From Pirellula sp. (GTDB lineage: Bacteria; Planctomycetota; Planctomycetia; Pirellulales; Pirellulaceae): a stretch of DNA of 64,000 nucleotides. Of the stretch, positions 1-64,000 are shown one piece after another. Location: positions 62,001-126,000 of the forward strand of contig JAJTID010000005.1 in assembly GCA_021300155.1 (NCBI GenBank). The letters are read 5' to 3'. The notes under the pieces are model-generated. The model was not told the DNA's origin. It saw nothing but the letters and a program-made list of their open reading frames with translations, and searched no databases. A program made the translations under genes and the position numbers. Numbering within the stretch: position 1 is the stretch's first letter; every line of letters begins with the position of its first letter.

Positions 1-645
1 AAATGCAATCGACTCTTGTTGGCAGTATCGGAGCAGTTTGGGTTGCGTCAAATAAGGATGTGACTCTACCTGTAAAACACCTGGACGAATCGAACACTGC
101 GTGAGCAAATCTCGGATCAACGAGATATTGAAATTGCTAACACCAATTGTTTTTGCCAACCCGGAGCGTGCCACCTCTTCCATCGCCTCCCATGTCTCTA
201 TGATGGGGACAGGATCATATTCCATTTTGGGGCTCGGTACCGTCGGATCATAGAACCAGCCTGCCGGATAACGCGTTTCGAGCGGAACATACCTCAACGA
301 TATCGGAAAGTGTATCAGATACAGATCGAGGTAGTCCAATCGGAGATCCGATAGAGATTTCTTGATCGCGGGCAGCACATGCTCTGCACGATGGTTTGTG
401 TTCCAAAGTTTGCTGGTTACCCAAAGATCTTCGCGAGCACAAAGCTTCTCCCGCAGTAGGGCCGACTCGATTCCTAGCCCAACCTCCAATTCGTTGCCAT
501 AATCCGAGGCACAGTCCAAATGACGATAGCCCATTCGAATCGCTTCGACCGTTAGTTTAGTCGCTTGTTCGTTGGGAACTTTCCAAAAACCATAGCCAAC
601 CGAGGGTATGGGTTTTGAGTTTTTGACTGGCAAATCGGAGCACAT
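1..645 (-). CDS. Aldo/keto reductase (3' end outside window)
   Basis: NAD(P)H-dependent aldo/keto reductase of the xylose reductase/alcohol dehydrogenase type, a cytoplasmic TIM-barrel enzyme that reduces aldehydes or ketones. The first 215 codons are present; the C-terminus lies beyond base 1. The full catalytic tetrad is readable: Asp44 and Tyr49 (HLDCASDYGNE), Lys78 (TSKLWN) and His111 (LIHFP). A later stretch (GLAKTIGVSNFN) matches the family's conserved middle segment. I chose the ATG at 643-645, which gives a normal family N-terminus (VGYGFWKVP about residue 16). It is transcribed away from the DUF1549 gene across about 200 bp. The family call is firm; the substrate cannot be told. Confidence 0.88.
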   Translation of the reverse strand, partial: MCSDLPVKNSKPIPSVGYGFWKVPNEQATKLTVEAIRMGYRHLDCASDYGNELEVGLGIESALLREKLCAREDLWVTSKLWNTNHRAEHVLPAIKKSLSDLRLDYLDLYLIHFPISLRYVPLETRYPAGWFYDPTVPSPKMEYDPVPIIETWEAMEEVARSGLAKTIGVSNFNISLIRDLLTQCSIRPGVLQVESHPYLTQPKLLRYCQQESIAF

Positions 646-842
646 AGTATTCGTTATTGAAAAGAGGGACCATCAAGTACGTGACGGATCCGGATTGTAT
701 CCACTTGACGCTGATTGTCTGCGAACAAATGGAACACCAAATCATGAAGTATGATTATTTTCGAGTACAATTAGGGTTCTCGAGTGCTTTACCCAATTGA
801 TCGATGCGGGTTCTACTTTTCTCATCTGTTTTTGGTGGTTTC

Positions 843-2897
843 ATGAAGAACTTCCTTGTATTCCCTTTGGGAATCCTCTTGTTGCTTCCAATCCAGTGCT
901 TCGCTTTCCAATCACCAAACAAACCTGGTGCTCCCCAAGAAAAACCAGGCGTTCCAGGTAGGTCTGGCTCTTCTTCCAAACCTGGAAGCAAGCCAAAGGA
1001 CAAACCGAAGACGCCACCTGCAAAACCGTCCGTTCCAAAGCCCGGCACAACCAAATTAGAAAAAACCGAGCTACCGGCGGCGGTCACAACGAAACCTACT
1101 AAGCCCCCGTTTTCGGTTGCAAAGATAGAAAGTGCAACCAGAAGCTCCGTAGAAGAGGCAGCGGCCAAGATTGATGCGATCCTAGAAAAGGATTGGGCCG
1201 CCCACAATGTCGAGCCCCAACCACTTTTGAAGGATGAACAGTTCCTGCGTCGTGTCTATCTGCAATTGGGAGGTAGAATTCCAACATTGGTTGAAGCTGG
1301 TAAGTTCTTGACTTCCAAATCCGAATCTAAACGGATGGAATTGATTGACGAACTACTGGCAAGCCCGGATTACGTCAGCCACACCTACAACTACTGGGCT
1401 GATGTTCTTCGCCTCACGGAGAAACCGAACAATAACATCATCCTGGAGCCCTACCTGGCTTATGTAAAGGAAGCCATCGCGGAGAACAAACGTTACGACA
1501 AGTGGGTTCATGAAATGCTAACGGCGAATGGCAAGGTATGGGAGAACCCTGCCGTTGGTTTTCAAATCCGTGACGATGGTATGCCACTGCCATACGTGGA
1601 TAATACCGTCAAGGTTTTTCTGGGAAAACAGATAGGTTGCGCACAATGCCACGATCATCCGTTTGATTCTTGGACCCAGAAGCAGTTCTATGAGCTCGCT
1701 GCATTTACAGCAGGAATCAGGACCCGTTTGAATAAGAACGATCCTGAGATGAAAAAGGGAGGACTCACGCCGAACGATCTTATCAAACAGGCTCGCGACA
1801 AGGCGCCGGACGGGAAAATCAAAGGACCTTTCCAAAACTTGGTTCAAGCGAACTCCTATTCTGTTCAGCATGCAAATCGACCGTTGAAACTACCTCATGA
1901 TTATCAGTACTCCGACGGCAAGCCGAATGAAGTTGTTACCCCAAAAGTTCTTTGGGACAAAGTCCCAGATTCCGCGGCGAAGGCCGATCGGAGAGAACAA
2001 TTCGCAGCCTGGTTAACGGGTACCAGCAATCGTCAGTTTGCAATGAACATCGCCAATCGGATATGGAAAAAGATGATGGGACTCGGCGTCGTCGAACCGA
2101 TCGATGATTTTCGCGATGATAACAAACCATCGAACCCCGAATTGTTGGAGCATTTGACGGACGAAATTCTTCGATTGAAATTTGATACGCGAGAGTTAAC
2201 TCGTATTATCGCTTACTCCGCAGCGTTTCAACGGCTTGCTATGGTTCATGATCCATCGTCCGCCGATACCTTTCGCTTCGCAGGTCCTGTCCTGAGGCGT
2301 ATGACCGCTGAGCAGATTTGGGATTCGCTTATTACCTTGGTTGCATACAACCCATGGTCGTTCCAGCGACCTTCGGCAGAGGACATTGCTCCTGTTGTTG
2401 ACATCGATTGGTCGACCGCGAATCTCACCATGGCCCAGACAGCAGCAGACAAATACGAAGCTACCTACGCACCTGGTACTTACAATAAAGAACGCCAAAC
2501 GCTGAGCGGCTTTGAAGGCCAATTGTTGGTACGCGCGAGCGAAATCCCGACCCCTTTACCACTCGGACATTTTTTACGTCAATTCGGTCAGAGCGATCGC
2601 GAATCGATCGAAGGCGGACGGACAGTCGCAACGGTTCCACAAATCCTAACCATGTTCAACGGTCCGATCACTCACATCATGCTAAAGAAGGGTTCGGTCA
2701 TCTACGACAATGTCGTCAGTGCCGGTCCAACCCAAGCAGTGGACGTGATGTTCATGGCGATCCTCACGCATCGACCTACGCCATTGGACAGAGACTTGGC
2801 CGTCAAGGAAATACGATCCGCCAATTCCGTCGAAGCGGGGTATGGCAATGTGTTGTGGGCTCTACTCAACACCCGCGAATTTCTATTCATTCAGTAA
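843..2897 (+). CDS. Secreted DUF1549/DUF1553 protein
   Basis: Planctomycete-type DUF1549 plus DUF1553 protein of 684 residues, role unknown, probably exported. The ATG at 843 begins a clean signal peptide (MKNFLVFPLGILLLLPIQCFA); an upstream in-frame ATG at 804 would bury it. Residues about 23-75 form a Pro/Lys-rich linker. DUF1549 covers roughly residues 100-300 and holds a c-type-haem-like motif, C266-A-Q-C269-H270, followed by DHPFD. DUF1553 follows at roughly 370-610. The motif could bind haem or metal; that is inference. The gene is followed 40 bp later by a DUF1501 gene, the standard partner in planctomycetes, and the two are likely cotranscribed. Confidence 0.9.
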   Translation: MKNFLVFPLGILLLLPIQCFAFQSPNKPGAPQEKPGVPGRSGSSSKPGSKPKDKPKTPPAKPSVPKPGTTKLEKTELPAAVTTKPTKPPFSVAKIESATRSSVEEAAAKIDAILEKDWAAHNVEPQPLLKDEQFLRRVYLQLGGRIPTLVEAGKFLTSKSESKRMELIDELLASPDYVSHTYNYWADVLRLTEKPNNNIILEPYLAYVKEAIAENKRYDKWVHEMLTANGKVWENPAVGFQIRDDGMPLPYVDNTVKVFLGKQIGCAQCHDHPFDSWTQKQFYELAAFTAGIRTRLNKNDPEMKKGGLTPNDLIKQARDKAPDGKIKGPFQNLVQANSYSVQHANRPLKLPHDYQYSDGKPNEVVTPKVLWDKVPDSAAKADRREQFAAWLTGTSNRQFAMNIANRIWKKMMGLGVVEPIDDFRDDNKPSNPELLEHLTDEILRLKFDTRELTRIIAYSAAFQRLAMVHDPSSADTFRFAGPVLRRMTAEQIWDSLITLVAYNPWSFQRPSAEDIAPVVDIDWSTANLTMAQTAADKYEATYAPGTYNKERQTLSGFEGQLLVRASEIPTPLPLGHFLRQFGQSDRESIEGGRTVATVPQILTMFNGPITHIMLKKGSVIYDNVVSAGPTQAVDVMFMAILTHRPTPLDRDLAVKEIRSANSVEAGYGNVLWALLNTREFLFIQ

Positions 2898-2937
2898 TTA
2901 CGTTCCAAAATCAAACTCTTTTCTCTCGATTCGTTTT

Positions 2938-4224
2938 ATGCAAACAAACAAACACAACGAATTTTTGGATCGTCCCTACGCTCGTCGACAATGGATGGCG
3001 CAAGCGGCAGCAGGCTTGCTAGGCGTTCACTGCTTGCCATCGTTCGAGCAAATCGCATCGGCAGCTCCACCCTATGCGTTAGCAAAACAGGTCATCATGC
3101 TTACGATGCGTGGTGCTATGAGTCACATCGACACCTTCGACCCGAAACCTGGTAGAGAGTCTCAGGGAGAGACGAAAGCCATTCAAACGAAAACGCCCGG
3201 CATTCAATTCGGGGCTCACCTCCCAAAGCTAGCAGCCATGTCGGACGATCTGGCGATCATCCGGTCGATGACTACCGAGACTGGGGATCATGAACAGGGA
3301 ACGTACTTCCTGCGAACAGGTTACAAGAAGATCAACAGCATTCAGCATCCCGCGATGGGTTCATGGTTATTGAACGCCATGGGAAAGATTAGCAAAACAT
3401 TGCCAGGTAACGTGCTAGTTGGTAATGGCAACGACCATCCGAATGCAGGATTCCTGGATCCGAAGATGCTCCCAGTTCCGATCGCCGATCCAGCAAAGGG
3501 GCTTGAGAATATCAAATCCCCTGCGTACTTATCCGAAGACAATTTTAAACGCAGGCTTACGCTTGCCGGCAAGATCGATAGCGATTTTCGAAAGAAGTAT
3601 GGCGGTGCGGAGATGGAGGCCTACAACGAACTCTATCGCGAAGCGGTTCGCCTTATGGGAAGCACGGAACTCGCTGCATTTGATATCAACAAAGAAAGCG
3701 AGGAGGTCCGATCCGGATATGGTGCAAACAAATTCGGACAGGGCTGCTTGCTAGCAAGACGATTGATCAAAGCGGGTGTACGATTCGTAGAGGTCGAGTT
3801 TGGTGGATGGGATATGCACAATCAGATCTTTACCGAGATGCCAACGAGAGCAGGGCAATTGGATCAAGCGTTTAGTTACTTGCTAAGTGATCTAAAGTCC
3901 ACTGGTTTGCTGAAATCGACCATCGTTGTGCTTCAGACGGAATTTGGGCGAACACCCAAGATCAATGAAAACACAGGTAGGGATCATCACCCCGGCGTAT
4001 TCAGTTGTGTGCTTGCGGGAGCAGGTATCAAGACCGGACAAGCGTATGGCGCCTCGGATGAAGATGGTAGATCCGTCGACAAAGATGGTGTTTCCGTAGA
4101 AGACTTCAATACGACGATCGCTGCAGCCCTCGGGATTGATATTGCCAAAGAACACATCGCTCCAAACGGCCGTCCTTTCAAAATCGGCGGGGGTGGCAAG
4201 CCTCTGACTAGGCTTTTGGCCTAA
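2938..4224 (+). CDS. DUF1501 family exported protein
   Basis: DUF1501 protein of 428 residues, a family related in fold to alkaline phosphatase/sulfatase proteins and usually encoded beside DUF1549/DUF1553 genes, as here. The N-terminus has a twin-arginine-like stretch (ARRQWMAQAAAGLLG), which suggests Tat export, though the consensus is imperfect. Family landmarks are MLTMRGAMSHIDTFDPKP near the N-terminus, the segment around TGDHEQGTYF, and LQTEFGRTPKINENTGRDHH in the C-terminal half, whose acidic and His residues are likely metal ligands. The ATG at 2938 was preferred to the in-frame ATG at 2842 because the latter lies inside the upstream gene. Substrate unknown. Confidence 0.88.
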   Translation: MQTNKHNEFLDRPYARRQWMAQAAAGLLGVHCLPSFEQIASAAPPYALAKQVIMLTMRGAMSHIDTFDPKPGRESQGETKAIQTKTPGIQFGAHLPKLAAMSDDLAIIRSMTTETGDHEQGTYFLRTGYKKINSIQHPAMGSWLLNAMGKISKTLPGNVLVGNGNDHPNAGFLDPKMLPVPIADPAKGLENIKSPAYLSEDNFKRRLTLAGKIDSDFRKKYGGAEMEAYNELYREAVRLMGSTELAAFDINKESEEVRSGYGANKFGQGCLLARRLIKAGVRFVEVEFGGWDMHNQIFTEMPTRAGQLDQAFSYLLSDLKSTGLLKSTIVVLQTEFGRTPKINENTGRDHHPGVFSCVLAGAGIKTGQAYGASDEDGRSVDKDGVSVEDFNTTIAAALGIDIAKEHIAPNGRPFKIGGGGKPLTRLLA

Positions 4225-4383
4225 CTCCGATAGACTGGCACGAGGAATAGCCAGGGGCTCAAGGGATTGCTAATTGATCCCCAACCCGAGGTGTGCGGGT
4301 GTGCGCGAGGGACGTGGAATCCCTTGCTTACGGCCGGTTCAGCGGTCTCAGTCTACGACGCTCTATTGAGAATTGAAATTGGA

Positions 4384-5397
4384 ATGCTGCTGACCGAAGA
4401 GTCAATCAAGAAACATATTGATGCGCTGGCAAAACCTATAGGTTCACTTGGCCGCTGGGAAGATTTGACTGCTAGACTTTGCTGGATTCAACAAACGGTT
4501 GCACCCGTGACATCACCGGCGGAACTTGTGATTTTCGCTGCAGATCATGGTGTCACAGCAGAGGGGGTAACTCTATGGCCGCCTCAGGTCACGACGGTTA
4601 TGATCGAACAGATTGCATGCGGTGGTTCTGTATCCGCCGCTTTATCCGACGCCTATGGAATCAACAGGCGGGTCGTCGACGTAGGAACCAAAATTCCGCC
4701 TCGCATCGAGCATGCACGATTCGCCTCGCGGCGGGTTAGACCAGGCAGCGGCAATCTTGCTGTGGAACCTGCAATGACGATTCACGAATTCAGTGAGCTA
4801 CTTGAAATTGGTGCTGACGAAGCGAAGTTGTCTCAACAGCGAGGTGCTCGAGTTGTCATTCTCGGAGAGATGGGAATTGGCAACACCACGTCTGCGAGTT
4901 GTCTTGCTCGCCTTCTAGCGGATGTTCCATTAGAGTTGGTTGTCGGTTCCGGTGCTGGTGCTACAGACGCATCACTGGCTCAAAAGAAGAGAATTGTTCA
5001 AGATGCAACGGATCGTGTTCGTCAGCGATGCGGGAAGAACATCGACGACTCGGCTATCGCGGACGTTGGCGGGCTCGAGATCGTCGCCATGTCTGGCTTT
5101 ATGGTACAAGCGGCAAAGCAAAAGCAGCTCCTGCTCTTGGATGGAATGATTGCAACAGCAGCTGCACTGATCGCGGAAGAGAGATGTCCAGGCACAAAAG
5201 ATAGTATGATTGCGGCTCATCAATCCGCAGAGCCAGCGCATAACATCATGCTTCAAAAACTGGGACTACGACCGATGCTTGAATGGTCGATGCGATTGGG
5301 GGAAGGGACTGGTGGACTGGCTCTCTATCCACTATTGAACGGAGCTGCCGCTTGGTGCAGAAATACTGCGAGGATCGATGACTTGAAGTTGCCCTAG
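4384..5397 (+). CDS. cobT: Nicotinate-nucleotide--dimethylbenzimidazole phosphoribosyltransferase
   Basis: CobT transfers phosphoribose from nicotinate mononucleotide to dimethylbenzimidazole in assembly of the lower ligand of cobalamin. The 337-residue product is close to the usual 350. Family signatures read in order: KPIGSLGRWEDLTARL, the substrate loop FAADHGVTAEGV, GEMGIGNTTSAS, VGSGAGATD, DVGGLEIVAMSGF, and RLGEGTGGLALYP, whose Glu is the catalytic base in the Salmonella enzyme. I chose the ATG at 4384; the reading frame is open upstream to 4267 but that extension does not resemble the family. No other cobalamin genes are in the window and I saw no convincing cobalamin riboswitch upstream. 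Confidence 0.93.
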   Translation: MLLTEESIKKHIDALAKPIGSLGRWEDLTARLCWIQQTVAPVTSPAELVIFAADHGVTAEGVTLWPPQVTTVMIEQIACGGSVSAALSDAYGINRRVVDVGTKIPPRIEHARFASRRVRPGSGNLAVEPAMTIHEFSELLEIGADEAKLSQQRGARVVILGEMGIGNTTSASCLARLLADVPLELVVGSGAGATDASLAQKKRIVQDATDRVRQRCGKNIDDSAIADVGGLEIVAMSGFMVQAAKQKQLLLLDGMIATAAALIAEERCPGTKDSMIAAHQSAEPAHNIMLQKLGLRPMLEWSMRLGEGTGGLALYPLLNGAAAWCRNTARIDDLKLP

Positions 5398-5408
5398 GTT
5401 GGTCGTCG

Positions 5409-5930
5409 TTACTGAGTTGCGCACCAAATTTGCAATGTCTGTCCTTCGCCTTCATTCAATCGATCGGTGTCGGCGACGCGTAAGGGTTCATGGTGAAGTT
5501 TATTCGGAAGGAACGAGTGACACAGTATAACCAACGAGATCGGATCCGCGAGATTGATTGTCCATGGGGCGACCGTCCATACTTCGAAGAAAACCAAGTC
5601 TGCGAATCTTCGTCCGCGAGCATTTCGTTGAATCGTTTCAGAGGCTAATGATTTAAACTCAATGCGAACCATGAACGAGAGATTCAGCAGCCCCCTTACG
5701 CTTTTTGAAGTTGCGTTAATTGAAGACGGGCTTAAGAAATTCAAGTTGAACAATCCCACGAAACTCGAAGAGATTGACTCCATCGAATTGCAGTCAACTT
5801 TTGGAGGAGGGGGTGGCGGCAACATCAGGAACTTGGACCAAGTGAGAGTAATCGCGTCTATCTGAGTTGCTGGCGAACTTGAGGTTGCATCGCCAACAGG
5901 CAGAACGCTTGTTCGATTCGACGGAAACAA
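5409..5930 (-). CDS. Uncertain ORF of 173 codons
   Basis: An uninterrupted minus-strand frame in a stretch with no other clear gene. The predicted product is Ser-rich with a run of six prolines near residue 40 (MLPPPPPPKVDCN) and no recognised domain. The opposite strand also has suggestive open frames over the same bases: one at 5662-5865 reads as a helical, charged peptide ending in a Gly-rich run. The coding strand is therefore unresolved, and a decayed or frameshifted plus-strand gene is possible. It ends 12 bp past cobT, convergent to it. Confidence 0.3.
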   Translation of the reverse strand: MFPSNRTSVLPVGDATSSSPATQIDAITLTWSKFLMLPPPPPPKVDCNSMESISSSFVGLFNLNFLSPSSINATSKSVRGLLNLSFMVRIEFKSLASETIQRNARGRRFADLVFFEVWTVAPWTINLADPISLVILCHSFLPNKLHHEPLRVADTDRLNEGEGQTLQIWCATQ

Positions 5931-6778
5931 TAGACCGTTCCGGGTTACGTTGTCTTCATCTCACTGATAACCGAAACTCACTGATGGTGCCATTTGGATA
6001 CTGCTTCCCAAGGGGATAATTCAGTTCTCCCCCCCGTCGCCCCGTCGGGCAACGACGGGAGGGGAGAGACAACCGGACGGAGAATCTTTTTGGTAGCGTT
6101 AAGATAGAGAATAGAATGCGCCATTCGTTCGTCTAGGGGCAAGACTTGGCAGCATGCATTAAACCTGGAAAGATTTCTGCAGCAAGCGTCATTCATCAGA
6201 AATCCCTCCGAATGTGAACAAGAACAGAGACGTGATGGCTTCGCCTTTATTATCCACATCCTGAACGATTAGGAAGGAATTTGTGTCTCGAAGACATGCT
6301 GCTACCACATAGCGTGCAAGCATTTAATGGCTCGTCATTACATTCGTCTTGATCAGCTAGGCACACCCGAACTCTACGAGAAGTGATCACAAAATGAAAT
6401 AATCATTGAGATTTGCGTTTCTTATTTGGAATCTGGACGCATTGATTACTTTGGCTCGATCTGTCGACACTATTTAGTCGATACTATAAATTTGAGAGGC
6501 GAGTTCGTTACTGTGAACGAATCGCATGTCTGAACAAACTGAGTTACGGAGTCGTCCATACCGACAGAGAACGTAAGATGCCATTTCACGCTTGTCACTG
6601 GAGACCTATCGACTTGCAGTTTTGCTAACTTACAATTGATCTATCGCACTTTAAACAGCACACTTTCGCGTCTTGTACAGCAGACCTCGAATAATCGCAG
6701 TGAAAAATCGTGCGGCAGTTTGCGTCAGCACGAGCGAAATCATTCACTCAAAACACCAAAGCAACGATTCAGTATTGA
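5931..6778. other. Gene-poor interval
   Basis: About 850 bp without a convincing gene on either strand. It contains the GC-rich hairpin at 6026-6067. A minus-strand frame at 5978-6259 runs straight through that hairpin and has no protein-like character. The region just before 6779 is presumably the promoter of the receiver gene, but no confident -35/-10 pair was picked. Confidence 0.5.
6026..6067. repeat. Compound GC-rich hairpin
   Basis: Nested inverted repeat. The inner stem is CCCGTCG (6041-6047) and CGACGGG (6053-6059) around a 5-base loop. The outer arms TCTCCCC (6026-6032) and GGGGAGA (6061-6067) also pair. The left arm carries a second copy of the CCCGTCG unit, so alternative foldings exist. 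There is no T-tract after it, so it does not look like an intrinsic terminator; it may be a dispersed intergenic repeat. Confidence 0.5.
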
Positions 6779-7522
6779 ATGAAGAGCATAAACGATCCAT
6801 TCCATATCCTGATAGTCGAAGATGATGAATCGCAGTTGGCGTTGATAAGGCTTTTTCTTCAAAAGCAGATTGAGGGAGCTGTCCAAATCACTGGGACTAC
6901 CAATTCTCAACAGGCGATTGGCCTTGCTGTCTCAAATCGAGTCGACATATGCATTACCGATCTGGACATGCCGGACAGGAATGGAATTGAGTTGCTCAAG
7001 ATATTAAAGGAAACGAATCCATTGATTCTAGTGATTGTGATAACTGCAATTGCCTCTGTAAACGCGCTGAAGTCTTCGCTTGCGTTTGGGGCCGATGATT
7101 TTCTTCGAAAACCATTGCAGTGGAAATCTTTGGTTGACTCGGTTCAATTCCAGATTTCTCGATTGAAACGGTACCGAATCGAAATCAATTCCATTGACTT
7201 TGTATCTCAAGCATCCGAATCCTGTGGATCGGAAAAAACTAGAGCGGCATTGAAACTCATCTACTCGTTGCTTGAATTATCTGGCCGCCTCATACCCGCC
7301 CTCGAATCGGGAAAGTTATCGCAACTCAGTATGGTTACTCGACAGATTGAATTGATTTCCGCTCAAGGTAAGCTCTCGAAAATCACTTTGGGTGCAAAAG
7401 AATTGCAGCGTCAAATAAAAGAGCATTCAGACAAAGAACACCTAAGGGGTTGCACACAAGAGCTAAGTCGACTTTGTAATGTCGCTGCTTCAGAAACAAA
7501 CGGAGAAGAGATAGACAATTGA
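6779..7522 (+). CDS. Response regulator with N-terminal receiver and helical C-terminus
   Basis: Cytoplasmic signalling protein of 247 residues. Residues 1-125 form a complete receiver domain: acidic pair D15/D16 (VEDDE), phosphoacceptor D61 (ITDLDMPDRNG), the switch Thr T89 (VIVITA) and Lys K111 (LRKP). The remaining 120 residues are helix-like and carry no recognisable DNA-binding, GGDEF or EAL motif. It could act through protein contacts or be a CheY-like relay. No histidine kinase is adjacent; a separate receiver and an Hpt protein lie about 2 kb downstream on the other strand. The ATG at 6779 gives the normal receiver N-terminus. Confidence 0.85.
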   Translation: MKSINDPFHILIVEDDESQLALIRLFLQKQIEGAVQITGTTNSQQAIGLAVSNRVDICITDLDMPDRNGIELLKILKETNPLILVIVITAIASVNALKSSLAFGADDFLRKPLQWKSLVDSVQFQISRLKRYRIEINSIDFVSQASESCGSEKTRAALKLIYSLLELSGRLIPALESGKLSQLSMVTRQIELISAQGKLSKITLGAKELQRQIKEHSDKEHLRGCTQELSRLCNVAASETNGEEIDN

Positions 7523-7799
7523 AAACTGGCCATGAAACCAACTCGACCGGATGAATTGATCTGGCCAGACCTTTCACCACACGACGTGTCTGAGGATGAC
7601 GGTCAGCAACGTTATCGCCCTGAATGTAACTAGGGTTTTCTCCAAGTTCTTATTCGTAATGCGATTCATGATGCTCGATGTTTTCTTCTCCCGAAATCAA
7701 CGATTTTGTTGCGATCTAGTTTGCACATCGGGCCGTACCTGCGAGAGCGATACTATCCCTTCACGTTCCTTTTGCATCTATCTATTGAATGCAAAATGA

Positions 7800-8903
7800 T
7801 CAGCGAAGCTCTTTTCCCATAATCGTAATCATTCGATCGATTCGCTTTTCCCAGATCACATAGGCTACTCGTTCGGGAAGTAGGGAGGCCACAACGATGG
7901 GAAAACTGGCGTTTGTACTTATTTTCTCGCTAACTGAATTGCGGGATCGGGCAAGCAGCAGATCTCCCTCTCGATTACTGGTCCAGACAGTATAGAATTC
8001 GTTACCCTGACCTGCGACCCAAGGCTGCTCACCGATTCCTAAGTAACTTTCTGATTTACCGTTTGCTTCGGCAATGAGAATACTTCGATCACGCCGCCAG
8101 ACAGTCGAAATCTCGCCATTTTGGTTTAGCGTCAACATACCGCCGTCCATTGGGCAAGCATTCAACGTCCAGTGGTTGCGTCCGAGTCGAGTCCCGCCAC
8201 CGAAAGTAACACCTCCATCTTGCGACGAGACCAAGTACATATCACGATTTCCACCGAGTGAATTTCGGAACAGTACATGAACTGATTTGTTGTCAGCTAA
8301 AATCGATGGATGACAACACTCACAAACGCTACCTTCGGGAGAACGATAGACGAGAACATTTTTGGTCCACGTGGCTCCATGATCTGTCGACTTGCTTGCG
8401 AAGAGCTTTGTGCCTTTATCTCGAAGATCGAGCCATACGCACCAGATCGCACCGTCACTACTAGCAGCCATAGCGTGCAATCCTTCTCGAGCAGAGGCCT
8501 CGACGTCGTTAACATTCACAGGCCCTAGCCAAGTTTTCCCGTCATCCAGTGATCGATAAGCCAACACATCTCCGTCGAGGCCCTTGCCTTGGTCGCCGCC
8601 GATAGCGGTAACAACTACTGCTCTACCGGAATGAGCGATCCGTGGTCCACGCCTCATTCCCAGAGCCATGTTCGGCACGCGGAAAGCAATCTCAGGGACC
8701 GAGCAAATCTGTCTGTCAATTCGGCAGTAGTACACTTGATCGGCGACTCCAAATGCGACATGAACCATTCCGCTGGAATCGACACAAGCTTGTGGTTGCT
8801 TCGGTACCAAGCCTTCTTTTCCCTCGAAAATCGTGAATGGTTCTTCTGCCGCAATTGATGTTGCGATGACTAACAATGTTGCGAATACAAACGACTTAAT
8901 CAT
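7800..8903 (-). CDS. Secreted BNR-repeat/sialidase-like protein
   Basis: Exported protein of 367 residues with a sialidase-like six-bladed propeller pattern. The ATG at 8901-8903 gives a signal peptide (MIKSFVFATLLVIATSIAA); the frame continues upstream but that part is not protein-like. Asp-box (BNR) motifs of the S-x-D-x-G-x-T-W type occur as SLDDGKTWLG, STDHGATWTK and SQDGGVTFGG. A cysteine cluster, CECCHP, sits in the middle and may bind metal; that is inference. Catalytic sialidase residues cannot be confirmed, so a carbohydrate-binding or non-enzymatic role is possible. It is separated from its neighbours and is probably monocistronic. Confidence 0.8.
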   Translation of the reverse strand: MIKSFVFATLLVIATSIAAEEPFTIFEGKEGLVPKQPQACVDSSGMVHVAFGVADQVYYCRIDRQICSVPEIAFRVPNMALGMRRGPRIAHSGRAVVVTAIGGDQGKGLDGDVLAYRSLDDGKTWLGPVNVNDVEASAREGLHAMAASSDGAIWCVWLDLRDKGTKLFASKSTDHGATWTKNVLVYRSPEGSVCECCHPSILADNKSVHVLFRNSLGGNRDMYLVSSQDGGVTFGGGTRLGRNHWTLNACPMDGGMLTLNQNGEISTVWRRDRSILIAEANGKSESYLGIGEQPWVAGQGNEFYTVWTSNREGDLLLARSRNSVSEKISTNASFPIVVASLLPERVAYVIWEKRIDRMITIMGKELR

Positions 8904-9192
8904 GGGACCACTCTGGTTTTTGAGGATGGGGCAGCGATGATCCGAAAAAAGCAGAACAACGCAGGTGTAACGATTTGGTTGAGAATTGTAGACGCATTCA
9001 TGCCGCCAAAGAGGACGGATACCACTCAATTTCCGATTCAAAGTCGCAATCCCTGAGATCGAAGCTAAGTAACATCTTGTCGATCGCCTTAGTTTCGCTT
9101 CCATTCTCTTCGACTCGAACTGCGCTGATTCACCATACCGGAGCGTTTTGAATGAAGATTCCCTGCGACACATATGCCATCGTCGATTTCAA

Positions 9193-9333
9193 TTACCTTT
9201 CCTTCTTCGTCGGTTTGGCGTGACTTTCGGGTAATTCTGCTTCACTTGTTACTAGCGTCGTAAAGCCAGATTTGGACTGTGGTATTGAGGTTTGGTTTGG
9301 AATTACTTTTTCGGGCGAAAATCGATTCGTCAT
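9193..9333 (-). CDS. Possible small protein, 46 residues
   Basis: Short ATG-initiated frame lying 61 bp downstream of the Hpt gene on the same strand. The product is hydrophilic, begins MTNRFSPEKVIPN and ends in a Lys-rich tail (AKPTKKER). No domain is recognised. It is listed because the surrounding 490 bp between the BNR gene and the Hpt gene have no other candidate. Chance occurrence cannot be excluded. Confidence 0.25.
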   Translation of the reverse strand: MTNRFSPEKVIPNQTSIPQSKSGFTTLVTSEAELPESHAKPTKKER

Positions 9334-9394
9334 TCAATCTTTGTTATATCCAAACTTCGTGATCAATTTGAGCAGGTGATAAATGCGGAGCCGC

Positions 9395-9709
9395 TTACTC
9401 TGACTCTGCGGTCATTCGCATACACAATTCAATGAAAATCTCCAAAGCACTCAACGGTGATTGCAAACTTGCTCCCGAACGCAGTTCTGCCTCCAATTGG
9501 GATGCAAGTGGAGTAAGCTCCTGAAAACCGTAACTACCACATGCCCCCTTTAGCTGATGTATCAGCGTGCAGAAATTTTTTGTGTCGCTTTCATTCATCG
9601 CTTTTCGAATCGATTCTAATCTCTTTGGCACTTTCGAGATGAATTCCACGAGAATCTGTTTAAAGTCGGAATCACCAGTCAGCGTTGAGCGAATAGGATT
9701 TGAAATCAT
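9395..9709 (-). CDS. Hpt-domain phosphotransfer protein
   Basis: Single-domain histidine phosphotransfer protein of 104 residues, which passes phosphoryl groups between receiver domains in multistep phosphorelays. The four-helix Hpt signature is clear: phosphorylatable His51 in LIHQLKGACGSYGF, followed by LTPLASQLEAEL. It lies 168 bp downstream of a single-domain receiver on the same strand, so the pair may form a relay. No hybrid kinase is present nearby, so the phosphate donor must be encoded elsewhere. Confidence 0.88.
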   Translation of the reverse strand: MISNPIRSTLTGDSDFKQILVEFISKVPKRLESIRKAMNESDTKNFCTLIHQLKGACGSYGFQELTPLASQLEAELRSGASLQSPLSALEIFIELCMRMTAESE

Positions 9710-9877
9710 ATGAATACATCCTGAGTTCGGCTGTGTCTGAATGAAAACAAGAAACTCCGCACTAGAAGAGTTCCGTCGAAGGGAAAAACGATTTATTCTG
9801 CATCTTGATTGGATGCATGATGCTGCGAAAAGTTTCTCGCGGGCTTCGTTGAGAATTCGGTATCCAAAGACTAAGAA

Positions 9878-10354
9878 CTACTGTCCCACTATTGACCTAG
9901 CAGGATTTGATTTGAGCCATGGTTTCTTCAGTGATTTACTACGGTGCTCCATCCAGTCGCTCAATGCATTCCACCAAGAATTGATGTTTGCAAAGCATCG
10001 ATCGACTGCCAGTACCACCTCATTCAAGTTCTTGACTGGTTTACCTAGGAATTCTTCTGCCCCAAGGCTAGTCGCACTAAGAACAGTGCTCATCGAAACC
10101 ATTCCTGTCAGCATGATCGTTTTGATTCCTGTGTCTCGCTGCTTGATCTCACGCAACAATGTTAAGCCATCCATTTCAGGCATGTCGATATCGAGGATCG
10201 CAACGCGAATCCCTGTTTTCGAGAGGATATCGATAGCCGTGGTGGGGTCGCTGATTGAAATGACTCGATAGCCTTTCTTTTCGAGCGCCAGCTTCACGAT
10301 CGCCAAGATATCGGGATCGTCATCGACATGCAGGACCGTTTTTTCCGTGTTCAT
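9878..10354 (-). CDS. Single-domain response regulator
   Basis: Receiver protein of 158 residues. Acidic residues D11-D13 (HVDDDPD), phosphoacceptor D55 (AILDIDMPEMDG), T83 (IMLTGM) and K105 (LGKPV) are all present, so phosphorylation should be possible. The last 40 residues are basic and Trp-rich without a known output domain. An Hpt gene follows on the same strand. The receiver at 6779-7522 shares the MPxxxG core but has a different tail. The ATG at 10354 was chosen because the receiver begins seven residues later. Confidence 0.87.
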   Translation of the reverse strand: MNTEKTVLHVDDDPDILAIVKLALEKKGYRVISISDPTTAIDILSKTGIRVAILDIDMPEMDGLTLLREIKQRDTGIKTIMLTGMVSMSTVLSATSLGAEEFLGKPVKNLNEVVLAVDRCFANINSWWNALSDWMEHRSKSLKKPWLKSNPARSIVGQ

Positions 10355-10732
10355 ATTTTGGGGAGGTATGAGGACTTAACAGGCTATTGATCACCGTTCG
10401 TAATCATTGATTGATCGAAAATAAAACAAATGCTTGGCCAACGTGAACGGTCCGGACACCGATAACTTACCGGGTCGACCTACACAATTTGCATCACAAA
10501 GCCCACAAATTCGTAAGCGTGACATCCCTACCCAAACTGGAACGATGGAGCGTCGGTCTCACCTCAGCTATCTACTAGTTGCACTCCCATTGCATTTCTC
10601 ATTTGGTTTTTAAAAGTTGCCAAAAGTTTTGCGAGCGAACTAAGCCTAGTTGCAAACGCACTAGGCTCATCGCATGGACTGTATTGAAGTGTCGCCCTTA
10701 ATTTGGTTGTTACGATTTATTTTGAGTTCAAT
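10355..10732. other. Interval with no gene seen
   Basis: 378 bp upstream of the receiver gene with no convincing frame on either strand. It must include that gene's promoter, but no motif stands out. Confidence 0.5.
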
Positions 10733-11029
10733 TCATGGCTTTTGCACAGATTGCAGACATGGTGTTTCCTCTGGTTTCTCATTGCTAGATGGAACACGAA
10801 CTTCATGAAGGCTGAGTTGTCGAACCGCATGTTTTGATTGATAAATCCCAACAATATGCCAAAAGGCAAGTGCTGCTAGAATCGCAAGACCTCCATCGCA
10901 TCGCAGAAACCCACACCCACACGTTGCCAACAAGTAATCACCTGACCTAGCTTCGGTAACTCGTCCCCAATAGGAAACCAGGCGTCGACCTCTTTCTTTC
11001 CATTTGTTGTAATTGTAGAACGCTGCTGG
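10733..11029 (-). pseudogene. Open frame without a start, probable gene remnant
   Basis: A 98-codon frame that reads like real protein but contains no ATG. Its upstream end stops at a TAG (11030-11032) just beside a sulfatase remnant on the other strand. It encodes an aromatic and basic opening (FYNYNKWKERGRRLVSYWG), a Cys-rich patch (LLATCGCGFLRCDGG), one hydrophobic segment (LAILAALAFWHIVGIY) and a polar tail. In-frame TTG codons at 10931-10933 and 10928-10930 could start a 65-66-residue product, but that would discard the most protein-like part. No family recognised. A small membrane protein with a rare start is the alternative. Confidence 0.4.
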
Positions 11030-11040
11030 CTACAGACGTC

Positions 11041-11184
11041 ACTAGCAAGCCGAACATCCTAATGATCCTCGCCGATGATCCACGTCAGACAAAGAACGTG
11101 ATCCGCGAGCATCCGGAAGTCGCAACACATGGCTGCAAGGCGTGCAAGCATCAGCACTTCAAATTGAAGTCATTGCCTACTTGA
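11041..11184 (+). pseudogene. Sulfatase remnant with internal deletion
   Basis: The frame reads KPNILMILADD, the standard beginning of a type I sulfatase, and then runs directly into DDPRQTKNVIREHPEVA, which resembles the C-terminal D-P-x-E-x-x-N-x-x-x-x-H-P segment of the same family, ending at a TGA (11182-11184). The several hundred residues between these two landmarks are missing. The likeliest history is loss of the middle of a sulfatase gene, perhaps through the similar LADD/DDP sequences at the joint. A cysteine/histidine tail (HGCKACKHQH) follows. There is no start codon or intact signal peptide. Confidence 0.6.
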
Positions 11185-11550
11185 AATGAACTTAATGGGG
11201 GGAAATTACTCCCATTGAAGTTTCATCAACATCTTATCCTAGTCTCTCTTTCTCAATCTGCTGAACCCGCAATTCGAGATCCGTGAACCTCAATCGCTCC
11301 AGCTCGCTGCATGCGATTGGTCCCAGAAAAACGGGGGGACTCATCGCAATATAGTTTCGAAAGGTGCCATGAGTTGACGGCATCGTTTCAAGAGTGAACA
11401 TCCCTCCTGGACCATCCAACTAGCCTCCCATTAAAACTGTCACATGAGTAGAATTGTTCGATCTCGGGGGCTCGCGTTAGAACTTTCTGAAAATGAAATC
11501 CTTATAGGTTGACGGTTCGAACTCAATTTGTATGTGATGGACTTTCGATT
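11185..11550. other. Remnant-rich interval without a clear gene
   Basis: Holds a weak minus-strand frame at 11234-11419 that starts with TTG and ends in a short helical segment (LELRVQQIEKERLG). Nothing identifies it, and it may be another decayed gene. Confidence 0.35.
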
Positions 11551-11946
11551 CTAGCCGATCGGTTCTCTACGATCGACAAATGAGAAATCCACAGTACTTG
11601 GATATTCGGAATCGGCCCCGATACCTAGTGCCAATAATTGAGCGTGCAGCTCTTCAAATGAAAGTGACTCACCTTGGTCCACATTCGATTCGGACTCCAA
11701 CACGATCTTGTCGATAATGTTTCCTGGCAGGCCGACGGCTGAGCAGCCCTTTATTCGCTGCTCACTGTGGCTATGCTTGAGCCTGATCTGAGCAAATTCG
11801 GGAGTAAACGCTGCGCAGCACCCTCCTTTTCTACTACCCTCAACTACCAGATGGTTGTGATGATCGCAAAGATGGAGAAATTGTTGTCGAGAGGATAGAA
11901 TGCGTTCGCCTTGGATAGCACCGCCAGATAATCCAATTAATCCCTG
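11551..11946 (-). pseudogene. 131-codon frame lacking a start, probable truncated gene
   Basis: The minus strand is open from just after a TAG at 11947-11949 to a TAG at 11551-11553. It contains no in-frame ATG, and GTG appears only near the middle and end. The composition is convincingly protein-like: a Cys/His-rich part (FLHLCDHHNHLVVEG, then GGCCAAFTPEF), GCSAVGLPGNIIDKIV and an acidic, ordered C-terminus (SLSFEELHAQLLALGIG). The cut end lies 45 bp from the start of the divergently read DUF6288-like gene, so the 5' part was probably lost when that junction formed. Family not recognised. A CTG or ATT start would be the alternative. Confidence 0.45.
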
Positions 11947-11991
11947 CTAACCAGGTAGGCATTCCATTCCTCCAGCACCCGGGACAAAGAG

Positions 11992-14400
11992 ATGATCAAG
12001 GCTAAAGCGCGGATAGTAACACTTTGCGTGATAGCTGCGTTGACGCATATCACGACGGCCATCGCACACGACACCATTGTCATTCCGGACTTCACCAAGG
12101 ATGCGAAACGCCCGAAGGACTCGCCGCATGATTGGAACCTCGGACCAACCGGGCTTCGCGGCTGGATTTTTTGCGACAGGTTGGTGACCACGGATGCACG
12201 TCAGATACTGATCACGAAAGTCGACCAGGGGTCTCCTGCCGCAGACACGCTTCGAGTCAGTGACGTGATTCTTGGTGTCGGTGGTAAACCATTCTCCTTC
12301 GACCCTCGCACAGAATTCGGCCAGGCGATCACGACGGCCGAAACGCAAGCGGGCAATGGCAAACTCACCGTCACTCGCTGGCGCGCGGGAAAGTCAGATG
12401 AGGTGGTAATTAACTTACGCGTTCTCGGTAGCTACAGCCAGACGGCACCCTTCGATTGCGACAAGTCGAAACTTCTGCTCGCTCAGGGATGCAAGGAGTT
12501 GGCTGCGCGGATGGCCCAGCAGAACTATACCGAGATGGACCCGATTCCACGCTCGCTGAACGCACTCGCTTTGTTGGCCAGTGGGAATCGCGAGTATCTG
12601 CCGCTGTTGAAGAGAGAAGCCCAGTGGGCGGCGCGATATTCCGACAAGTCGATGCAAACGTGGTACTATGGCTACTGCATGCTGTACCTATCTGAATACG
12701 CCATAGCGACCAGCGATCAGTCGGTGCTTCCAGGCCTCAAGCGGCTGGCGTTGGAAGCTGCTAAGGGGCAAAGTGCGGTCGGCTCATGGGGACACGGATT
12801 CGCCATCCCTGACGGCCGCTTGGGCGGCTACGGCATGATGAACTCACCGGGGGTGGTGCTCACGATCAGCTTGGTATTGGCACGCGAAGCGGGGGTGAAG
12901 GAAGCTGCCGTAGACAAGGCTATTGAGCGAAGCGTCGAGCTGTTGCGTTTCTACATCGGAAAGGGGGCGGTCCCCTACGGCGATCACGCTCCATGGATGG
13001 AGGGGCATGAAGATAACGGCAAGTGTGGTATGGCAGCGGTTCTGTTCAATTCGCTGGGCGAGACCAAGGGCTCCGAGTTCTTTTCTCGCATGAGTGTTGC
13101 CGCGCACGGTCCGGAACGCGACTGCGGGCATTGTGGCAACTATTTCAACATGCTTTGGGCGATGCCGAGTGTCGCACTATCCGGTCCGAATGCCACTGGA
13201 GCATGGATGAAAGAATTCGGTACTTGGTACTTTGACCTGGCGCGCTGCTGGGATGGTAGTTACCCGCATCAAGGCCCGCCGGAAAACGAACACGACAGCT
13301 TTTATGGTTTTGATGCCACGGGCACGTACTTGCTGGCCTGTGCCATGCCGCTGAAGAAGATTCGGCTGACCGGTGCAGGTAAATCTGCAGTCCCCAACCT
13401 GAACAGAGTGGCTGCAGAATCACTGATTGCCGATGGCCGTGGGTGGGACAATAAAGACCGTCACAGCGCGTATGACAAACTTGCAGTCGATCAACTGATC
13501 GAGCGTCTCAGCAGTTGGTCGCCTATTGTTCGAGAGCGGGCTGCGATGGCGCTCGCACGTCGCCAAGAAGTACCTGTTACAGCCATAGTCAAACGACTCG
13601 AAGCTTCCATTCTCGACGCTCGCTACGGTGCATGTCAGGCACTGAGCAGACTTGGACAGCGGTCCACGCCAGCGGTGGAGTCGTTGCAGAATTGCCTTAA
13701 CGACAAAGACCTTTGGCTCCGAGTCAATGCGGCTCAAGCGCTGGCCAAGATCGGGCCTGCAGCCAAGCCGGTAGTACCGCAGCTATTGGAGTTGTTGGCT
13801 GAAGTAGACAAGGCTAGCGATCCCCGCGGCATGCAACAGCGTTATCTTACCTTCGCCTTATTCGATGGCGACGGAATGCTCGGCGGATCTCTCGAAGGTG
13901 TTGACCGGGAAGCGTTGTACAAAGCGGTTCGAGCCGGATTGAAGAACCAGGACGGTCGCGCGCGAGGAAGTCTCAGTTCGGTCTACCGAAACCTTTCGGC
14001 CCAAGAGATCAAGCCACTACTCCCCGCCATTTATCAAGCAATCACGGAACCAGCCCCGAGTGGAGAGATGTTTGCTGACGGTATTCGAGTGGAGGGGCTT
14101 CGCCTTTTTGCCAAGCATCACATCGAAGAAGGTATCCAGGCGTGCGTACGTTACACTCGACAGCAGAACCCGTGGGCCAGCGAAATGCGCACGCCGGAAT
14201 TAATGGAGATACTTCTCAGTTATGGCACTCACGCCAAGGCCGTCATCCCGGAACTAGCTAAGCTTGCCAACTACTTCGAAAAAGACGAGCCTGACTTCCC
14301 CAAGGAACTAATGAAGCAGAAGGCTAAGTCAGTCCGCGACGCGATCCTCGCCATCGAGACATCGACCGACACCCCCGAGCTAATAAGGCTAACGCACTAA
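11992..14400 (+). CDS. Exported PDZ/HEAT-repeat protein (DUF6288-like)
   Basis: Large secreted or periplasmic protein of 802 residues. A signal peptide (residues 1-25, ending TTAIAHD) is followed by a PDZ-like domain at about 50-145 (ITKVDQGSPAADTLRVSDVILGVGG), an alpha/alpha-toroid-like middle at about 180-430 with Trp, His and Cys clusters (GPERDCGHCGNYF), and HEAT-type helical repeats at about 490-770 (VRERAAMALARR; LWLRVNAAQALAKIGPAAKPV). The layout matches DUF6288 proteins of planctomycetes and verrucomicrobia, whose function is unknown. Base composition looks more GC-rich than its flanks by eye, and the gene sits next to gene remnants, so acquisition by transfer is possible. Confidence 0.8.
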   Translation: MIKAKARIVTLCVIAALTHITTAIAHDTIVIPDFTKDAKRPKDSPHDWNLGPTGLRGWIFCDRLVTTDARQILITKVDQGSPAADTLRVSDVILGVGGKPFSFDPRTEFGQAITTAETQAGNGKLTVTRWRAGKSDEVVINLRVLGSYSQTAPFDCDKSKLLLAQGCKELAARMAQQNYTEMDPIPRSLNALALLASGNREYLPLLKREAQWAARYSDKSMQTWYYGYCMLYLSEYAIATSDQSVLPGLKRLALEAAKGQSAVGSWGHGFAIPDGRLGGYGMMNSPGVVLTISLVLAREAGVKEAAVDKAIERSVELLRFYIGKGAVPYGDHAPWMEGHEDNGKCGMAAVLFNSLGETKGSEFFSRMSVAAHGPERDCGHCGNYFNMLWAMPSVALSGPNATGAWMKEFGTWYFDLARCWDGSYPHQGPPENEHDSFYGFDATGTYLLACAMPLKKIRLTGAGKSAVPNLNRVAAESLIADGRGWDNKDRHSAYDKLAVDQLIERLSSWSPIVRERAAMALARRQEVPVTAIVKRLEASILDARYGACQALSRLGQRSTPAVESLQNCLNDKDLWLRVNAAQALAKIGPAAKPVVPQLLELLAEVDKASDPRGMQQRYLTFALFDGDGMLGGSLEGVDREALYKAVRAGLKNQDGRARGSLSSVYRNLSAQEIKPLLPAIYQAITEPAPSGEMFADGIRVEGLRLFAKHHIEEGIQACVRYTRQQNPWASEMRTPELMEILLSYGTHAKAVIPELAKLANYFEKDEPDFPKELMKQKAKSVRDAILAIETSTDTPELIRLTH

Positions 14401-14409
14401 ACAACTGCC

Positions 14410-14434
14410 GACCTGCACCAATGACCTGCACCAA
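14410..14434. repeat. Short tandem direct repeat
   Basis: Two copies of GACCTGCACCAA separated by one base, just after the end of the DUF6288-like gene. It is too short to infer function and may mark replication slippage. Confidence 0.5.
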
Positions 14435-14605
14435 CGCCGCGCGACGAGACTACCAAGGAATTCACGCAAACATTGTGTGCGAGTTAATGAGAAGTGGTAT
14501 CATTCGTTTAAGCTGTCGCCACTTTCTTGCTTTACTATAGAAATAGAAAGCTGGTTAGACTTAACTATTCGATCATAGAAGTGCGTTTTGCGAATTGAGT
14601 TTGTC

Positions 14606-16402
14606 ATGATGAAACGACCTGTTGCCGCAATACCATTTGCCTGGGCGGTTTTGATACTATTTGTCCTTTCGCCGAATGGCTTTGCTCAGCCTTTAAAGGT
14701 CTTCATCCTCGCTGGCCAATCGAACATGGAGGGACATGCGGAAGTCCGGACCTTTGACTATATCGGTAAAGATCCGGCCACGGCACCTTTGCTCAAGGAA
14801 ATGCGCAACCCGGATGGAACGCCTCGAGTATGTGACAACGTTTGGATGTCCTATTTGACCGGGCCGTATGATGGCAGTGCGAACGGCGAAGGGTTGGGGA
14901 GATTGACGGCTGGCTTTGGCGCGCGAGGAGACCGCCCCACGAAAGACGGTGCAAAGATTGGACCTGAGTTCACCTTCGGTATCACCATGGAGAAAGAGCT
15001 AAAGGAACCCATCTTGATCATCAAAACCGCTTGGGGCGGCAGATCTCTCAACACAGAATTTCGTCCACCAAGTGCAGGGCCATACAAGCTGCCCAAGCAG
15101 ACACAAAACCAGTGGGATAAACATCCGCAGGGTGCTCACGGTATTCCCAAACTTGAGGACCGAAAAAAGTGGCAAGAAGACAAAGATGCCGCATCAGGTG
15201 TGTTTTACCGTATGATGGTGGAGCATGTGAAAAAAGTCCTCGCCGATCCCGCTCGGGTTTGCCCCGCTTATGATCCCAAGGCAGGCTATGAGCTGGCGGG
15301 TTTTGTATGGCTTCAGGGATTCAACGATCTTGTCGATGGCCAGACTTATCCGAATGGCAATTATGACGAGTACTCGCGTCTCCTGGCACACTTCATTCGA
15401 GACGTACGCAAAGATCTTGACGCTCCAAAGATGCCAGTCATCATTGGCGTACTCGGCGTAGAAGGTGAGAAGAACGTCAACTTCCGCAAAGCCATGGCAG
15501 CTCCCGCCGCATTGCCCGAATTTCAGGACAATGTAGTTGCTGTCGATACGGCTCCTTTTTGGGATCGCGACATCGAAGCCGCACAACCCAAGCAAAGCGA
15601 GTACAACGAAATCGTCGACACAGCTCACGCGTTGAAAGCGGATGGCTCGCTCGACAAGGAACGCAAATGGGATAAGTATTGGAAGCCAATTGGCACTCCT
15701 TTGCCGGAGGAGCGAAACTGGCGATTCGTTACGATCGATGCGAACGAATCGAAGGACCAATTGGAAAAGTTCACCGACAGGCGATTCCGCGACATCAAAC
15801 TTCCAATCGGAATGGAGAATTGGTTTAAGCCCGACTTCGACGATAGCCAATGGACAGTAGGCAAGGCCCCCATCGGCAAAGGTGTTTGGAAACACAGTGG
15901 TATTGCATTGAGTAAATACCCCTCGACGTGGGGCCATGGAGAATTCCTGCTCATGCGTTCCACCTTTGAGATAGAAAGCCTCAAATACGATTCCTACCGC
16001 ATCGCGATTTTGGCGAGGCAAGGGTTTCATGTTTATTTGAACGGCCACAAAATCCACACCTACATTTGGTGGAAGGATAAACCTCAATACCGATCCATTG
16101 TTCTCGACAAAGAACAGACGAAACACTTGAAGAAAGGGAAGAACGTCTTGGCTGTCTACGCCAATGATCAGTACTCACCAAACTTCCCTCAACATTATGC
16201 TGCACTCGACGCTTGGATTGAGGGAATCACTACGGCGGACAGGGAGAGGCTCGACATCGCTCTGGAAGAGGTGCTTTCCCCCAAGGACCGAGAGGCTCTC
16301 CAGGGCGCGTCCAATGGCGGCTATCACTATTTTGGCAGCGCAAAAATCTTTGCTCAAATGGGCAAAGCCTTCGCCGAAGCGAACTTAAAACTCATGAAGT
16401 AA
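14606..16402 (+). CDS. Sialate O-acetylesterase-like (SASA/DUF303) secreted esterase
   Basis: Exported SGNH-type carbohydrate esterase of about 598 residues. A signal peptide (MMKRPVAAIPFAWAVLILFV..FAQ) is followed at once by the family's block-I motif VFILAGQSNMEGH, where the Ser of GQSN is the nucleophile. Further landmarks are IIKTAWGGRSL, FVWLQGFNDLVDG and a late His (GGYHYFGSAKIFAQMG). Between about 360 and 520 lies a galactose-binding-like beta module (MENWFKPDFDDSQWTVGKAP), an insertion typical of planctomycete members. The ATG at 14606 was chosen over the TTG at 14588. The likely role is deacetylation of acetylated sugars on polysaccharides. The neighbours do not form an obvious operon with it. 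Confidence 0.87.
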   Translation: MMKRPVAAIPFAWAVLILFVLSPNGFAQPLKVFILAGQSNMEGHAEVRTFDYIGKDPATAPLLKEMRNPDGTPRVCDNVWMSYLTGPYDGSANGEGLGRLTAGFGARGDRPTKDGAKIGPEFTFGITMEKELKEPILIIKTAWGGRSLNTEFRPPSAGPYKLPKQTQNQWDKHPQGAHGIPKLEDRKKWQEDKDAASGVFYRMMVEHVKKVLADPARVCPAYDPKAGYELAGFVWLQGFNDLVDGQTYPNGNYDEYSRLLAHFIRDVRKDLDAPKMPVIIGVLGVEGEKNVNFRKAMAAPAALPEFQDNVVAVDTAPFWDRDIEAAQPKQSEYNEIVDTAHALKADGSLDKERKWDKYWKPIGTPLPEERNWRFVTIDANESKDQLEKFTDRRFRDIKLPIGMENWFKPDFDDSQWTVGKAPIGKGVWKHSGIALSKYPSTWGHGEFLLMRSTFEIESLKYDSYRIAILARQGFHVYLNGHKIHTYIWWKDKPQYRSIVLDKEQTKHLKKGKNVLAVYANDQYSPNFPQHYAALDAWIEGITTADRERLDIALEEVLSPKDREALQGASNGGYHYFGSAKIFAQMGKAFAEANLKLMK

Positions 16403-16574
16403 CCTTGATGGCAAATTCCTCCGCGTAAGACCTGATTCCGCAAATACTCTCAATTTGTCTATACATGGAGCGAGAAATCGACACCGCTCGAGAAAGCTAC
16501 CTACGTCTCGGTTTCAGTGAAACTGGCTATGTGGTTTTTGAGCGGTTGTTTTCCTGAAAGATTGATAGCTGATC

Positions 16575-17429
16575 GTGAATTCGAATCTTCTTTTACTTGA
16601 TGGTGCCACTGGCACTGAACTAAACCGCCGTGGTGTCGACACTGGATTGCCATTGTGGTCGGCTAATGCGCTTACCAGAGATTCAGGGCTGAATGTCTTG
16701 CGCCAAGTTCATTTGGATTACTTGAACGCAGGGGCGGACATTATCACAACGAATACCTTTCGCACCAACCGCCGCGCTCTGATAGGGAGAGGCTTCTCCG
16801 CCCGCGAACTGACGTTGCGCGCGGTAATTACTGCTAGAGAAGCGGTTGATGAATTTGGAAAGCCTGCGCTCGTGGCCGGTTCGGTCTCTTCCCTTGAAGA
16901 TTGCTATCGTCCTGACCTCGTGCCATCTGTTGATGAGTGCCTTGACGAGCATACGGACCGGATCGAGCAACTAGTAGAGGGTGGAGTTAACTTGCTTCTC
17001 ATCGAGACGATGAATTCTATCCGCGAAGCGGAGGTTGCTGCCAAGATCGCCACGGCCACTGGCCTACCCACATGGGTCACGTTTGTCTGCGATAAAAATG
17101 GCTACATCCTCTCTGGCGAGTCACTCACTCATGCTGCGGAGCAACTCATACCACTCGGCATACAAGCCTTGGGCGTGAACTGCATGCCAGCCCAGATGAT
17201 TGCTCAGCCACTTACGGAGCTGCACGCCATCTGTGGCGACAACTTCCCTCTCATAGCGTACGGCAACATCGGCTTTGCGGACGCTGAACAAGATTGGATT
17301 AACACCGACTCCACGGACCCCGAAGGCTACCTAAAACACGCCCAAAGCTGGCCTGTACAAATCATCGGTGCCTGCTGCGGATCCACTCCAGAACATATCC
17401 GCAAACTGAAGCAGGGCAGGATAGATTGA
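16575..17429 (+). CDS. Homocysteine S-methyltransferase family protein
   Basis: Zn-dependent methyltransferase of the MmuM/MetH N-terminal type, 284 residues. The Zn ligands are present as Cys203 (LGVNC) and Cys267/Cys268 (IIGACCGS). The opening LLLLDGATGTELNRRG and the segment DIITTNTFRTNR are family hallmarks. It may methylate homocysteine from S-methylmethionine or another donor; the sequence does not decide. The GTG at 16575 is the only start that keeps the conserved N-terminus. It is flanked by unrelated secreted-protein genes and is probably monocistronic. Confidence 0.88.
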   Translation: MNSNLLLLDGATGTELNRRGVDTGLPLWSANALTRDSGLNVLRQVHLDYLNAGADIITTNTFRTNRRALIGRGFSARELTLRAVITAREAVDEFGKPALVAGSVSSLEDCYRPDLVPSVDECLDEHTDRIEQLVEGGVNLLLIETMNSIREAEVAAKIATATGLPTWVTFVCDKNGYILSGESLTHAAEQLIPLGIQALGVNCMPAQMIAQPLTELHAICGDNFPLIAYGNIGFADAEQDWINTDSTDPEGYLKHAQSWPVQIIGACCGSTPEHIRKLKQGRID

Positions 17430-17574
17430 TCTTTTTTCTAAAACATTAAAATCTAGGCGATGGATTCTCAAATGGTGAGATCGTGTGTCTTTTCTGCAAC
17501 ATTCTCTTTCCAAGACGCCGTCGAGACGGCACGAATACTTTAGTAATTCTTACGGGAATTGGAAATTTGCATTA

Positions 17575-17593
17575 CTGTCAGGCAAGCTGACAG
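17575..17593. promoter_or_regulatory. Perfect inverted repeat upstream of the porin gene
   Basis: CTGTCAG (17575-17581), five bases, then CTGACAG (17587-17593), 152 bp before the porin ATG. It could be an operator or a short hairpin. CTGTCA is also the half-site of the E. coli Pho box, but the second half reads CTGACA and the spacing is 12 rather than 11, so a PhoB site is only a guess. Confidence 0.4.
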
Positions 17594-17744
17594 CACTAAC
17601 AAATTCTTAACATTTCCCTCACACGGCGTCGATACGTCAGTCGTAGTTTCGTTGCGATTATCTAATACGCAATTGAATCGCATTTTGCTGTGTAATCGCC
17701 ATTTGCGAGACATCACCTCAATACCAAACCCTCCCACCATCATC

Positions 17745-18959
17745 ATGCGAATATACTCTCGATGGATCGGGTGGATTCTTGCAAGCATGATGTTCAGGCT
17801 TGTACTTTCCTGTGGCTTCGCTGCCGACGAAGAAGAACTGTCGTCTTCGGCAACATTCGATACCACGCCTCCAAAACAAGAGTCCAAATCGCTCGCCGAG
17901 AAACTAGAGAACCTGGGAAGAGTCTACAAGAACGACGACCATCCCATCCTACAAGAGTGGTGGCTTCTCGGGCGTTACCACGGACAATACTACAACGCAG
18001 ACGGAAGCGATGCGCCACAAGACGGCTGGGAGAACCGCCGCTTTCGAATCGGCTCGCAGGCGCGATTGTTTGAGAAGATGACGGTACATGCTCAGATGGT
18101 CAGTGGCTTTGATATGAACCCGTTCTACAACGGATTCACCGAGCTCTGGTCGCAGTGGGCCTTCGATGATCAATTCATGGTCACCGTAGGGCAGCAGAAA
18201 CATCGATTCACACACGATCGAAATGTATCAAGTCGATACATCAATACGCTGGAGCGGAGCATGTTCCTGAACATGTTCAATGCGGACTACACTCCAGCAA
18301 TTACAGCATCCGGGAACACGGGCCAGTTCGCTTATTACACTGGAGTCTTTTCTAACGCGACAGGCCCCGACATGTGGGATTCCTTCACCAATTATGACTC
18401 AGGGTATTCATTGCTGGCATCTGGTACATGGAACGTTAATCGATGGCTCGATCTCGACGAGGCGTTTTTCAATGCCTGCTATCTTTACAGTGATGCCAAC
18501 CAACACGCCACGAATCTCAATCGATACAAAGATGGTTTTTCTACCGCTTTGATCCTTACGAATGGGCCTGTTTCACTCGTCTCCGAAGTGTTGCTGGGAA
18601 CTCGAAGTGAAAATGGTGACGCGATCGGAATCAATATCCAGCCTGGTTTCTTTCTCACAGAGAAGATTCAACTTGCGACTCGCTACCAACTGGCACTTGC
18701 AGACGAAGAAGATGGCTTGTTGGCTCAACGACGGTACGAGCGAGCGAGCGGTGTGAGCACGGGAGATGTCTATCAAGCGGGATACGCAGGCTTCAACTAC
18801 TACATTGCAGGCCATCGTATCAAACTGATGAATGGCATCGAGTATGCAAACATGAGTGGACACGATGTGTGGACTGCGAGCGTCGCGTTCCGTATGTTTT
18901 GGGGGCCGAACTCCAATGGACCATTCCCGATGGCCAAGATGTTGAAACCAAATTCTTGA
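17745..18959 (+). CDS. Outer-membrane beta-barrel porin, phosphate-selective-porin-like
   Basis: Predicted outer-membrane channel of 404 residues. The ATG at 17745 starts a signal peptide (MRIYSRWIGWILASMMFRLVLSCGFAAD); the open frame to 17559 upstream would hide it. After a polar linker the sequence shows alternating aromatic strands typical of 16-18-stranded porins, such as RRFRIGSQARLFEKMTVHAQ, YAGFNYYIAGHRIKLMNG and VWTASVAFRMFWG at the C-terminus. The pattern FMVTVGQQKHRFTHD resembles OprP/OprO-type porins. Ligand specificity is not readable. A perfect inverted repeat lies upstream. Confidence 0.8.
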   Translation: MRIYSRWIGWILASMMFRLVLSCGFAADEEELSSSATFDTTPPKQESKSLAEKLENLGRVYKNDDHPILQEWWLLGRYHGQYYNADGSDAPQDGWENRRFRIGSQARLFEKMTVHAQMVSGFDMNPFYNGFTELWSQWAFDDQFMVTVGQQKHRFTHDRNVSSRYINTLERSMFLNMFNADYTPAITASGNTGQFAYYTGVFSNATGPDMWDSFTNYDSGYSLLASGTWNVNRWLDLDEAFFNACYLYSDANQHATNLNRYKDGFSTALILTNGPVSLVSEVLLGTRSENGDAIGINIQPGFFLTEKIQLATRYQLALADEEDGLLAQRRYERASGVSTGDVYQAGYAGFNYYIAGHRIKLMNGIEYANMSGHDVWTASVAFRMFWGPNSNGPFPMAKMLKPNS

Positions 18960-19062
18960 TTATTCAGCCTCCCGTTAGCATTAGGTTCAAGTCCCACGCA
19001 CTATCTTCAACCCGCGTTTTCACCGTACCGACGATCTCGTCGTAGATTAGCACACCAGTCGC

Positions 19063-20172
19063 CTAATGAGCATCGGCACCAACGGCTTCTCGGATGTTGC
19101 TGAAACCGTCGCGGCGGAGCAAGTCGACTAATCCGCGATTGATTCGTTTCACCACTCCCGGCCCTTCATACACCAACGCTGTGTAGATTTGGACTAAGGA
19201 TGCCCCTGCAAGAATCTTCTTGTATGCGTCTTCGGCCGTGAAGACTCCTCCCGCACCGATAATGTCAAAACGTCCCTTGGGCATTCGCCGATAGAGTTCA
19301 CGAATGCATAGATTGATCAATGTCTCGACCGGTTTGCCAGACACGGCGCCTGGCATATGTTCCAAACGCGAGCGATCCGTTGTAAGCGTAAGTGAAGGTG
19401 GCTTGCCAGGAGGGAGATTGAACATCAATCCCTTCACGAATCCATAGGGCTCTGCTTGCTGGATTAGATGCTCCAAAATACAGGGAGCTGGATTGGGAGC
19501 AACCTTCAAAAACACGGGGCAGCCGATGGAGAGTGGGCTCAGGCAATCCAACAAGCTGGAGATGCTCCCTGGACATGCGAAAAAATCAACACCTCCTTTT
19601 GCATTTGGGCAACTCAAGTTCAGTGTGATGTAGGTTGCATGTCGATGCGTCATCGAAACGCTTCTTTCGTAATCTGCAAGGATCTCGTCACCACTGCATG
19701 CTAAAGCGTCAGGTCCATCGTTTGTCTTTACAATGTTGACGCCAATAGGGAAGTTTGAAGCATGATCTGCAATCCGGTGCGCAACAACCTCAACACCCTC
19801 ATTTGGAAGTCCATAGTTAACCACGATCGCGAGATCCTGTTTCAATCGGAACAGTCGCGGCTTTGGATTGCCGGATGATGGACGCGCCGAGATGGAACCA
19901 ATCTCTGCAAACCCAAACCCCAAATGATCCAACATTCGGATTGCCCTGCCGCTTTTGTCCCAACCAGCAGCTAGCCCGATCGGATTGGAAAAATGTAGAC
20001 CAGCTACATTCGATTCGAGTTCCGGTGCTTCAAATGTTAACAACGCCTTTGAGACTCTCGGCAGAAACGGTAGGTTGCCGGCAACTCGGCATGCTTCGAC
20101 TGTAAGGGTATGTGCTGCTTCGGGCGATATAGAAAAGAGAATTGGACGCAGGATTCTTCGATATTTCGACAT
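19063..20172 (-). CDS. pyrD: Dihydroorotate dehydrogenase, class-2-like
   Basis: Flavoenzyme of pyrimidine synthesis that oxidises dihydroorotate to orotate. The N-terminal helical extension (YRRILRPILFSISPEAAH) and the long C-terminus match membrane-associated, quinone-linked class 2 enzymes. FMN-site segments include GLAAGWDKSGRA, IGAGGVFTAEDA and ASLVQIYTALVYEGP. Unusually, the catalytic-base position reads NLSCPNAKGG, with a Cys as in class 1, where class 2 enzymes have Ser (NISSPN). The substrate loop NYGLPNEG is also closer to class 1 in length. The start at 20172 fits the class 2 N-terminus; ATGs at 20205 and 20181 are alternatives. It is divergent from mobA. Confidence 0.88.
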   Translation of the reverse strand: MSKYRRILRPILFSISPEAAHTLTVEACRVAGNLPFLPRVSKALLTFEAPELESNVAGLHFSNPIGLAAGWDKSGRAIRMLDHLGFGFAEIGSISARPSSGNPKPRLFRLKQDLAIVVNYGLPNEGVEVVAHRIADHASNFPIGVNIVKTNDGPDALACSGDEILADYERSVSMTHRHATYITLNLSCPNAKGGVDFFACPGSISSLLDCLSPLSIGCPVFLKVAPNPAPCILEHLIQQAEPYGFVKGLMFNLPPGKPPSLTLTTDRSRLEHMPGAVSGKPVETLINLCIRELYRRMPKGRFDIIGAGGVFTAEDAYKKILAGASLVQIYTALVYEGPGVVKRINRGLVDLLRRDGFSNIREAVGADAH

Positions 20173-20259
20173 GTTAGGCATCGAGATGGTAAACTTGGTA
20201 GTCATTCAATGCCAACGAGGTCGCCGGATCACTTCCACTGAAACATTGGCTTTTCCAAC

Positions 20260-20937
20260 TTGCAATCGACATCAAAATTACTCACGTGCGGCGCTATTGT
20301 ACTGTGTGGAGGAAAATCCGAACGCATGGGACGAGACAAAGCGACTTTACCCTTTGGGCGTCATACCGTTCTAGAGCACGTCGTTGAAACTCTGATGGAG
20401 GCAATCTCAGGAACATCGATTGTCGTTGTCTCTGCCGCTGGACAAAAGTTACCAGCGCTCCCCCCCTCAATCCAGCTGACTCACGACGCAAAACCTGCGC
20501 GCGGGCCTCTCGAGGGGATGGCAGCCGGATTGCTGGTTTTACCCAGTTACCTGGATAAAGCCTTTGTGTGCAGCTGTGATGCTCCGTTTGTCAACCCAAA
20601 TGTTATTCGACATTTACTCAAGCAATTGAGCAACTACGATGCCGCCGTGCCAGTGGATGAATGTGACGGAAATGAATCTGACATCAACGATCGGGGAATG
20701 CACCCTTTATGTGCCGTATATCGTCGGCGGGTTTTGACTGTCATCGAAAAACAACTTGCCAATAATGAGCTACGTGTCCGATCTATGGTCAAGCAGCTTT
20801 TTGCAAATCACCTCTCAACGAGGGAACTTCGAGAATTTGATCCGAAGTTACATTGCTTGCAAAATATGAATACGCCGCATGATTATGAGGTTGCTCTCAA
20901 TGAGCTTCGAGCAACCTCTCAAGAATTAAGGCAATAG
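20260..20937 (+). CDS. mobA: Molybdenum cofactor guanylyltransferase
   Basis: MobA-type nucleotidyltransferase of 225 residues that attaches GMP to molybdopterin. The nucleotide-binding signature is complete near the N-terminus (LCGGKSERMGRDKATLPFG, residues 15-33), with the later Asp motif FVCSCDAPFVNP and the C-terminal NMNTPHDYE. A TTG at 20260 is the apparent start; no ATG precedes the signature in frame. It is divergent from pyrD across about 90 bp that must hold both promoters. No other molybdopterin genes are in the window. The end about 87 bp before tpx is convergent. Confidence 0.87.
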   Translation: MQSTSKLLTCGAIVLCGGKSERMGRDKATLPFGRHTVLEHVVETLMEAISGTSIVVVSAAGQKLPALPPSIQLTHDAKPARGPLEGMAAGLLVLPSYLDKAFVCSCDAPFVNPNVIRHLLKQLSNYDAAVPVDECDGNESDINDRGMHPLCAVYRRRVLTVIEKQLANNELRVRSMVKQLFANHLSTRELREFDPKLHCLQNMNTPHDYEVALNELRATSQELRQ

Positions 20938-21023
20938 AATTTTTCAAGCTACTGCTGACTTGGGACGATAGCAACAAACATATTCATGTCGCAAAGGCAG
21001 ACAAGACTTGAACAGCGAACGAA

Positions 21024-21542
21024 CTACAGCACGCTCTTGAGTGCTTCGATAGCTGGAGCATAATTGGGTTCTTGTGCGACTTCTGGCACGATCTCGCTAT
21101 AAACGACTTTGCCCGAAGCGTCTAACACGTAGACAGCTCGCGCCAAAAGCTTTAGTTCGTCAATCATGAGGCCAAACTTCATGCCAAAGTCACCAGACTG
21201 ATAGTCGCTGCCTACTCGCATCGTCTTGATATCTTCGGCACCGCAGAATCGATTCATTGCGAAAGGCAAATCCCGGCTAACCGTAAGGCAATTAATTTTG
21301 TCTGCCATCGAAGCCAACTCTGCGTTGAACTTCTTTGTTTGAATTTGGCAGATCCCGGTATCGAGGGATGGAACCACACTCAAGAAAGTTGGCTTGCCCT
21401 TCAAGTCTGCCAGCGAAATCGTCTTAAGGCCACCCTCGAAATAGTGAACTTGAAAGTCAGGAGCTGCGGAGCCGACACGGAGCTCTTCTCCCAATAGCGT
21501 CATCGGTGTTCCTTTAAACGTAATTGCGCCAGTTCGCGGCAT
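21024..21542 (-). CDS. tpx: Thiol peroxidase
   Basis: Atypical 2-Cys peroxiredoxin of 172 residues that reduces hydroperoxides using thioredoxin. The peroxidatic Cys65 lies in PSLDTGICQIQTKKFN and the resolving Cys100 in RFCGAED, close to the E. coli spacing. An extra Cys85 (NCLTVSRDLPFAM) is present. The start MPRTGAITFKGTPMTLLG is the standard Tpx N-terminus. No signal peptide is seen. It reads away from the LuxR-type regulator across 316 bp. Confidence 0.93.
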   Translation of the reverse strand: MPRTGAITFKGTPMTLLGEELRVGSAAPDFQVHYFEGGLKTISLADLKGKPTFLSVVPSLDTGICQIQTKKFNAELASMADKINCLTVSRDLPFAMNRFCGAEDIKTMRVGSDYQSGDFGMKFGLMIDELKLLARAVYVLDASGKVVYSEIVPEVAQEPNYAPAIEALKSVL

Positions 21543-21858
21543 ACTATGGTTCCTTTAATGGTCGAGAAAACAAACTCACGTATCAAGAGGTTCCGAGACT
21601 ACCGGAATTATCTCCTTCGTCAATAGTCGCCTCACGCCATTCATGCGTTGGCAACTCCATTTCTATCGAGCAGTCCCACGACGAAAGCCTCGGAATTCCG
21701 AAGCGCTCTCTACGAAGACTCGTTGCGGCATTCCTTGGTTTTTATCGCGAATAATACCATGCGGACGTGCGCTCGGATTCTCTTGATGGCATCTGACCAT
21801 TCGGGGGCCGCGAACCACAAATCGCCACCCCCACGTACTTACACGGATTTGCAAAAAC
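21543..21858. other. Divergent intergenic region
   Basis: 316 bp between tpx and the LuxR-type regulator, read outward on both sides. It should hold both promoters. No convincing gene or operator was picked out. Confidence 0.45.
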
Positions 21859-22593
21859 ATGTCTTCCCCAATCAACATTCTCTCGTCGATTCCCATTTAC
21901 GTCGTTTCTGGAGACCCCGAGCAGGTGCGATGGCTATCCGAACAATTCAAGTCGCTCGGTGCCAATGATGTTCAATCGGCTACCTACTTTCAATTGCCGC
22001 TGGTAAAACGATTTTCGAAGAGCATCATCTACTTCTTAGACGTAACGAAAGACTCGCCGATCGATGCAACCGACAAAGTCGAGGCGCTCTTAGAACTATG
22101 CCAAGAAGGGGCTCTCGTTGTCATTGGCGATGGTCAGCAAGGTGCAAGAGTTGCGAATTGGATACGAAAGGGGGTCGCCGACTACCTTGACTGGAAACCA
22201 AACTGCGAAGAGTTGGAACGAGCGTTTGGTGTTGCCAATCAACGTGTTTCAACAATCAGCTCTTTGCGATACGAACACACTGTGCTGACAGAAAGACGAC
22301 AGTCCATTACCGAGGGTGAAGAGCAAGTCCTCGATATGGTGATGCAAGGAGTGCCGAATAAAGCGATCGCCGCTCGCCTCTCCGTCAGTCAGCGCACTGT
22401 AGAGTCGAGACGACAAAAGATTTACCAAAAGATGGGAGCCAACAAATTGGCTGACCTCATCCGTGCGATCGAACGATTGGAGAGAATATCGACGGAACTT
22501 AACTATGCGAACCCGGCGGATCGACTTTCACTCCTTTCCAGCATGCCTTTTCTGCCCAAGTGCCAGAACCGCGACTCGGGCCTTTTGCATTAG
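21859..22593 (+). CDS. LuxR/FixJ-type regulator with degenerate receiver
   Basis: Transcription regulator of 244 residues. Residues about 150-205 form a LuxR-type helix-turn-helix (SITEGEEQVLDMVMQGVPN, NKAIAARLSVSQRTVESRR, QKIYQKMGANKLADLIRA). The N-terminal half has a receiver fold with Asp61 in IIYFLDVTKD and a KP-like end (LDWKP). It lacks the usual acidic pair after strand 1 (YVVSGDPE) and the switch Thr/Ser, so phosphorylation is doubtful. It may act as an aspartate-less regulator. No kinase is adjacent. The ATG at 21859 is the first start before the receiver. Confidence 0.83.
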   Translation: MSSPINILSSIPIYVVSGDPEQVRWLSEQFKSLGANDVQSATYFQLPLVKRFSKSIIYFLDVTKDSPIDATDKVEALLELCQEGALVVIGDGQQGARVANWIRKGVADYLDWKPNCEELERAFGVANQRVSTISSLRYEHTVLTERRQSITEGEEQVLDMVMQGVPNKAIAARLSVSQRTVESRRQKIYQKMGANKLADLIRAIERLERISTELNYANPADRLSLLSSMPFLPKCQNRDSGLLH

Positions 22594-23140
22594 AAAAACC
22601 ACTTCCGATCGCAGATAGAGACGTGAACATAAGCCCTTACAGGAAAGAGGGTTACGATTATCTCCGTTTCTAAAAGGCCTCTAGAATGATAGCCATTTCC
22701 CGAAGTGATACTGGCAGAAATTGGCTTGGAAATGAAAAGATGGTTTCCCAAGACCGTGCGGATTCAGTATTCTGTAGGGGTGTCAGAAATGATCGTTTAG
22801 CCGATCGGTCTGCATAGTCCGACTCATCGAAGCGATGGGTGATCTTTGAAAAGTAGGTGTCGAGCCTCGCGGCCACGGGCTTTACCCGCGATCAACCAAG
22901 AAGCAGTCGGTTGATCCTTTTCGAAGCGCAAACCCAATAGCTCTCGATCTAAATTGTCGTCTCCGGGCGACGATTGAAACAGTCAGCACCTTCTCGAATG
23001 GATATCAGAGTGCTTGCTGCGATGAATTGGATTGCAACCGATCGGCTTTTCGTTTTTAGTTCGACGCCTCATCTTAAAACCGTGATTTCGGTCGGCGTTA
23101 TTCGGCACTCGATTGTAAACTTTTCCTGCGTGGGGATTCA
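22594..23140. other. Intergenic region upstream of rsmH
   Basis: About 550 bp with only short, non-convincing frames on both strands. There is a small inverted repeat TCGTC (22957-22961)/GACGA (22969-22973). No mraZ-like gene is seen although rsmH follows. Confidence 0.45.
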
Positions 23141-24088
23141 TTGACCGATCCGACCGTTCATATTCCGGTGATGCTTCAGGAAATTCTAGAGTGGGCTGGA
23201 TTAACCGAAACGGATCCTGTTTCAGAGCGACATGCAATTGCGCAAACAGGATCGAAAGTCTGGATCGATGGAACGCTTGGAGGTGCGGGCCATGCATGTG
23301 CCATCATCCAGCGACTCAACGAAGCTGACACGTTCATTGGCGTCGATAGAGACCCCATCGCTCTTGAGCGAGCTCAATCGAGTATCGAAAAGATTCGCCC
23401 GTGGAAATGCAAGATCAAGATCATCGAGGGGTCCTATCGGGAGATTCCAGATTACACCCGCTCTAAAGAAATCGAAAAAGCAGATGGCATCTTGCTGGAT
23501 CTAGGTTTGTCGAGCGATCAGTTGGCTGACACTAGCCGAGGTTTCTCCTTTCGTTTGGGCGGGCCGTTGGATCTGAGGTTTCAGCCCAACGAGGGTATTC
23601 CCGCCAGTCTTTTGCTAGAGAAAGCAGACGAGAAAGAAATCGCTGACATCATTTATCAGTTTGGGGAGGAACGATTCAGCCGTCGCATTGCGAGGGCGAT
23701 TGTTGAAAGAAGATTGACTGCCCCGATCAAGACCGCGGAAGAACTAGCGGACTTAGTTCATCGTGTGGTGCCCGGCAAAGTGCATGGTAGGATCGACAGC
23801 GCAACGAGAACGTTTCAGGCGCTCCGCATTGCGGTCAATCAAGAGCTTCAGCACTTGGAGCAAGCGATGGCGTCGCTCGTAGATTGCTTGAAACCGGGAG
23901 GTCGATTACTGATTATCACCTTCCATTCGCTCGAAGACCGAATCGTAAAGCACGCTTTTCGCGATCATCCGAATCTGGAAGTGCTAACTCGAAAGCCTGT
24001 CTTGCCTAGCGACAGAGAAACGAATTTGAACCCTCGCGCTAGAAGCGCCAAGCTAAGAGTCGCTATGCGCAAAGACATTGAATCATGA
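23141..24088 (+). CDS. rsmH: 16S rRNA (cytosine1402-N4)-methyltransferase
   Basis: RsmH (MraW) methylates C1402 in 16S rRNA using S-adenosylmethionine. The 315-residue product shows the family order: HIPVMLQEIL at the start, WIDGTLGGAGHA (SAM loop), FIGVDRDPIALERA, GILLDLGLSSDQLAD, RGFSFRLGGPLDLR, and the C-terminal GGRLLIITFHSLEDRIVK. Translation begins at the TTG at 23141, which has a GGGG stretch just upstream and no in-frame ATG before the conserved region. The gene is normally first in the dcw cell-wall cluster, but here the next genes are unrelated, in line with the dispersed cell-wall genes of planctomycetes. Confidence 0.94.
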   Translation: MTDPTVHIPVMLQEILEWAGLTETDPVSERHAIAQTGSKVWIDGTLGGAGHACAIIQRLNEADTFIGVDRDPIALERAQSSIEKIRPWKCKIKIIEGSYREIPDYTRSKEIEKADGILLDLGLSSDQLADTSRGFSFRLGGPLDLRFQPNEGIPASLLLEKADEKEIADIIYQFGEERFSRRIARAIVERRLTAPIKTAEELADLVHRVVPGKVHGRIDSATRTFQALRIAVNQELQHLEQAMASLVDCLKPGGRLLIITFHSLEDRIVKHAFRDHPNLEVLTRKPVLPSDRETNLNPRARSAKLRVAMRKDIES

Positions 24089-24281
24089 GCCAGAGAAGAG
24101 GTTTCGCCCAGCAAAGCAATAGAATGCCAAAGCACGGGTGTGCTTGATAGGGGGCCCAACAAAGCGAACCCTTGAAATTGGAACTCTACGGATAAGTAGC
24201 TGAGCGGGCTGGCGCCATTCTTCGAGAGTTACGACTCCCGATGGAATCGTAACTCGTCGATAGGCTTTGGGATCTTCTCGA

Positions 24282-25607
24282 TCAATCTCCGCGGAGCTTT
24301 AAATTCATCGCGGTCAGTTTCTCACGAACTTCTGTGAGACTGGTTACGCCGAAGTTCTTGCACTCTAGCAAATCGTCACCCGTCTTCCGAACCAATTCAC
24401 CGATCGTATTTAGCTGCAAACGAACCATGCACTTTCTGGCTCGAACGGAAAGATTCAATTCGGAAATTGGTCGATCCAACATGACCTGCTGGTCAGGTGA
24501 CATTCCGCTTAGATCCAATGGTGGATCAGCTTCGCGTTTCTCATGTGCAAATTGACCGAGCGAGAGTCCTCGTGCGGTGAGCATTTCGCGAATTTCAACG
24601 AGCGAAGTCTCGCCGAAATTCTTGCTAGACAAGAGAGCCTGTTCGGAAACGCGAGTCAAGTCTCCAAGCGTTTGAATACCCATCTTATGCAGACAGTTTC
24701 GCGAACGAACAGACAATTCGAAATCTGTAACAGGAACGCTGAGCAACTGTGCCATGCGTTCGTTCTTCTTTTGGGAGTCTTCATCGTAAAGGACATTGCC
24801 GCCGGCGGCCGCATCCTTTAAATAAAGTCTGGCAAGTGCATTGTCTGGAGCTGTTTCGAGAACACGACGATAACAGGCCTGCGCGCGAATGAAATCATTT
24901 CGATCTTCGTACATCAACCCCAGATTGATCAATGTTCCAACGTGTGCGGGAATAACACCGGCACCCCGTTGATAGTATTCAAAAGCGATGTTGTCGTTTC
25001 CAAGTCGGTCACTCTCAACGGCCAAGCCAAAGAGGGCTCCCGCATGCTTTGGGTTGACTTGCAGGGCTCGTTGATACAACGCGAGAACTTCTGGCAGATT
25101 GCCTCCGATTGCAGACAATGTCGCGGCGCGTTGGTAAGGATATTCGGCGTTCTGCTCGACTGGGCCAAAGATGTTGTCTAGAAGCTTCAGAGCCTCTTCT
25201 TTTTTGCCTTGGTAACGGAAAACTTCCGCACGAGAAAGTTGGCACCATTCCGGCGTGTAGCCGGCTTTCTCAGCAGCTTCAAAATAGGCCAACGCTTTGT
25301 CATGTTCGCCCATTTGGAATGCAACTTTGCCCATGTAGTATTGCGGCAATGCTCCTCCATCGGACTGCTTCAATGCAGATTCGGCTTCGCGAAACTTTCC
25401 GATCAGGTACAAGCATACGCCAAGACGTGTCTTGCTAGCGGGTGACAAATTGGGGCTCTGCTCCAATTCCTGGACGGCATCCCGAAGCAATGCAGCTTGT
25501 GTAAAGTCTTCTTCGATCGCCCGAGAGAGCCGATCGATGTCTTGCGGGCCAAAAGTCTGGTTTGAAAGGACGATTTCGCGAATATCAACCGTTGCCGCTT
25601 GAACCAT
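24282..25607 (-). CDS. TPR protein with two RNA polymerase alpha-CTD-like domains
   Basis: Soluble protein of 441 residues. Residues about 60-290 carry tetratricopeptide repeats (AYFEAAEKAGY, VLALYQRALQVNPKHAGAL, ACYRRVLETAPDNALARLY). Two copies of the helix-hairpin-helix domain of the RNA polymerase alpha subunit C-terminus follow. The first is at about 298-360 (FELSVRSRNCLHKMGIQTLG then SSKNFGETSLVEIRE). The second is at about 378-441 (LNLSVRARKCMVRLQLNTIG then ECKNFGVTSLTEVRE). The alpha N-terminal assembly domain is absent, so it is not the RNA polymerase subunit itself. It may bind DNA UP-element-like sites or activators, with the TPR part as a protein scaffold; that is inference. Such proteins occur widely in planctomycetes. 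Confidence 0.88.
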   Translation of the reverse strand: MVQAATVDIREIVLSNQTFGPQDIDRLSRAIEEDFTQAALLRDAVQELEQSPNLSPASKTRLGVCLYLIGKFREAESALKQSDGGALPQYYMGKVAFQMGEHDKALAYFEAAEKAGYTPEWCQLSRAEVFRYQGKKEEALKLLDNIFGPVEQNAEYPYQRAATLSAIGGNLPEVLALYQRALQVNPKHAGALFGLAVESDRLGNDNIAFEYYQRGAGVIPAHVGTLINLGLMYEDRNDFIRAQACYRRVLETAPDNALARLYLKDAAAGGNVLYDEDSQKKNERMAQLLSVPVTDFELSVRSRNCLHKMGIQTLGDLTRVSEQALLSSKNFGETSLVEIREMLTARGLSLGQFAHEKREADPPLDLSGMSPDQQVMLDRPISELNLSVRARKCMVRLQLNTIGELVRKTGDDLLECKNFGVTSLTEVREKLTAMNLKLRGD

Positions 25608-25736
25608 AAGTTGTTTGCTACCTTTACGTTACTACGCCAGTTAAGCTCGTTGAGCGCTTTTCTTGCGCTCACTGGCCCAAATTACCTGCAGAAAAATCCG
25701 GAACGTTTTGCGATAACCGCTTATACGTTCTGCGAA

Positions 25737-25810
25737 AGCCGACAGTGGGAGTTGAACCCACAACCCCCGCATTACGAATGCGGTGCTCTGCCAATTGAAG
25801 CTATGTCGGC
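25737..25810 (-). tRNA. tRNA-Thr (CGT)
   Basis: The cloverleaf folds fully on the minus strand: acceptor stem GCCGACA with TGTCGGC, D arm GCTTCAATTGGCAGAGC, anticodon stem CCGCA/TGCGG around the loop TTCGTAA giving anticodon CGT, and T arm GTGGGTTCAACTCCCAC. The discriminator base is T and the CCA end is not encoded. It reads ACG codons. Confidence 0.95.
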
Positions 25811-26157
25811 AAACTAGCTTGCTTTTCGCGGACTCGAACTCTATTCCTAAAAAAGCTGGAACCCTGAAAAAGCGTGCCAAAGTCTAACAATTTTTCAACA
25901 AAGCGTCTAGGCGTGGATGGGCATCCTTTCCACTAGAAAATTCACGGCAAAAATGAGGAAATCCCTATCCAGTTCCATGGTTACCGGCGGCCACTCAGAA
26001 CGAAGTTGTCACTATTTACGACGTTGTCCCTGTTTACCAGGAGGTTGACGAATGTTCAGGCAAACCATAACACGATATTATCACCAATGAGGTGGTTGGA
26101 TCGTGAAATGGCGGAATTTTCCATCCACTCCAAGAATGCACCAACGGATAATTCACC
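25811..26157. other. Divergent intergenic region
   Basis: 347 bp between the tRNA (minus) and the rhomboid gene (plus). It must hold both promoters. No gene or RNA structure was identified. Confidence 0.45.
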
Positions 26158-27036
26158 ATGGGGATATACGATCGAGAGTACTACCGAGACGAAGGGATTC
26201 GTCTTCAGCCAGACTGGAACGGTCGATCGGCTATCAGCGGTCTTCTGATAGTAAATATCGCAGTCTTCGTGGCGAATATCCTTCTTGGCGAAGGGGGGTA
26301 CACAAGCCAGAACCAGGGGTTTGTGAACGAATTCTTCTCGTTGTACGAAACGGATGCCACTAAGCCCTGGATGTGGTGGCGCGTTCTTTCGTACGCTTTC
26401 GTCCACGACTCGACTACCGCTTTTCACTTGCTCTTTAACATGCTCGGCCTTTATTTTCTGGGACGAGCGGTTGAGGACAAATACGGAAAATGGGAATTTC
26501 TTCGGATCTATTTGATTACGGCGGCGGTTTGCGGATCGCTATGGCTGCTCAAGAATTATGCCCTGAATACCCCTCAAGTTGAGGTGTTGCTCGGTGCATC
26601 CGGTGCCGTTATTTGCATCGAAATGCTCTTTGTCCTCAATTTCCCGAAGCAAACCGTTTACCTTTTCGTATTCCCAGTTCCCGCATGGGTTCTCGGGGTG
26701 TTTCTGATTCTGACCAATCTTGTGTCACAACCCTCCTCTAGGGTTGCTGTCGATGTTCACGTCGCGGGGATTCTTTTCGCAACTGCTTATTTCTTTCTAG
26801 GTTGGAACTTTGGATTTTTGCAAGACGTTCAGGGAACCTTCCGTAGGACCAAGCGTAAACTGTTTGGTCCGAAGCTGCGAGTTCATCAAGAAAACGGAGC
26901 ATCGGATGACGCAGAAGCAGACCGAATCCTCCAAAAGATTCACGAGCAAGGAAAAGACTCGCTCTCTAGCAAAGAGCGAAAGTTTATGGAAAAGTATTCG
27001 CGACGCGTTCGAGAACGAAAGCAAGAGATTCCATAA
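26158..27036 (+). CDS. Rhomboid family intramembrane serine protease
   Basis: Inner-membrane protease of 292 residues that cleaves substrates within the bilayer. The catalytic dyad is readable: Ser148 in LLGASGAVI and His201 in VDVHVAGI. His90 and Asn94 (FHLLFNMLGLYFLG), which line the active site in the family, are also present. At least six hydrophobic segments fall between residues 25 and 220. The last 70 residues are a charged cytoplasmic tail (SSKERKFMEKYSRRVRERKQ). The ATG at 26158 starts the normal short N-terminal tail. It lies 96 bp before lysA on the same strand. Confidence 0.92.
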   Translation: MGIYDREYYRDEGIRLQPDWNGRSAISGLLIVNIAVFVANILLGEGGYTSQNQGFVNEFFSLYETDATKPWMWWRVLSYAFVHDSTTAFHLLFNMLGLYFLGRAVEDKYGKWEFLRIYLITAAVCGSLWLLKNYALNTPQVEVLLGASGAVICIEMLFVLNFPKQTVYLFVFPVPAWVLGVFLILTNLVSQPSSRVAVDVHVAGILFATAYFFLGWNFGFLQDVQGTFRRTKRKLFGPKLRVHQENGASDDAEADRILQKIHEQGKDSLSSKERKFMEKYSRRVRERKQEIP

Positions 27037-27132
27037 TCTTCATCTTCGCGCCCAGAATATCCACTCGCTCAAACTGGGGCCGTTCCTATCATACGTTTTC
27101 CAAATCACTTACCAAAATCCCTTAGACACAAT

Positions 27133-28413
27133 ATGCCAACCACTACCAATCCGTTCTCCACCATTCGCACTGAGATCGCTGGTATTCCCATCGCAGAAAT
27201 CGTCAAGCAATATGGAAGCCCGACCTATGTGTACGACATGGCCATCATCGAGGAACGAGTACGTGACTTGAGCGCGTTCGATGTGGTTCGCTACGCACAA
27301 AAAGCTTGCAACAACATCGCAATCCTGGATCGCTTGCGTCGCCTCAATGTCGTGGTCGATGCAGTAAGTGCCGGAGAAGTTCGACGCGCGTTGGCGGCTG
27401 GCTTCGAACCGAACGGCGACCCGCACGGTATCGTATTCACGGCCGATGTGATTGATCACGAAGCTTCGAACATCATCAAAGACAAAAAGCTTCACGTGAA
27501 TTGCGGTTCGCCCGATATGATCGATCAACTCGGTGCCATTCTTCCGGGCGCTAGCGCCACATTGCGAATCAATCCTGGGTTCGGGCACGGACACAGTCAA
27601 AAGACCAACACCGGTGGACCACAATCGAAACATGGCATTTGGCACGAACAAGTAGTGGAGTGCCTTCGACGTGCGGACATGCACAACGTCGCAATCACGG
27701 GTCTTCACATGCATATCGGTTCGGGTACCGACCTGGAGCACCTGTCTCAGGTTTGCAGCGCGTTGGAGTCGGTCGCTCATGAAGTCGGCAGAACATTGAC
27801 GACGATCAGCGCCGGAGGTGGGCTACCTGTTCCCTATCGAGCAGGGCAAACCTACGTAGACCTCGATCGATACTTTTCCCTTTGGGACGCATCGCGTAAG
27901 AGGTTGGAAGAAAAGTTTGGGCATGCGATACAGTTGGAGATCGAGCCCGGTCGTTACTTGGTCGCGGAAAGTGGTTTTTTAATCGCTGAGATTCGCGCAG
28001 TCAAGAAAATGGGGGACAACCTGTTCTACCTGCTCGATGCCGGATTCAATGATTTGGCTCGTCCTATTCTTTACGGTGCCTATCATCCTATTTCTATCGC
28101 ACATCGAACGCCCAAGTCATCGGCCGTGCCTCACGTGGATGTGGTCGTGGGCGGCCCATTGTGCGAGTCGGGGGACATCTTCACACAAGAAGAGGGAGGC
28201 TTTGTGGCAAAGCGATCGTTGCCTATTGCATCCGTTGGAGATTACCTCATTCTTGAAGTGGCAGGAGCCTACGGGTTTGTCATGGCGAGCAACTACAACG
28301 GTCGCTACCGAACACCCGAACTGCTCATAGAAAACGGCAGCGTCAAATGTATCCGCAAGAGAGAAACGTTTGAGGATCTCATTCGAGGCGAATCGATTCC
28401 CGCGTTAGGCTAA
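27133..28413 (+). CDS. lysA: Diaminopimelate decarboxylase
   Basis: PLP enzyme that decarboxylates meso-diaminopimelate to lysine, the last step of lysine synthesis. It has 426 residues, the usual length. Lys57 in VRYAQKACNN binds PLP; the barrel motifs GLHMHIGSGT, SAGGGLPVPY and LEIEPGRYLVAESG follow, and the second-subunit Cys lies in GGPLCESGDIF. The family covers diaminopimelate and related decarboxylases, but the order and spacing fit LysA best. The gene precedes the MoxR operon by about 190 bp. Confidence 0.93.
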   Translation: MPTTTNPFSTIRTEIAGIPIAEIVKQYGSPTYVYDMAIIEERVRDLSAFDVVRYAQKACNNIAILDRLRRLNVVVDAVSAGEVRRALAAGFEPNGDPHGIVFTADVIDHEASNIIKDKKLHVNCGSPDMIDQLGAILPGASATLRINPGFGHGHSQKTNTGGPQSKHGIWHEQVVECLRRADMHNVAITGLHMHIGSGTDLEHLSQVCSALESVAHEVGRTLTTISAGGGLPVPYRAGQTYVDLDRYFSLWDASRKRLEEKFGHAIQLEIEPGRYLVAESGFLIAEIRAVKKMGDNLFYLLDAGFNDLARPILYGAYHPISIAHRTPKSSAVPHVDVVVGGPLCESGDIFTQEEGGFVAKRSLPIASVGDYLILEVAGAYGFVMASNYNGRYRTPELLIENGSVKCIRKRETFEDLIRGESIPALG

Positions 28414-28494
28414 AAACATGTCGAAGCGATAGGTTCAGCCTCGTCGAGAATCGTAGCCACGGTTATTGTTCGAGGCATTGGTACTATGTGTGTT

Positions 28495-28515
28495 CTGCTT
28501 CTCTCCTTGAAGCAG
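28495..28515. promoter_or_regulatory. Perfect hairpin upstream of the MoxR operon
   Basis: CTGCTTC (28495-28501), seven bases, then GAAGCAG (28509-28515), about 85 bp before the moxR ATG. There is no T-tract after it, so it is unlikely to be the lysA terminator. It may be an operator or a leader hairpin for the operon. Confidence 0.4.
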
Positions 28516-28601
28516 AAAATTGATGCAAAAATTTTCGGGGCCCGTAGTCTTTGCGTTGACTATTGGCTAAACAACACCTTTTACCACGAGACGGTAGTTC
28601 T

Positions 28602-29591
28602 ATGACGGTCGACGTTCAGAGGATCAAAGAACAAGTCCTTCGCTACTCGGACGACATTGAGGCGATCCGAACTCAAGTTCGGAAAGTCCTGATAGGCCAA
28701 GATGTGATGCTGTCGCGTCTCCTGATTGCGCTCTTCACGGGCGGTCACGTTCTCCTGGAAGGGCTGCCGGGACTGGCGAAGACGACAGCGATCAAAGCGT
28801 TGGCAAGTGCCATCCAATGCAAGTTCAATCGTATTCAGTTCACGCCGGATTTGTTGCCCGCGGATTTGATCGGTACGATGATCTACAACCCGCGTGAAGG
28901 TTCGTTCGGGACTCGGAAAGGTCCGATTTTTGCCAACCTGATTTTGGCCGACGAAATTAATCGAGCTCCCTCCAAAGTGCAATCGGCACTCTTAGAAGCG
29001 ATGCAAGAACGGCAAGTCACGATTGGCGAAACGACATATACCTTAGACGAGCCGTTCCTCGTGTTGGCAACTCAGAATCCGATTGAGCAGGAAGGTACCT
29101 ATCCGCTGCCGGAAGCGCAGGTCGACCGCTTCATGTTGAAGGTCGTCGTGGGATACCCGAACAAAGCAGAAGAAAGAAAAGTGGTTGATGCTGCACTGGA
29201 CGATGTCCGTCGCGAAGTGCAACCTGTTCTGCAACCTAGCCGGCTTGCCGAAATCAAACAAACGGTCGCTTCGATTTACATGGATGACAAGATCAAGGAT
29301 TATGTCCTCGATGTTGTTGCCGCGACTCGCAATCCAGAACATTACAAATTGAAAGAACTCAAGCCGTTGATCCAGTGTGGAGCTTCGCCTCGAGCTTCAA
29401 TCAATTTATGTATCGCAGCAAGAGCCAATGCATTCCTCTCTTCTCGCGGTTATGTGACGCCGCAAGATGTGAAAGACATTGCGTTTGACGTGATGCGGCA
29501 TCGCATCCTGTTGACCTATGAAGCCGAGGCCGAAGAGACCACCTCGGATGATGTTGTGCGACGTGTTCTGGAGACTGTACCTGTTCCATAA
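28602..29591 (+). CDS. moxR: MoxR-family AAA+ ATPase
   Basis: Cytoplasmic AAA+ ATPase of 329 residues, thought to act as a chaperone for von Willebrand factor-A proteins encoded beside it. Walker A is at residues 54-61 (GLPGLAKT), Walker B at [10 protein letters not shown], sensor 1 at [21 protein letters not shown], and the arginine finger region at [10 protein letters not shown]. The ATG at 28602 was preferred to an in-frame TTG at 28563. It opens a run of six tightly packed genes through 38243; the next gene begins 3 bp after its stop. Confidence 0.94.
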
Positions 29592-29594
29592 CCA

Positions 29595-30476
29595 ATGGCA
29601 AGAGAACTCGAAGAAATACTGAAAGACGTTCGACGAATTCAGATTGTTGCTCGGCGACAAGTGAACGATCTGTTGGCGGGTGAGTACGTCAGCACTTTCA
29701 AGGGTCGAGGGATGGAGTTCGACTCCGTTCGAGAGTATGTCCCTGGAGACGATATCCGTTCCATCGATTGGAATGTTACGGCACGTTCTGATGCCCCATT
29801 TGTGAAAACATTTTGCGAAGAGCGAGAACTGACGGTTCTCATTGCGGTCGACATCTCCGCCTCGTCTGTCTTCGGTTCGCTGTTGCGGTCTAAGCATGAG
29901 ACGGCCGTCGAAATTGCTGCAGTTCTCATGTTCGCGGCTCTCACGAATAATGATAAAGTTGGTTTGCTGTTGTTCGCGAACAGCGTTGTGCGCTACATCC
30001 CGCCGCGCAAAGGAAGAGGCAGCGTTTTGCGATTGGTTCGAGAATTATTGAGTGTCGAACCGATCAAGGAATCGACCGATATCTCATCGGCACTGCAATA
30101 CATTGGACGAGTGCAGCGACGCAAATGTATCGTGTTTATGCTGAGCGACTTCCTCGGGGCGGACTTCAGCCAAGCTCTCTCGATTGCAAACCAAAAGCAC
30201 GATTGCGTTGCGGTCACGATTGCAGATCCTCGCGAAGAAACACTTCCTAATGTTGGTTTCGTAACGTTAAAGGATGCCGAAACGGACGAGCTTCTGGAAA
30301 TCGACACATCGAACGTTCGAGTCCGTAGTTGGTTTGAGCTTCGAGCCAAGGGACGCGAGGCCCTACTGGCGGAACGCCTTCGAAAAGCAGGTGTCGATCG
30401 CCTAGAAATCCGTACCGACCGCCCCTACGCGACGAGCTTGCAACGTTTCTTTCACAATAGGGAACGCAAACGATGA
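29595..30476 (+). CDS. DUF58 protein with vWA-like fold
   Basis: DUF58 protein of 293 residues, the standard partner of MoxR. The DUF58 core is at about 39-64 (GMEFDSVREYVPGDDIRSID). A vWA-like region follows, with a metal-site motif beginning at Asp86 (AVDISASS). It has no signal peptide or membrane segment, so it probably sits at the cytoplasmic face. Its stop codon overlaps the start of the next gene by four bases (ATGA), a sign of coupled translation. Confidence 0.93.
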   Translation: MARELEEILKDVRRIQIVARRQVNDLLAGEYVSTFKGRGMEFDSVREYVPGDDIRSIDWNVTARSDAPFVKTFCEERELTVLIAVDISASSVFGSLLRSKHETAVEIAAVLMFAALTNNDKVGLLLFANSVVRYIPPRKGRGSVLRLVRELLSVEPIKESTDISSALQYIGRVQRRKCIVFMLSDFLGADFSQALSIANQKHDCVAVTIADPREETLPNVGFVTLKDAETDELLEIDTSNVRVRSWFELRAKGREALLAERLRKAGVDRLEIRTDRPYATSLQRFFHNRERKR

Positions 30477-31537
30477 ATGCTCGCGAATCATACTTGCCAG
30501 CTGGCTTAACGTATCGAATTGCGGTCCTCTTTCTTTGCATGGGCTGTGCGACAACCGATCCCGTTAGCCAAAAATCCGATCGCGATTCCATCACGCGTAC
30601 CGCCAACAAAGGGGAAGTGGAGTTAACGATTCAGTTATCTCCCAAGAATCCGCGATTGTCGGATCTTGTCGAGATGGAGGTTAGAGTATCTTTCCCGAAC
30701 CATATCAAAATCGAGCCGCCCGTCTTTGGACAATCTGTTGGGGACTTTGCTGTTCGTGATTACGGCGAAAGAAAATCGAAGATCGAATCAAAAAACGATT
30801 CGCAGGAAAACGATTCCTCGGTCAAGGAACATCGATTGTTTCGTTATCAGTTAGAACCGATGTTCAGCGGCCGGCATTTGATTCGTTCCATTCCGATTGT
30901 CTTTGCAAAGTCCGATAGCCCTGATGATTCACGTGAAATCATTCAATCGGAACCGATCGAGGTGGATGTGCAATCGGACTTAGGAGACGCCGCACCAGAC
31001 TTAGCCAACGTCGATCCCATGCTCGATCCTTTAGGGACCAACTCGATTCGCACGACCACATGGGTAATCGGTCTCTTGGTCGCAGTGATTGCGTCGGCTT
31101 TGGTATTATTCCTTCGGTCTCGAAAGAAAAAGCCAATCGAGCAACCCACTCTTCCACCGGATGTGATCGCAAGCCTCGAGTTGGACCGATTGATCCAAGA
31201 AGATTTACCACGACAAGGCCGAGTCAAGGAGTTCTATCTGCGTTTGACAGGGATCGTCCGAGAATACATCGAAGGAACAACAGGCCTTCGTGCTCCAGAG
31301 CAAACAACCGAAGAATTCCTTCGAGAAGTGCGACATAGCGATCGGTTCGATGGCTCGCATGCTGTCCGACTTCAAGACTTTTTGGAAGCGGCCGACATGG
31401 TGAAGTATGCGGCACAACAACCGAACGAAGACAACATCTCTCAGTCGCTATCTCGCGCTAAAGAGTTCATTAGCACTCGCTTTATACGCGCTGCCGCAAG
31501 CGACGACGCGCGGCTCACGCCAGGAGGTCGCAGCTAA
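30473..31537 (+). CDS. Membrane protein of the MoxR/Bat operon
   Basis: Envelope protein of 354 residues. The N-terminus looks like a signal sequence, possibly a lipoprotein signal with a weak lipobox (LFLCMGC, Cys25). A beta-rich extracytoplasmic region of about 150 residues resembles part of BatD (FPNHIKIEPPVFG), followed by one membrane segment (TTWVIGLLVAVIASALVLFL) and a helical cytoplasmic tail (EFYLRLTGIVREYIEG). The layout is like DUF4381/BatD-tail proteins encoded in the same place in other MoxR operons. The stop overlaps the next start by one base (TAATG). The exact family is uncertain. Confidence 0.75.
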   Translation: MNARESYLPAGLTYRIAVLFLCMGCATTDPVSQKSDRDSITRTANKGEVELTIQLSPKNPRLSDLVEMEVRVSFPNHIKIEPPVFGQSVGDFAVRDYGERKSKIESKNDSQENDSSVKEHRLFRYQLEPMFSGRHLIRSIPIVFAKSDSPDDSREIIQSEPIEVDVQSDLGDAAPDLANVDPMLDPLGTNSIRTTTWVIGLLVAVIASALVLFLRSRKKKPIEQPTLPPDVIASLELDRLIQEDLPRQGRVKEFYLRLTGIVREYIEGTTGLRAPEQTTEEFLREVRHSDRFDGSHAVRLQDFLEAADMVKYAAQQPNEDNISQSLSRAKEFISTRFIRAAASDDARLTPGGRS

Positions 31538-32613
31538 TGGAAGCGTTTCGATTCTACTCTTGGTATTGGCTCGCGTGCATTCCTGTCGCGATCGCTCTTA
31601 CGGCTTGGAGTCTTCGAAAACGTTCACAACCACACGTGCTCTTTTCGAGTATCGAGACATTCAAGTCATTGCCGATTAGCTTTCTGCAGAGAATTAAAGC
31701 GTTACTGCCTTGGTTCCAGTTGCTCGGTTTCGTTCTGCTTCTGGTCGGATTGGCTAGACCGCAAGCTGGCAAAAGCGAGTCGCGAATCAGCGGCCAAGGA
31801 ATCGCGATCGAGTTGGTGCTCGACGTCTCTGGCTCCATGGAGGCTCTCGACTTTGAACTTGAGGGTAAGGAAGTAAATCGGCTAAAAGCGGTCAAGCATG
31901 TAGTGCGCGAGTTCGTGATTGGTTCTCGAGCCAGCGGCCTCAAGGGGCGACGCGATGATCAAGTCGGTATCGTCGCCTTTGGTGGATTCGCAGACAGCAA
32001 GTGTCCATTGACCCTCGATCATGGCGCGTTAGTCGATATTGTTGATTCATTGCAAATTCCAAAAGCGATCCGCGATCGACGCGGTCGGATCATCAACGAA
32101 GAAGCGCTTCAAGAAGAGTTAGCGACGGCGATCGGCGACGGATTGGCACTGGGTGTCGACCGGTTGAAGAATGCCACAGCCAAGAGCAAGGTTGTTGTCC
32201 TGCTTACGGACGGTGATAGCAATGCAGGAGCGATCGAACCGCTCGATGCCGCACAGATCGCGAAAGAACTCGGCATCAAAGTTTATACCATTGGCATTGG
32301 AAGCAACGGTGTCGTTCCAGTGCCGCGCGAAGACAATTTCGGCGGTACCGTTCTGGTTCCCGCACAGTTCAAAATCGATGAACAACTTTTACGGGAGATC
32401 GCGGATATCACCGGTGGCGTTTATTTCAACGCGTCCGATTTGCAGGGGCTATCCGATGTCTACGCAAAGATCGATCAGCTTGAAAAGAGCGAATTGGAGG
32501 AGACAAAGTTCTCTCAATACACAGAACTGTACCCCTGGTTCGTTAGTGTTGGGTTAGCATTACTTAGCGTTGTTCATCTGTTGCGGCAAACTCGATTCCG
32601 GGCACTGACGTAG
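31537..32613 (+). CDS. batA: BatA-like von Willebrand factor-A membrane protein
   Basis: Membrane-anchored vWA protein of 358 residues. An N-terminal hydrophobic pair (residues about 8-25 and 58-75) places the vWA domain on one side of the membrane; the domain holds the metal-ion adhesion motif DVSGS at 96-100, with the later Thr/Asp parts VVVLLTDGDSNAG. A final hydrophobic helix lies at about 337-352. This is the BatA pattern of the aerotolerance-type operon. MoxR and DUF58 proteins upstream are its expected partners. Ligand unknown. Confidence 0.9.
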   Translation: MEAFRFYSWYWLACIPVAIALTAWSLRKRSQPHVLFSSIETFKSLPISFLQRIKALLPWFQLLGFVLLLVGLARPQAGKSESRISGQGIAIELVLDVSGSMEALDFELEGKEVNRLKAVKHVVREFVIGSRASGLKGRRDDQVGIVAFGGFADSKCPLTLDHGALVDIVDSLQIPKAIRDRRGRIINEEALQEELATAIGDGLALGVDRLKNATAKSKVVVLLTDGDSNAGAIEPLDAAQIAKELGIKVYTIGIGSNGVVPVPREDNFGGTVLVPAQFKIDEQLLREIADITGGVYFNASDLQGLSDVYAKIDQLEKSELEETKFSQYTELYPWFVSVGLALLSVVHLLRQTRFRALT

Positions 32614-32632
32614 AGAATACCAAGGTGTAATT

Positions 32633-35509
32633 ATGGAATGGCGAAATCCAAGCGTGCTCTTCAGTTTGATTCCGTTGACATTGGTTTGGGTCGGAATCTC
32701 GATCTATGGTTTTCAACGCAACATCAGTTTACGAAGCAAGTTCTTGGAAATTCCGATGACTGCGAAGTTGATGCCCACTGCTTCGTTACCTCGTTTTTTG
32801 GCGAGACTATTGTTGCAACTGGTGGGTGTCGTGTCATTGGTAGTGGCTTTGGCCGGGCCACAGTTTGGAGAGATCGTTGAAATGACGGCGCCCAAAGGAA
32901 GCGACCTTTATGTGTTGCTCGACGTGTCTCGATCTATGTTAGCTAACGATGTTCCGCCGACTCGTTTGGATCGCGCGAAGTCCGATATCACTGCGCTCTC
33001 CAATCGGCTCAATGGAGAGCGTATAGGACTGATCGTCTTTGCTGGGCAAGCGGTCGTGAAGTGCCCATTGACGATCGATTATGAATCGTTTCGACGCACT
33101 TTGGCCGATGTCGATACCAACAGTGCACCGCGAGGAGGGACAGCCATCGGCGATGCGATTCGAAAAGCGATGGAGGTCTTCGTCACAACATCGCAGCGAC
33201 ATCAAGCGATTCTACTTATCTCCGATGGTGACGATCAGGAATCGTACCCCCTGGATGCGGCTGAGTTTGCTTCGGAACGAGGTGTTACAATCTTCGCCGT
33301 TGGATTGGGGGATGCTTTAACCGGCGCGCGTATTCCAGAGAAACCGAACTCGGGTAGCTTCGTAGAATTCGGTGGCGAGCAAGTGTGGAGCAAGCTAGAC
33401 AATACTCTCTTGGAGCAAATAGCCACGAAGACTTCGGGCGTCTACGTTCCTGCGGGGACCCAAGCGTACGATCTTGGGAAAATCTATTCCGACTATCTAG
33501 CTGGCCGGGAAGGTGAAGCAACCGATATGCAGAAACGAGTGAAACGCGCCGATCAATTTCAGTGGTTCCTTGCGGTTGGCTTGTTCGCGATGTTGTGCGA
33601 GCTTTGTATGCACAGCTACCGTAAGCTGCCCCAGATTGGAAGTATAGTGACGGTTAGCACTTCGATGAACAGGGCGGCAGGTATTCTATTTCTATTCGCA
33701 TGCATGCTAGTTCCGTCTGTGGTTGCTGAAGATGCCACGCAACGCATTCAGCAGGGAATCAAACTTTACTCCGAAAGTAAATTCCAAGACGCGAGCGAAG
33801 CCTTCGCTACAGCGTCCGAGATTCTACAAAAGGACAACGATACTCAATCTTCATTGGCCACGTTTGACCAAGCGTGTGCGGAACATCGACTAGGAAATCG
33901 TGAAAAAGCCATCGACCTCTACCTGAAGGCCGCGATGTCCAAAGACCGCTCCCTGGCATCCAAGTCCCAATTTAATTTAGGGAAATTGCAGGTGGAGGCA
34001 TTGATGGAGAAATCCAATGCTTCTTCCGATTCGTCCAAATCTGAACAGCCCGCAAAGCCCGAGGAGATCATCAAACTTCGCGAAGAAATCGTCGATCTGG
34101 CGAAGCAAGCGATCACTGCCTATCGCAATAGCCTCGAATTAGATGGGGAAAACTTGCCCGCTCGCCGCAATTTGGAAATCGTTCGCCAGTGGTTGAAGCT
34201 TACCACCGATCGATGGCGTGAGGAAGATCGTCAGAAGCGGCGTGATGAAACGAACCTGTTGCAGTTCCTGGATTACCTCATCGAAACGGAACAGAGCATT
34301 TTCCGAGAGTCATCGCAACTCAAGGATCTTTACGCACTCGATCGTCATGCCGAACTCAAACAGGTCCAAGATGAACTCATCGATGAGATCCCAACACTGC
34401 GCAGTAAGATCACAGATACACTGACAAAAAAAGAAGCCCCTAACAACCCTTCATCGAATGATCCCAAGACAGCAGCCTCCGAAAAAGAAGTCGAGAAAGC
34501 GATCGAGATGTTGGAAAACTGGGTCGATACGGCTCGCGAACACATGCGACAATCTTCGCGTACTCTAGGTCAGTTTCGCGCTTCGGAATCTTTTGTCTCG
34601 CAGCAAAACGCCGTGGATGAGCTCGAGAAAATCTGGGACGCCGTAGCGCCATTCCAAGCGGTACTCGGCAAGGCACTCGCAGAACAAACAAAGATCGTGA
34701 ACGATCTCAAGCCGACTGAGAACGGTCGTGAATCATTGGACGTCGAGGATGAAATTCCAGAGAAGATACTCAAGGATCAACAGCGTACTTTGGCCCGCAC
34801 ACGATTGCTCGCACCAAAGGCAGAAGCCGAGTTGTCTATGTTGAAGCAGGCTCCGACTCCGGAGGCAATTGCTCCGCAAACCGAACTTGAACAGAAAGCG
34901 GAATACGACGCAGCTCCGGAGCAATTGACAGAAGAACAGAAGCGTGAGAAAGCCAAGGAAGGCTTGCAAAAAGCTATTGAACTTGCTCCTGCCGCTGTCG
35001 AGGCGATGATCAATGCGATCGCGAATATTCAAAAGAAGAACAAATCTGATTCAGTGATTAGTGCTGAAGAGGCACGCAGGATTTTGGAGGAGATAGCAAA
35101 ATCTCAGCCTCCACCGCCTCCGCAGGAGAACCAACAGCAAAACAACGATCAGCAGCAAAACGACACGAACCAAGATCAACAGCAGAATCAGAATAAAGAC
35201 GATTCGCAATCCAACAAGGATAAGAGTCAAGCGGATCCGAAACAGCCCGAGGATTCAGAAAAGAAAGAGAACGACCAAGAGAAAGAGTCAAAGCCCGACG
35301 AGAATCAAAAAGATTCTTCTGACCAGAAGAATAAAGATGCCAAGGACCAAACAAAGCAGAATGGAAAAGCTGAAGATAAAAAGATGTCGCAGGATCGAAT
35401 CGAAGAAGCGCTTCGCAAAGTGAGAGAGCGAGAAGCAGAGAAACGAGAGCGAGATCGACAAATGAAAACCCGTGCTTATGGACGTCCTTCGGTCGAAAAG
35501 GATTGGTGA
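32633..35509 (+). CDS. batB: BatB-like vWA protein fused to TPR and a charged C-terminal region
   Basis: Fusion of 958 residues. Residues 1-330 are a BatB-like membrane vWA protein with two N-terminal membrane helices, the metal site DVSRS (97-101) and a closing helix near 310-325. A further hydrophobic stretch (AAGILFLFACMLVPSVVAED) then leads into BatC-like TPR repeats (about 365-450) and a long helical region. Residues about 825-915 are extremely Gln/Asn/Asp/Lys-rich. The end (RAYGRPSVEKDW) matches the usual BatC C-terminus. In many bacteria BatB and BatC are separate genes. The gene begins 19 bp after batA. Confidence 0.87.
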   Translation: MEWRNPSVLFSLIPLTLVWVGISIYGFQRNISLRSKFLEIPMTAKLMPTASLPRFLARLLLQLVGVVSLVVALAGPQFGEIVEMTAPKGSDLYVLLDVSRSMLANDVPPTRLDRAKSDITALSNRLNGERIGLIVFAGQAVVKCPLTIDYESFRRTLADVDTNSAPRGGTAIGDAIRKAMEVFVTTSQRHQAILLISDGDDQESYPLDAAEFASERGVTIFAVGLGDALTGARIPEKPNSGSFVEFGGEQVWSKLDNTLLEQIATKTSGVYVPAGTQAYDLGKIYSDYLAGREGEATDMQKRVKRADQFQWFLAVGLFAMLCELCMHSYRKLPQIGSIVTVSTSMNRAAGILFLFACMLVPSVVAEDATQRIQQGIKLYSESKFQDASEAFATASEILQKDNDTQSSLATFDQACAEHRLGNREKAIDLYLKAAMSKDRSLASKSQFNLGKLQVEALMEKSNASSDSSKSEQPAKPEEIIKLREEIVDLAKQAITAYRNSLELDGENLPARRNLEIVRQWLKLTTDRWREEDRQKRRDETNLLQFLDYLIETEQSIFRESSQLKDLYALDRHAELKQVQDELIDEIPTLRSKITDTLTKKEAPNNPSSNDPKTAASEKEVEKAIEMLENWVDTAREHMRQSSRTLGQFRASESFVSQQNAVDELEKIWDAVAPFQAVLGKALAEQTKIVNDLKPTENGRESLDVEDEIPEKILKDQQRTLARTRLLAPKAEAELSMLKQAPTPEAIAPQTELEQKAEYDAAPEQLTEEQKREKAKEGLQKAIELAPAAVEAMINAIANIQKKNKSDSVISAEEARRILEEIAKSQPPPPPQENQQQNNDQQQNDTNQDQQQNQNKDDSQSNKDKSQADPKQPEDSEKKENDQEKESKPDENQKDSSDQKNKDAKDQTKQNGKAEDKKMSQDRIEEALRKVREREAEKRERDRQMKTRAYGRPSVEKDW

Positions 35510-35513
35510 GAGA

Positions 35514-38243
35514 ATGATGACAAAAAATCTGAGCACACTTTTAATCAATAGCCTTTGTTTGGTGTTCGGTTGCTTGTCTATTGCGCACAACGTCTCGGCA
35601 GCATTTGCCAAAGAGCCTCCGTATCTGGAAGTCGAATTAGAATCTGAGGAATTGTTCGTAGGAGAGTCTACTACGTTGCAAGTGGCTGTTCATAACGCTG
35701 ATCAGCCGTCCCCTCCCTCAATCAAGCCATTGGAGGAATTGTTCGATGTCTCTTTTCTCGGAGAACAATCCCTCAATCAGTCGTCGACCATGATCGTCAA
35801 CGGTCGGATCTCTCAGCAGAATGTTTTCAAACACATTTACCAATATCGTATTACCCCGAAGTCGAGCGGCACGCTTACCATTCCGGCTCTGACAGCAAAA
35901 GCGGATGGTGTTGAAGTTCGTAGCAAGCCGTCGAGCATTCGAGTGATTGAGCCAACACCGCAAGACGATGTTCTTGTCGAAATCGTTACCGATCGTAATT
36001 CCATTTATCCTACTCAGTCCTTTGAAATCACTCTTCGGATCCTGATTCGAAGTTTGCCGGACAGCAACGAGGACCCGCTCAAGCCGTTGCGCCGAAGACC
36101 ACCTCACTTGAGCGTGCCATGGATCGACTCGCTTGAGGGATTGAACGGTCCAGATACGAAAAAGTGGTTAAGCAATTTGCTCTCCGATCGCGGTCACGGA
36201 TTTACCATAAACGATATCAACACCAGTAGCGGTTTTATGTTTGACGGACCGAAATCGGCTGTGTTTGATTTGCTGACTGGCAAAGAGAAACGTACAAATG
36301 CAGAAGGTGAGACCATCGAGTATTTTCGGTACGAATTGACGAAGAAATTCCAAGCTCTTCGATCTGGCGAATTTGAATTTGGACCGGTGCTTCTCAAAGG
36401 CGTATTTGTTGCAGATCGTCAGTTCAACCCGAAGAAGATTGGGGCGATCGCAAAGCCGATTTTAGTGAATGCTAAACCTGTACCAAGTCCTCGACCGGAT
36501 AACTTTCTTGGTGGGATTGGTAATTTTGCCGTCAATGTGGATGCGACCCCCACACGATTACGAGTCGGTGATCCGTTAACACTTACGTTGGATGTAAGCA
36601 CTTTAGATACTGCGGCCTCATTGGAGATGGTGGCGGCTCCCGATCTCAGCAAAGTTCTTGCAGAAGAGAATGACTTTGAAGTCATCGATAAGAACCCAGT
36701 CGGTAGAATCGAAGGCAACAGCAAAATTTTCACCTATGGAGTTAGGCCGAAGTCCGTTGGGATTTCAGTACCCGAACTTACATTCACGACGTTTGATCCC
36801 AAAACCGAGTCCTTTGTTGAAATCCGCTCCAAGCCCATTCCACTGGAAATTGTCGAAGCGAAAACATTGCAATCGAGCGATATCGTAGGTGCAAGATCAG
36901 ACAAGTCGTCGTCGATCCGAGCAGACCAGTCAGGCATCTTCCAGGGAACTGCGGAAACACATCCGATTCGCAACGAAGTTCCGAACCTGAAGCTTTGGTC
37001 GGGCATCATTGGCGCAAGTTGGCTGACGGCCCTGGGCGTAGTCGCTTTCTCGCGAGTGAGAGCCAGGAGCAAAAAGGACGAGGCTTTGCAACGACGAAGC
37101 AAGGCGAAGGCAATTGCTCTGACGCTGTTATCGGACGCCAGAAAAGCGATGGAATCGGGTGACCATTCACAGTCCCGTGTCCTCGTTCGGCAATCCGTCT
37201 GTGAGCTGTTTGCCAATGCACTTCATTTGAATCCAGAAGGTCTGACAACCCAAGATATTCTCGAACAAGTTACAAAATTGCAACTTGGACACGATCACAA
37301 ACAGTCTTTGGGCGAACTTCTTCATGCGATAGAGGCGGGCCAGTATGGTGGTGGATCAGCTTACGATTCAGAGCACTTGATCCAACAAGCAGAAGAGCTG
37401 TTGTCGCCTCTCTCCGTTGCGTTGCTTGCAGCGGTACGGAAAGGATCGAAAGCTTCTGCTCCAACAGCAGTCATCGCGTTAATTTCATTTTCCTTCATGT
37501 CTTCCATAAGCTCTGCATCTGCATCCTTCGCTAATGCTGAGACAGACAAGAAGAAGCAAGAGACGCACTCGATACTAGAGAGGAGCCAGACTGCAAAGTC
37601 GCCCGAAGAGTTTGCAGCTTTGGCTACCGAACTAGAAAGTGTGCGCGATGCGGGGCTGCACGGCGGTGCTATGTACTTTCACATCGGAAACGCATGGTTT
37701 CGCGCTGGCCAATTCGGTAAAGCCATTTACAACTACAGGTTTGCCAAACTCTACATGCCACAGGATGCTTATGTGAGCGCAAATCTGACGCAGGCGATTG
37801 CTACGGCACCTGGAGCACTCAAGGCGCAGGAGACGCCGATTACCGATAGAATCCTTTTTTGGAGCAGTTGGATTTCGTACCCATTCAAGATACAGTTTTT
37901 CGCTTTTATGTTATCTATTTCCGCTTTTCTATTTGCGATGGGTGTGCAGCTACGTAACAAGAAGTTGGTGGCACTGAGTGTGCTGATCGCTGGTCTTGGA
38001 ACAAGCGTTGGCCTGGAGGGATTTTTGCGATCGCCTGATGCGTTAGCATCTCGTTATGGGGTCGTTGTCTCGGAAACGATTGCACGGAAAGGCATGGGGG
38101 AAACGTCGGCGCCTGCTTTTGACAAACCGCTTCTTGATGGTGCCGAATTTGAAGTTGTTCAATCCACATCCCAGTGGACCTTGGGGAAGTTTCCAGGAAT
38201 CGGAGACGGTTGGGTCCGCAACGACGCGATCATCACTCGTTAG
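35514..38243 (+). CDS. batD: BatD-like protein with TPR and SH3-like C-terminus
   Basis: Envelope protein of about 910 residues. A signal peptide (ending NVSAAFAKE) leads into the BatD beta-sandwich region (YLEVELESEELFVGESTTLQ; PDNFLGGIGNFAV), then a membrane helix near 500-520 (LWSGIIGASWLTALGVVAF), a helical segment, two further membrane pairs, a TPR-like stretch (FHIGNAWFRAGQFGKAIYNY), and a terminal SH3-like module (FEVVQSTSQWTLGKFPGIGDGW). It therefore combines BatD with parts that resemble BatE. Two ATGs, 35514 and 35517, are equally good starts, 4 to 7 bp after batB. It is the last gene of the operon, convergent with the helicase. Confidence 0.87.
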   Translation: MMTKNLSTLLINSLCLVFGCLSIAHNVSAAFAKEPPYLEVELESEELFVGESTTLQVAVHNADQPSPPSIKPLEELFDVSFLGEQSLNQSSTMIVNGRISQQNVFKHIYQYRITPKSSGTLTIPALTAKADGVEVRSKPSSIRVIEPTPQDDVLVEIVTDRNSIYPTQSFEITLRILIRSLPDSNEDPLKPLRRRPPHLSVPWIDSLEGLNGPDTKKWLSNLLSDRGHGFTINDINTSSGFMFDGPKSAVFDLLTGKEKRTNAEGETIEYFRYELTKKFQALRSGEFEFGPVLLKGVFVADRQFNPKKIGAIAKPILVNAKPVPSPRPDNFLGGIGNFAVNVDATPTRLRVGDPLTLTLDVSTLDTAASLEMVAAPDLSKVLAEENDFEVIDKNPVGRIEGNSKIFTYGVRPKSVGISVPELTFTTFDPKTESFVEIRSKPIPLEIVEAKTLQSSDIVGARSDKSSSIRADQSGIFQGTAETHPIRNEVPNLKLWSGIIGASWLTALGVVAFSRVRARSKKDEALQRRSKAKAIALTLLSDARKAMESGDHSQSRVLVRQSVCELFANALHLNPEGLTTQDILEQVTKLQLGHDHKQSLGELLHAIEAGQYGGGSAYDSEHLIQQAEELLSPLSVALLAAVRKGSKASAPTAVIALISFSFMSSISSASASFANAETDKKKQETHSILERSQTAKSPEEFAALATELESVRDAGLHGGAMYFHIGNAWFRAGQFGKAIYNYRFAKLYMPQDAYVSANLTQAIATAPGALKAQETPITDRILFWSSWISYPFKIQFFAFMLSISAFLFAMGVQLRNKKLVALSVLIAGLGTSVGLEGFLRSPDALASRYGVVVSETIARKGMGETSAPAFDKPLLDGAEFEVVQSTSQWTLGKFPGIGDGWVRNDAIITR

Positions 38244-38260
38244 TGCGAGCTGCCAGCGAG

Positions 38261-40705
38261 CTATGACTTTTTGTCTGCACTTTCATGCGCGCGCTTGCTT
38301 TCTCCTTGCAGGATCTCATCCGTGCTTTCCGGGTCTACTTTACGGCAACATTCGATAAGCCTATCTACGAGCGCGTACAGAGGCTCTTCCCAGTCGGCTT
38401 CGCTACTTTCGCTCGGAGCGATCTGGACAATCTCTTCGATGAGTAGGATGAAGCGAAGCACATGCCGAAACAACAAGCCCTCGTGCTTTTGAAGCCCTCT
38501 CGCAACGATATACTTGTTAAAGTCCCCTTCGAATTCGAGCAACTCGCCAACCACCCAGACGCCACGTGTGAATACGTCATGCACACCAGGAAATTCGTGG
38601 TCGAACAATCTTCGTAGCTTTTCGGCAAGCGCTAATGGACGTGGTGGCGGTTCGCCATACGGCTCATACTTGCGGTACTTGCCACCCGCACCACCCGCCT
38701 GTTCCGCGAGTTGCTCATCGCTTGGCTCTTCTGGTTCCGCTCTCCCGAGTAACTCTTCCTGAACTGCCAACCCGAGAGACAGCAATTGAGGATGCAAGAC
38801 TCCTGAAGCTAACGGTCCGGCAGGCATTTGGTCGGGTGGAGGAACTCGCACAAGTTTCGCGATGTTGGGTGGCAACTCCAAAACACTCTCCAACGCTTGA
38901 ATGCGTTCGGACTCATCAGCGAATTGCAGCATGTTGACCAAATACAAACCGTAGATCGGATTGATGCTCCGGAGCTGCGACAGATACTGCAGTCGATCGG
39001 TTGGAAGTGCTTTCTCTGGTTTGTAGTCCTCCAATTCATAGGCCACTTGTTCCGCTTCGGTATTTTCCGGCGGAATCTCTGCGTCATCCTCTTCAGCGTC
39101 CTCCGCTGGCTCTACGATTGGTATGTTCAGCCAACCGCGTGGGCCAGCTTGACTCTGGCTCGTTTTCGTTGCAACAACCGTTTGTTTCGGTTGCGGTTTT
39201 GGCTCAAGCGTCAGGAAGCCCGCACGCCAAAGTGTGATCAGCATGCGATTTAGATCTCGCTGACCTTTTTCAATATCTTGGTTGGTTTGCAATCGTCGTC
39301 CGACCAAGTCTCGCAACGGTTGAACGTTCGAATTGTTTAACAAGAGATAAGCGAGCAATCTCCATGGAAGCATGCCACGGCTCTCAAGTTTTGCTGGCGG
39401 AGCGTTGCGAAGCTTCTCGAATTGCTCCTTCGTCCAGTAGGTTTCGCCAGCTCGTTTCGTAGGCATCTTCTTCTTGAGCTGTTTCTTTGCTCGAATCAGA
39501 TTGGGGTCTTTCGTATCCTCTGGAATCTGATCGTATTGGATTTTCCATCGCAGATGCTTCACGTCATCTTCATGAGCCAGTACGTAGACAAAACCTTCTT
39601 TGTCGTATTGTGGTCGGCCGGCTCGACCAAAAATCTGATGAGCAGTGCTAGGTTCCACAATCTTCTTCTTGCCAAATGGACCCTTGACGATACTTGGCAG
39701 GATCACGCTTCGTGCTGGTAGATTGATGCCAGCTGAAAGTGTTTCTGTACAGACAGCGACGCTGAGCAACTTCTCTTGAAAGAGTTGCTCAACCAGTCTT
39801 CGATATTTGGGCATCACACCAGCGTGGTGAACACCGATACCGCGAATCAAAATCTGTTTCAATTTCGGCCCGGCCCCTTGGGAGAAATCAAAAGACTCGA
39901 TCCGCTTGGTCACGAGTGCTTGACGCTCTTTGTCGATGAGTCTCTTTCCCTTGAGTAATTCGGCAACTTGCCAACATTGCTCCCGATTGAAACAGAATAC
40001 CAAGCCTGGTGTTCGTCGTTTAGCTTCATCTCCTTCCGCGATGCGTTCGAGATGCTCATCGAGGTAAGCATCATCGACATACTCAAATTGCAATGGAACT
40101 TTCCTTTCGGTCCCTTGGACGAGTTCTAGATTGCGTCCATGCGATCGGTGCATCCAGCTACAAAAATCGACGCTGTTGCCTACAGTTGCCGACAACAACA
40201 TCGTACGCACATGCTTGGGCATCATCCCGAGGGTAAGCTCCCACACGATTCCTCGTTCTGGATCGTTAAAGGAATGGAATTCATCCATGACGACAGATGC
40301 TACATCTTCGAAGCGTTCATTGTCTTGCCCCATGAGTCGGTTCAGCAAGATTTCGGCGACGACGATCAAGACAGGTGCATCTGGGTTCACGCGACGATTT
40401 CCGGTGACTAATCCGATGGACTGGATCGGGTACCCCCAACGTAGGGCTGTCTGCTGAATTTCAAGAAGCTTTTGATCGGTGAGGGCGATCAGTGGGGTTG
40501 TGTAGTAGCATCGCTTTCCCGTCCGCAACGCTTCGTAAATAGCGGCTTCAGCGATAAGCGTTTTGCCTGTACCGGTCGGGGCACAAACAAGGACTCCCTG
40601 CTCGGAAGAAAACCAAGCGTAGATGGCTTCCTCTTGGACTTGGTAGGGAGCGTAAGCTAAACGCTCCAAATACTCGGATGCAATGTCGACGCGATCGATG
40701 CTCAT
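38261..40705 (-). CDS. Ski2-like DEAD/DEAH-box helicase
   Basis: Superfamily 2 RNA/DNA helicase of about 814 residues. Walker A is at 42-49 (APTGTGKT), the DExH box at 141-144 (VMDEFHSF), motif III is SATVG, and the Ski2-type motifs VHHAGVMPKYRR, TETLSAGINLPARSV and HQIFGRAGRPQYD follow. The Q-motif region YAPYQVQEEAI precedes them. After about residue 480 come a long linker with an acidic patch (PAEDAEEDDAEIPPE) and a helical C-terminal domain. The start at 40705 overlaps the upstream DJ-1 gene's stop by four bases, so the two are probably cotranslated. Substrate unknown. Confidence 0.9.
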   Translation of the reverse strand: MSIDRVDIASEYLERLAYAPYQVQEEAIYAWFSSEQGVLVCAPTGTGKTLIAEAAIYEALRTGKRCYYTTPLIALTDQKLLEIQQTALRWGYPIQSIGLVTGNRRVNPDAPVLIVVAEILLNRLMGQDNERFEDVASVVMDEFHSFNDPERGIVWELTLGMMPKHVRTMLLSATVGNSVDFCSWMHRSHGRNLELVQGTERKVPLQFEYVDDAYLDEHLERIAEGDEAKRRTPGLVFCFNREQCWQVAELLKGKRLIDKERQALVTKRIESFDFSQGAGPKLKQILIRGIGVHHAGVMPKYRRLVEQLFQEKLLSVAVCTETLSAGINLPARSVILPSIVKGPFGKKKIVEPSTAHQIFGRAGRPQYDKEGFVYVLAHEDDVKHLRWKIQYDQIPEDTKDPNLIRAKKQLKKKMPTKRAGETYWTKEQFEKLRNAPPAKLESRGMLPWRLLAYLLLNNSNVQPLRDLVGRRLQTNQDIEKGQRDLNRMLITLWRAGFLTLEPKPQPKQTVVATKTSQSQAGPRGWLNIPIVEPAEDAEEDDAEIPPENTEAEQVAYELEDYKPEKALPTDRLQYLSQLRSINPIYGLYLVNMLQFADESERIQALESVLELPPNIAKLVRVPPPDQMPAGPLASGVLHPQLLSLGLAVQEELLGRAEPEEPSDEQLAEQAGGAGGKYRKYEPYGEPPPRPLALAEKLRRLFDHEFPGVHDVFTRGVWVVGELLEFEGDFNKYIVARGLQKHEGLLFRHVLRFILLIEEIVQIAPSESSEADWEEPLYALVDRLIECCRKVDPESTDEILQGESKRAHESADKKS

Positions 40706-41232
40706 TGCTTGGCGATGACGTCTATCATGGCAGCGGCAAACCACGGGAGATCATCTGGCTTGCGACTGCTAACAAAATGCCGGTCGACGACGACTGGCGA
40801 GTCTTCCCAGATTGCTCCCGCATTCTCTAAGTCATCTTTGATCCCAAGAGAACCTGTGACCCGCACCCCTTTGTAGACACCAGCCGAGATTGCAAGCCAG
40901 CCACCATGACAAATTGCGGCAACACACTTGTTGGAGTCGGAGAACTCCCTAATCAATTGCTTTACTTTATCGAGTCGACGGAGCCGGTCTGGCATGAAAC
41001 CTCCCGGAAGCAAGATTGCATCAAAATCTTTCGATTGGGCATCGGCAATGCGAATATCGGAAGTGCAAGGGTATCCATTCTTTCCAACGTACGATTGCTG
41101 TGCCTGTTCACCCGCGATAACGAACTCAGCGCCAGCCTCGATCATCCGAAGTTTTGGATACCAAAGCTCCAGGTCTTCGTAGATGTCACCCACGAAGGAG
41201 AGAACGCGACGGTTAACAAGTGGAGGATTCAT
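40702..41232 (-). CDS. DJ-1/PfpI family protein
   Basis: Protein of 176 residues with the flavodoxin-like DJ-1/PfpI fold. The nucleophile elbow is AAICHGGWL with Cys108 and His109, and the conserved Glu19 lies in GDIYEDLELWYP. The family includes proteases, glyoxalases and deglycases; which applies is not readable. The ATG at 41232 gives the family N-terminus (RRVLSFVGDIYE); the in-frame extension to 41298 does not. It is upstream of, and overlaps by four bases, the Ski2-like helicase. Confidence 0.88.
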   Translation of the reverse strand: MNPPLVNRRVLSFVGDIYEDLELWYPKLRMIEAGAEFVIAGEQAQQSYVGKNGYPCTSDIRIADAQSKDFDAILLPGGFMPDRLRRLDKVKQLIREFSDSNKCVAAICHGGWLAISAGVYKGVRVTGSLGIKDDLENAGAIWEDSPVVVDRHFVSSRKPDDLPWFAAAMIDVIAKQ

Positions 41233-41391
41233 TCGGTTTGTATTGGTTATAGGATGGAGGGAATAACAGCAAGCGTCGTTTTCCGCTATGATCTGCATGG
41301 GAATGCAACTAAACTGATGCTGTGCAGTCAGTTGTGTTAGTTTTCCAAGTTGGGATTCTATCCGTCAACAGTCAATTTGAGGAAAGAGTAG

Positions 41392-42261
41392 ATGGGACTC
41401 GGTGATTTTTTTGCAGGCAAGGGGAAAGGGCTATCTTTCGAGCTTTTCCCGCCAAAAACGGATGAAGGTGTCGATCTGCTGATGGGAACGGTCAAAGAAC
41501 TTTTGGAGTTCTCTCCCGACTTCTTCACATGCACCTATGGCGCCGGTGGATCGACGACCAGCCGCACTCTTCAAATTCTGGAACAAGTCAAAGCAACGTA
41601 TAACATTCCTGTCGCTTCGCACTTAACCTGCGTTGGTTCGACTGTCGAGCAACTACGCAACTACTTGGACTCTGCAATACGCATTGGAACCGACTACATT
41701 GTTGCTCTTCGCGGAGATCCACCCAAAGGGCAAGCCGAGTTTACCCAGACAGTAGGCGGACTTCGTTATGCTAATGAACTCGTAGAACTAATCCAATCGG
41801 AATACCCACAATTAGGTATCGCTGTGGCTGGATATCCCGAAGTTCATCAAGAGGCCCCGAATGCTGAAGCAGACTTGATTAACCTCAAGAGAAAGGTGGA
41901 CGCAGGAGCCGATATCATTGTCACCCAGTTGTTCTACCACAACGAAGATTTCTTTCGCTTCGTCGACCGATGCCATACGATAGGAATCAACATTCCGATC
42001 GTGCCAGGAATACTCCCCGTTACGAATTTAGCCCAGATTCAGAGAATTGCTTCCCTTTGTAAAGCGAGTCTTCCTCAAGCGTTTATCGATCGACTAGAAC
42101 ACAATCTCACACCGGAGTGGCAGTTCCAGGTCGGCGTGGAATTCGCGCAGGCTCAAGTGGCTGACCTATTAAACCACGGCGTCCCCGGCGTGCATTTTTA
42201 TGTTCTTAACAAATCACAAGCTACAAGTGAAGTGCTGAAAGCGCATTGGTATCAAGCATAA
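41392..42261 (+). CDS. metF: Methylenetetrahydrofolate reductase
   Basis: Flavoprotein that reduces 5,10-methylene- to 5-methyl-tetrahydrofolate for methionine synthesis. The 289-residue barrel has the typical MetF order: SFELFPPKTDEG near the N-terminus with the catalytic Glu, TCTYGAGGSTTSRT, HLTCVGST, IVALRGDPPKG, YPEVHQEA and DIIVTQLFYHNEDFFRF. proC follows 2 bp after its stop, so the two form an operon. The divergent DJ-1 gene begins about 160 bp upstream. Confidence 0.95.
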   Translation: MGLGDFFAGKGKGLSFELFPPKTDEGVDLLMGTVKELLEFSPDFFTCTYGAGGSTTSRTLQILEQVKATYNIPVASHLTCVGSTVEQLRNYLDSAIRIGTDYIVALRGDPPKGQAEFTQTVGGLRYANELVELIQSEYPQLGIAVAGYPEVHQEAPNAEADLINLKRKVDAGADIIVTQLFYHNEDFFRFVDRCHTIGINIPIVPGILPVTNLAQIQRIASLCKASLPQAFIDRLEHNLTPEWQFQVGVEFAQAQVADLLNHGVPGVHFYVLNKSQATSEVLKAHWYQA

Positions 42262-42263
42262 CT

Positions 42264-43067
42264 ATGTCGAACACAATTGGATTCTTGGGCGGCGGTCAGA
42301 TGGCCACCGCTATTGCAAAAGGAGTTGTAGCGGCCGATGTTGCGCAGGAATCGGATTTGACGTTCTACGAACCGAGCAGCGGACAGCAAATGAAGCTGAA
42401 GGAATTATTCCCCAACTGCTCATTGGTTGAGTCCGCAGAATCGTTGTTCGGAAAAGCAAACCGCATTCTTTTGACGGTCAAACCGCAAGTGCTTTCTGAT
42501 ATCGCTATTTCGTTGCGACCGTTCGCTAGAGAAGATCACCTGCTGGTATCCATTGCAGCGGGTATATCACTCAAGAAGCTGACCAGTTGGTTCGAGACAG
42601 ACCGAGTTATAAGGGTCATGCCGAATACTCCCAGCCAATCCCGCCAAGGTGCCGCAGGGATTGCCGTGGGGAAAGGGGTGTCCCCTTCCGATGCTGCATG
42701 GTGCGAGTCTGTGTTCGGAGCTGTTGGCAAGTTTATTCGATGTACCGATGAACAGCTGCATGCGGTGACTGGTGTTTCTGGTTCTGGTCCTGCGTATGTG
42801 TTGATGATGATCGAAGCAATGAGTGACGGAGGCGTAATGGCTGGCTTGAGCCGTCAAACAGCGTTGGAACTCGCGGTTCAAACGGTATTGGGAGCAGCGA
42901 CCATGGTACAAGATACTGGAGTGCATCCCGCAATACTTCGCGAGCAAGTGACAAGTCCTGCCGGAACAACCATCGCGGCACTATCTACTCTCGAACGGGC
43001 TGGATTTCGAAGTGCCCTGATCGATGCCGTCATGGCTGCAACAAAGCGATCGCAAGAATTGGGCTAG
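42264..43067 (+). CDS. proC: Pyrroline-5-carboxylate reductase
   Basis: Last enzyme of proline synthesis, using NAD(P)H to reduce pyrroline-5-carboxylate. The dinucleotide-binding loop is at residues 6-13 (GFLGGGQMA). Further signatures are ILLTVKPQVL, SIAAGISLKKL, RVMPNTPSQSRQGAAG and the C-terminal VTGVSGSGPAYV with EQVTSPAGTTIAAL. The ATG at 42264 was chosen two bases after metF ends; the in-frame start at 42246 overlaps metF and adds nothing conserved. It is convergent with the DUF2071 gene 11 bp on. Confidence 0.95.
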   Translation: MSNTIGFLGGGQMATAIAKGVVAADVAQESDLTFYEPSSGQQMKLKELFPNCSLVESAESLFGKANRILLTVKPQVLSDIAISLRPFAREDHLLVSIAAGISLKKLTSWFETDRVIRVMPNTPSQSRQGAAGIAVGKGVSPSDAAWCESVFGAVGKFIRCTDEQLHAVTGVSGSGPAYVLMMIEAMSDGGVMAGLSRQTALELAVQTVLGAATMVQDTGVHPAILREQVTSPAGTTIAALSTLERAGFRSALIDAVMAATKRSQELG

Positions 43068-43077
43068 TGATCGACAC

Positions 43078-43818
43078 TTAGCAGCGAGTAGCTACCCAGG
43101 CACGAACAGTGATCGGTTGAGCAAAGAGCAGATGCGGGGCGCCAATCAAGTCGATACCCAAGCCTTCGCACATGGTATTCTTTTTTACCTTCCAATCCGC
43201 TTTGGAAAGAGTCCAAGGTGGATGGTCAATCTCTCCTCGAAACAGTCGCCCCTTTCGATTCGCACTATACAAGCAATAACGCGCCGTGAGCCAATGCTCT
43301 AAGGTTCCTGGTACTGCCTGGAATGTCTCCCCGGTTGATGAATAGCAAACATCAAATGCAGCGGCAACCTCGCCACGATGCGTTCGATTGCTTTGATAAG
43401 AAAGCGATGATGCATTCTCATGAGTCATTGCCATCGTCGCATCCATGTATGGCAAGTTGAAGGTCGCACGCGCTACTCGAACCGCGACAGGATTTTCAGC
43501 GTCGAGAGAAAAGAACCACACACCCGGTTTGCCATCAAGCTTTACGTAAGTGCGAACGTTCAATTCCAAGAATCGACTCAAACCCGGTAATGTAGGACAC
43601 CATCGCGGCGCAATGTTAGACATCAAAAAAGGGACGATACCGATCCAAGCTTTGCCGTCGAGTGTGTCCAATTCTAAGTTGGGAGGGAGCAGTGAAGCGA
43701 TGCAACTTGGTTCCACTTGCCAATGCGCGAACAGCAGATCTGACCACGTCATTTGCATCACCCAAGGATGCTTTGGTAACGGCCACGATCGGTCACTTTG
43801 TTCGGTCATACAATCCAT
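43078..43818 (-). CDS. DUF2071 (YqjF-like) protein
   Basis: Cytoplasmic protein of 246 residues in the DUF2071/YqjF family, function unknown. Recognisable segments are MTWSDLLFAHWQVEPSCIAS, LLPPNLELDTLDGKAWIGIV, LNVRTYVKLDGKPGVWFFSL and YCLYSANRKGRLFRGEIDHP. Family members resemble acetoacetate decarboxylase in fold. Either ATG (43818 or 43809) could start it. It is read in the same direction as the RND gene upstream, 42 bp away. Confidence 0.85.
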   Translation of the reverse strand: MDCMTEQSDRSWPLPKHPWVMQMTWSDLLFAHWQVEPSCIASLLPPNLELDTLDGKAWIGIVPFLMSNIAPRWCPTLPGLSRFLELNVRTYVKLDGKPGVWFFSLDAENPVAVRVARATFNLPYMDATMAMTHENASSLSYQSNRTHRGEVAAAFDVCYSSTGETFQAVPGTLEHWLTARYCLYSANRKGRLFRGEIDHPPWTLSKADWKVKKNTMCEGLGIDLIGAPHLLFAQPITVRAWVATRC

Positions 43819-43860
43819 TTTTGGGGTGAGGGATGATAGCCTTCCCGAATCGAACTCGTG

Positions 43861-46296
43861 CTATTTTCTGTCTGCAGGCTTCCCTCCCGCTCTGTCTGCA
43901 ATGGATGCACCGAGAGGGCCGGCTAAGAATGCAGGTAAGAAAATGAGATTCGACACCAAGGAAGCCGTCAACAATGACAACGTCAGTATACCGAAGCGAA
44001 AAGTCGGAACGAACGAGCTTAACGCAAACACCGACAATCCTAAACCGATAACACCCCAACTTTGTAACATGGCGCGACCGCAGGTCGCATAGGCTAGCCC
44101 AATTGCCTGAGAACGATTCATCCCCCGTTTTGTCCCCCGTCGAAACCACAGCAAGAAATGGATCGAGTCATCGACGGTTACCCCTAAAGCAACGCACGGT
44201 GCCATCACCGTACCTATGTCAACAACCCAATGGCACCATCCCATCAAGCCAAAAACCATCGTAAAAGGGAATACGCAGGTCAGCCCCAAAAGTAGACCAC
44301 TGCTCCAGTTCCTCATCAATACGATGACAGCAACCATCACCAACAATACGTCTGTCCCAAATCCGAGTGCTAGTCCATTTAGCAAACTTCTTCGAGCTTT
44401 GTAAATAATAGGAACTGCGCCGGTGTAGACCGCCGAAAGATCTTGGCTTCTCTTGGTTCGTTCACGCTCGAGAATGGGCTCCACGTGCTTTCGAATGAAT
44501 TGCTGAAAATCGCCATAGTCGAGATCTTCACCAGCGCTGACACGCAGGCTAATTCGCCAACTCTCATCCTCTGGCGTGATCGATAGATAACCGGCTTCAA
44601 CAAGCCTCGCCCGCGTTTGCTTTAGCCGGACGTTCTCCAGCACTCGACGGATGGACGGTGGCTCCTGTCGCGCAGGACGAGCGAACGTCGCCCCCGAAAG
44701 GCAGCCACTCACGCCGTCGATCTTTGCAATGCTTTCGTGAATCTCGCGTATCAGTTCCAATCGTTGATAGCTGGCGTTATCGACACTCTTACTCGCGCCC
44801 GGCTGTTTGCTGGCTTTTGGTTGACTCTGCTGGTCTGCCTGACTTTGTTCGCCAAATCGGATAACAACTTCCAAAGGAATCATCGCACCCAAATTGCGTT
44901 CCAACCAATCATAGCTAGAGATGATCGGCGCATTGTTGGCAAACAGTCGCATGATCTGTATCGATGTCTCGACGCGTGCTAAGCCTGCCAATCCGAATAC
45001 AGAAAGAATCAAGAACAGACTTACAAACCAAGCATGCCGTTTCGCAATGAACTCCGCAGACCATTTCCACTCCCAGGCCGAAAGGGCTGGATCGTTTTCA
45101 GAACTTGTAGTGGACGCAATTTGAGTCGACTTCCCGCTCGGCCACATGCACAATAAAGCTGGTAGTGCAATCAACTGCATCGCCAGCGAGAGCAGGACAC
45201 CGACCGCAGAGAACAATCCGAACATGCGAATTGGAGCCAAGTCACTATACCAAAGCGACACGAGCCCAACTGCCGTAGTAGATGCAGCCAAACTCAAAGG
45301 CAAGAGCGCTTGGCGTATAGCTAACCGAATGGCTTCGTTGCTGTCCGCATGCTCTAGATTCTCCAAGTAATAATTTGAAAGATGGATGGCACCCGACATG
45401 GCAGCGACATACACCAACGGAACCATGGTTATCAAGATAGCGTTCAATGGCATTCCACAAACGGGCACGACAGCGAGACTGAGCAATGCACTGTAGCCAG
45501 AGATTAGGAAAACGATAACCGTCAATCGAACTTCCCGAAAGCATAACCATGCGACGACCAACCCTACGAATGCAGCCAATCCTGCTAAACGGACCAGCGA
45601 TTGAGAACTCGATTTATCGATAGCATCGTTTACCACGGCTGGACCGCCAAGGTGTACGTCCTCTTCTGCAACACCACATGCCACCGTAGCATTGCGTATC
45701 TCAGACAATGCAGAGCTCAGACGAATTCGCGAATCTTCACTCAACGTGATAACAGCACACGTTTGCTGAAGATCGGGGCCAATTATCGTTCCCTTCAATC
45801 GATTCAAAGCCTGACTCAGTGTTAGCCCTGCTCCTACACCGGTCAGGTCGTCCACCAACTCCCGCCCCGTCATGATTTGGGTAAACAACGGCGGCTTTCC
45901 AGCAGACTCTACGAGGCGTGACCGCTCCGTTAATGCAACAGACAATTGTTGTAACCGTGCATCGTCAAGCGTACAGCCAGGCCAGCTTACAACCACAAAC
46001 TCTTCACTACCGAATCTCGTCCGGAACCATTCGTACTGTACTGTTTCCGAGTAGTGCGCAGGCAACCAGTCTCGGACGTCGTTGACATTGCTACGAATTG
46101 CTATTCTCGCCGCCAGAATGGTCAGCGGAAGAAGGCAAACCAAAATCCCAAATATGGCAATCGCCCATCTTGGCCGAGGCGGTTTGCCAGTTATCGATGA
46201 TTGACTTGCATCGAAAGCTACATTTTCGCTGGAACCGTCGATTGGAATTCGTTTAGCCACCAAGCCCAGCCATGGCGGCAGTCGGTTGTACTTCAT
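43861..46296 (-). CDS. RND/MMPL family transporter
   Basis: Inner-membrane exporter of 811 residues. The layout is one membrane helix near residue 45-65, a periplasmic loop to about 235, a five-helix block (LVRLAGLAAFVGLVVAWLCF; ILITMVPLVYVAAMSGAIHL), a second loop, and a second block (GFGTDVLLVMVAVIVLMRNW; APCVALGVTVDDSIHFLLWF). The GVTVDDSIHF motif in the second block is typical of the MMPL/patched-like group, which often moves lipids such as hopanoids or fatty acids; substrate unknown. It overlaps the alpha/beta-hydrolase gene by 44 bp, so the two are likely coexpressed. Confidence 0.9.
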   Translation of the reverse strand: MKYNRLPPWLGLVAKRIPIDGSSENVAFDASQSSITGKPPRPRWAIAIFGILVCLLPLTILAARIAIRSNVNDVRDWLPAHYSETVQYEWFRTRFGSEEFVVVSWPGCTLDDARLQQLSVALTERSRLVESAGKPPLFTQIMTGRELVDDLTGVGAGLTLSQALNRLKGTIIGPDLQQTCAVITLSEDSRIRLSSALSEIRNATVACGVAEEDVHLGGPAVVNDAIDKSSSQSLVRLAGLAAFVGLVVAWLCFREVRLTVIVFLISGYSALLSLAVVPVCGMPLNAILITMVPLVYVAAMSGAIHLSNYYLENLEHADSNEAIRLAIRQALLPLSLAASTTAVGLVSLWYSDLAPIRMFGLFSAVGVLLSLAMQLIALPALLCMWPSGKSTQIASTTSSENDPALSAWEWKWSAEFIAKRHAWFVSLFLILSVFGLAGLARVETSIQIMRLFANNAPIISSYDWLERNLGAMIPLEVVIRFGEQSQADQQSQPKASKQPGASKSVDNASYQRLELIREIHESIAKIDGVSGCLSGATFARPARQEPPSIRRVLENVRLKQTRARLVEAGYLSITPEDESWRISLRVSAGEDLDYGDFQQFIRKHVEPILERERTKRSQDLSAVYTGAVPIIYKARRSLLNGLALGFGTDVLLVMVAVIVLMRNWSSGLLLGLTCVFPFTMVFGLMGWCHWVVDIGTVMAPCVALGVTVDDSIHFLLWFRRGTKRGMNRSQAIGLAYATCGRAMLQSWGVIGLGLSVFALSSFVPTFRFGILTLSLLTASLVSNLIFLPAFLAGPLGASIADRAGGKPADRK

Positions 46297-47065
46297 TGTT
46301 GTTCATGAAATCAACGACCATCCGATTAATCAATCGAGGACACTCCAACTGCGGGGCGTGGCCGCAATTGGGAATAGAAACGTATTTGTAATTGGGTAAA
46401 TCACGTATCGCCTCATGGACAGCGACTGGATCAACAATTCGATCTTCCCTCCCACAAATAACCAACGTGGGGCGTTCGATCTGCTTTAGCTTATCAACCA
46501 CGGAATGACTTTTGGTTCCTCGAACCGTCTCAAAGAAAGCTTTTCGCCAGTGCTTCATGGCAAATTTCTGAGCGTAATAATCAACGATTCGCGGGCTTGC
46601 GAAGCGGCGATCGTGAAACGTACTCTCAACAAGCCCTTTATAGTTCTTGGCTCTCGCGCCATCCAAGACTGGCAACCGTTCCTCTGTCCCGAAACCAGAA
46701 GGACATAGCAGTACAATCTTGTCCACTTTGTCCGGGTATCGTGCTGCATACTCCACCGAGATTTGACCACCCAAACTGCTAGCCACAAGATTGTACGGAG
46801 CGGATTGTACAAAACGATCCAGGTATTCAGCCAGACGATTGGTTAGAAACTCAATGTTGATGGGGCGTTTCTCAGCGAGTCGCTCTTGAATCACCGGACC
46901 TCCGTATACCAAAACGCCAGGCAAATGGACTTCAAAGTGCTTTTGCCAAACAAATCGATTGGGGTACCAGCTTTCTTCCTGCTCGGCCAAACCGTTCACG
47001 AGAATCAATGGACGATTCCCACGACGATACGCATCGAAGGAACCAATGCCCAGGATGTTGATCAT
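46253..47065 (-). CDS. Alpha/beta hydrolase
   Basis: Soluble hydrolase of about 270 residues. The nucleophile elbow is unusual, ASSLGG rather than G-x-S-x-G; the acid is probably Asp in CGREDRIVDP and the base His in CGHAPQLE. The oxyanion region reads ILVNGLAEQEESW. ATGs at 47065 and 47077 are both possible; 47065 gives a compact start (MINILGIGSFDAYRRG). Its 3' end runs 44 bp into the RND transporter gene, which suggests a shared task, perhaps lipid or ester processing. Substrate unknown. Confidence 0.85.
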   Translation of the reverse strand: MINILGIGSFDAYRRGNRPLILVNGLAEQEESWYPNRFVWQKHFEVHLPGVLVYGGPVIQERLAEKRPINIEFLTNRLAEYLDRFVQSAPYNLVASSLGGQISVEYAARYPDKVDKIVLLCPSGFGTEERLPVLDGARAKNYKGLVESTFHDRRFASPRIVDYYAQKFAMKHWRKAFFETVRGTKSHSVVDKLKQIERPTLVICGREDRIVDPVAVHEAIRDLPNYKYVSIPNCGHAPQLECPRLINRMVVDFMNNNEVQPTAAMAGLGG

Positions 47066-47539
47066 TTTTTGGAGCATCAAGCTACACAGTCTGTTCAAGC
47101 TATTCGTCAAAACAATTCGCGGCCAATTCGCTGTAGCGATCGCAAACCAACCCACAATAACGGACTTTCTAGTATTGTTCGCGCAATTCCCGGGTCAATT
47201 CCTAGAATTTGCTTTGGGAGGAATTCTCCGCGCGGGAACCGAAGAGGCCTATCGGAGCCCCAGCTTCCCCTGACTGCCGCAAAATGTGCCATTCTCTGCT
47301 TTGTTTCAATCCCCCAAAAGCAGTCGAAGCACTGCATTTGGGGTGCATGACCTTCACTGCAACACACCCGTAATCCATGGTGCTTCCGGGAAAGACAGAT
47401 TTCGCAAACCACTACAGCACAACATCTTACGGCGCTTTCGGCAATTGCCGGTTCGTTGCGGCACGGAATATGTAATGGAGTTGCCCTACGAACGCTGGTC
47501 TCGTTTGGAGCCAGGCAAACTCAGTACCAACCCGGAACG
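47066..47539. other. Divergent intergenic region
   Basis: About 470 bp between the hydrolase and the giant membrane-protein gene. Frames at 47107-47412 (minus) and 46886-47350 (plus) lack protein-like features. The region presumably holds promoters for both operons. Confidence 0.45.
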
Positions 47540-50500
47540 ATGGATATGAGTCAATTATCACTTCTTGACGAGACGGTCCCCGCCTCTCCCGAAAATTTAC
47601 CAGAAAACGGCAACACGAGCAGCGAAAACTCTCCTTCGTTGTTTGAACGCTTTGTCTCCAGTTTTTTTCAAGAGAACAACATTAAGTGGATGCTGATGAT
47701 CGGGGCCGCCATCGTGACGGTCTGTTCCCTGAAACTCGTCCATCAGAATTGGGATAGCCTCAACGAGACTCTCAAGTACCTTTCCATCCTTCTTTACGTA
47801 AGTGCCGTTTACGGCTTTGGTGAAGCAAGCGATAGACTATTGGGACTGCGTTCAACCTCCACTGTACTTCGCGTATTGACGCTGTTGCTCATTCCAATCA
47901 TCTTCTTTTCGCTCGGTTGGTTAACTGAACAGAGTGGAATGAACTTGATTACCTCTATGCCTCTCTTGGCGATCGGCGGTGCAGTAGGCTGGTTATTCAC
48001 CGACTCCATTTTCAAGAAGTTCTTCGGTGGAAGACAAATCACTTACCAGTCAGCCTATTTTGTGCTGGCGATGGCATGTGCACTTCCTAAGTTAACCGAC
48101 TACAGCTTGCTAGTTGGTGGACTGATTTGGCTGGTAGGAACGGCGGGCACGATCAAAGTCAATCGGCATGCATTTTGGCTTGCGGAACAGCATCGCAAAC
48201 CAGCGATCTTTGGGTTCTTTCCGATCCTTCTCGTGGGAGCGCAAATGCTCCTACTGTTCTCCACCAAACTGAGCTGGATGAACAACATTGAATGGTTGGG
48301 GTTCGGATTGGTCCTATGCTCGATTCCAATCGCCTTGACGACTCGCACGGCAGCCAACGTTTTCAAAGCACGAACAGGAGGTTTGATTCCGACGCTCCCC
48401 TTGGCGATAGCCACCGCAATGTTTGTAGGTTTGATTCTCTGTGCTGCCGGCGTCACGCTGTCCTTTCATGGATTCCGCTGGGGAGGTAACTCGTCAATGG
48501 CCGCGGTTCCAACGTTGGCTTTGGCATCATGCATCGCATGGTTTGCAGCTCGCGACACTCGACACTTAGGGTTCTCTTGGGTTGCGATCGTTCTCACCAT
48601 CGCGGCCTACCAATGCTTGCCTGCAATGTTTTCAGAACTCTCCCGCTCGGTTGTTGCATCCGCTGCCACATCGATTTCCGAAGAGAGATTACCAATCGCA
48701 TTCTACGGACTGACCTACCTGCCATTGTTGATCGTCTTTGCCATTGCTAGTCGTTGGATGAATCGAGCCTCCAATTCGAATCAGCTCCAATACGCATCTC
48801 GACCATTGCAATACGCGACAACGGTCATGTGCTTGTTGCTTTTGGCACTTTCGGCAACGAACGTCAAGGCGATATTTCTCATACCACTCGTGCATACCGC
48901 TCTATTTGCAGGTTTTGCCTATTGCTGGAATGATCGTCGGTATCTTGCGATTTCGTTGTCGACGGTGGTCCTATTGTCAGCCGCGTGGGTTCCATATGCC
49001 AACGCAATGTTCTCGATGCAACTCCCAATCGCAGCGATGGTGGTGAGTGTCGGACTCCTCGGTTGCACATTATTAACCGGCCACGTTGACCGATGGTTCT
49101 CAAAGTTCCCTGTTCCTGAGCGAGCTATCTTTCGCTGGCCTACCCTACCGAATGGCAAGTCGTTTCCATTGGCCGTTTCGGTCAGCGGAGGCTTGATCGG
49201 TTGCGTCGCTGCAGCCTGGCTGGTCGATGCGGTACCCAACATTACCCAACCCGTTTCCGTTTGGAATTATGCAAAATCTGCAGTTTGCCTTCTCGCATCC
49301 TGGATTGCGATCTACCGAACACGTCATTATCTGGCAGGATTAGCACAGGGGCTGGTGATCGCCGTGCTCGCGGTCTCCATCATGTCCTCTTTTTCGATCC
49401 GCTTCTTGGTGCAATTGGACATAGCAAGCTGCGTGCTGGTAGCTGTTTCATGTGTTGGATACTCCGTGTGGATGACCATTCGCCGAACACAATTCGTTTG
49501 TTGGCAAGAGGATCGACAAGCTTTAGGTCTGGATGTTAGTAATCTTTGCATGCACCCCAGCAATGCTATCGCGATGCGTCATTCGTTGCTCGGCACGATC
49601 ATCATTCCATTGGCTGATCTTGCCACCTTGGGTGTTGTCACTTGCCTTTCGTTTCAATTGGCTGGTGTCATACAAGCAGGCTTTCTATTCGAACATGAGA
49701 TGCTCCGTTGGAGTTTGATCGTACTGATCGGTTGGTTGGCCTATGCGATTGGAATGACACGAAGTCGAATCGCAACAGCTGCATTTGTTGGCCTTCTACC
49801 CATTGTCGCGTCTGCTTACCTCCAGTCGATACAACTCATCCCATCAGAACATCGTTTCTCTGTGCTGGTTTGGGGCGCCACAGCATGGCTGATGGGCGTG
49901 GCACCGCACTGGCTAGAGCAACAACTACAACTGTGGAAGGGCCACACACAAGAGTCGCTTTCGGATCGTGGACTCCTAACACGGTATGTACCACAGGTTG
50001 CTGGCGTATGGCTGTTGGTCATCGCTCTCGGAAGCGTGATGATCCAAACATGGTCCGTGCAGATCGCTGGCTTGATCGCAGTAGCTGGCCTCATGGTGAT
50101 GTATCGACGACCAGTTCAGTCTCCGGAATTTACTGCAATGTGCATGTGGGGCAACATTTTGATCCTATTGCTTATTGCTCCCTGGTTCTCGGTCTCTGGG
50201 TTAGTCGGCGAAGCTATTCGTGGTGGGCAGTCCGTCACCACGGCACCATTCCTTTTGGCGTTCTTCGCTGGAAACATCTTCTTGATCAAATGGGCTTCCT
50301 CTCGATTCTATGCCAACGTGGTAAACGTATGGTTAGTTGGCCTCTATGCGTTAACCATTCTGTCTTACGGTCTTTGTTTGCGAGTGACAAACGTTGCTCT
50401 GATTTCGGGGGTGGTTGCGATCGTTGCGATTCTGTCGTTGGCAACCGAGGAGTTGATGCATGCGGTTCGCTCTCGCAACGAATATCGAGTCTGGGCAGCC

Positions 50501-51328
50501 TTTGGAATTGTAGGAGCTGCATTGGCCTTCAGTTTCTGGCATCGGTGGCTCCCGATCACAGGGGCCGGCTCGTTGATAGCGGTGATCGCTGGACTATCAC
50601 TGCAATGGTTGGGAGCCCGCTGCAGGAACAACGAGAAATGGTCTGTTGTTTCCAGCCCGTCTGACATCCTCGGCCGAATACTGCCGGTCGTCGTAACGCT
50701 GATCGGAGTCGCCTCGCTCTTTGCGGTGCCCGATCTGACGTCAACCGCATATCTCGCTACCGCGATCTTGCTAGCAGGTATTGCAACGCTATACCGTTCT
50801 GCCACACAAAGCAACAAGGCCGATGCCTGGGTCGCGATTGTGATGCTGAACATCGGTATCGCACTCGTAACGAGATCGACAGGTTGGTCTGATGTCCAAC
50901 TCTATCTTGTTCCGATCGGACTTTCCATCCTCGGGCTTGTTGAGTTGATGAAACAACAGATCCCTTCCCACTTTCATAAATCGTTGCGAATGATCGGATC
51001 TCTCACCATTCTCGTTTCACCAGTCTATAGCATGGTCGTACACGAAAGCTGGTGGCACATGTTATCGCTGCTGATTCTCTCTGTCCTTGTGATTCTTCTG
51101 TCCATTGGACTGCGAGTGAAACTACCGATGTACACCGGAGTCGCGTTTCTCTCCGCGGATTTGCTCGCGATGTTAGTTCGCTCCGCCGTGGAGTTGGAGA
51201 TGTTATGGGTAAGTGGTCTTGGAGTGGGAATCGCAGTCATCGGAGTTGCTGCACTCTGCGAAGTGTACCGTGAAAGAATTCTTTCTCGCGTCCGAATGTT
51301 GAGTGTGGAATTGGCTACTTGGAACTGA
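47540..51328 (+). CDS. Very large polytopic membrane protein
   Basis: Inner-membrane protein of 1262 residues built almost entirely of hydrophobic helices; I count more than thirty by eye. A soluble N-terminus of about 60 residues precedes the first helix (KWMLMIGAAIVTVCSLKLV). The first part (WDSLNETLKYLSILLYVSAV) resembles DUF2157/DUF2339-type multi-helix proteins, but no catalytic motif is visible. The start at 47540 has a weak purine stretch (GGAACG). pspA follows about 120 bp downstream on the same strand, then a small protein and a histidine kinase. A sensor, scaffold or transporter role is open. Confidence 0.8.
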   Translation: MDMSQLSLLDETVPASPENLPENGNTSSENSPSLFERFVSSFFQENNIKWMLMIGAAIVTVCSLKLVHQNWDSLNETLKYLSILLYVSAVYGFGEASDRLLGLRSTSTVLRVLTLLLIPIIFFSLGWLTEQSGMNLITSMPLLAIGGAVGWLFTDSIFKKFFGGRQITYQSAYFVLAMACALPKLTDYSLLVGGLIWLVGTAGTIKVNRHAFWLAEQHRKPAIFGFFPILLVGAQMLLLFSTKLSWMNNIEWLGFGLVLCSIPIALTTRTAANVFKARTGGLIPTLPLAIATAMFVGLILCAAGVTLSFHGFRWGGNSSMAAVPTLALASCIAWFAARDTRHLGFSWVAIVLTIAAYQCLPAMFSELSRSVVASAATSISEERLPIAFYGLTYLPLLIVFAIASRWMNRASNSNQLQYASRPLQYATTVMCLLLLALSATNVKAIFLIPLVHTALFAGFAYCWNDRRYLAISLSTVVLLSAAWVPYANAMFSMQLPIAAMVVSVGLLGCTLLTGHVDRWFSKFPVPERAIFRWPTLPNGKSFPLAVSVSGGLIGCVAAAWLVDAVPNITQPVSVWNYAKSAVCLLASWIAIYRTRHYLAGLAQGLVIAVLAVSIMSSFSIRFLVQLDIASCVLVAVSCVGYSVWMTIRRTQFVCWQEDRQALGLDVSNLCMHPSNAIAMRHSLLGTIIIPLADLATLGVVTCLSFQLAGVIQAGFLFEHEMLRWSLIVLIGWLAYAIGMTRSRIATAAFVGLLPIVASAYLQSIQLIPSEHRFSVLVWGATAWLMGVAPHWLEQQLQLWKGHTQESLSDRGLLTRYVPQVAGVWLLVIALGSVMIQTWSVQIAGLIAVAGLMVMYRRPVQSPEFTAMCMWGNILILLLIAPWFSVSGLVGEAIRGGQSVTTAPFLLAFFAGNIFLIKWASSRFYANVVNVWLVGLYALTILSYGLCLRVTNVALISGVVAIVAILSLATEELMHAVRSRNEYRVWAAFGIVGAALAFSFWHRWLPITGAGSLIAVIAGLSLQWLGARCRNNEKWSVVSSPSDILGRILPVVVTLIGVASLFAVPDLTSTAYLATAILLAGIATLYRSATQSNKADAWVAIVMLNIGIALVTRSTGWSDVQLYLVPIGLSILGLVELMKQQIPSHFHKSLRMIGSLTILVSPVYSMVVHESWWHMLSLLILSVLVILLSIGLRVKLPMYTGVAFLSADLLAMLVRSAVELEMLWVSGLGVGIAVIGVAALCEVYRERILSRVRMLSVELATWN

Positions 51329-51446
51329 TGCATCGAGTGCCGTGGGCTCACGCCCCTTTGCTCTCCTCGTTGGCAGAGCGATGGCTCCGGCACTCTTTGT
51401 GGTTTTTGATCGAACGTTTGTTAGTAGATTTTTAAGGAACAGAATT

Positions 51447-52118
51447 ATGGCTTGGTTATCACAGTTTTCTTTGGTGATGCGATCTAGTATCACAGCGCTA
51501 CGCGAGCAAATCGAGGATCCAGAACGCATGCTTCATCAACTCATCATTGATATGCAAGGCGAACTCGATACCGTACGATCGAGTGTTGCAGAGGCAGTCG
51601 CAGATGAAATTCTCGCGAGAAAGCGGATCGCTCGTGAACAAGAAGAAGAATCGAAATGGCAAGAGCGAGCAGCGATCGCGATCAAGCGTGGAGACGAAAC
51701 AACGGCGAGAACCGCGATAGATCAAAAGCTAGCATGTGCCACTCGGATCGAACAATACCAACGCGATCACCTCAAACAAGCGACTGAAGTTGATAAACTG
51801 AAGTCCGCTGTACGCGATTTGGAAGATAAGATTCGACAGGCACAGCACAAAAAGACGCTCTTGATCGCTCGCATGGCTAGAGCACGGTCTACAACCAAGA
51901 TACATGCTGCGATCGAACGTACAGATCAGCGGTCTGCTTTTGCTCATTTCCAACGATTGGAGGATCGAGTCGATCGTCAAGAAGCCCGCATTCAAGCTTG
52001 GACGGAATTGGATGGGGACGAATTGCCCAACAGCGATGTCGAGAAGGAATTCTTGGAACAAGAACGCAAAGATCGAGTTCAGTCCGAACTCGAGGCTCTT
52101 CGCCGCTCCTTACAATAG
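51447..52118 (+). CDS. pspA: PspA/IM30 family protein
   Basis: Coiled-coil membrane-associated protein of 223 residues of the phage-shock/vesicle-inducing type, which stabilises stressed membranes. The N-terminal amphipathic helix (SLVMRSSITALREQIEDPER) leads into the typical IEDPERMLHQLIIDMQGELD. Long heptad-rich helices continue to the end, with VDKLKSAVRDLEDKIRQAQHKK. The start at 51447 has an AAGGAA ribosome site. In other bacteria PspA is controlled by stress regulators; here a histidine kinase gene lies just downstream. Confidence 0.9.
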   Translation: MAWLSQFSLVMRSSITALREQIEDPERMLHQLIIDMQGELDTVRSSVAEAVADEILARKRIAREQEEESKWQERAAIAIKRGDETTARTAIDQKLACATRIEQYQRDHLKQATEVDKLKSAVRDLEDKIRQAQHKKTLLIARMARARSTTKIHAAIERTDQRSAFAHFQRLEDRVDRQEARIQAWTELDGDELPNSDVEKEFLEQERKDRVQSELEALRRSLQ

Positions 52119-52171
52119 GCCTGGCGAACAATAGGACATGCGACTCCTCTTTACGAAAGATATCTCAGATC

Positions 52172-52573
52172 GTGGGCTTCCTCTCAGAGTGTTTGATACT
52201 GATCCGTGATTGGATTGCTGTTGACCGAATTCGGTTGCCCAAACACACTGGACGTTTGGGAAGCCTGCGAATGGGAGACCGATTTCTTTATTGCGATTCG
52301 GTTTTCATGGTGGTTTCGAGCGTGACACTCAATGCGTCTGAGACCGAAACACGCAGCCTTTTGCATTTGATCGATACAGGAGCCTTACCGTTGGCACATT
52401 GGGAACTGGTTGTCCATGCGACATCGCAACCGACGATTTCATTGACAGGAACTCTGCGCCGTCACGGGACCGACAGTGGATGTGAAGAAACTATCACCGA
52501 TTTAGATATCGTCATTTTGAAACCATGCACTGTGAAGTCGAGTACTGTTATGTCGAGCATTGTGCATGATTGA
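52172..52573 (+). CDS. Uncharacterised protein between pspA and the kinase
   Basis: The open frame continues from inside pspA, so the start is unsettled: GTG at 52172, TTG at 52193, or ATG at 52274. The body is beta-like (FLYCDSVFMVVSSVTLNA; PLAHWELVVHATSQPTISLTG) and ends close to the kinase start. The stop codon overlaps the kinase ATG by eight bases, which supports a real, translationally coupled gene. No family recognised. Confidence 0.55.
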   Translation: MGFLSECLILIRDWIAVDRIRLPKHTGRLGSLRMGDRFLYCDSVFMVVSSVTLNASETETRSLLHLIDTGALPLAHWELVVHATSQPTISLTGTLRRHGTDSGCEETITDLDIVILKPCTVKSSTVMSSIVHD

Positions 52574-54683
52574 ACGATTCGAGTGGTTTCTTATCGGTTT
52601 TTCGGGACTCTTTGAGATCGTATTGTTACTGCTTTTATGCCAGCCGATCAACCGTTCGCATGTTGCGCCTTGGTTGAAATGGTTGGTGGGTGGGGCTTTC
52701 CTGTACCATCTTGGATACTTCCTCCGACTTTTGTTTCATCGTGAACGGATTGCCACAGCCCATTGGCTCGATCAAATCGCGATGGTGCTGCTTTGCACAG
52801 GCATGTTATTGATGCCATCTGCAATGTTGCATGCGGCCATTCGCCTTCGTGGGTTGAAGTCAGGCTCGTTAAAACCATTGCCGCCAAGAGACTGGCGGTA
52901 TGGTTTGCTGTATCTACCTTTGCTTTGTCTGGTCCCCGCGGTTGGGCTGATTTGGTCAGGCCCCGAGGGGGACTTCATGGCGAGCATTGCGCCGCTAAGT
53001 GCGATATACGTTGGTTGGTTGTTCCTCTCGAATCTCGTTTCTGCATTACTTTTCTCTATTGTGGCCTACCGAACCGACGTACCAATGCGACGTGTATTCT
53101 TCGGCTGGATGGTGGTACTGCTTAGCTCTTTTACGGCAGGCGCATTCTATTATGCAGTAATTGCCGTCGACACAGAGTATGAGTGGGTTGCTCGACTGGC
53201 GGCCGGAGTTGCCCCGCTCGGCCCATCCATCTTGTTTGTTTGGTATAGCCTCAAGAGTCGACTGCTGCCCGTCGTGTTTGAACAGTCGATTATCTACGGT
53301 GGCCTTGTATTGTCTCTCTTGTTTCTTCACCGTTTGATTGTTACTCCGCTGACGATGCAGTTACAACAGAGTATCGATATCGACTTTATCGTTCTTGAAG
53401 TACTCGCTATAGCTGCTTTGGTATGGTGGATTCGACCGTTGCGAAAACGAGCCAGTGAATCACTTCGATTCTTGATGAGTCCAAGCGCTTTTCGTTTCCG
53501 AGATGAGATTCGATACTTGGCACTAGCCATCACACAAAAGACAAATGATGACACGATGAGTCTTTGTCAGTGGTTTGCCAGGGAGCTACAAAACCGATTC
53601 GAAATCTGTTGGGTTCGGGTTTGTATTGGAGAGTCGGATGGTACGCTTAGAGTAGACTTTAGGTCGCCGGAAGAATCTGGCAAATCCGCTTCATCGGCAA
53701 GCAACTCAACTGCTCTTCGATCTCTTCTTTTGCTTGTACCCGAGTGCACGAAGGCGATTGAACGAGGCGAGGAGCCAACCGCGGAGTTGACAGAGCAGAT
53801 GGAGTCGCTCGAATGCGATCTCGCGATTCCTATGGCCTGCCAGAGCGTTCGAGGGATGGTGCTGTTCGGGAGCCGACAGAAGTTCGGTCGATTGGCAGAT
53901 GAGCAAGTGACCTCGCTTCTCGTGCTGGTCGAGCAGTTTGCGGCCACATTGCAAAACCAAAAAGAAGACGAACTACGCCGAAGAGCGGAGCATCACAGTT
54001 TGCAACAAGAAAAGCTATCGACGCTTGGGATGATCAGCGGATCGTTGGCTCACGAACTACGCAACCCACTCTCCTCAATCCGCACCATCGCGAGTCTCGT
54101 GCTAGAAGATTTACCTCTTGAAAACACCAATCGTCAAGACCTGCGATTAATTGTGACCGAAGTCGATCGATTGACGAGTACACTACACCGTGTTCTTGAT
54201 TTTTCTAGACCGGCAGAGCAAATCAACCCCCTGAATGAGCCGGATCGAGTTATCTCTCGATTGCTTGCGATCATGGATTTTTTTGCCAAGCAGAATCAGA
54301 CCGAGCTGAAGATCTCACTCAATGCGAATGGAGTGAAAGTCGCATCCAGTGACATTGCATTGAACGAAATCTTTATGAACCTGATCAAAAATGCGGTCGA
54401 AGCAGCCTGTGACCGAGAAAATGCAATGGTATCCGTTACAACTAACGTCTTCGACAGTTGCTTCGTCGCGACTGTCGAAGACAACGGGAAGGGAATACCC
54501 GCTGACCGCATCCAATCGATTTTCAAACCCTTTGAGACGAGCAAATCAACAGGAACGGGTCTCGGGTTGTACATTGTGAAGGAACGAGTACAGCAAATCG
54601 GAGGAACGATTGAATGCAAGTCGATTCCAATGCAAGGGAGTCGGTTCGTTGTCCGAATTCCCGTCGTTTCATTGATCGGGTGA
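52566..54683 (+). CDS. Membrane histidine kinase
   Basis: Sensor kinase of 705 residues. About eight or nine membrane helices fill residues 5-290, a GAF-like region follows at about 310-460, then a His-phosphotransfer domain with His496 in GSLAHELRNPLSS and an ATPase domain with the N box NEIFMNLIKNAVEAA, the G1 box VEDNGKGIP and the G2 box GTGLGLYIVKE. The order recalls NtrY/PrsK-type kinases. The ATG at 52566 was chosen over the TTG at 52560. No response regulator is adjacent. The neighbours (PspA, giant membrane protein) suggest it senses membrane stress. Confidence 0.9.
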   Translation: MIERFEWFLIGFSGLFEIVLLLLLCQPINRSHVAPWLKWLVGGAFLYHLGYFLRLLFHRERIATAHWLDQIAMVLLCTGMLLMPSAMLHAAIRLRGLKSGSLKPLPPRDWRYGLLYLPLLCLVPAVGLIWSGPEGDFMASIAPLSAIYVGWLFLSNLVSALLFSIVAYRTDVPMRRVFFGWMVVLLSSFTAGAFYYAVIAVDTEYEWVARLAAGVAPLGPSILFVWYSLKSRLLPVVFEQSIIYGGLVLSLLFLHRLIVTPLTMQLQQSIDIDFIVLEVLAIAALVWWIRPLRKRASESLRFLMSPSAFRFRDEIRYLALAITQKTNDDTMSLCQWFARELQNRFEICWVRVCIGESDGTLRVDFRSPEESGKSASSASNSTALRSLLLLVPECTKAIERGEEPTAELTEQMESLECDLAIPMACQSVRGMVLFGSRQKFGRLADEQVTSLLVLVEQFAATLQNQKEDELRRRAEHHSLQQEKLSTLGMISGSLAHELRNPLSSIRTIASLVLEDLPLENTNRQDLRLIVTEVDRLTSTLHRVLDFSRPAEQINPLNEPDRVISRLLAIMDFFAKQNQTELKISLNANGVKVASSDIALNEIFMNLIKNAVEAACDRENAMVSVTTNVFDSCFVATVEDNGKGIPADRIQSIFKPFETSKSTGTGLGLYIVKERVQQIGGTIECKSIPMQGSRFVVRIPVVSLIG

Positions 54684-54690
54684 TTGATCG

Positions 54691-55329
54691 TCAAGAAGCT
54701 TTCAAGAGGCCAGCGGCGATCACGAATGCCACTAACAACACCACCCAAACGATATCAAGGAAATGCCAATAGATCGCACAAAATCGCAATCCGATGTTTC
54801 TCTCGTGGTCGTATTTGTCTCTGCAGGCATTGAACACGGTAACCAATAGCCCCACGATACCTGCTATTACATGCAACGCATGCAGGAGCGCCAAAATAAA
54901 TGTAAACACATACGCTGTCTTTCTCGCAGTTCCCATTTCGGCAGCTGAACGCACGAGTACATACATTCCTTCAATTTGAACCAGCATAAACAAAATCGCA
55001 AAGAAACTTGCGAAGACCAACGAGTACTTCGCACGGTCGGTTCGATCTCGCCGGGCTGCCCTCAGTGCTACTTCAAGAGCTCCAGAAACTCCAACAAGGA
55101 ATATAGTCGACCAAATAAAACTTCGCGGAAGCCGAAGGGCACTAGCGACATCACCAGCATTGGGGCCCATTCGCATCGCGATATAAACGACGTACAGGAT
55201 AATGCTCGAGAAAAAAAAGACACCGAGCGCCGCGATCAATAACCAGACGCCCTGCAAACTCCGCCGATCCGCTGGGATGAGAGAGCTCTGTTTCTTGGCC
55301 GAGTTGACGGTTGCTAGTTTACTGCTCAA
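54691..55329 (-). CDS. Cytochrome c oxidase subunit III-like protein
   Basis: Five-helix membrane protein of 212 residues in the haem-copper oxidase subunit III family, the short form. The helices include GVWLLIAALGVFFFSSIILYV, FVFTFILALLHALHVIAGIVG and HFLDIVWVVLLVAFVIAAG; the segment LHALHVIAGIVG and WHFLDIVW are family markers. No other oxidase subunits lie nearby, so it is either dispersed from its complex or a solo paralogue. It faces the kinase gene convergently, 7 bp apart. Confidence 0.88.
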   Translation of the reverse strand: MSSKLATVNSAKKQSSLIPADRRSLQGVWLLIAALGVFFFSSIILYVVYIAMRMGPNAGDVASALRLPRSFIWSTIFLVGVSGALEVALRAARRDRTDRAKYSLVFASFFAILFMLVQIEGMYVLVRSAAEMGTARKTAYVFTFILALLHALHVIAGIVGLLVTVFNACRDKYDHERNIGLRFCAIYWHFLDIVWVVLLVAFVIAAGLLKAS

Positions 55330-55469
55330 ATGCCAACTCTCTCATCAAGAACGTTTCACTCATCTTCCGAATGGAAATGGTCAGTATCTCCACTGAACCG
55401 AGACTTCAGGGCACTGATAACTTTCCCTATCGCGAAATATTAGCTCTGCGCTACCTTTTTCCATTGTTT

Positions 55470-56894
55470 TCATGGAATGACAACTTTAGGAGCCCAATGC
55501 TTGTCGAGTTCCTGGCGGAGGGTTGCAACAATTTCTGGATAAGCACCAGCAATGTTTCTATCCTCGTTAGGATCTGCCTGCAAATCGTAGAGCATTGGTT
55601 GCGCGGAGATCAATGTTGCCTCCAAGTCGGGACGCAAAAACTTATCAGACGGAATCGATTTCAATGGTCCTGTCGCCTCATAAGTGCGTGGAATAATCAG
55701 TCGCCAGCGGCCATCGGTCACCCATCGCCACAATACATTAGCAGCAGGATCCTCAAGCGTCTGCGACCGGATTGTGTAGTCTTCGCCGAACGCGTATTTT
55801 CGAGATTCTAGGCTTTTGTTATCAAGTAGACTGACGCCCCGAAGTTCTTTCGGAATAGGAATCCCAACAGCTGAAAGTAACGTAGGGGCAATATCAATGG
55901 ATGATGCGATCGAATTCGATGTTTCGGGCATAACATGCCCAGGCCACCGCACCATAATAGGAGTGCGATGTCCCGCGTCAAAAGGGGTTGTCTTATTCTT
56001 CGGTGCAAAGCCCGCCGTCGACGGAGACTGTATCCAACCATTATCTGTCACATAGATTACGATCGTGTTCTCTGACAATTTTTCTTGATCAAGATGATTC
56101 AATAGCGATCCGCACGTTTCATCGAACCATTCGCACATTGCCCAATAGCGAGCGACGTGCGGCGAATCGGTTTTGTTTGCGTACTTTGCCAACACGCGTT
56201 CCGGGGGAGTATGGGGCGAATGAGGCATAAAGGGAGCATACCAAACGAAAAATGGCTTCTCTTGTTTGCGCGATTCAGCGATGAAATCAAAAATGGGCTG
56301 CAATCCTTCGCGACCAATCGTGAGCCCTTTGTCACCATGCCGACTCCCCTCGGTCATTCCGTGCGTGAAGCCACCTCGAGAAAAGTCCCCTTGCCACCAC
56401 TTGCCCGTCTGAAAACTGAAGTAATTTCGGCTGGCAAGCAATCGAGGTAATGTCGGTACCTCATCAAGCATCGCGTTCCATTGCGTAGTGAGTTCAGGAG
56501 AAGAACCACGACCACCCTTTGGTTTTTCGTCAGGGACCTTTGGAAGCGGCGGATCATTGGCGGTGATTTTATGTTGATGCGGATAGAGACCGGTGATGAT
56601 GGTTGCCAAGCTGGGGCAACAAACGCTGGTAGGAACAAAACCGCGAGTGAAGGTTAAACTCTCCTTCGCCAGCCTATCGATGTGCGGCGTCTGGATATGC
56701 GGGTGTCCCATAAATCCGTAGTCACCGGCCCCTTGGTCATCGGAGATAATCAGAACGACATTTGGTCTAGAATCTGCGATTGCAGTAATCGAAGTATCCA
56801 CCGCAATACACAGTACGAGCACCGTGAACATGATCGCGAAGCGTTGCTTCACAAATTGCTGATGAAACAAACTTAGGATACTATCGAGAATCAT
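55470..56894 (-). CDS. Sulfatase with a non-canonical active-site motif
   Basis: Exported type I sulfatase family protein of 474 residues. A signal sequence (hydrophobic core MFTVLVLCIAVDTS) precedes SRPNVVLIISDDQGAGDYG. The formylglycine site reads C92-C93-P94-S95-L96 followed by ATIITG. The usual C-x-P-x-R arginine is replaced by Leu. Other landmarks are YVTDNGW, FDAGHRTPIMVRWPG and the C-terminal DLQADPNEDRNIAG. The CxPSL form may be a subfamily trait. The start at 56894 is the first ATG that keeps a plausible signal peptide. It is divergent from the DUF1080-esterase gene across 257 bp, and the two could act on the same glycan. Confidence 0.88.
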   Translation of the reverse strand: MILDSILSLFHQQFVKQRFAIMFTVLVLCIAVDTSITAIADSRPNVVLIISDDQGAGDYGFMGHPHIQTPHIDRLAKESLTFTRGFVPTSVCCPSLATIITGLYPHQHKITANDPPLPKVPDEKPKGGRGSSPELTTQWNAMLDEVPTLPRLLASRNYFSFQTGKWWQGDFSRGGFTHGMTEGSRHGDKGLTIGREGLQPIFDFIAESRKQEKPFFVWYAPFMPHSPHTPPERVLAKYANKTDSPHVARYWAMCEWFDETCGSLLNHLDQEKLSENTIVIYVTDNGWIQSPSTAGFAPKNKTTPFDAGHRTPIMVRWPGHVMPETSNSIASSIDIAPTLLSAVGIPIPKELRGVSLLDNKSLESRKYAFGEDYTIRSQTLEDPAANVLWRWVTDGRWRLIIPRTYEATGPLKSIPSDKFLRPDLEATLISAQPMLYDLQADPNEDRNIAGAYPEIVATLRQELDKHWAPKVVIP

Positions 56895-57151
56895 GATGGC
56901 AGTTCTAATACAATCTATCGGAAGGGCGGATGAGTTCCGAATTATAGACCAAAGCAATGCTCGCTCCCAGTAGAATCCTATTCAAGATCGATGGCTTCAT
57001 CGCACAATTGGAACTATTGTCCGATATACTTCATGAATCGCGATTTCATTGCGTTCCGATGTGTCTCACTACAATCGGTGACTCACGATCTGATCGCTTT
57101 CAAAGCTACTTCCCTCCACTCGATCTCAACCATCCACTCACCGATTCTGTC

Positions 57152-58768
57152 ATGAAGCATCTACTCACTTTGTTCGTCTTAACGCTCTGTGTTTTCGCAA
57201 CTATTTTCCACCATGTCGATGAATTGCATGCCGATCCCCCGAAGCCACCTGAGGGATTTCGTGCGTTATTCAATGGTCAAGATCTTTCCGGATGGTATGG
57301 TTGGGATCCGCACGCATCGGCCAGCCTGACGGGTGATGCTAAAGCCAAGAACCTAAAAAAGCAGCGAGAAGAATTTTTGCAACATTGGCGAGTCGACAAC
57401 AATGAGCTGGTGAATAACGGCACCGGACCGTATGCAACGACAGAAGAGGAGTTTGGTGATATCGAGTTGCTACTGGAGTACAACACTGTCGCTACTGCGG
57501 ACAGCGGTGTCTATCTTCGCGGGACCCCTCAGGTGCAGATCTGGGATGTAAATCAAAGGTTCGATCCAAAGAAACCAGATCGCAAACCTCACTTGGGATC
57601 AGGCGGCCTATTCAACAACACTCCGAAAACGCTTGGTCGAGATCCTATGATGGTTGCCGACAAGCCCTTTGGTCAGTGGAATGCATTGCGCATTCGTCAA
57701 ATCGGCGCACGTACTTGGGTTACGCTCAATACTCGGTTAGTGGTCGAGGACGCTGTCATGGAAAACTATTGGGATCGCAAGCTGCCGCTTCCGGCGCGTG
57801 GGCCGATCATGCTTCAAACACACGGCGGTGAAATTCGATGGAGAAACATCTTCGTCCGCGAGATCGACGCTGCTGAATCGCAACGCGTTGCAAAGCTAGA
57901 AAAGCAGCTACCCAATCCGACCTATTACGACGTTGCTTACGGGCCACACCCAAAACAAGTGGTTCACTTTTGGAAAGCGGAATCCAGTCGGCCGACTCCA
58001 TTGCTTTACTTTATTCATGGAGGCGGCTGGATGAATGGTGGTCGCATGAGCGGTTTATCCAACATGCTGTCCACCTTGCTCGACTCAGGCATTTCCGTTG
58101 CATCGGTCGAATACCGATTCATTCCTGAAGCGACCGCCGATGGTGTTGTTCCACCGGTGAAGGGACCGCTCTATGATGCCGCTCGCGGTTTGCAATTTAT
58201 TCGAAGCAAAGCGGCAGAGTGGAACATCGACAAGAACCGAATCGCTGCGAGTGGAGGTTCCGCAGGCGCTTGCTCGTCGTTGTGGCTCGCGTTTCATGCT
58301 GATCTTGCGGACCCGAAAAGTAAAGATCCCATTGCTCGCGAATCGACTCGATTGTTTTGTGCTGCCGTCAACGGGGCTCAAACCTCACTGGATCCAAAGC
58401 AGATGAAAGAATGGACTCCCAACAGCAAGTACGGTGGTCATGCTTTCGGATTTTCGGGCGACAGTGCGAAGAAGCTGAGCCAGTTCGAAGAGTTCTTGTC
58501 GAAACGCGACTCAATCTTGCCGTGGATTGCAGAATATTCACCCTATGCTTTGGTGAGCAGCGACGATCCACCGATCTATCTTTTTTATTCAGCACCACCA
58601 TCCCTAGGCAAAGATCAAAAGGACCCGACGCACACAGCGAACTTTGGCGTGATGCTGCAAGAGCATTGTCAAACTAACGGTGTAGCCTGTGAGCTTTATT
58701 ACCCCGAGGCGCCGAATGCGAAACACACCTCGACCCTCGACTTTTTGCTTGAGAAACTCAAGGACTAG
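57152..58768 (+). CDS. Fusion of DUF1080 (3-keto-disaccharide hydrolase) and alpha/beta hydrolase
   Basis: Secreted protein of 538 residues. A signal peptide (MKHLLTLFVLTLCVFATIF) is followed by a DUF1080 lectin-like domain at about 25-250 (GFRALFNGQDLSGWYGWDP; SGVYLRGTPQVQIWD; ARGPIMLQTHGGEIRWRNI). An HSL-type esterase domain follows at about 270-538, with the oxyanion motif FIHGGGWMNGG and the Ser nucleophile in ASGGSAGACSS. The ATG at 57152 is 195 bases into a longer open frame and starts the signal peptide. The likely role is cleavage and de-esterification of an algal or plant polysaccharide; inference. Confidence 0.88.
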   Translation: MKHLLTLFVLTLCVFATIFHHVDELHADPPKPPEGFRALFNGQDLSGWYGWDPHASASLTGDAKAKNLKKQREEFLQHWRVDNNELVNNGTGPYATTEEEFGDIELLLEYNTVATADSGVYLRGTPQVQIWDVNQRFDPKKPDRKPHLGSGGLFNNTPKTLGRDPMMVADKPFGQWNALRIRQIGARTWVTLNTRLVVEDAVMENYWDRKLPLPARGPIMLQTHGGEIRWRNIFVREIDAAESQRVAKLEKQLPNPTYYDVAYGPHPKQVVHFWKAESSRPTPLLYFIHGGGWMNGGRMSGLSNMLSTLLDSGISVASVEYRFIPEATADGVVPPVKGPLYDAARGLQFIRSKAAEWNIDKNRIAASGGSAGACSSLWLAFHADLADPKSKDPIARESTRLFCAAVNGAQTSLDPKQMKEWTPNSKYGGHAFGFSGDSAKKLSQFEEFLSKRDSILPWIAEYSPYALVSSDDPPIYLFYSAPPSLGKDQKDPTHTANFGVMLQEHCQTNGVACELYYPEAPNAKHTSTLDFLLEKLKD

Positions 58769-58978
58769 GTACTATCCTGCTTTCTAAGTCTGCTTTTGCA
58801 GTGTCTCCGCGAATTCGTTGACAGCACAGCACCAGAGCAGAATTACATCCGGGCAGCTTATGGATCAAGCCGTTAAGAGGTTTCAGGCACGTGTCAGAAC
58901 GAACCAAAGGTAGAGCTAGAAAAACGAACCTGACACAAGAAATTCCGTTCGCGTGTTTTCGAATGGAACCTCTCGATG

Positions 58979-61291
58979 TTATAAATCTTGTCGATAGAGG
59001 TACCAACAGCTAATAGCAAGCATGACGACCACAAAAACGGTGTTGCTCCATATCGGCTGCCAGGGGTCTAACTCTTCCTTCGGATTCTCGAGATCAACTC
59101 GATCCAAAGCAATACTTGACTTGTTATTGGGTTTTTGGAGCATGTATTCGATTGTCTCGTTCACCGCAGCAGGCTTGGGGTTCGCTAAGTAAAATGGGTT
59201 TACGACGTAGCGATACACCATCTCGAGAACGCTCAGCTTTGGGCGAATGGACTGTGTCACCTTTTGCTCGCTCAAACTCCAGCAATCTGCGTTCTTCACC
59301 GAATGTGCCACCCACAAAAGGTTCTCCTTCGTGAAACACATCGCCAATGCGTTACCTTGCCCACTCAATGCAGGTCTCTTTGCCGTTTCGCCGTTGTTGG
59401 TAACCCAAACGTCTCCATCTCGATCGAGAATCGCAAGATTATCGTTTTTGTCTGCAAGCACTTGCTTCACGGATTTCGGTCCGATCTCATCCATCGTTCT
59501 TACGATCTTCATTTCATTGATGTCGACGACCACGGGAGGCTTGCCGTTGGGACAGACGATCGCAAAACGATCATTGCAACCCACTACGGCTACTAGATCT
59601 TTCTCGAATCCGAGCGGCAGTCTCCCGGTTTCTGCCATCGACTCTCCCTTGGCTTTCCACGCAACAAACTCCCCTTTTCTATAGGCCACGATCGTCTGAA
59701 AAGAAGGAGCAATACCAATATCTGATGGCTTTGGAAACTCCGCCTTGAGGATCTGATTGAATCCCGCAATCGCTTTGTCGCTTCCCAACCCAAACGACTT
59801 CAAAACGGATGTGACACCAGCAAATTGCTTTTCATCATTGCTTGAATTCGCGTCGTATTCGAACAGTCCTTCTTCGTTGAAGACAACAAGAGAATCCTTC
59901 CATGGCAACATTTGCTTTGGCCTCGATGGCATTTCAGGACCACTATCCAGTCTGCTATCCTCCCACGGTTTTGACGTAAAGGTCGTATCCGACGGATCCG
60001 CCAAGTCAGGCGTACGTGCAAAACTCATTCTTGGATCCTGCCGCGGACCAATACCAAACGGAGTCTTGTCCATTCTTGCAAAGTATAGAGATTTTTGGCT
60101 TTCGATCCAAACAGGGCCAAGAATCTGTTCTTGATCGCCAACACCATAAGCAACTTGCCATGTTCGAGCGGCCGAGTTCCAGTAGTGCAGGCTGCCTTGT
60201 TGGTTGACAGTCAAGACCGTATCGTAAACAGCAAAAATCTTCTGTGACTGTTGATTTGTGTTTAGCGTAATATTGAAAAAGAATTGGATCAATCCGATCG
60301 TAAAGCATACCCCCCAAAAGCATGCAGTGACCACAACGCATATGATTGGGTTCTTCCAAATCAATCCGGTCAGTGCCGACACCGCATAGTAGACCATGAA
60401 CATGAAAACAAAGAGGGGTACACACCACAATATCCCCTCGTTCCATATCCGAAGCTGGATACCAGCATAAAAGTAAAGTCCAACTAGCAGATAGACGATG
60501 TTGATAGCAACAAAGATACATCCACCTGCGAATTTAGTCAGGAAAAGCAAACTCCGAGAAATGGGTTTACTTAGCAAAAGATGCATCGAGCCTGCCTGAA
60601 ACATGTCCGGGATCATTGAGCTGGTAATGACAATAGCGATGAGCATCGCGATCATCCCCAACCCTATACGCATCACGAGAGGGAAAAATCCTCTTTCGAT
60701 AAACGGACGCATCGAATCCAGTGACAACGGAAGCGGTTGACCTAACTTGATCCCCAAATAGGTAAACCATGTTGCCTGACCGTCAGTCGAAGACAATTGC
60801 CCGGGAAAGGATAGGTCGAGCAATTTTCGATTGAGCTTTTCTATATCGAGGTCCGACTTCGGTTCTTTATCAATCAACTCTTTGATCTCTTTGCGACGTA
60901 CAGCCTTGGGCCAAGCCTCCGGAGTGTACAAGTCTTTTTCCAACAAGACCTTGTTCAAAGCTTCGACCAGCAGTCCCTTTACAATTTTGCGATCTCCAGC
61001 TTGACGTTGTTGCATCAATCGCTGGAACTCGTTTGGCAATTTTGCGTAAATCGCTCGATCGGATTGGCTTCCTTTGCCAGCAGAAGCCAAAGCCAATTTG
61101 TCCATGATGAGTTTGGCGCTGTTTTCTCCAGAAAGGGTTCGCCAAGCGATCTTGTAACTCTCGCCTGAAGTTAACGACAACGGAAACAACCCAGCCAAAA
61201 CGAGCGTCCATGCCCCCAACAGAATCCAGAGGACTTTCGATTTTACGGACTCGAGGAAGCTATCGTATAAGACGGCGAAGTAAGGTCTCAT
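58979..61291 (-). CDS. ABC-2 type permease with large soluble insert
   Basis: Membrane component of an ABC exporter, 770 residues, far longer than the usual 250-400. One membrane helix near residue 20-40 is followed by a soluble segment to about 190, then a block of about six helices to 350 (MIAMLIAIVITSSMIPDMFQ; LLLSKPISRSLLFLTKFAGG). Residues about 365-680 form a soluble, beta-rich region that resembles a propeller (DTVLTVNQQGSLHYWNSA; LVVFNEEGLFEYD; LAILDRDGDVWVTNNGE). A final membrane helix (VFVVVMLAISCWYLY) closes the protein. Its ATPase gene lies 54 bp upstream on the same strand. Confidence 0.85.
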   Translation of the reverse strand: MRPYFAVLYDSFLESVKSKVLWILLGAWTLVLAGLFPLSLTSGESYKIAWRTLSGENSAKLIMDKLALASAGKGSQSDRAIYAKLPNEFQRLMQQRQAGDRKIVKGLLVEALNKVLLEKDLYTPEAWPKAVRRKEIKELIDKEPKSDLDIEKLNRKLLDLSFPGQLSSTDGQATWFTYLGIKLGQPLPLSLDSMRPFIERGFFPLVMRIGLGMIAMLIAIVITSSMIPDMFQAGSMHLLLSKPISRSLLFLTKFAGGCIFVAINIVYLLVGLYFYAGIQLRIWNEGILWCVPLFVFMFMVYYAVSALTGLIWKNPIICVVVTACFWGVCFTIGLIQFFFNITLNTNQQSQKIFAVYDTVLTVNQQGSLHYWNSAARTWQVAYGVGDQEQILGPVWIESQKSLYFARMDKTPFGIGPRQDPRMSFARTPDLADPSDTTFTSKPWEDSRLDSGPEMPSRPKQMLPWKDSLVVFNEEGLFEYDANSSNDEKQFAGVTSVLKSFGLGSDKAIAGFNQILKAEFPKPSDIGIAPSFQTIVAYRKGEFVAWKAKGESMAETGRLPLGFEKDLVAVVGCNDRFAIVCPNGKPPVVVDINEMKIVRTMDEIGPKSVKQVLADKNDNLAILDRDGDVWVTNNGETAKRPALSGQGNALAMCFTKENLLWVAHSVKNADCWSLSEQKVTQSIRPKLSVLEMVYRYVVNPFYLANPKPAAVNETIEYMLQKPNNKSSIALDRVDLENPKEELDPWQPIWSNTVFVVVMLAISCWYLYRQDL

Positions 61292-61345
61292 GAAGGATTC
61301 GTTTTGGTGTTTTGTGGAAGTTCTAGGGATATTCTTGTCAGCAGC

Positions 61346-62320
61346 TCATCGAAGATGCGGTGGTGCTGAACCAACAATACTCATGAAGACTTGTTCAAGA
61401 CTCGGACGATATCGTTCCAAGCGAACGATGCCGATTTGATTTTGCCGTAGAATATCTACGACCTTATCCACATCCGCTTGGTGAGGAGCCGCAATCTCAA
61501 TCCGCGTTAGAACCTCATTGTTGACAATCGGCTTAATCGCTTGGATTTGAAACTCTGCCAGAATCGTTTCTATGTTATTCGTCGAGGAAGGGACATCGAC
61601 ATGAACGGTTCCTCGCTGCGCCATGGGGTTCTGCTGAATGAGTTGGTCAATGGTTCCCATCCCTCTCAACTCACCCAAAGCCATGACCGCGACTCGATCA
61701 CAAATGAGCTCGACCTCTTGCAGAATGTGACTGTTTAGAAATACCGTCTTGCCACGTTCTTTCAGGCGAGACAAGAGATCTCGAATCTGAGATCTCCCCA
61801 TGGGATCCAAACCATCGGTTGGCTCATCGAGAATCAAGAGATCAGGATCGTGCAACAGTGCTTGAGCCAAGCCCAATCGCTGACGCATCCCCTTCGAATA
61901 GCGACGCACTGGTTCATGTTGGCGCCCGGTCAGATCCACCAGATCAAAGAGCTCATGCTCCTTTGCGGCAATTTGAGAATCCGACAGCTCACTCAATCGA
62001 CCATAAAAATATAGTGCACTTCGTCCTGTATGGTGTCGAGGGAAAATCAGATTCTCTGGTAAATACCCGATCCTTCGGCGAGCAGCTTTGCTTCCCGCCT
62101 CCATATCGAGAACAGATGCTTTCCCCTGGTTTGGATGCAGGATTCCCAACAGAATCTTAATAAGGGTCGTCTTTCCGGCTCCGTTCGGTCCCAGCAATCC
62201 GAAAACCTCTCCACTTTTGACTTCCAAATTGACCTCGCGCAACGCCTTGTGTTTGCGACGAAAAAGCAAGCCTTCTGTGTAGACTTTGGAAAGCTGGTTA
62301 ACGTAAATGGCTCTTGCCAT
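61346..62320 (-). CDS. ABC transporter ATP-binding protein
   Basis: Cytoplasmic ATPase of 324 residues paired with the downstream permease. Walker A is at 44-51 (GPNGAGKT), the signature is RYSKGMRQRLGLAQALLHDP, and Walker B is LLILDEPTDGLDP, followed by the switch His in VFLNSHILQEVE. A C-terminal extension of about 90 residues is typical of ABC-2 exporter ATPases. Substrate unknown. Confidence 0.95.
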   Translation of the reverse strand: MARAIYVNQLSKVYTEGLLFRRKHKALREVNLEVKSGEVFGLLGPNGAGKTTLIKILLGILHPNQGKASVLDMEAGSKAARRRIGYLPENLIFPRHHTGRSALYFYGRLSELSDSQIAAKEHELFDLVDLTGRQHEPVRRYSKGMRQRLGLAQALLHDPDLLILDEPTDGLDPMGRSQIRDLLSRLKERGKTVFLNSHILQEVELICDRVAVMALGELRGMGTIDQLIQQNPMAQRGTVHVDVPSSTNNIETILAEFQIQAIKPIVNNEVLTRIEIAAPHQADVDKVVDILRQNQIGIVRLERYRPSLEQVFMSIVGSAPPHLR

Positions 62321-62537
62321 AGAGTGCTATGAAAGTAGAGTTCAGAGGAATTGTAATACTGACACGGTAGTCGAACAGCAAGAATGCATCGTCACATGCT
62401 ACATGGTATGCCCAGAGGATGACGGCTCGCAAGCCAAAACCGATGATTCGAATTGTAAGTGGCATTGTTTCGACGAAGATTCCAGTTCCTTGGACCAACA
62501 ACCATATAAAAACGAAAAATACTAAGTATCGAAACAA
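62298..62537 (-). CDS. Possible small membrane protein, 79 residues
   Basis: TTG-initiated frame with two or three hydrophobic stretches (LVFFVFIWLLVQGTGIFVE; IRIIGFGLRAVILWAYHVA). It precedes the ABC ATPase gene on the same strand and overlaps its start by 23 bases. No family recognised. It may be real and cotranscribed, or a chance AT-rich frame. Confidence 0.3.
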   Translation of the reverse strand: MFRYLVFFVFIWLLVQGTGIFVETMPLTIRIIGFGLRAVILWAYHVACDDAFLLFDYRVSITIPLNSTFIALYGKSHLR

Positions 62538-62581
62538 TTCAACAATTCACGGTGTTCCCCCCGCGCGTCCCAGCCTTTGAC

Positions 62582-63400
62582 CTACTGACCACCAATCTTC
62601 CATTTTTTGGTACCGAATTGCCGCACATAAGAAACGACACGATCGAACTCCGAACCTCGCCCCGTAGCAATGGTGAGCATTTCACCGGTGTAGGGATGTC
62701 GAAAATCCAATCGCACTGCCGTCAGCAGCATTCGATAGACTCCAGTCTTTTCGAATATCCAACGATTTTGCTCGTCATTCCCGTGCCTGTGATCTCCGAC
62801 GATCGGGCAAGATGCGTGGTGCAAATGTCGTCTGATTTGGTGAGACCGCCCCGTTAGCGGTTTAATCTCTAACAGCGAGTATTGCCATGTAGACGCTTCA
62901 TTTTTCTCAATTGGCAACTCATACCGTTCGATGACGCTGAATTCAGTCTTCGCGTCCTGGGTCGGGTTATCGAGCTCACTAGCTTGAGCCGGTGCGAAGT
63001 TAAACTTTTCCTCGAGCGGACGATCTACTACAAAACGATCGGGGGTGAATCCGCACACCAACGCTTGGTAGTATTTGTCCACGAAACGATCCGTGAACAT
63101 TTGCACCATTTTCGCGGCTGACAAACTGTTCAATCCGAACAAAATAATTCCGGCCGTTGGGCGATCGAGCCGATGCACCGGGAAAACAAAACCGCCAATC
63201 TGGTCTCGCAACGCTTGAAGCAAAATCGATTCGTGAGGTAGAGTCGATGCACTCCTATGCACCAACAGGCCCGCGGGCTTGAAGACTGCGATCAAGTGCT
63301 CATCGCGAAACAGTATTTTCAACGGATTTGAGAGAGACTCCTCGATATAGTCATCTGTTTCCTCGAATCGAGTTGGCTCCACGAATTGAGCTGGCATCAT
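62582..63400 (-). CDS. truC: tRNA pseudouridine synthase, TruC-like
   Basis: RluA-family pseudouridine synthase of 272 residues, lacking an S4 domain. The catalytic Asp79 lies in VHRLDRPTAGIIL, the TruC form of the motif, and FKPAGLLVHRSAS matches the E. coli TruC opening closely. Further family segments are LEIKPLTGRSHQIRRHLHH and CPIVGDHRHGN. It most likely modifies U65 in tRNA; a related RluA activity cannot be ruled out. It shares the minus strand with the AP2-like gene 9 bp upstream, so the two are probably cotranscribed. Confidence 0.88.
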   Translation of the reverse strand: MMPAQFVEPTRFEETDDYIEESLSNPLKILFRDEHLIAVFKPAGLLVHRSASTLPHESILLQALRDQIGGFVFPVHRLDRPTAGIILFGLNSLSAAKMVQMFTDRFVDKYYQALVCGFTPDRFVVDRPLEEKFNFAPAQASELDNPTQDAKTEFSVIERYELPIEKNEASTWQYSLLEIKPLTGRSHQIRRHLHHASCPIVGDHRHGNDEQNRWIFEKTGVYRMLLTAVRLDFRHPYTGEMLTIATGRGSEFDRVVSYVRQFGTKKWKIGGQ

Positions 63401-63409
63401 CCGTACGCA

Positions 63410-63886
63410 CTAGGGCTTCTTTTTCTTGCGAGACTTTTCTACTTGTTCGATGAGGGATTCTCTATCGGTTGTTTCCAAGTCGCGGGCCAAACAAGCCAGC
63501 TCCCACGCTTTTTTCTTTCCGTAGGTGTTCCAAGCGAAACTGACCTTCTTTCGCTTGCCATTCTCGTCAGTCCACATTGCACAATAGCCAAAAGACTCGG
63601 CATTCTTCCAACGCAAGTCTACGTTGCGCACGGTGTGAACGCCGACTTTCCCGCTCGAGTTTCTCGAAGATTTGATATTCTTGGATGTCTGGATGGGGGG
63701 GGCCGCGTCTACCCATTCTGCGTATCGCGCCTTTGCCGCAGCCAAGGCCTTTGCCTTCCCGCCGTACGATGCATCATTGAAGAACTCTTGCTGACGCTCG
63801 CCGGCTCTTGTCAATCGAACCATCCAACCACGAGTCGTGACACCTTCGTACTCGATACGTGTTATTCCCTTGATCGATTTGGCCAT
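63410..63886 (-). CDS. Tandem AP2-like domain protein
   Basis: Basic protein of 158 residues with two AP2/ERF-like modules. The first covers about 8-60 (ITRIEYEGVTTRGWMVRLTR then SYGGKAKALAAAKARYAEWV). The second covers about 72-138 (SSGKVGVHTVRNVDLRW then NTYGKKKAWELACLARDLE). It ends in a Lys run (SRKKKKP). AP2 domains bind DNA in plants and in some phage and homing elements. In planctomycetes such small proteins are of unknown role; DNA binding is inference. The ATG at 63886 was chosen; an in-frame ATG at 63901 would add five residues. It lies 9 bp upstream of truC. Confidence 0.75.
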   Translation of the reverse strand: MAKSIKGITRIEYEGVTTRGWMVRLTRAGERQQEFFNDASYGGKAKALAAAKARYAEWVDAAPPIQTSKNIKSSRNSSGKVGVHTVRNVDLRWKNAESFGYCAMWTDENGKRKKVSFAWNTYGKKKAWELACLARDLETTDRESLIEQVEKSRKKKKP

Positions 63887-64000
63887 TTTTCGAAAAATCA
63901 TCCTCCGCTAGAAAAACAATGAACTGCACCAAAGATAATCCATCTCCTTGCATCATGCTAGCAGGGAAGCCAGAATATGCGGTCTCCGATACTCTCTCCT

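Follow-up and report, generated by a model that had tools for sequence, protein, structure and literature searches.

A TPR protein with two alpha-CTD domains, widespread in Planctomycetota and possibly a DNA-binding adaptor

The C-terminal domain of the RNA polymerase alpha subunit (alpha-CTD) is a central docking point of bacterial promoters and is normally fixed to polymerase. In the activation complex formed by AfsR the alpha-CTD also belongs to the polymerase. AfsR-type SARP activators are TPR-bearing regulators that act through polymerase (PMC10936776). Key DNA residues of the alpha-CTD include R265 and N268, and replacement of N268 with Ala or Thr is harmful in E. coli (PMC11434276); residues D259 and E261 of E. 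coli alpha interact with R603 of sigma70 (PMC5511352). The alpha-CTD and the TPR are each known domains, and our search of the open-licence literature turned up no account of a TPR protein that bears alpha-CTDs. The terms TPR and tetratricopeptide do not occur in the main text of PMC12283558 or of PMC10632474, which is a saturated transposon study of Planctopirus limnophila. The PVC signature protein of PMC3444138 is CT421.2, which is presumably different from the protein described below.

The gene described here lies in the window, by which we mean the whole 64,000-nucleotide stretch of Pirellula sp. DNA that was analysed. The ORF list and translation place it at 25607..24282 on the minus strand, with an ATG start and a product of 441 amino acids. 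A first-pass annotation had given positions 24282-25607 with the strand unstated; one ORF fits this interval exactly and is on the minus strand, while the plus strand of the interval contains several stops in the frame given. The features of the locus, with the evidence for each, are as follows.

24282..25607, minus strand: TPR-(alpha-CTD)2 gene, 441 aa, ATG start (ORF, translation, Pfam, orthologues)
24801..25499, minus strand: TPR superhelix, residues ~37-269 (Pfam TPR models, AlphaFold, Foldseek, conservation)
24747..24812, minus strand: linker joining the TPR to module 1 over residues 266-287, its positions 274-276 forming a conserved acidic motif, YDE (conservation, low pLDDT at 271-280)
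24552..24746, minus strand: alpha-CTD module 1, residues 288-352, in which R301 is E. coli R265 and E297 is E261 (residue alignment, conservation, fold)
24288..24482, minus strand: alpha-CTD module 2, residues 376-440, in which R389 is E. coli R265 and K392 replaces N268 (residue alignment, fold)
25737..25810, minus strand: tRNA-Thr(CGT), directly upstream of the gene (ARAGORN)

The Pfam RNA_pol_A_CTD profile matches the protein over two stretches with 143.4 bits against a cut-off of 23.8. Taken singly on this profile (PF03118, cut-off 23.8), module 1 scores 76.1 bits and module 2 75.4, about the same as the 76.9 bits of the RpoA CTD of the same genome, and these scores exclude a chance similarity to the alpha-CTD. 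The E. coli alpha-CTD is itself found from the window protein at E 6e-14. Ahead of the modules several Pfam TPR models score above their cut-offs over residues ~90-263, with TPR_1 at 72.9 bits against 27.8. The NCBIfam rpoA equivalog gives 129.4 bits, below its cut-off of 227.8, and matches with the last 78 positions of the model only; this C-terminal match and its sub-threshold score indicate that the alpha assembly domain is absent, and no model of that domain appears among the best 25 of 26 Pfam matches. Identity as RpoA was therefore rejected, as the protein is without the N-terminal assembly domain of alpha. The gene does not lie in a ribosomal-protein operon either, as it adjoins rsmH (MraW) and a rhomboid gene, both on the opposite strand, and a true rpoA is found elsewhere in the genome beside ORFs that we recognised by eye as S11-like and L17-like. 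The closest NCBIfam entry listed for this protein is PRK07758, a hypothetical protein.

An AlphaFold prediction of the full protein from 11 sequences (mean pLDDT 81.1) has a TPR superhelix to about residue 269 followed by two compact domains, with a weakly predicted stretch of low pLDDT in the linker at 271-280. When this model was searched with Foldseek the best 50 matches listed included TPR-type proteins and TPR superhelices, so the modules were folded and compared alone, giving a mean pLDDT of 83.7 and a pTM of 0.50 that leaves their relative placement unsure. Predicted module 1 aligns with 9zum, a Caulobacter alpha-CTD on A+T-rich DNA, with Z 14.0, rmsd 2.1 over 77 and 40% identity, and predicted module 2 aligns with 8hvr with Z 12.0, rmsd 1.4 over 73 and 38% identity. 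Pfam, the predicted model and Foldseek agree on tandem helix pairs forming a TPR superhelix, and both modules combine a score over the PF03118 cut-off with the predicted fold of the alpha-CTD family. The window protein is a TPR superhelix joined to two genuine alpha-CTD domains, without the assembly domain, which is the architecture that the first-pass annotation had read from the letters and which Pfam, NCBIfam, AlphaFold and the fold alignments bear out.

To compare the modules with polymerase we used E. coli numbering, anchored on R301 as R265, with the E. coli letters taken from the alignment with the E. coli alpha-CTD. Counts are of distinct sequences (82 for module 1, 70 for module 2 and 21 for native RpoA of the phylum), which include near-copies from one genus and are not independent. 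The DNA face of module 1 is almost uniform, with R265, N294, G296 and E302 each in 82/82, C269, T298 and S299 each in 81/82 and N268 in 80/82. Native RpoA has R265, N268 and T298 in 21/21, C269 in 20/21 and N294 in 18/21, and at position 299 Thr 15 times, Ser 5 and Ala once. The one departure of module 1 from E. coli is T298 in place of K298, and since native RpoA also has T298 throughout, this residue is common to working polymerase. Module 2 contains R265 and E302 in 70/70, N294 and G296 in 64/70, S299 in 63/70 and C269 in 47/70, while N268 is retained in 6/70 and is Lys in 46 and Arg in 16. For the DNA-contact set R265/N268/N294/G296/S299/E302, module 1 therefore has at least 80/82 at each position, and module 2 has 63 to 70 of 70 at each save N268, which is Lys or Arg in 62/70.

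At the positions of sigma contact module 1 carries an acidic pair, D259 in 77/82 and E261 in 81/82, corresponding to D295 and E297 of the window protein. Native RpoA is acidic at 259 in 19/21 and at 261 in 9/21 (D 7, E 2; otherwise N 7, K 5), and position 261 of module 2 is N in 30/70. Module 1 also has residues specific to its family, F260 (82/82), R267 (75/82) and M273 (82/82), which are not common as a set to the 21 RpoA rows. The first-pass annotation had proposed checking which DNA- and sigma-contact residues were kept, with a loss of the DNA contacts from both modules counting against it; module 1 keeps both sets, and module 2 keeps R265 and not N268. On the side of sigma, the two strongest RpoD-like factors of the genome have, by eye, an Arg (in HPQRS and QPSRS) at what is presumably the place of R603. 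The genome encodes three RpoD-like sigmas just short of the RpoD cut-off (338-352 bits against 354) and a fourth at 228 bits (loci L156 and L157). A sigma-factor gene adjoins a repetitive cysteine-rich protein with repeats of the MVPECRQKTV type, in an open-ended frame of 394 aa (L156 2525-3709, minus strand).

The family had been called recurrent in planctomycetes, which proves to be an understatement. Matches at E 1e-20 or better, a threshold above the reach of RpoA (whose matches fall at about 1e-8 to 5e-13), occur in 277/294 sampled Planctomycetota genomes, the two-module architecture having been read in the fetched loci among them. Each matching genome shows one match, among the five best candidates scored in nearly all of them. 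Good-quality genomes (completeness of 90% or more, contamination of 5% or less) match in 153/155; of the other two, G182 contains a copy truncated where the contig stops (C98:3-458), and G070 has a 73-residue frame matching module 1 and nothing more. Among the 40 genomes nearest to that of the window, its own included, we read a strong match in 37, two of them split over two contigs, and none in G004, G012 and G021. The last of these, from the same genus and 99% complete in 620 contigs, shows no copy and gave matches to RpoA and a short alpha-CTD only. A scan of named genomes, which reached close relatives, returned 11 loci, ten planctomycete-titled and one titled 'bacterium'. No plasmid or phage record covered 80% of the query, the matches listed (best 25 of 61 and 15 of 16) lying within residues 263-441 only, and a phage family library gave a weak TPR match and nothing else.

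Conservation within the protein is uneven. Mean pairwise identity over the 21 genomes with both the TPR protein and RpoA (20 for module 2 and the N-terminal TPR half) is 0.661 for module 1, 0.523 for module 2, 0.604 for the RpoA CTD and 0.620 for the RpoA NTD, and 0.429, 0.410 and 0.267 for the C-terminal TPR half, the linker and the N-terminal half, so that the TPR is better conserved in its C-terminal repeats than in its N-terminal ones. Module 1 exceeds the RpoA CTD in 153/210 pairs and the RpoA NTD in 139/210, the pairs not being independent, and over these 21 genomes its conservation equals or exceeds that of the RpoA CTD. A set of 67 stop-to-stop rows, all distinct, was drawn from four loci of the genus and from L026-L105, minus six left out beforehand and minus identical rows; most of its invariant positions are in module 1, the last repeats and the linker. 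Y274, D275 and E276 of the linker are invariant in 11 aligned rows, and in the larger set D275 is found in 64/67 and E276 in 60/67.

A further set comprised 92 records with two alpha-CTD hits, among them one hand-added single-module copy and perhaps some genomes twice. In 6/92 fewer than 220 residues stand ahead of module 1 in the open frame, in one case (G003) owing to an in-gene stop. Module 2 is below 60 bits or absent in 9/92, from five genomes of family f59, two of family f90 and two named metagenome bins. Family f59 appears to be losing the module, which scores 26-41 bits in four genomes (L076, L078, L128, L131) and is absent from G127 (L093), the sole single-module copy among all fetched loci. 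Together with the conservation pattern, this decay and loss of module 2 marks module 1, with the adjoining repeats and the linker, as the core of the protein.

A tree of 101 domains over 71 columns, drawn at the midpoint with many forks open and the bootstrap not settled, recovers module 1 as a supported group (99/96, including the single-module copy) and module 2 as another (91/92), both apart from RpoA. The E. coli and B. subtilis alpha-CTDs group with RpoA, both on long branches, and the short alpha-CTD proteins that stand alone in the order branch from within the RpoA of the class, again on a long branch. On this tree the tandem looks older than the radiation of the phylum and not like a recent copy of rpoA.

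We also compared 40 loci with flanks, selected among the matches by spread and by length of contig, with some families present two or three times. In 32/40 the gene directly adjoins some portion of a ruvC-ruvA-ruvB-queH-spoIID-tgt-yajC-secD chain; the nearest same-strand downstream gene of the chain is ruvC or ruvA in 19/40, a SpoIID-domain gene in 9 and tgt in 4. One further locus has tgt 2 kb on, and the linkage is absent in 7/40. Where the neighbour is ruvC or ruvA, 17/19 are within 60 bases between open frames. The longest chain, at L069, reads TPR-ruvC-ruvA-ruvB-queH-spoIID-tgt-yajC by NCBIfam and Pfam names, and secD comes next in others. This looks like a single ancestral chain that different lineages have shortened or left. 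Family f18 of the same class, in which a chain gene is found in 2/16 loci (L030-L045, flanks of about 1.5 kb), counts against that reading. In the order of the window the gene stays with tgt, without ruv, and in its genus it is outside the chain. The upstream tRNA-Thr(CGT), on the same strand, recurs in 27/28 genomes of the order that were scanned and in 0/49 others of the class and phylum, and in the order tRNA and gene are possibly one transcription unit. In the genus alignment the tRNA is preceded by a sigma70-like promoter, CTTGACgaTT then TTATtTT, which is weaker in the window sequence. No conserved A-tract stands out by eye upstream of this promoter in the genus alignment, and a scan for consensus promoters and terminators around the gene found nothing.

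We favour, tentatively and as something short of probable, a housekeeping role in which the protein binds DNA as an adaptor, provides the function of an alpha-CTD in trans and tethers a partner held by its TPR. Upstream of the -35 element, module 1 would enter the minor groove of A+T-rich DNA as the polymerase alpha-CTD does, and module 2, with its extra basic residue, would help it to hold the DNA. The acidic pair D295/E297 could reach the conserved arginine of sigma and so touch its region 4. A conserved partner, which may be polymerase itself or else a general regulator, would be held by the C-terminal TPR repeats and the YDE linker and thereby be brought to promoters. Such an adaptor is possibly specific to the phylum, the genome survey being one of Planctomycetota. 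What speaks for it is the DNA face and sigma pair kept by module 1, its T298 shared with native RpoA, and the alignment at Z 14.0 with an alpha-CTD solved on A+T-rich DNA; the presence in 277/294 genomes and the identity of module 1 relative to the RpoA CTD argue for a housekeeping role. Against it are the conserved neighbours, ruvC/ruvA, spoIID and tgt/yajC with no polymerase or sigma genes, the Lys or Arg at N268 of module 2 and the decay or absence of that module in the f59 and f90 genomes examined, the lack of a visible upstream A-tract and the missing copy in G021. The conservation of the alpha-CTD face could also serve protein binding. A stronger version, which we consider unlikely, would make the protein a phylum-wide general transcription factor, its free alpha-CTD pair binding UP-type DNA and sigma in trans and tethering a TPR client at most promoters. 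We know of no such promoter-recognition component in other bacteria.

The first-pass annotation had suggested that the protein could compete with or recruit polymerase at UP elements, or bridge promoters to other proteins. Its architecture, spread and module 1 residues stand. N268 is missing from module 2, and the gene neighbourhood, where there is a conserved one, is of the ruvCAB-tgt-yajC kind and no RNA polymerase operon, which brings in a rival that it had not named. Because of the gene order this main rival is an accessory role in RuvCAB recombination or fork repair, in which the tandem alpha-CTDs would bind DNA that is branched or A+T-rich, with the TPR recruiting RuvA/RuvB or a fork protein. 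The close spacing to ruvC or ruvA and the full order at L069 agree with it, as does the helix-hairpin-helix-like fold of the alpha-CTD: on Pfam HHH_5 (cut-off 27) the stand-alone alpha-CTD of the same genome scores 27.4 bits and RuvA 31.3. The chain also holds queH, spoIID, tgt and yajC, however, which makes linkage alone a weak argument, and it is without ruv in the order of the window, missing from most f18 loci and separate from the gene in the window's genus. Junction binding would also have no obvious need for the acidic pair and minor-groove residues of the alpha-CTD, and we consider this role unlikely.

The face of module 1 might instead serve protein contacts in elongation or in the coupling of transcription and translation, for example with a NusA-like partner, with the TPR on another machine such as the ribosome or Sec. 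Alpha-CTDs do bind proteins such as Spx (1z3e, among the structure matches), F260, R267 and M273 are specific to the family, and yajC-secD occurs in some neighbourhoods. The DNA-contact residues are nevertheless kept beyond the needs of pure protein binding and nothing singles out an elongation partner; we consider this explanation quite unlikely. A decoy or antagonist, in which the free pair occupies UP elements or titrates activators and polymerase recruitment goes down, would account for DNA and sigma faces that are kept when the assembly domain is gone; its occurrence in nearly all genomes and the conservation of the TPR part speak more for a positive housekeeping role than for titration, and we regard the decoy as improbable.

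Planctomycetes are bacteria of unusual cell biology. A free and duplicated alpha-CTD, one module of which is as conserved across the phylum as that of polymerase itself, implies that their gene expression or DNA maintenance has a core component that is unstudied.

Alpha-CTD domains outside RpoA are also found in the PglW kinase of BREX/Pgl phage defence, which resembles the window protein in carrying one alpha-CTD-like domain and differs in being a large kinase with a divergent module (50.3 bits). Membership of PglW/BREX was rejected for the window protein, as the PglW match is 25.4 bits over residues 288-345 only, with no kinase or whole-length match. The same genome does encode a BREX/Pgl kinase of PglW type that includes an alpha-CTD-like domain (L005 1-3162, minus strand; PADLOC PglW 1034 bits). 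Stand-alone alpha-CTD proteins of about 100 aa likewise place the domain outside RpoA in the same genomes, but with one module and no TPR. One of these in the genome of the window has 97 aa and a TTG start (L004 1429-1722, plus strand), with similar proteins in four other examined genomes of the order. The AfsR complex shares with our protein the presence of a TPR domain and an alpha-CTD in one activation complex, 8hvr being AfsR-dependent, whereas the window protein carries its own alpha-CTDs and has no SARP or nucleotide-binding domain among its best 25 Pfam matches. With the CTD of RpoA (PF03118) the modules share the fold and the DNA face, module 1 being 46% identical on average to the RpoA CTD of the same genome (21 genomes). 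In contrast to RpoA, the window protein has tandem copies of the domain that stand apart in the tree and are joined to a TPR array in place of the assembly domain.
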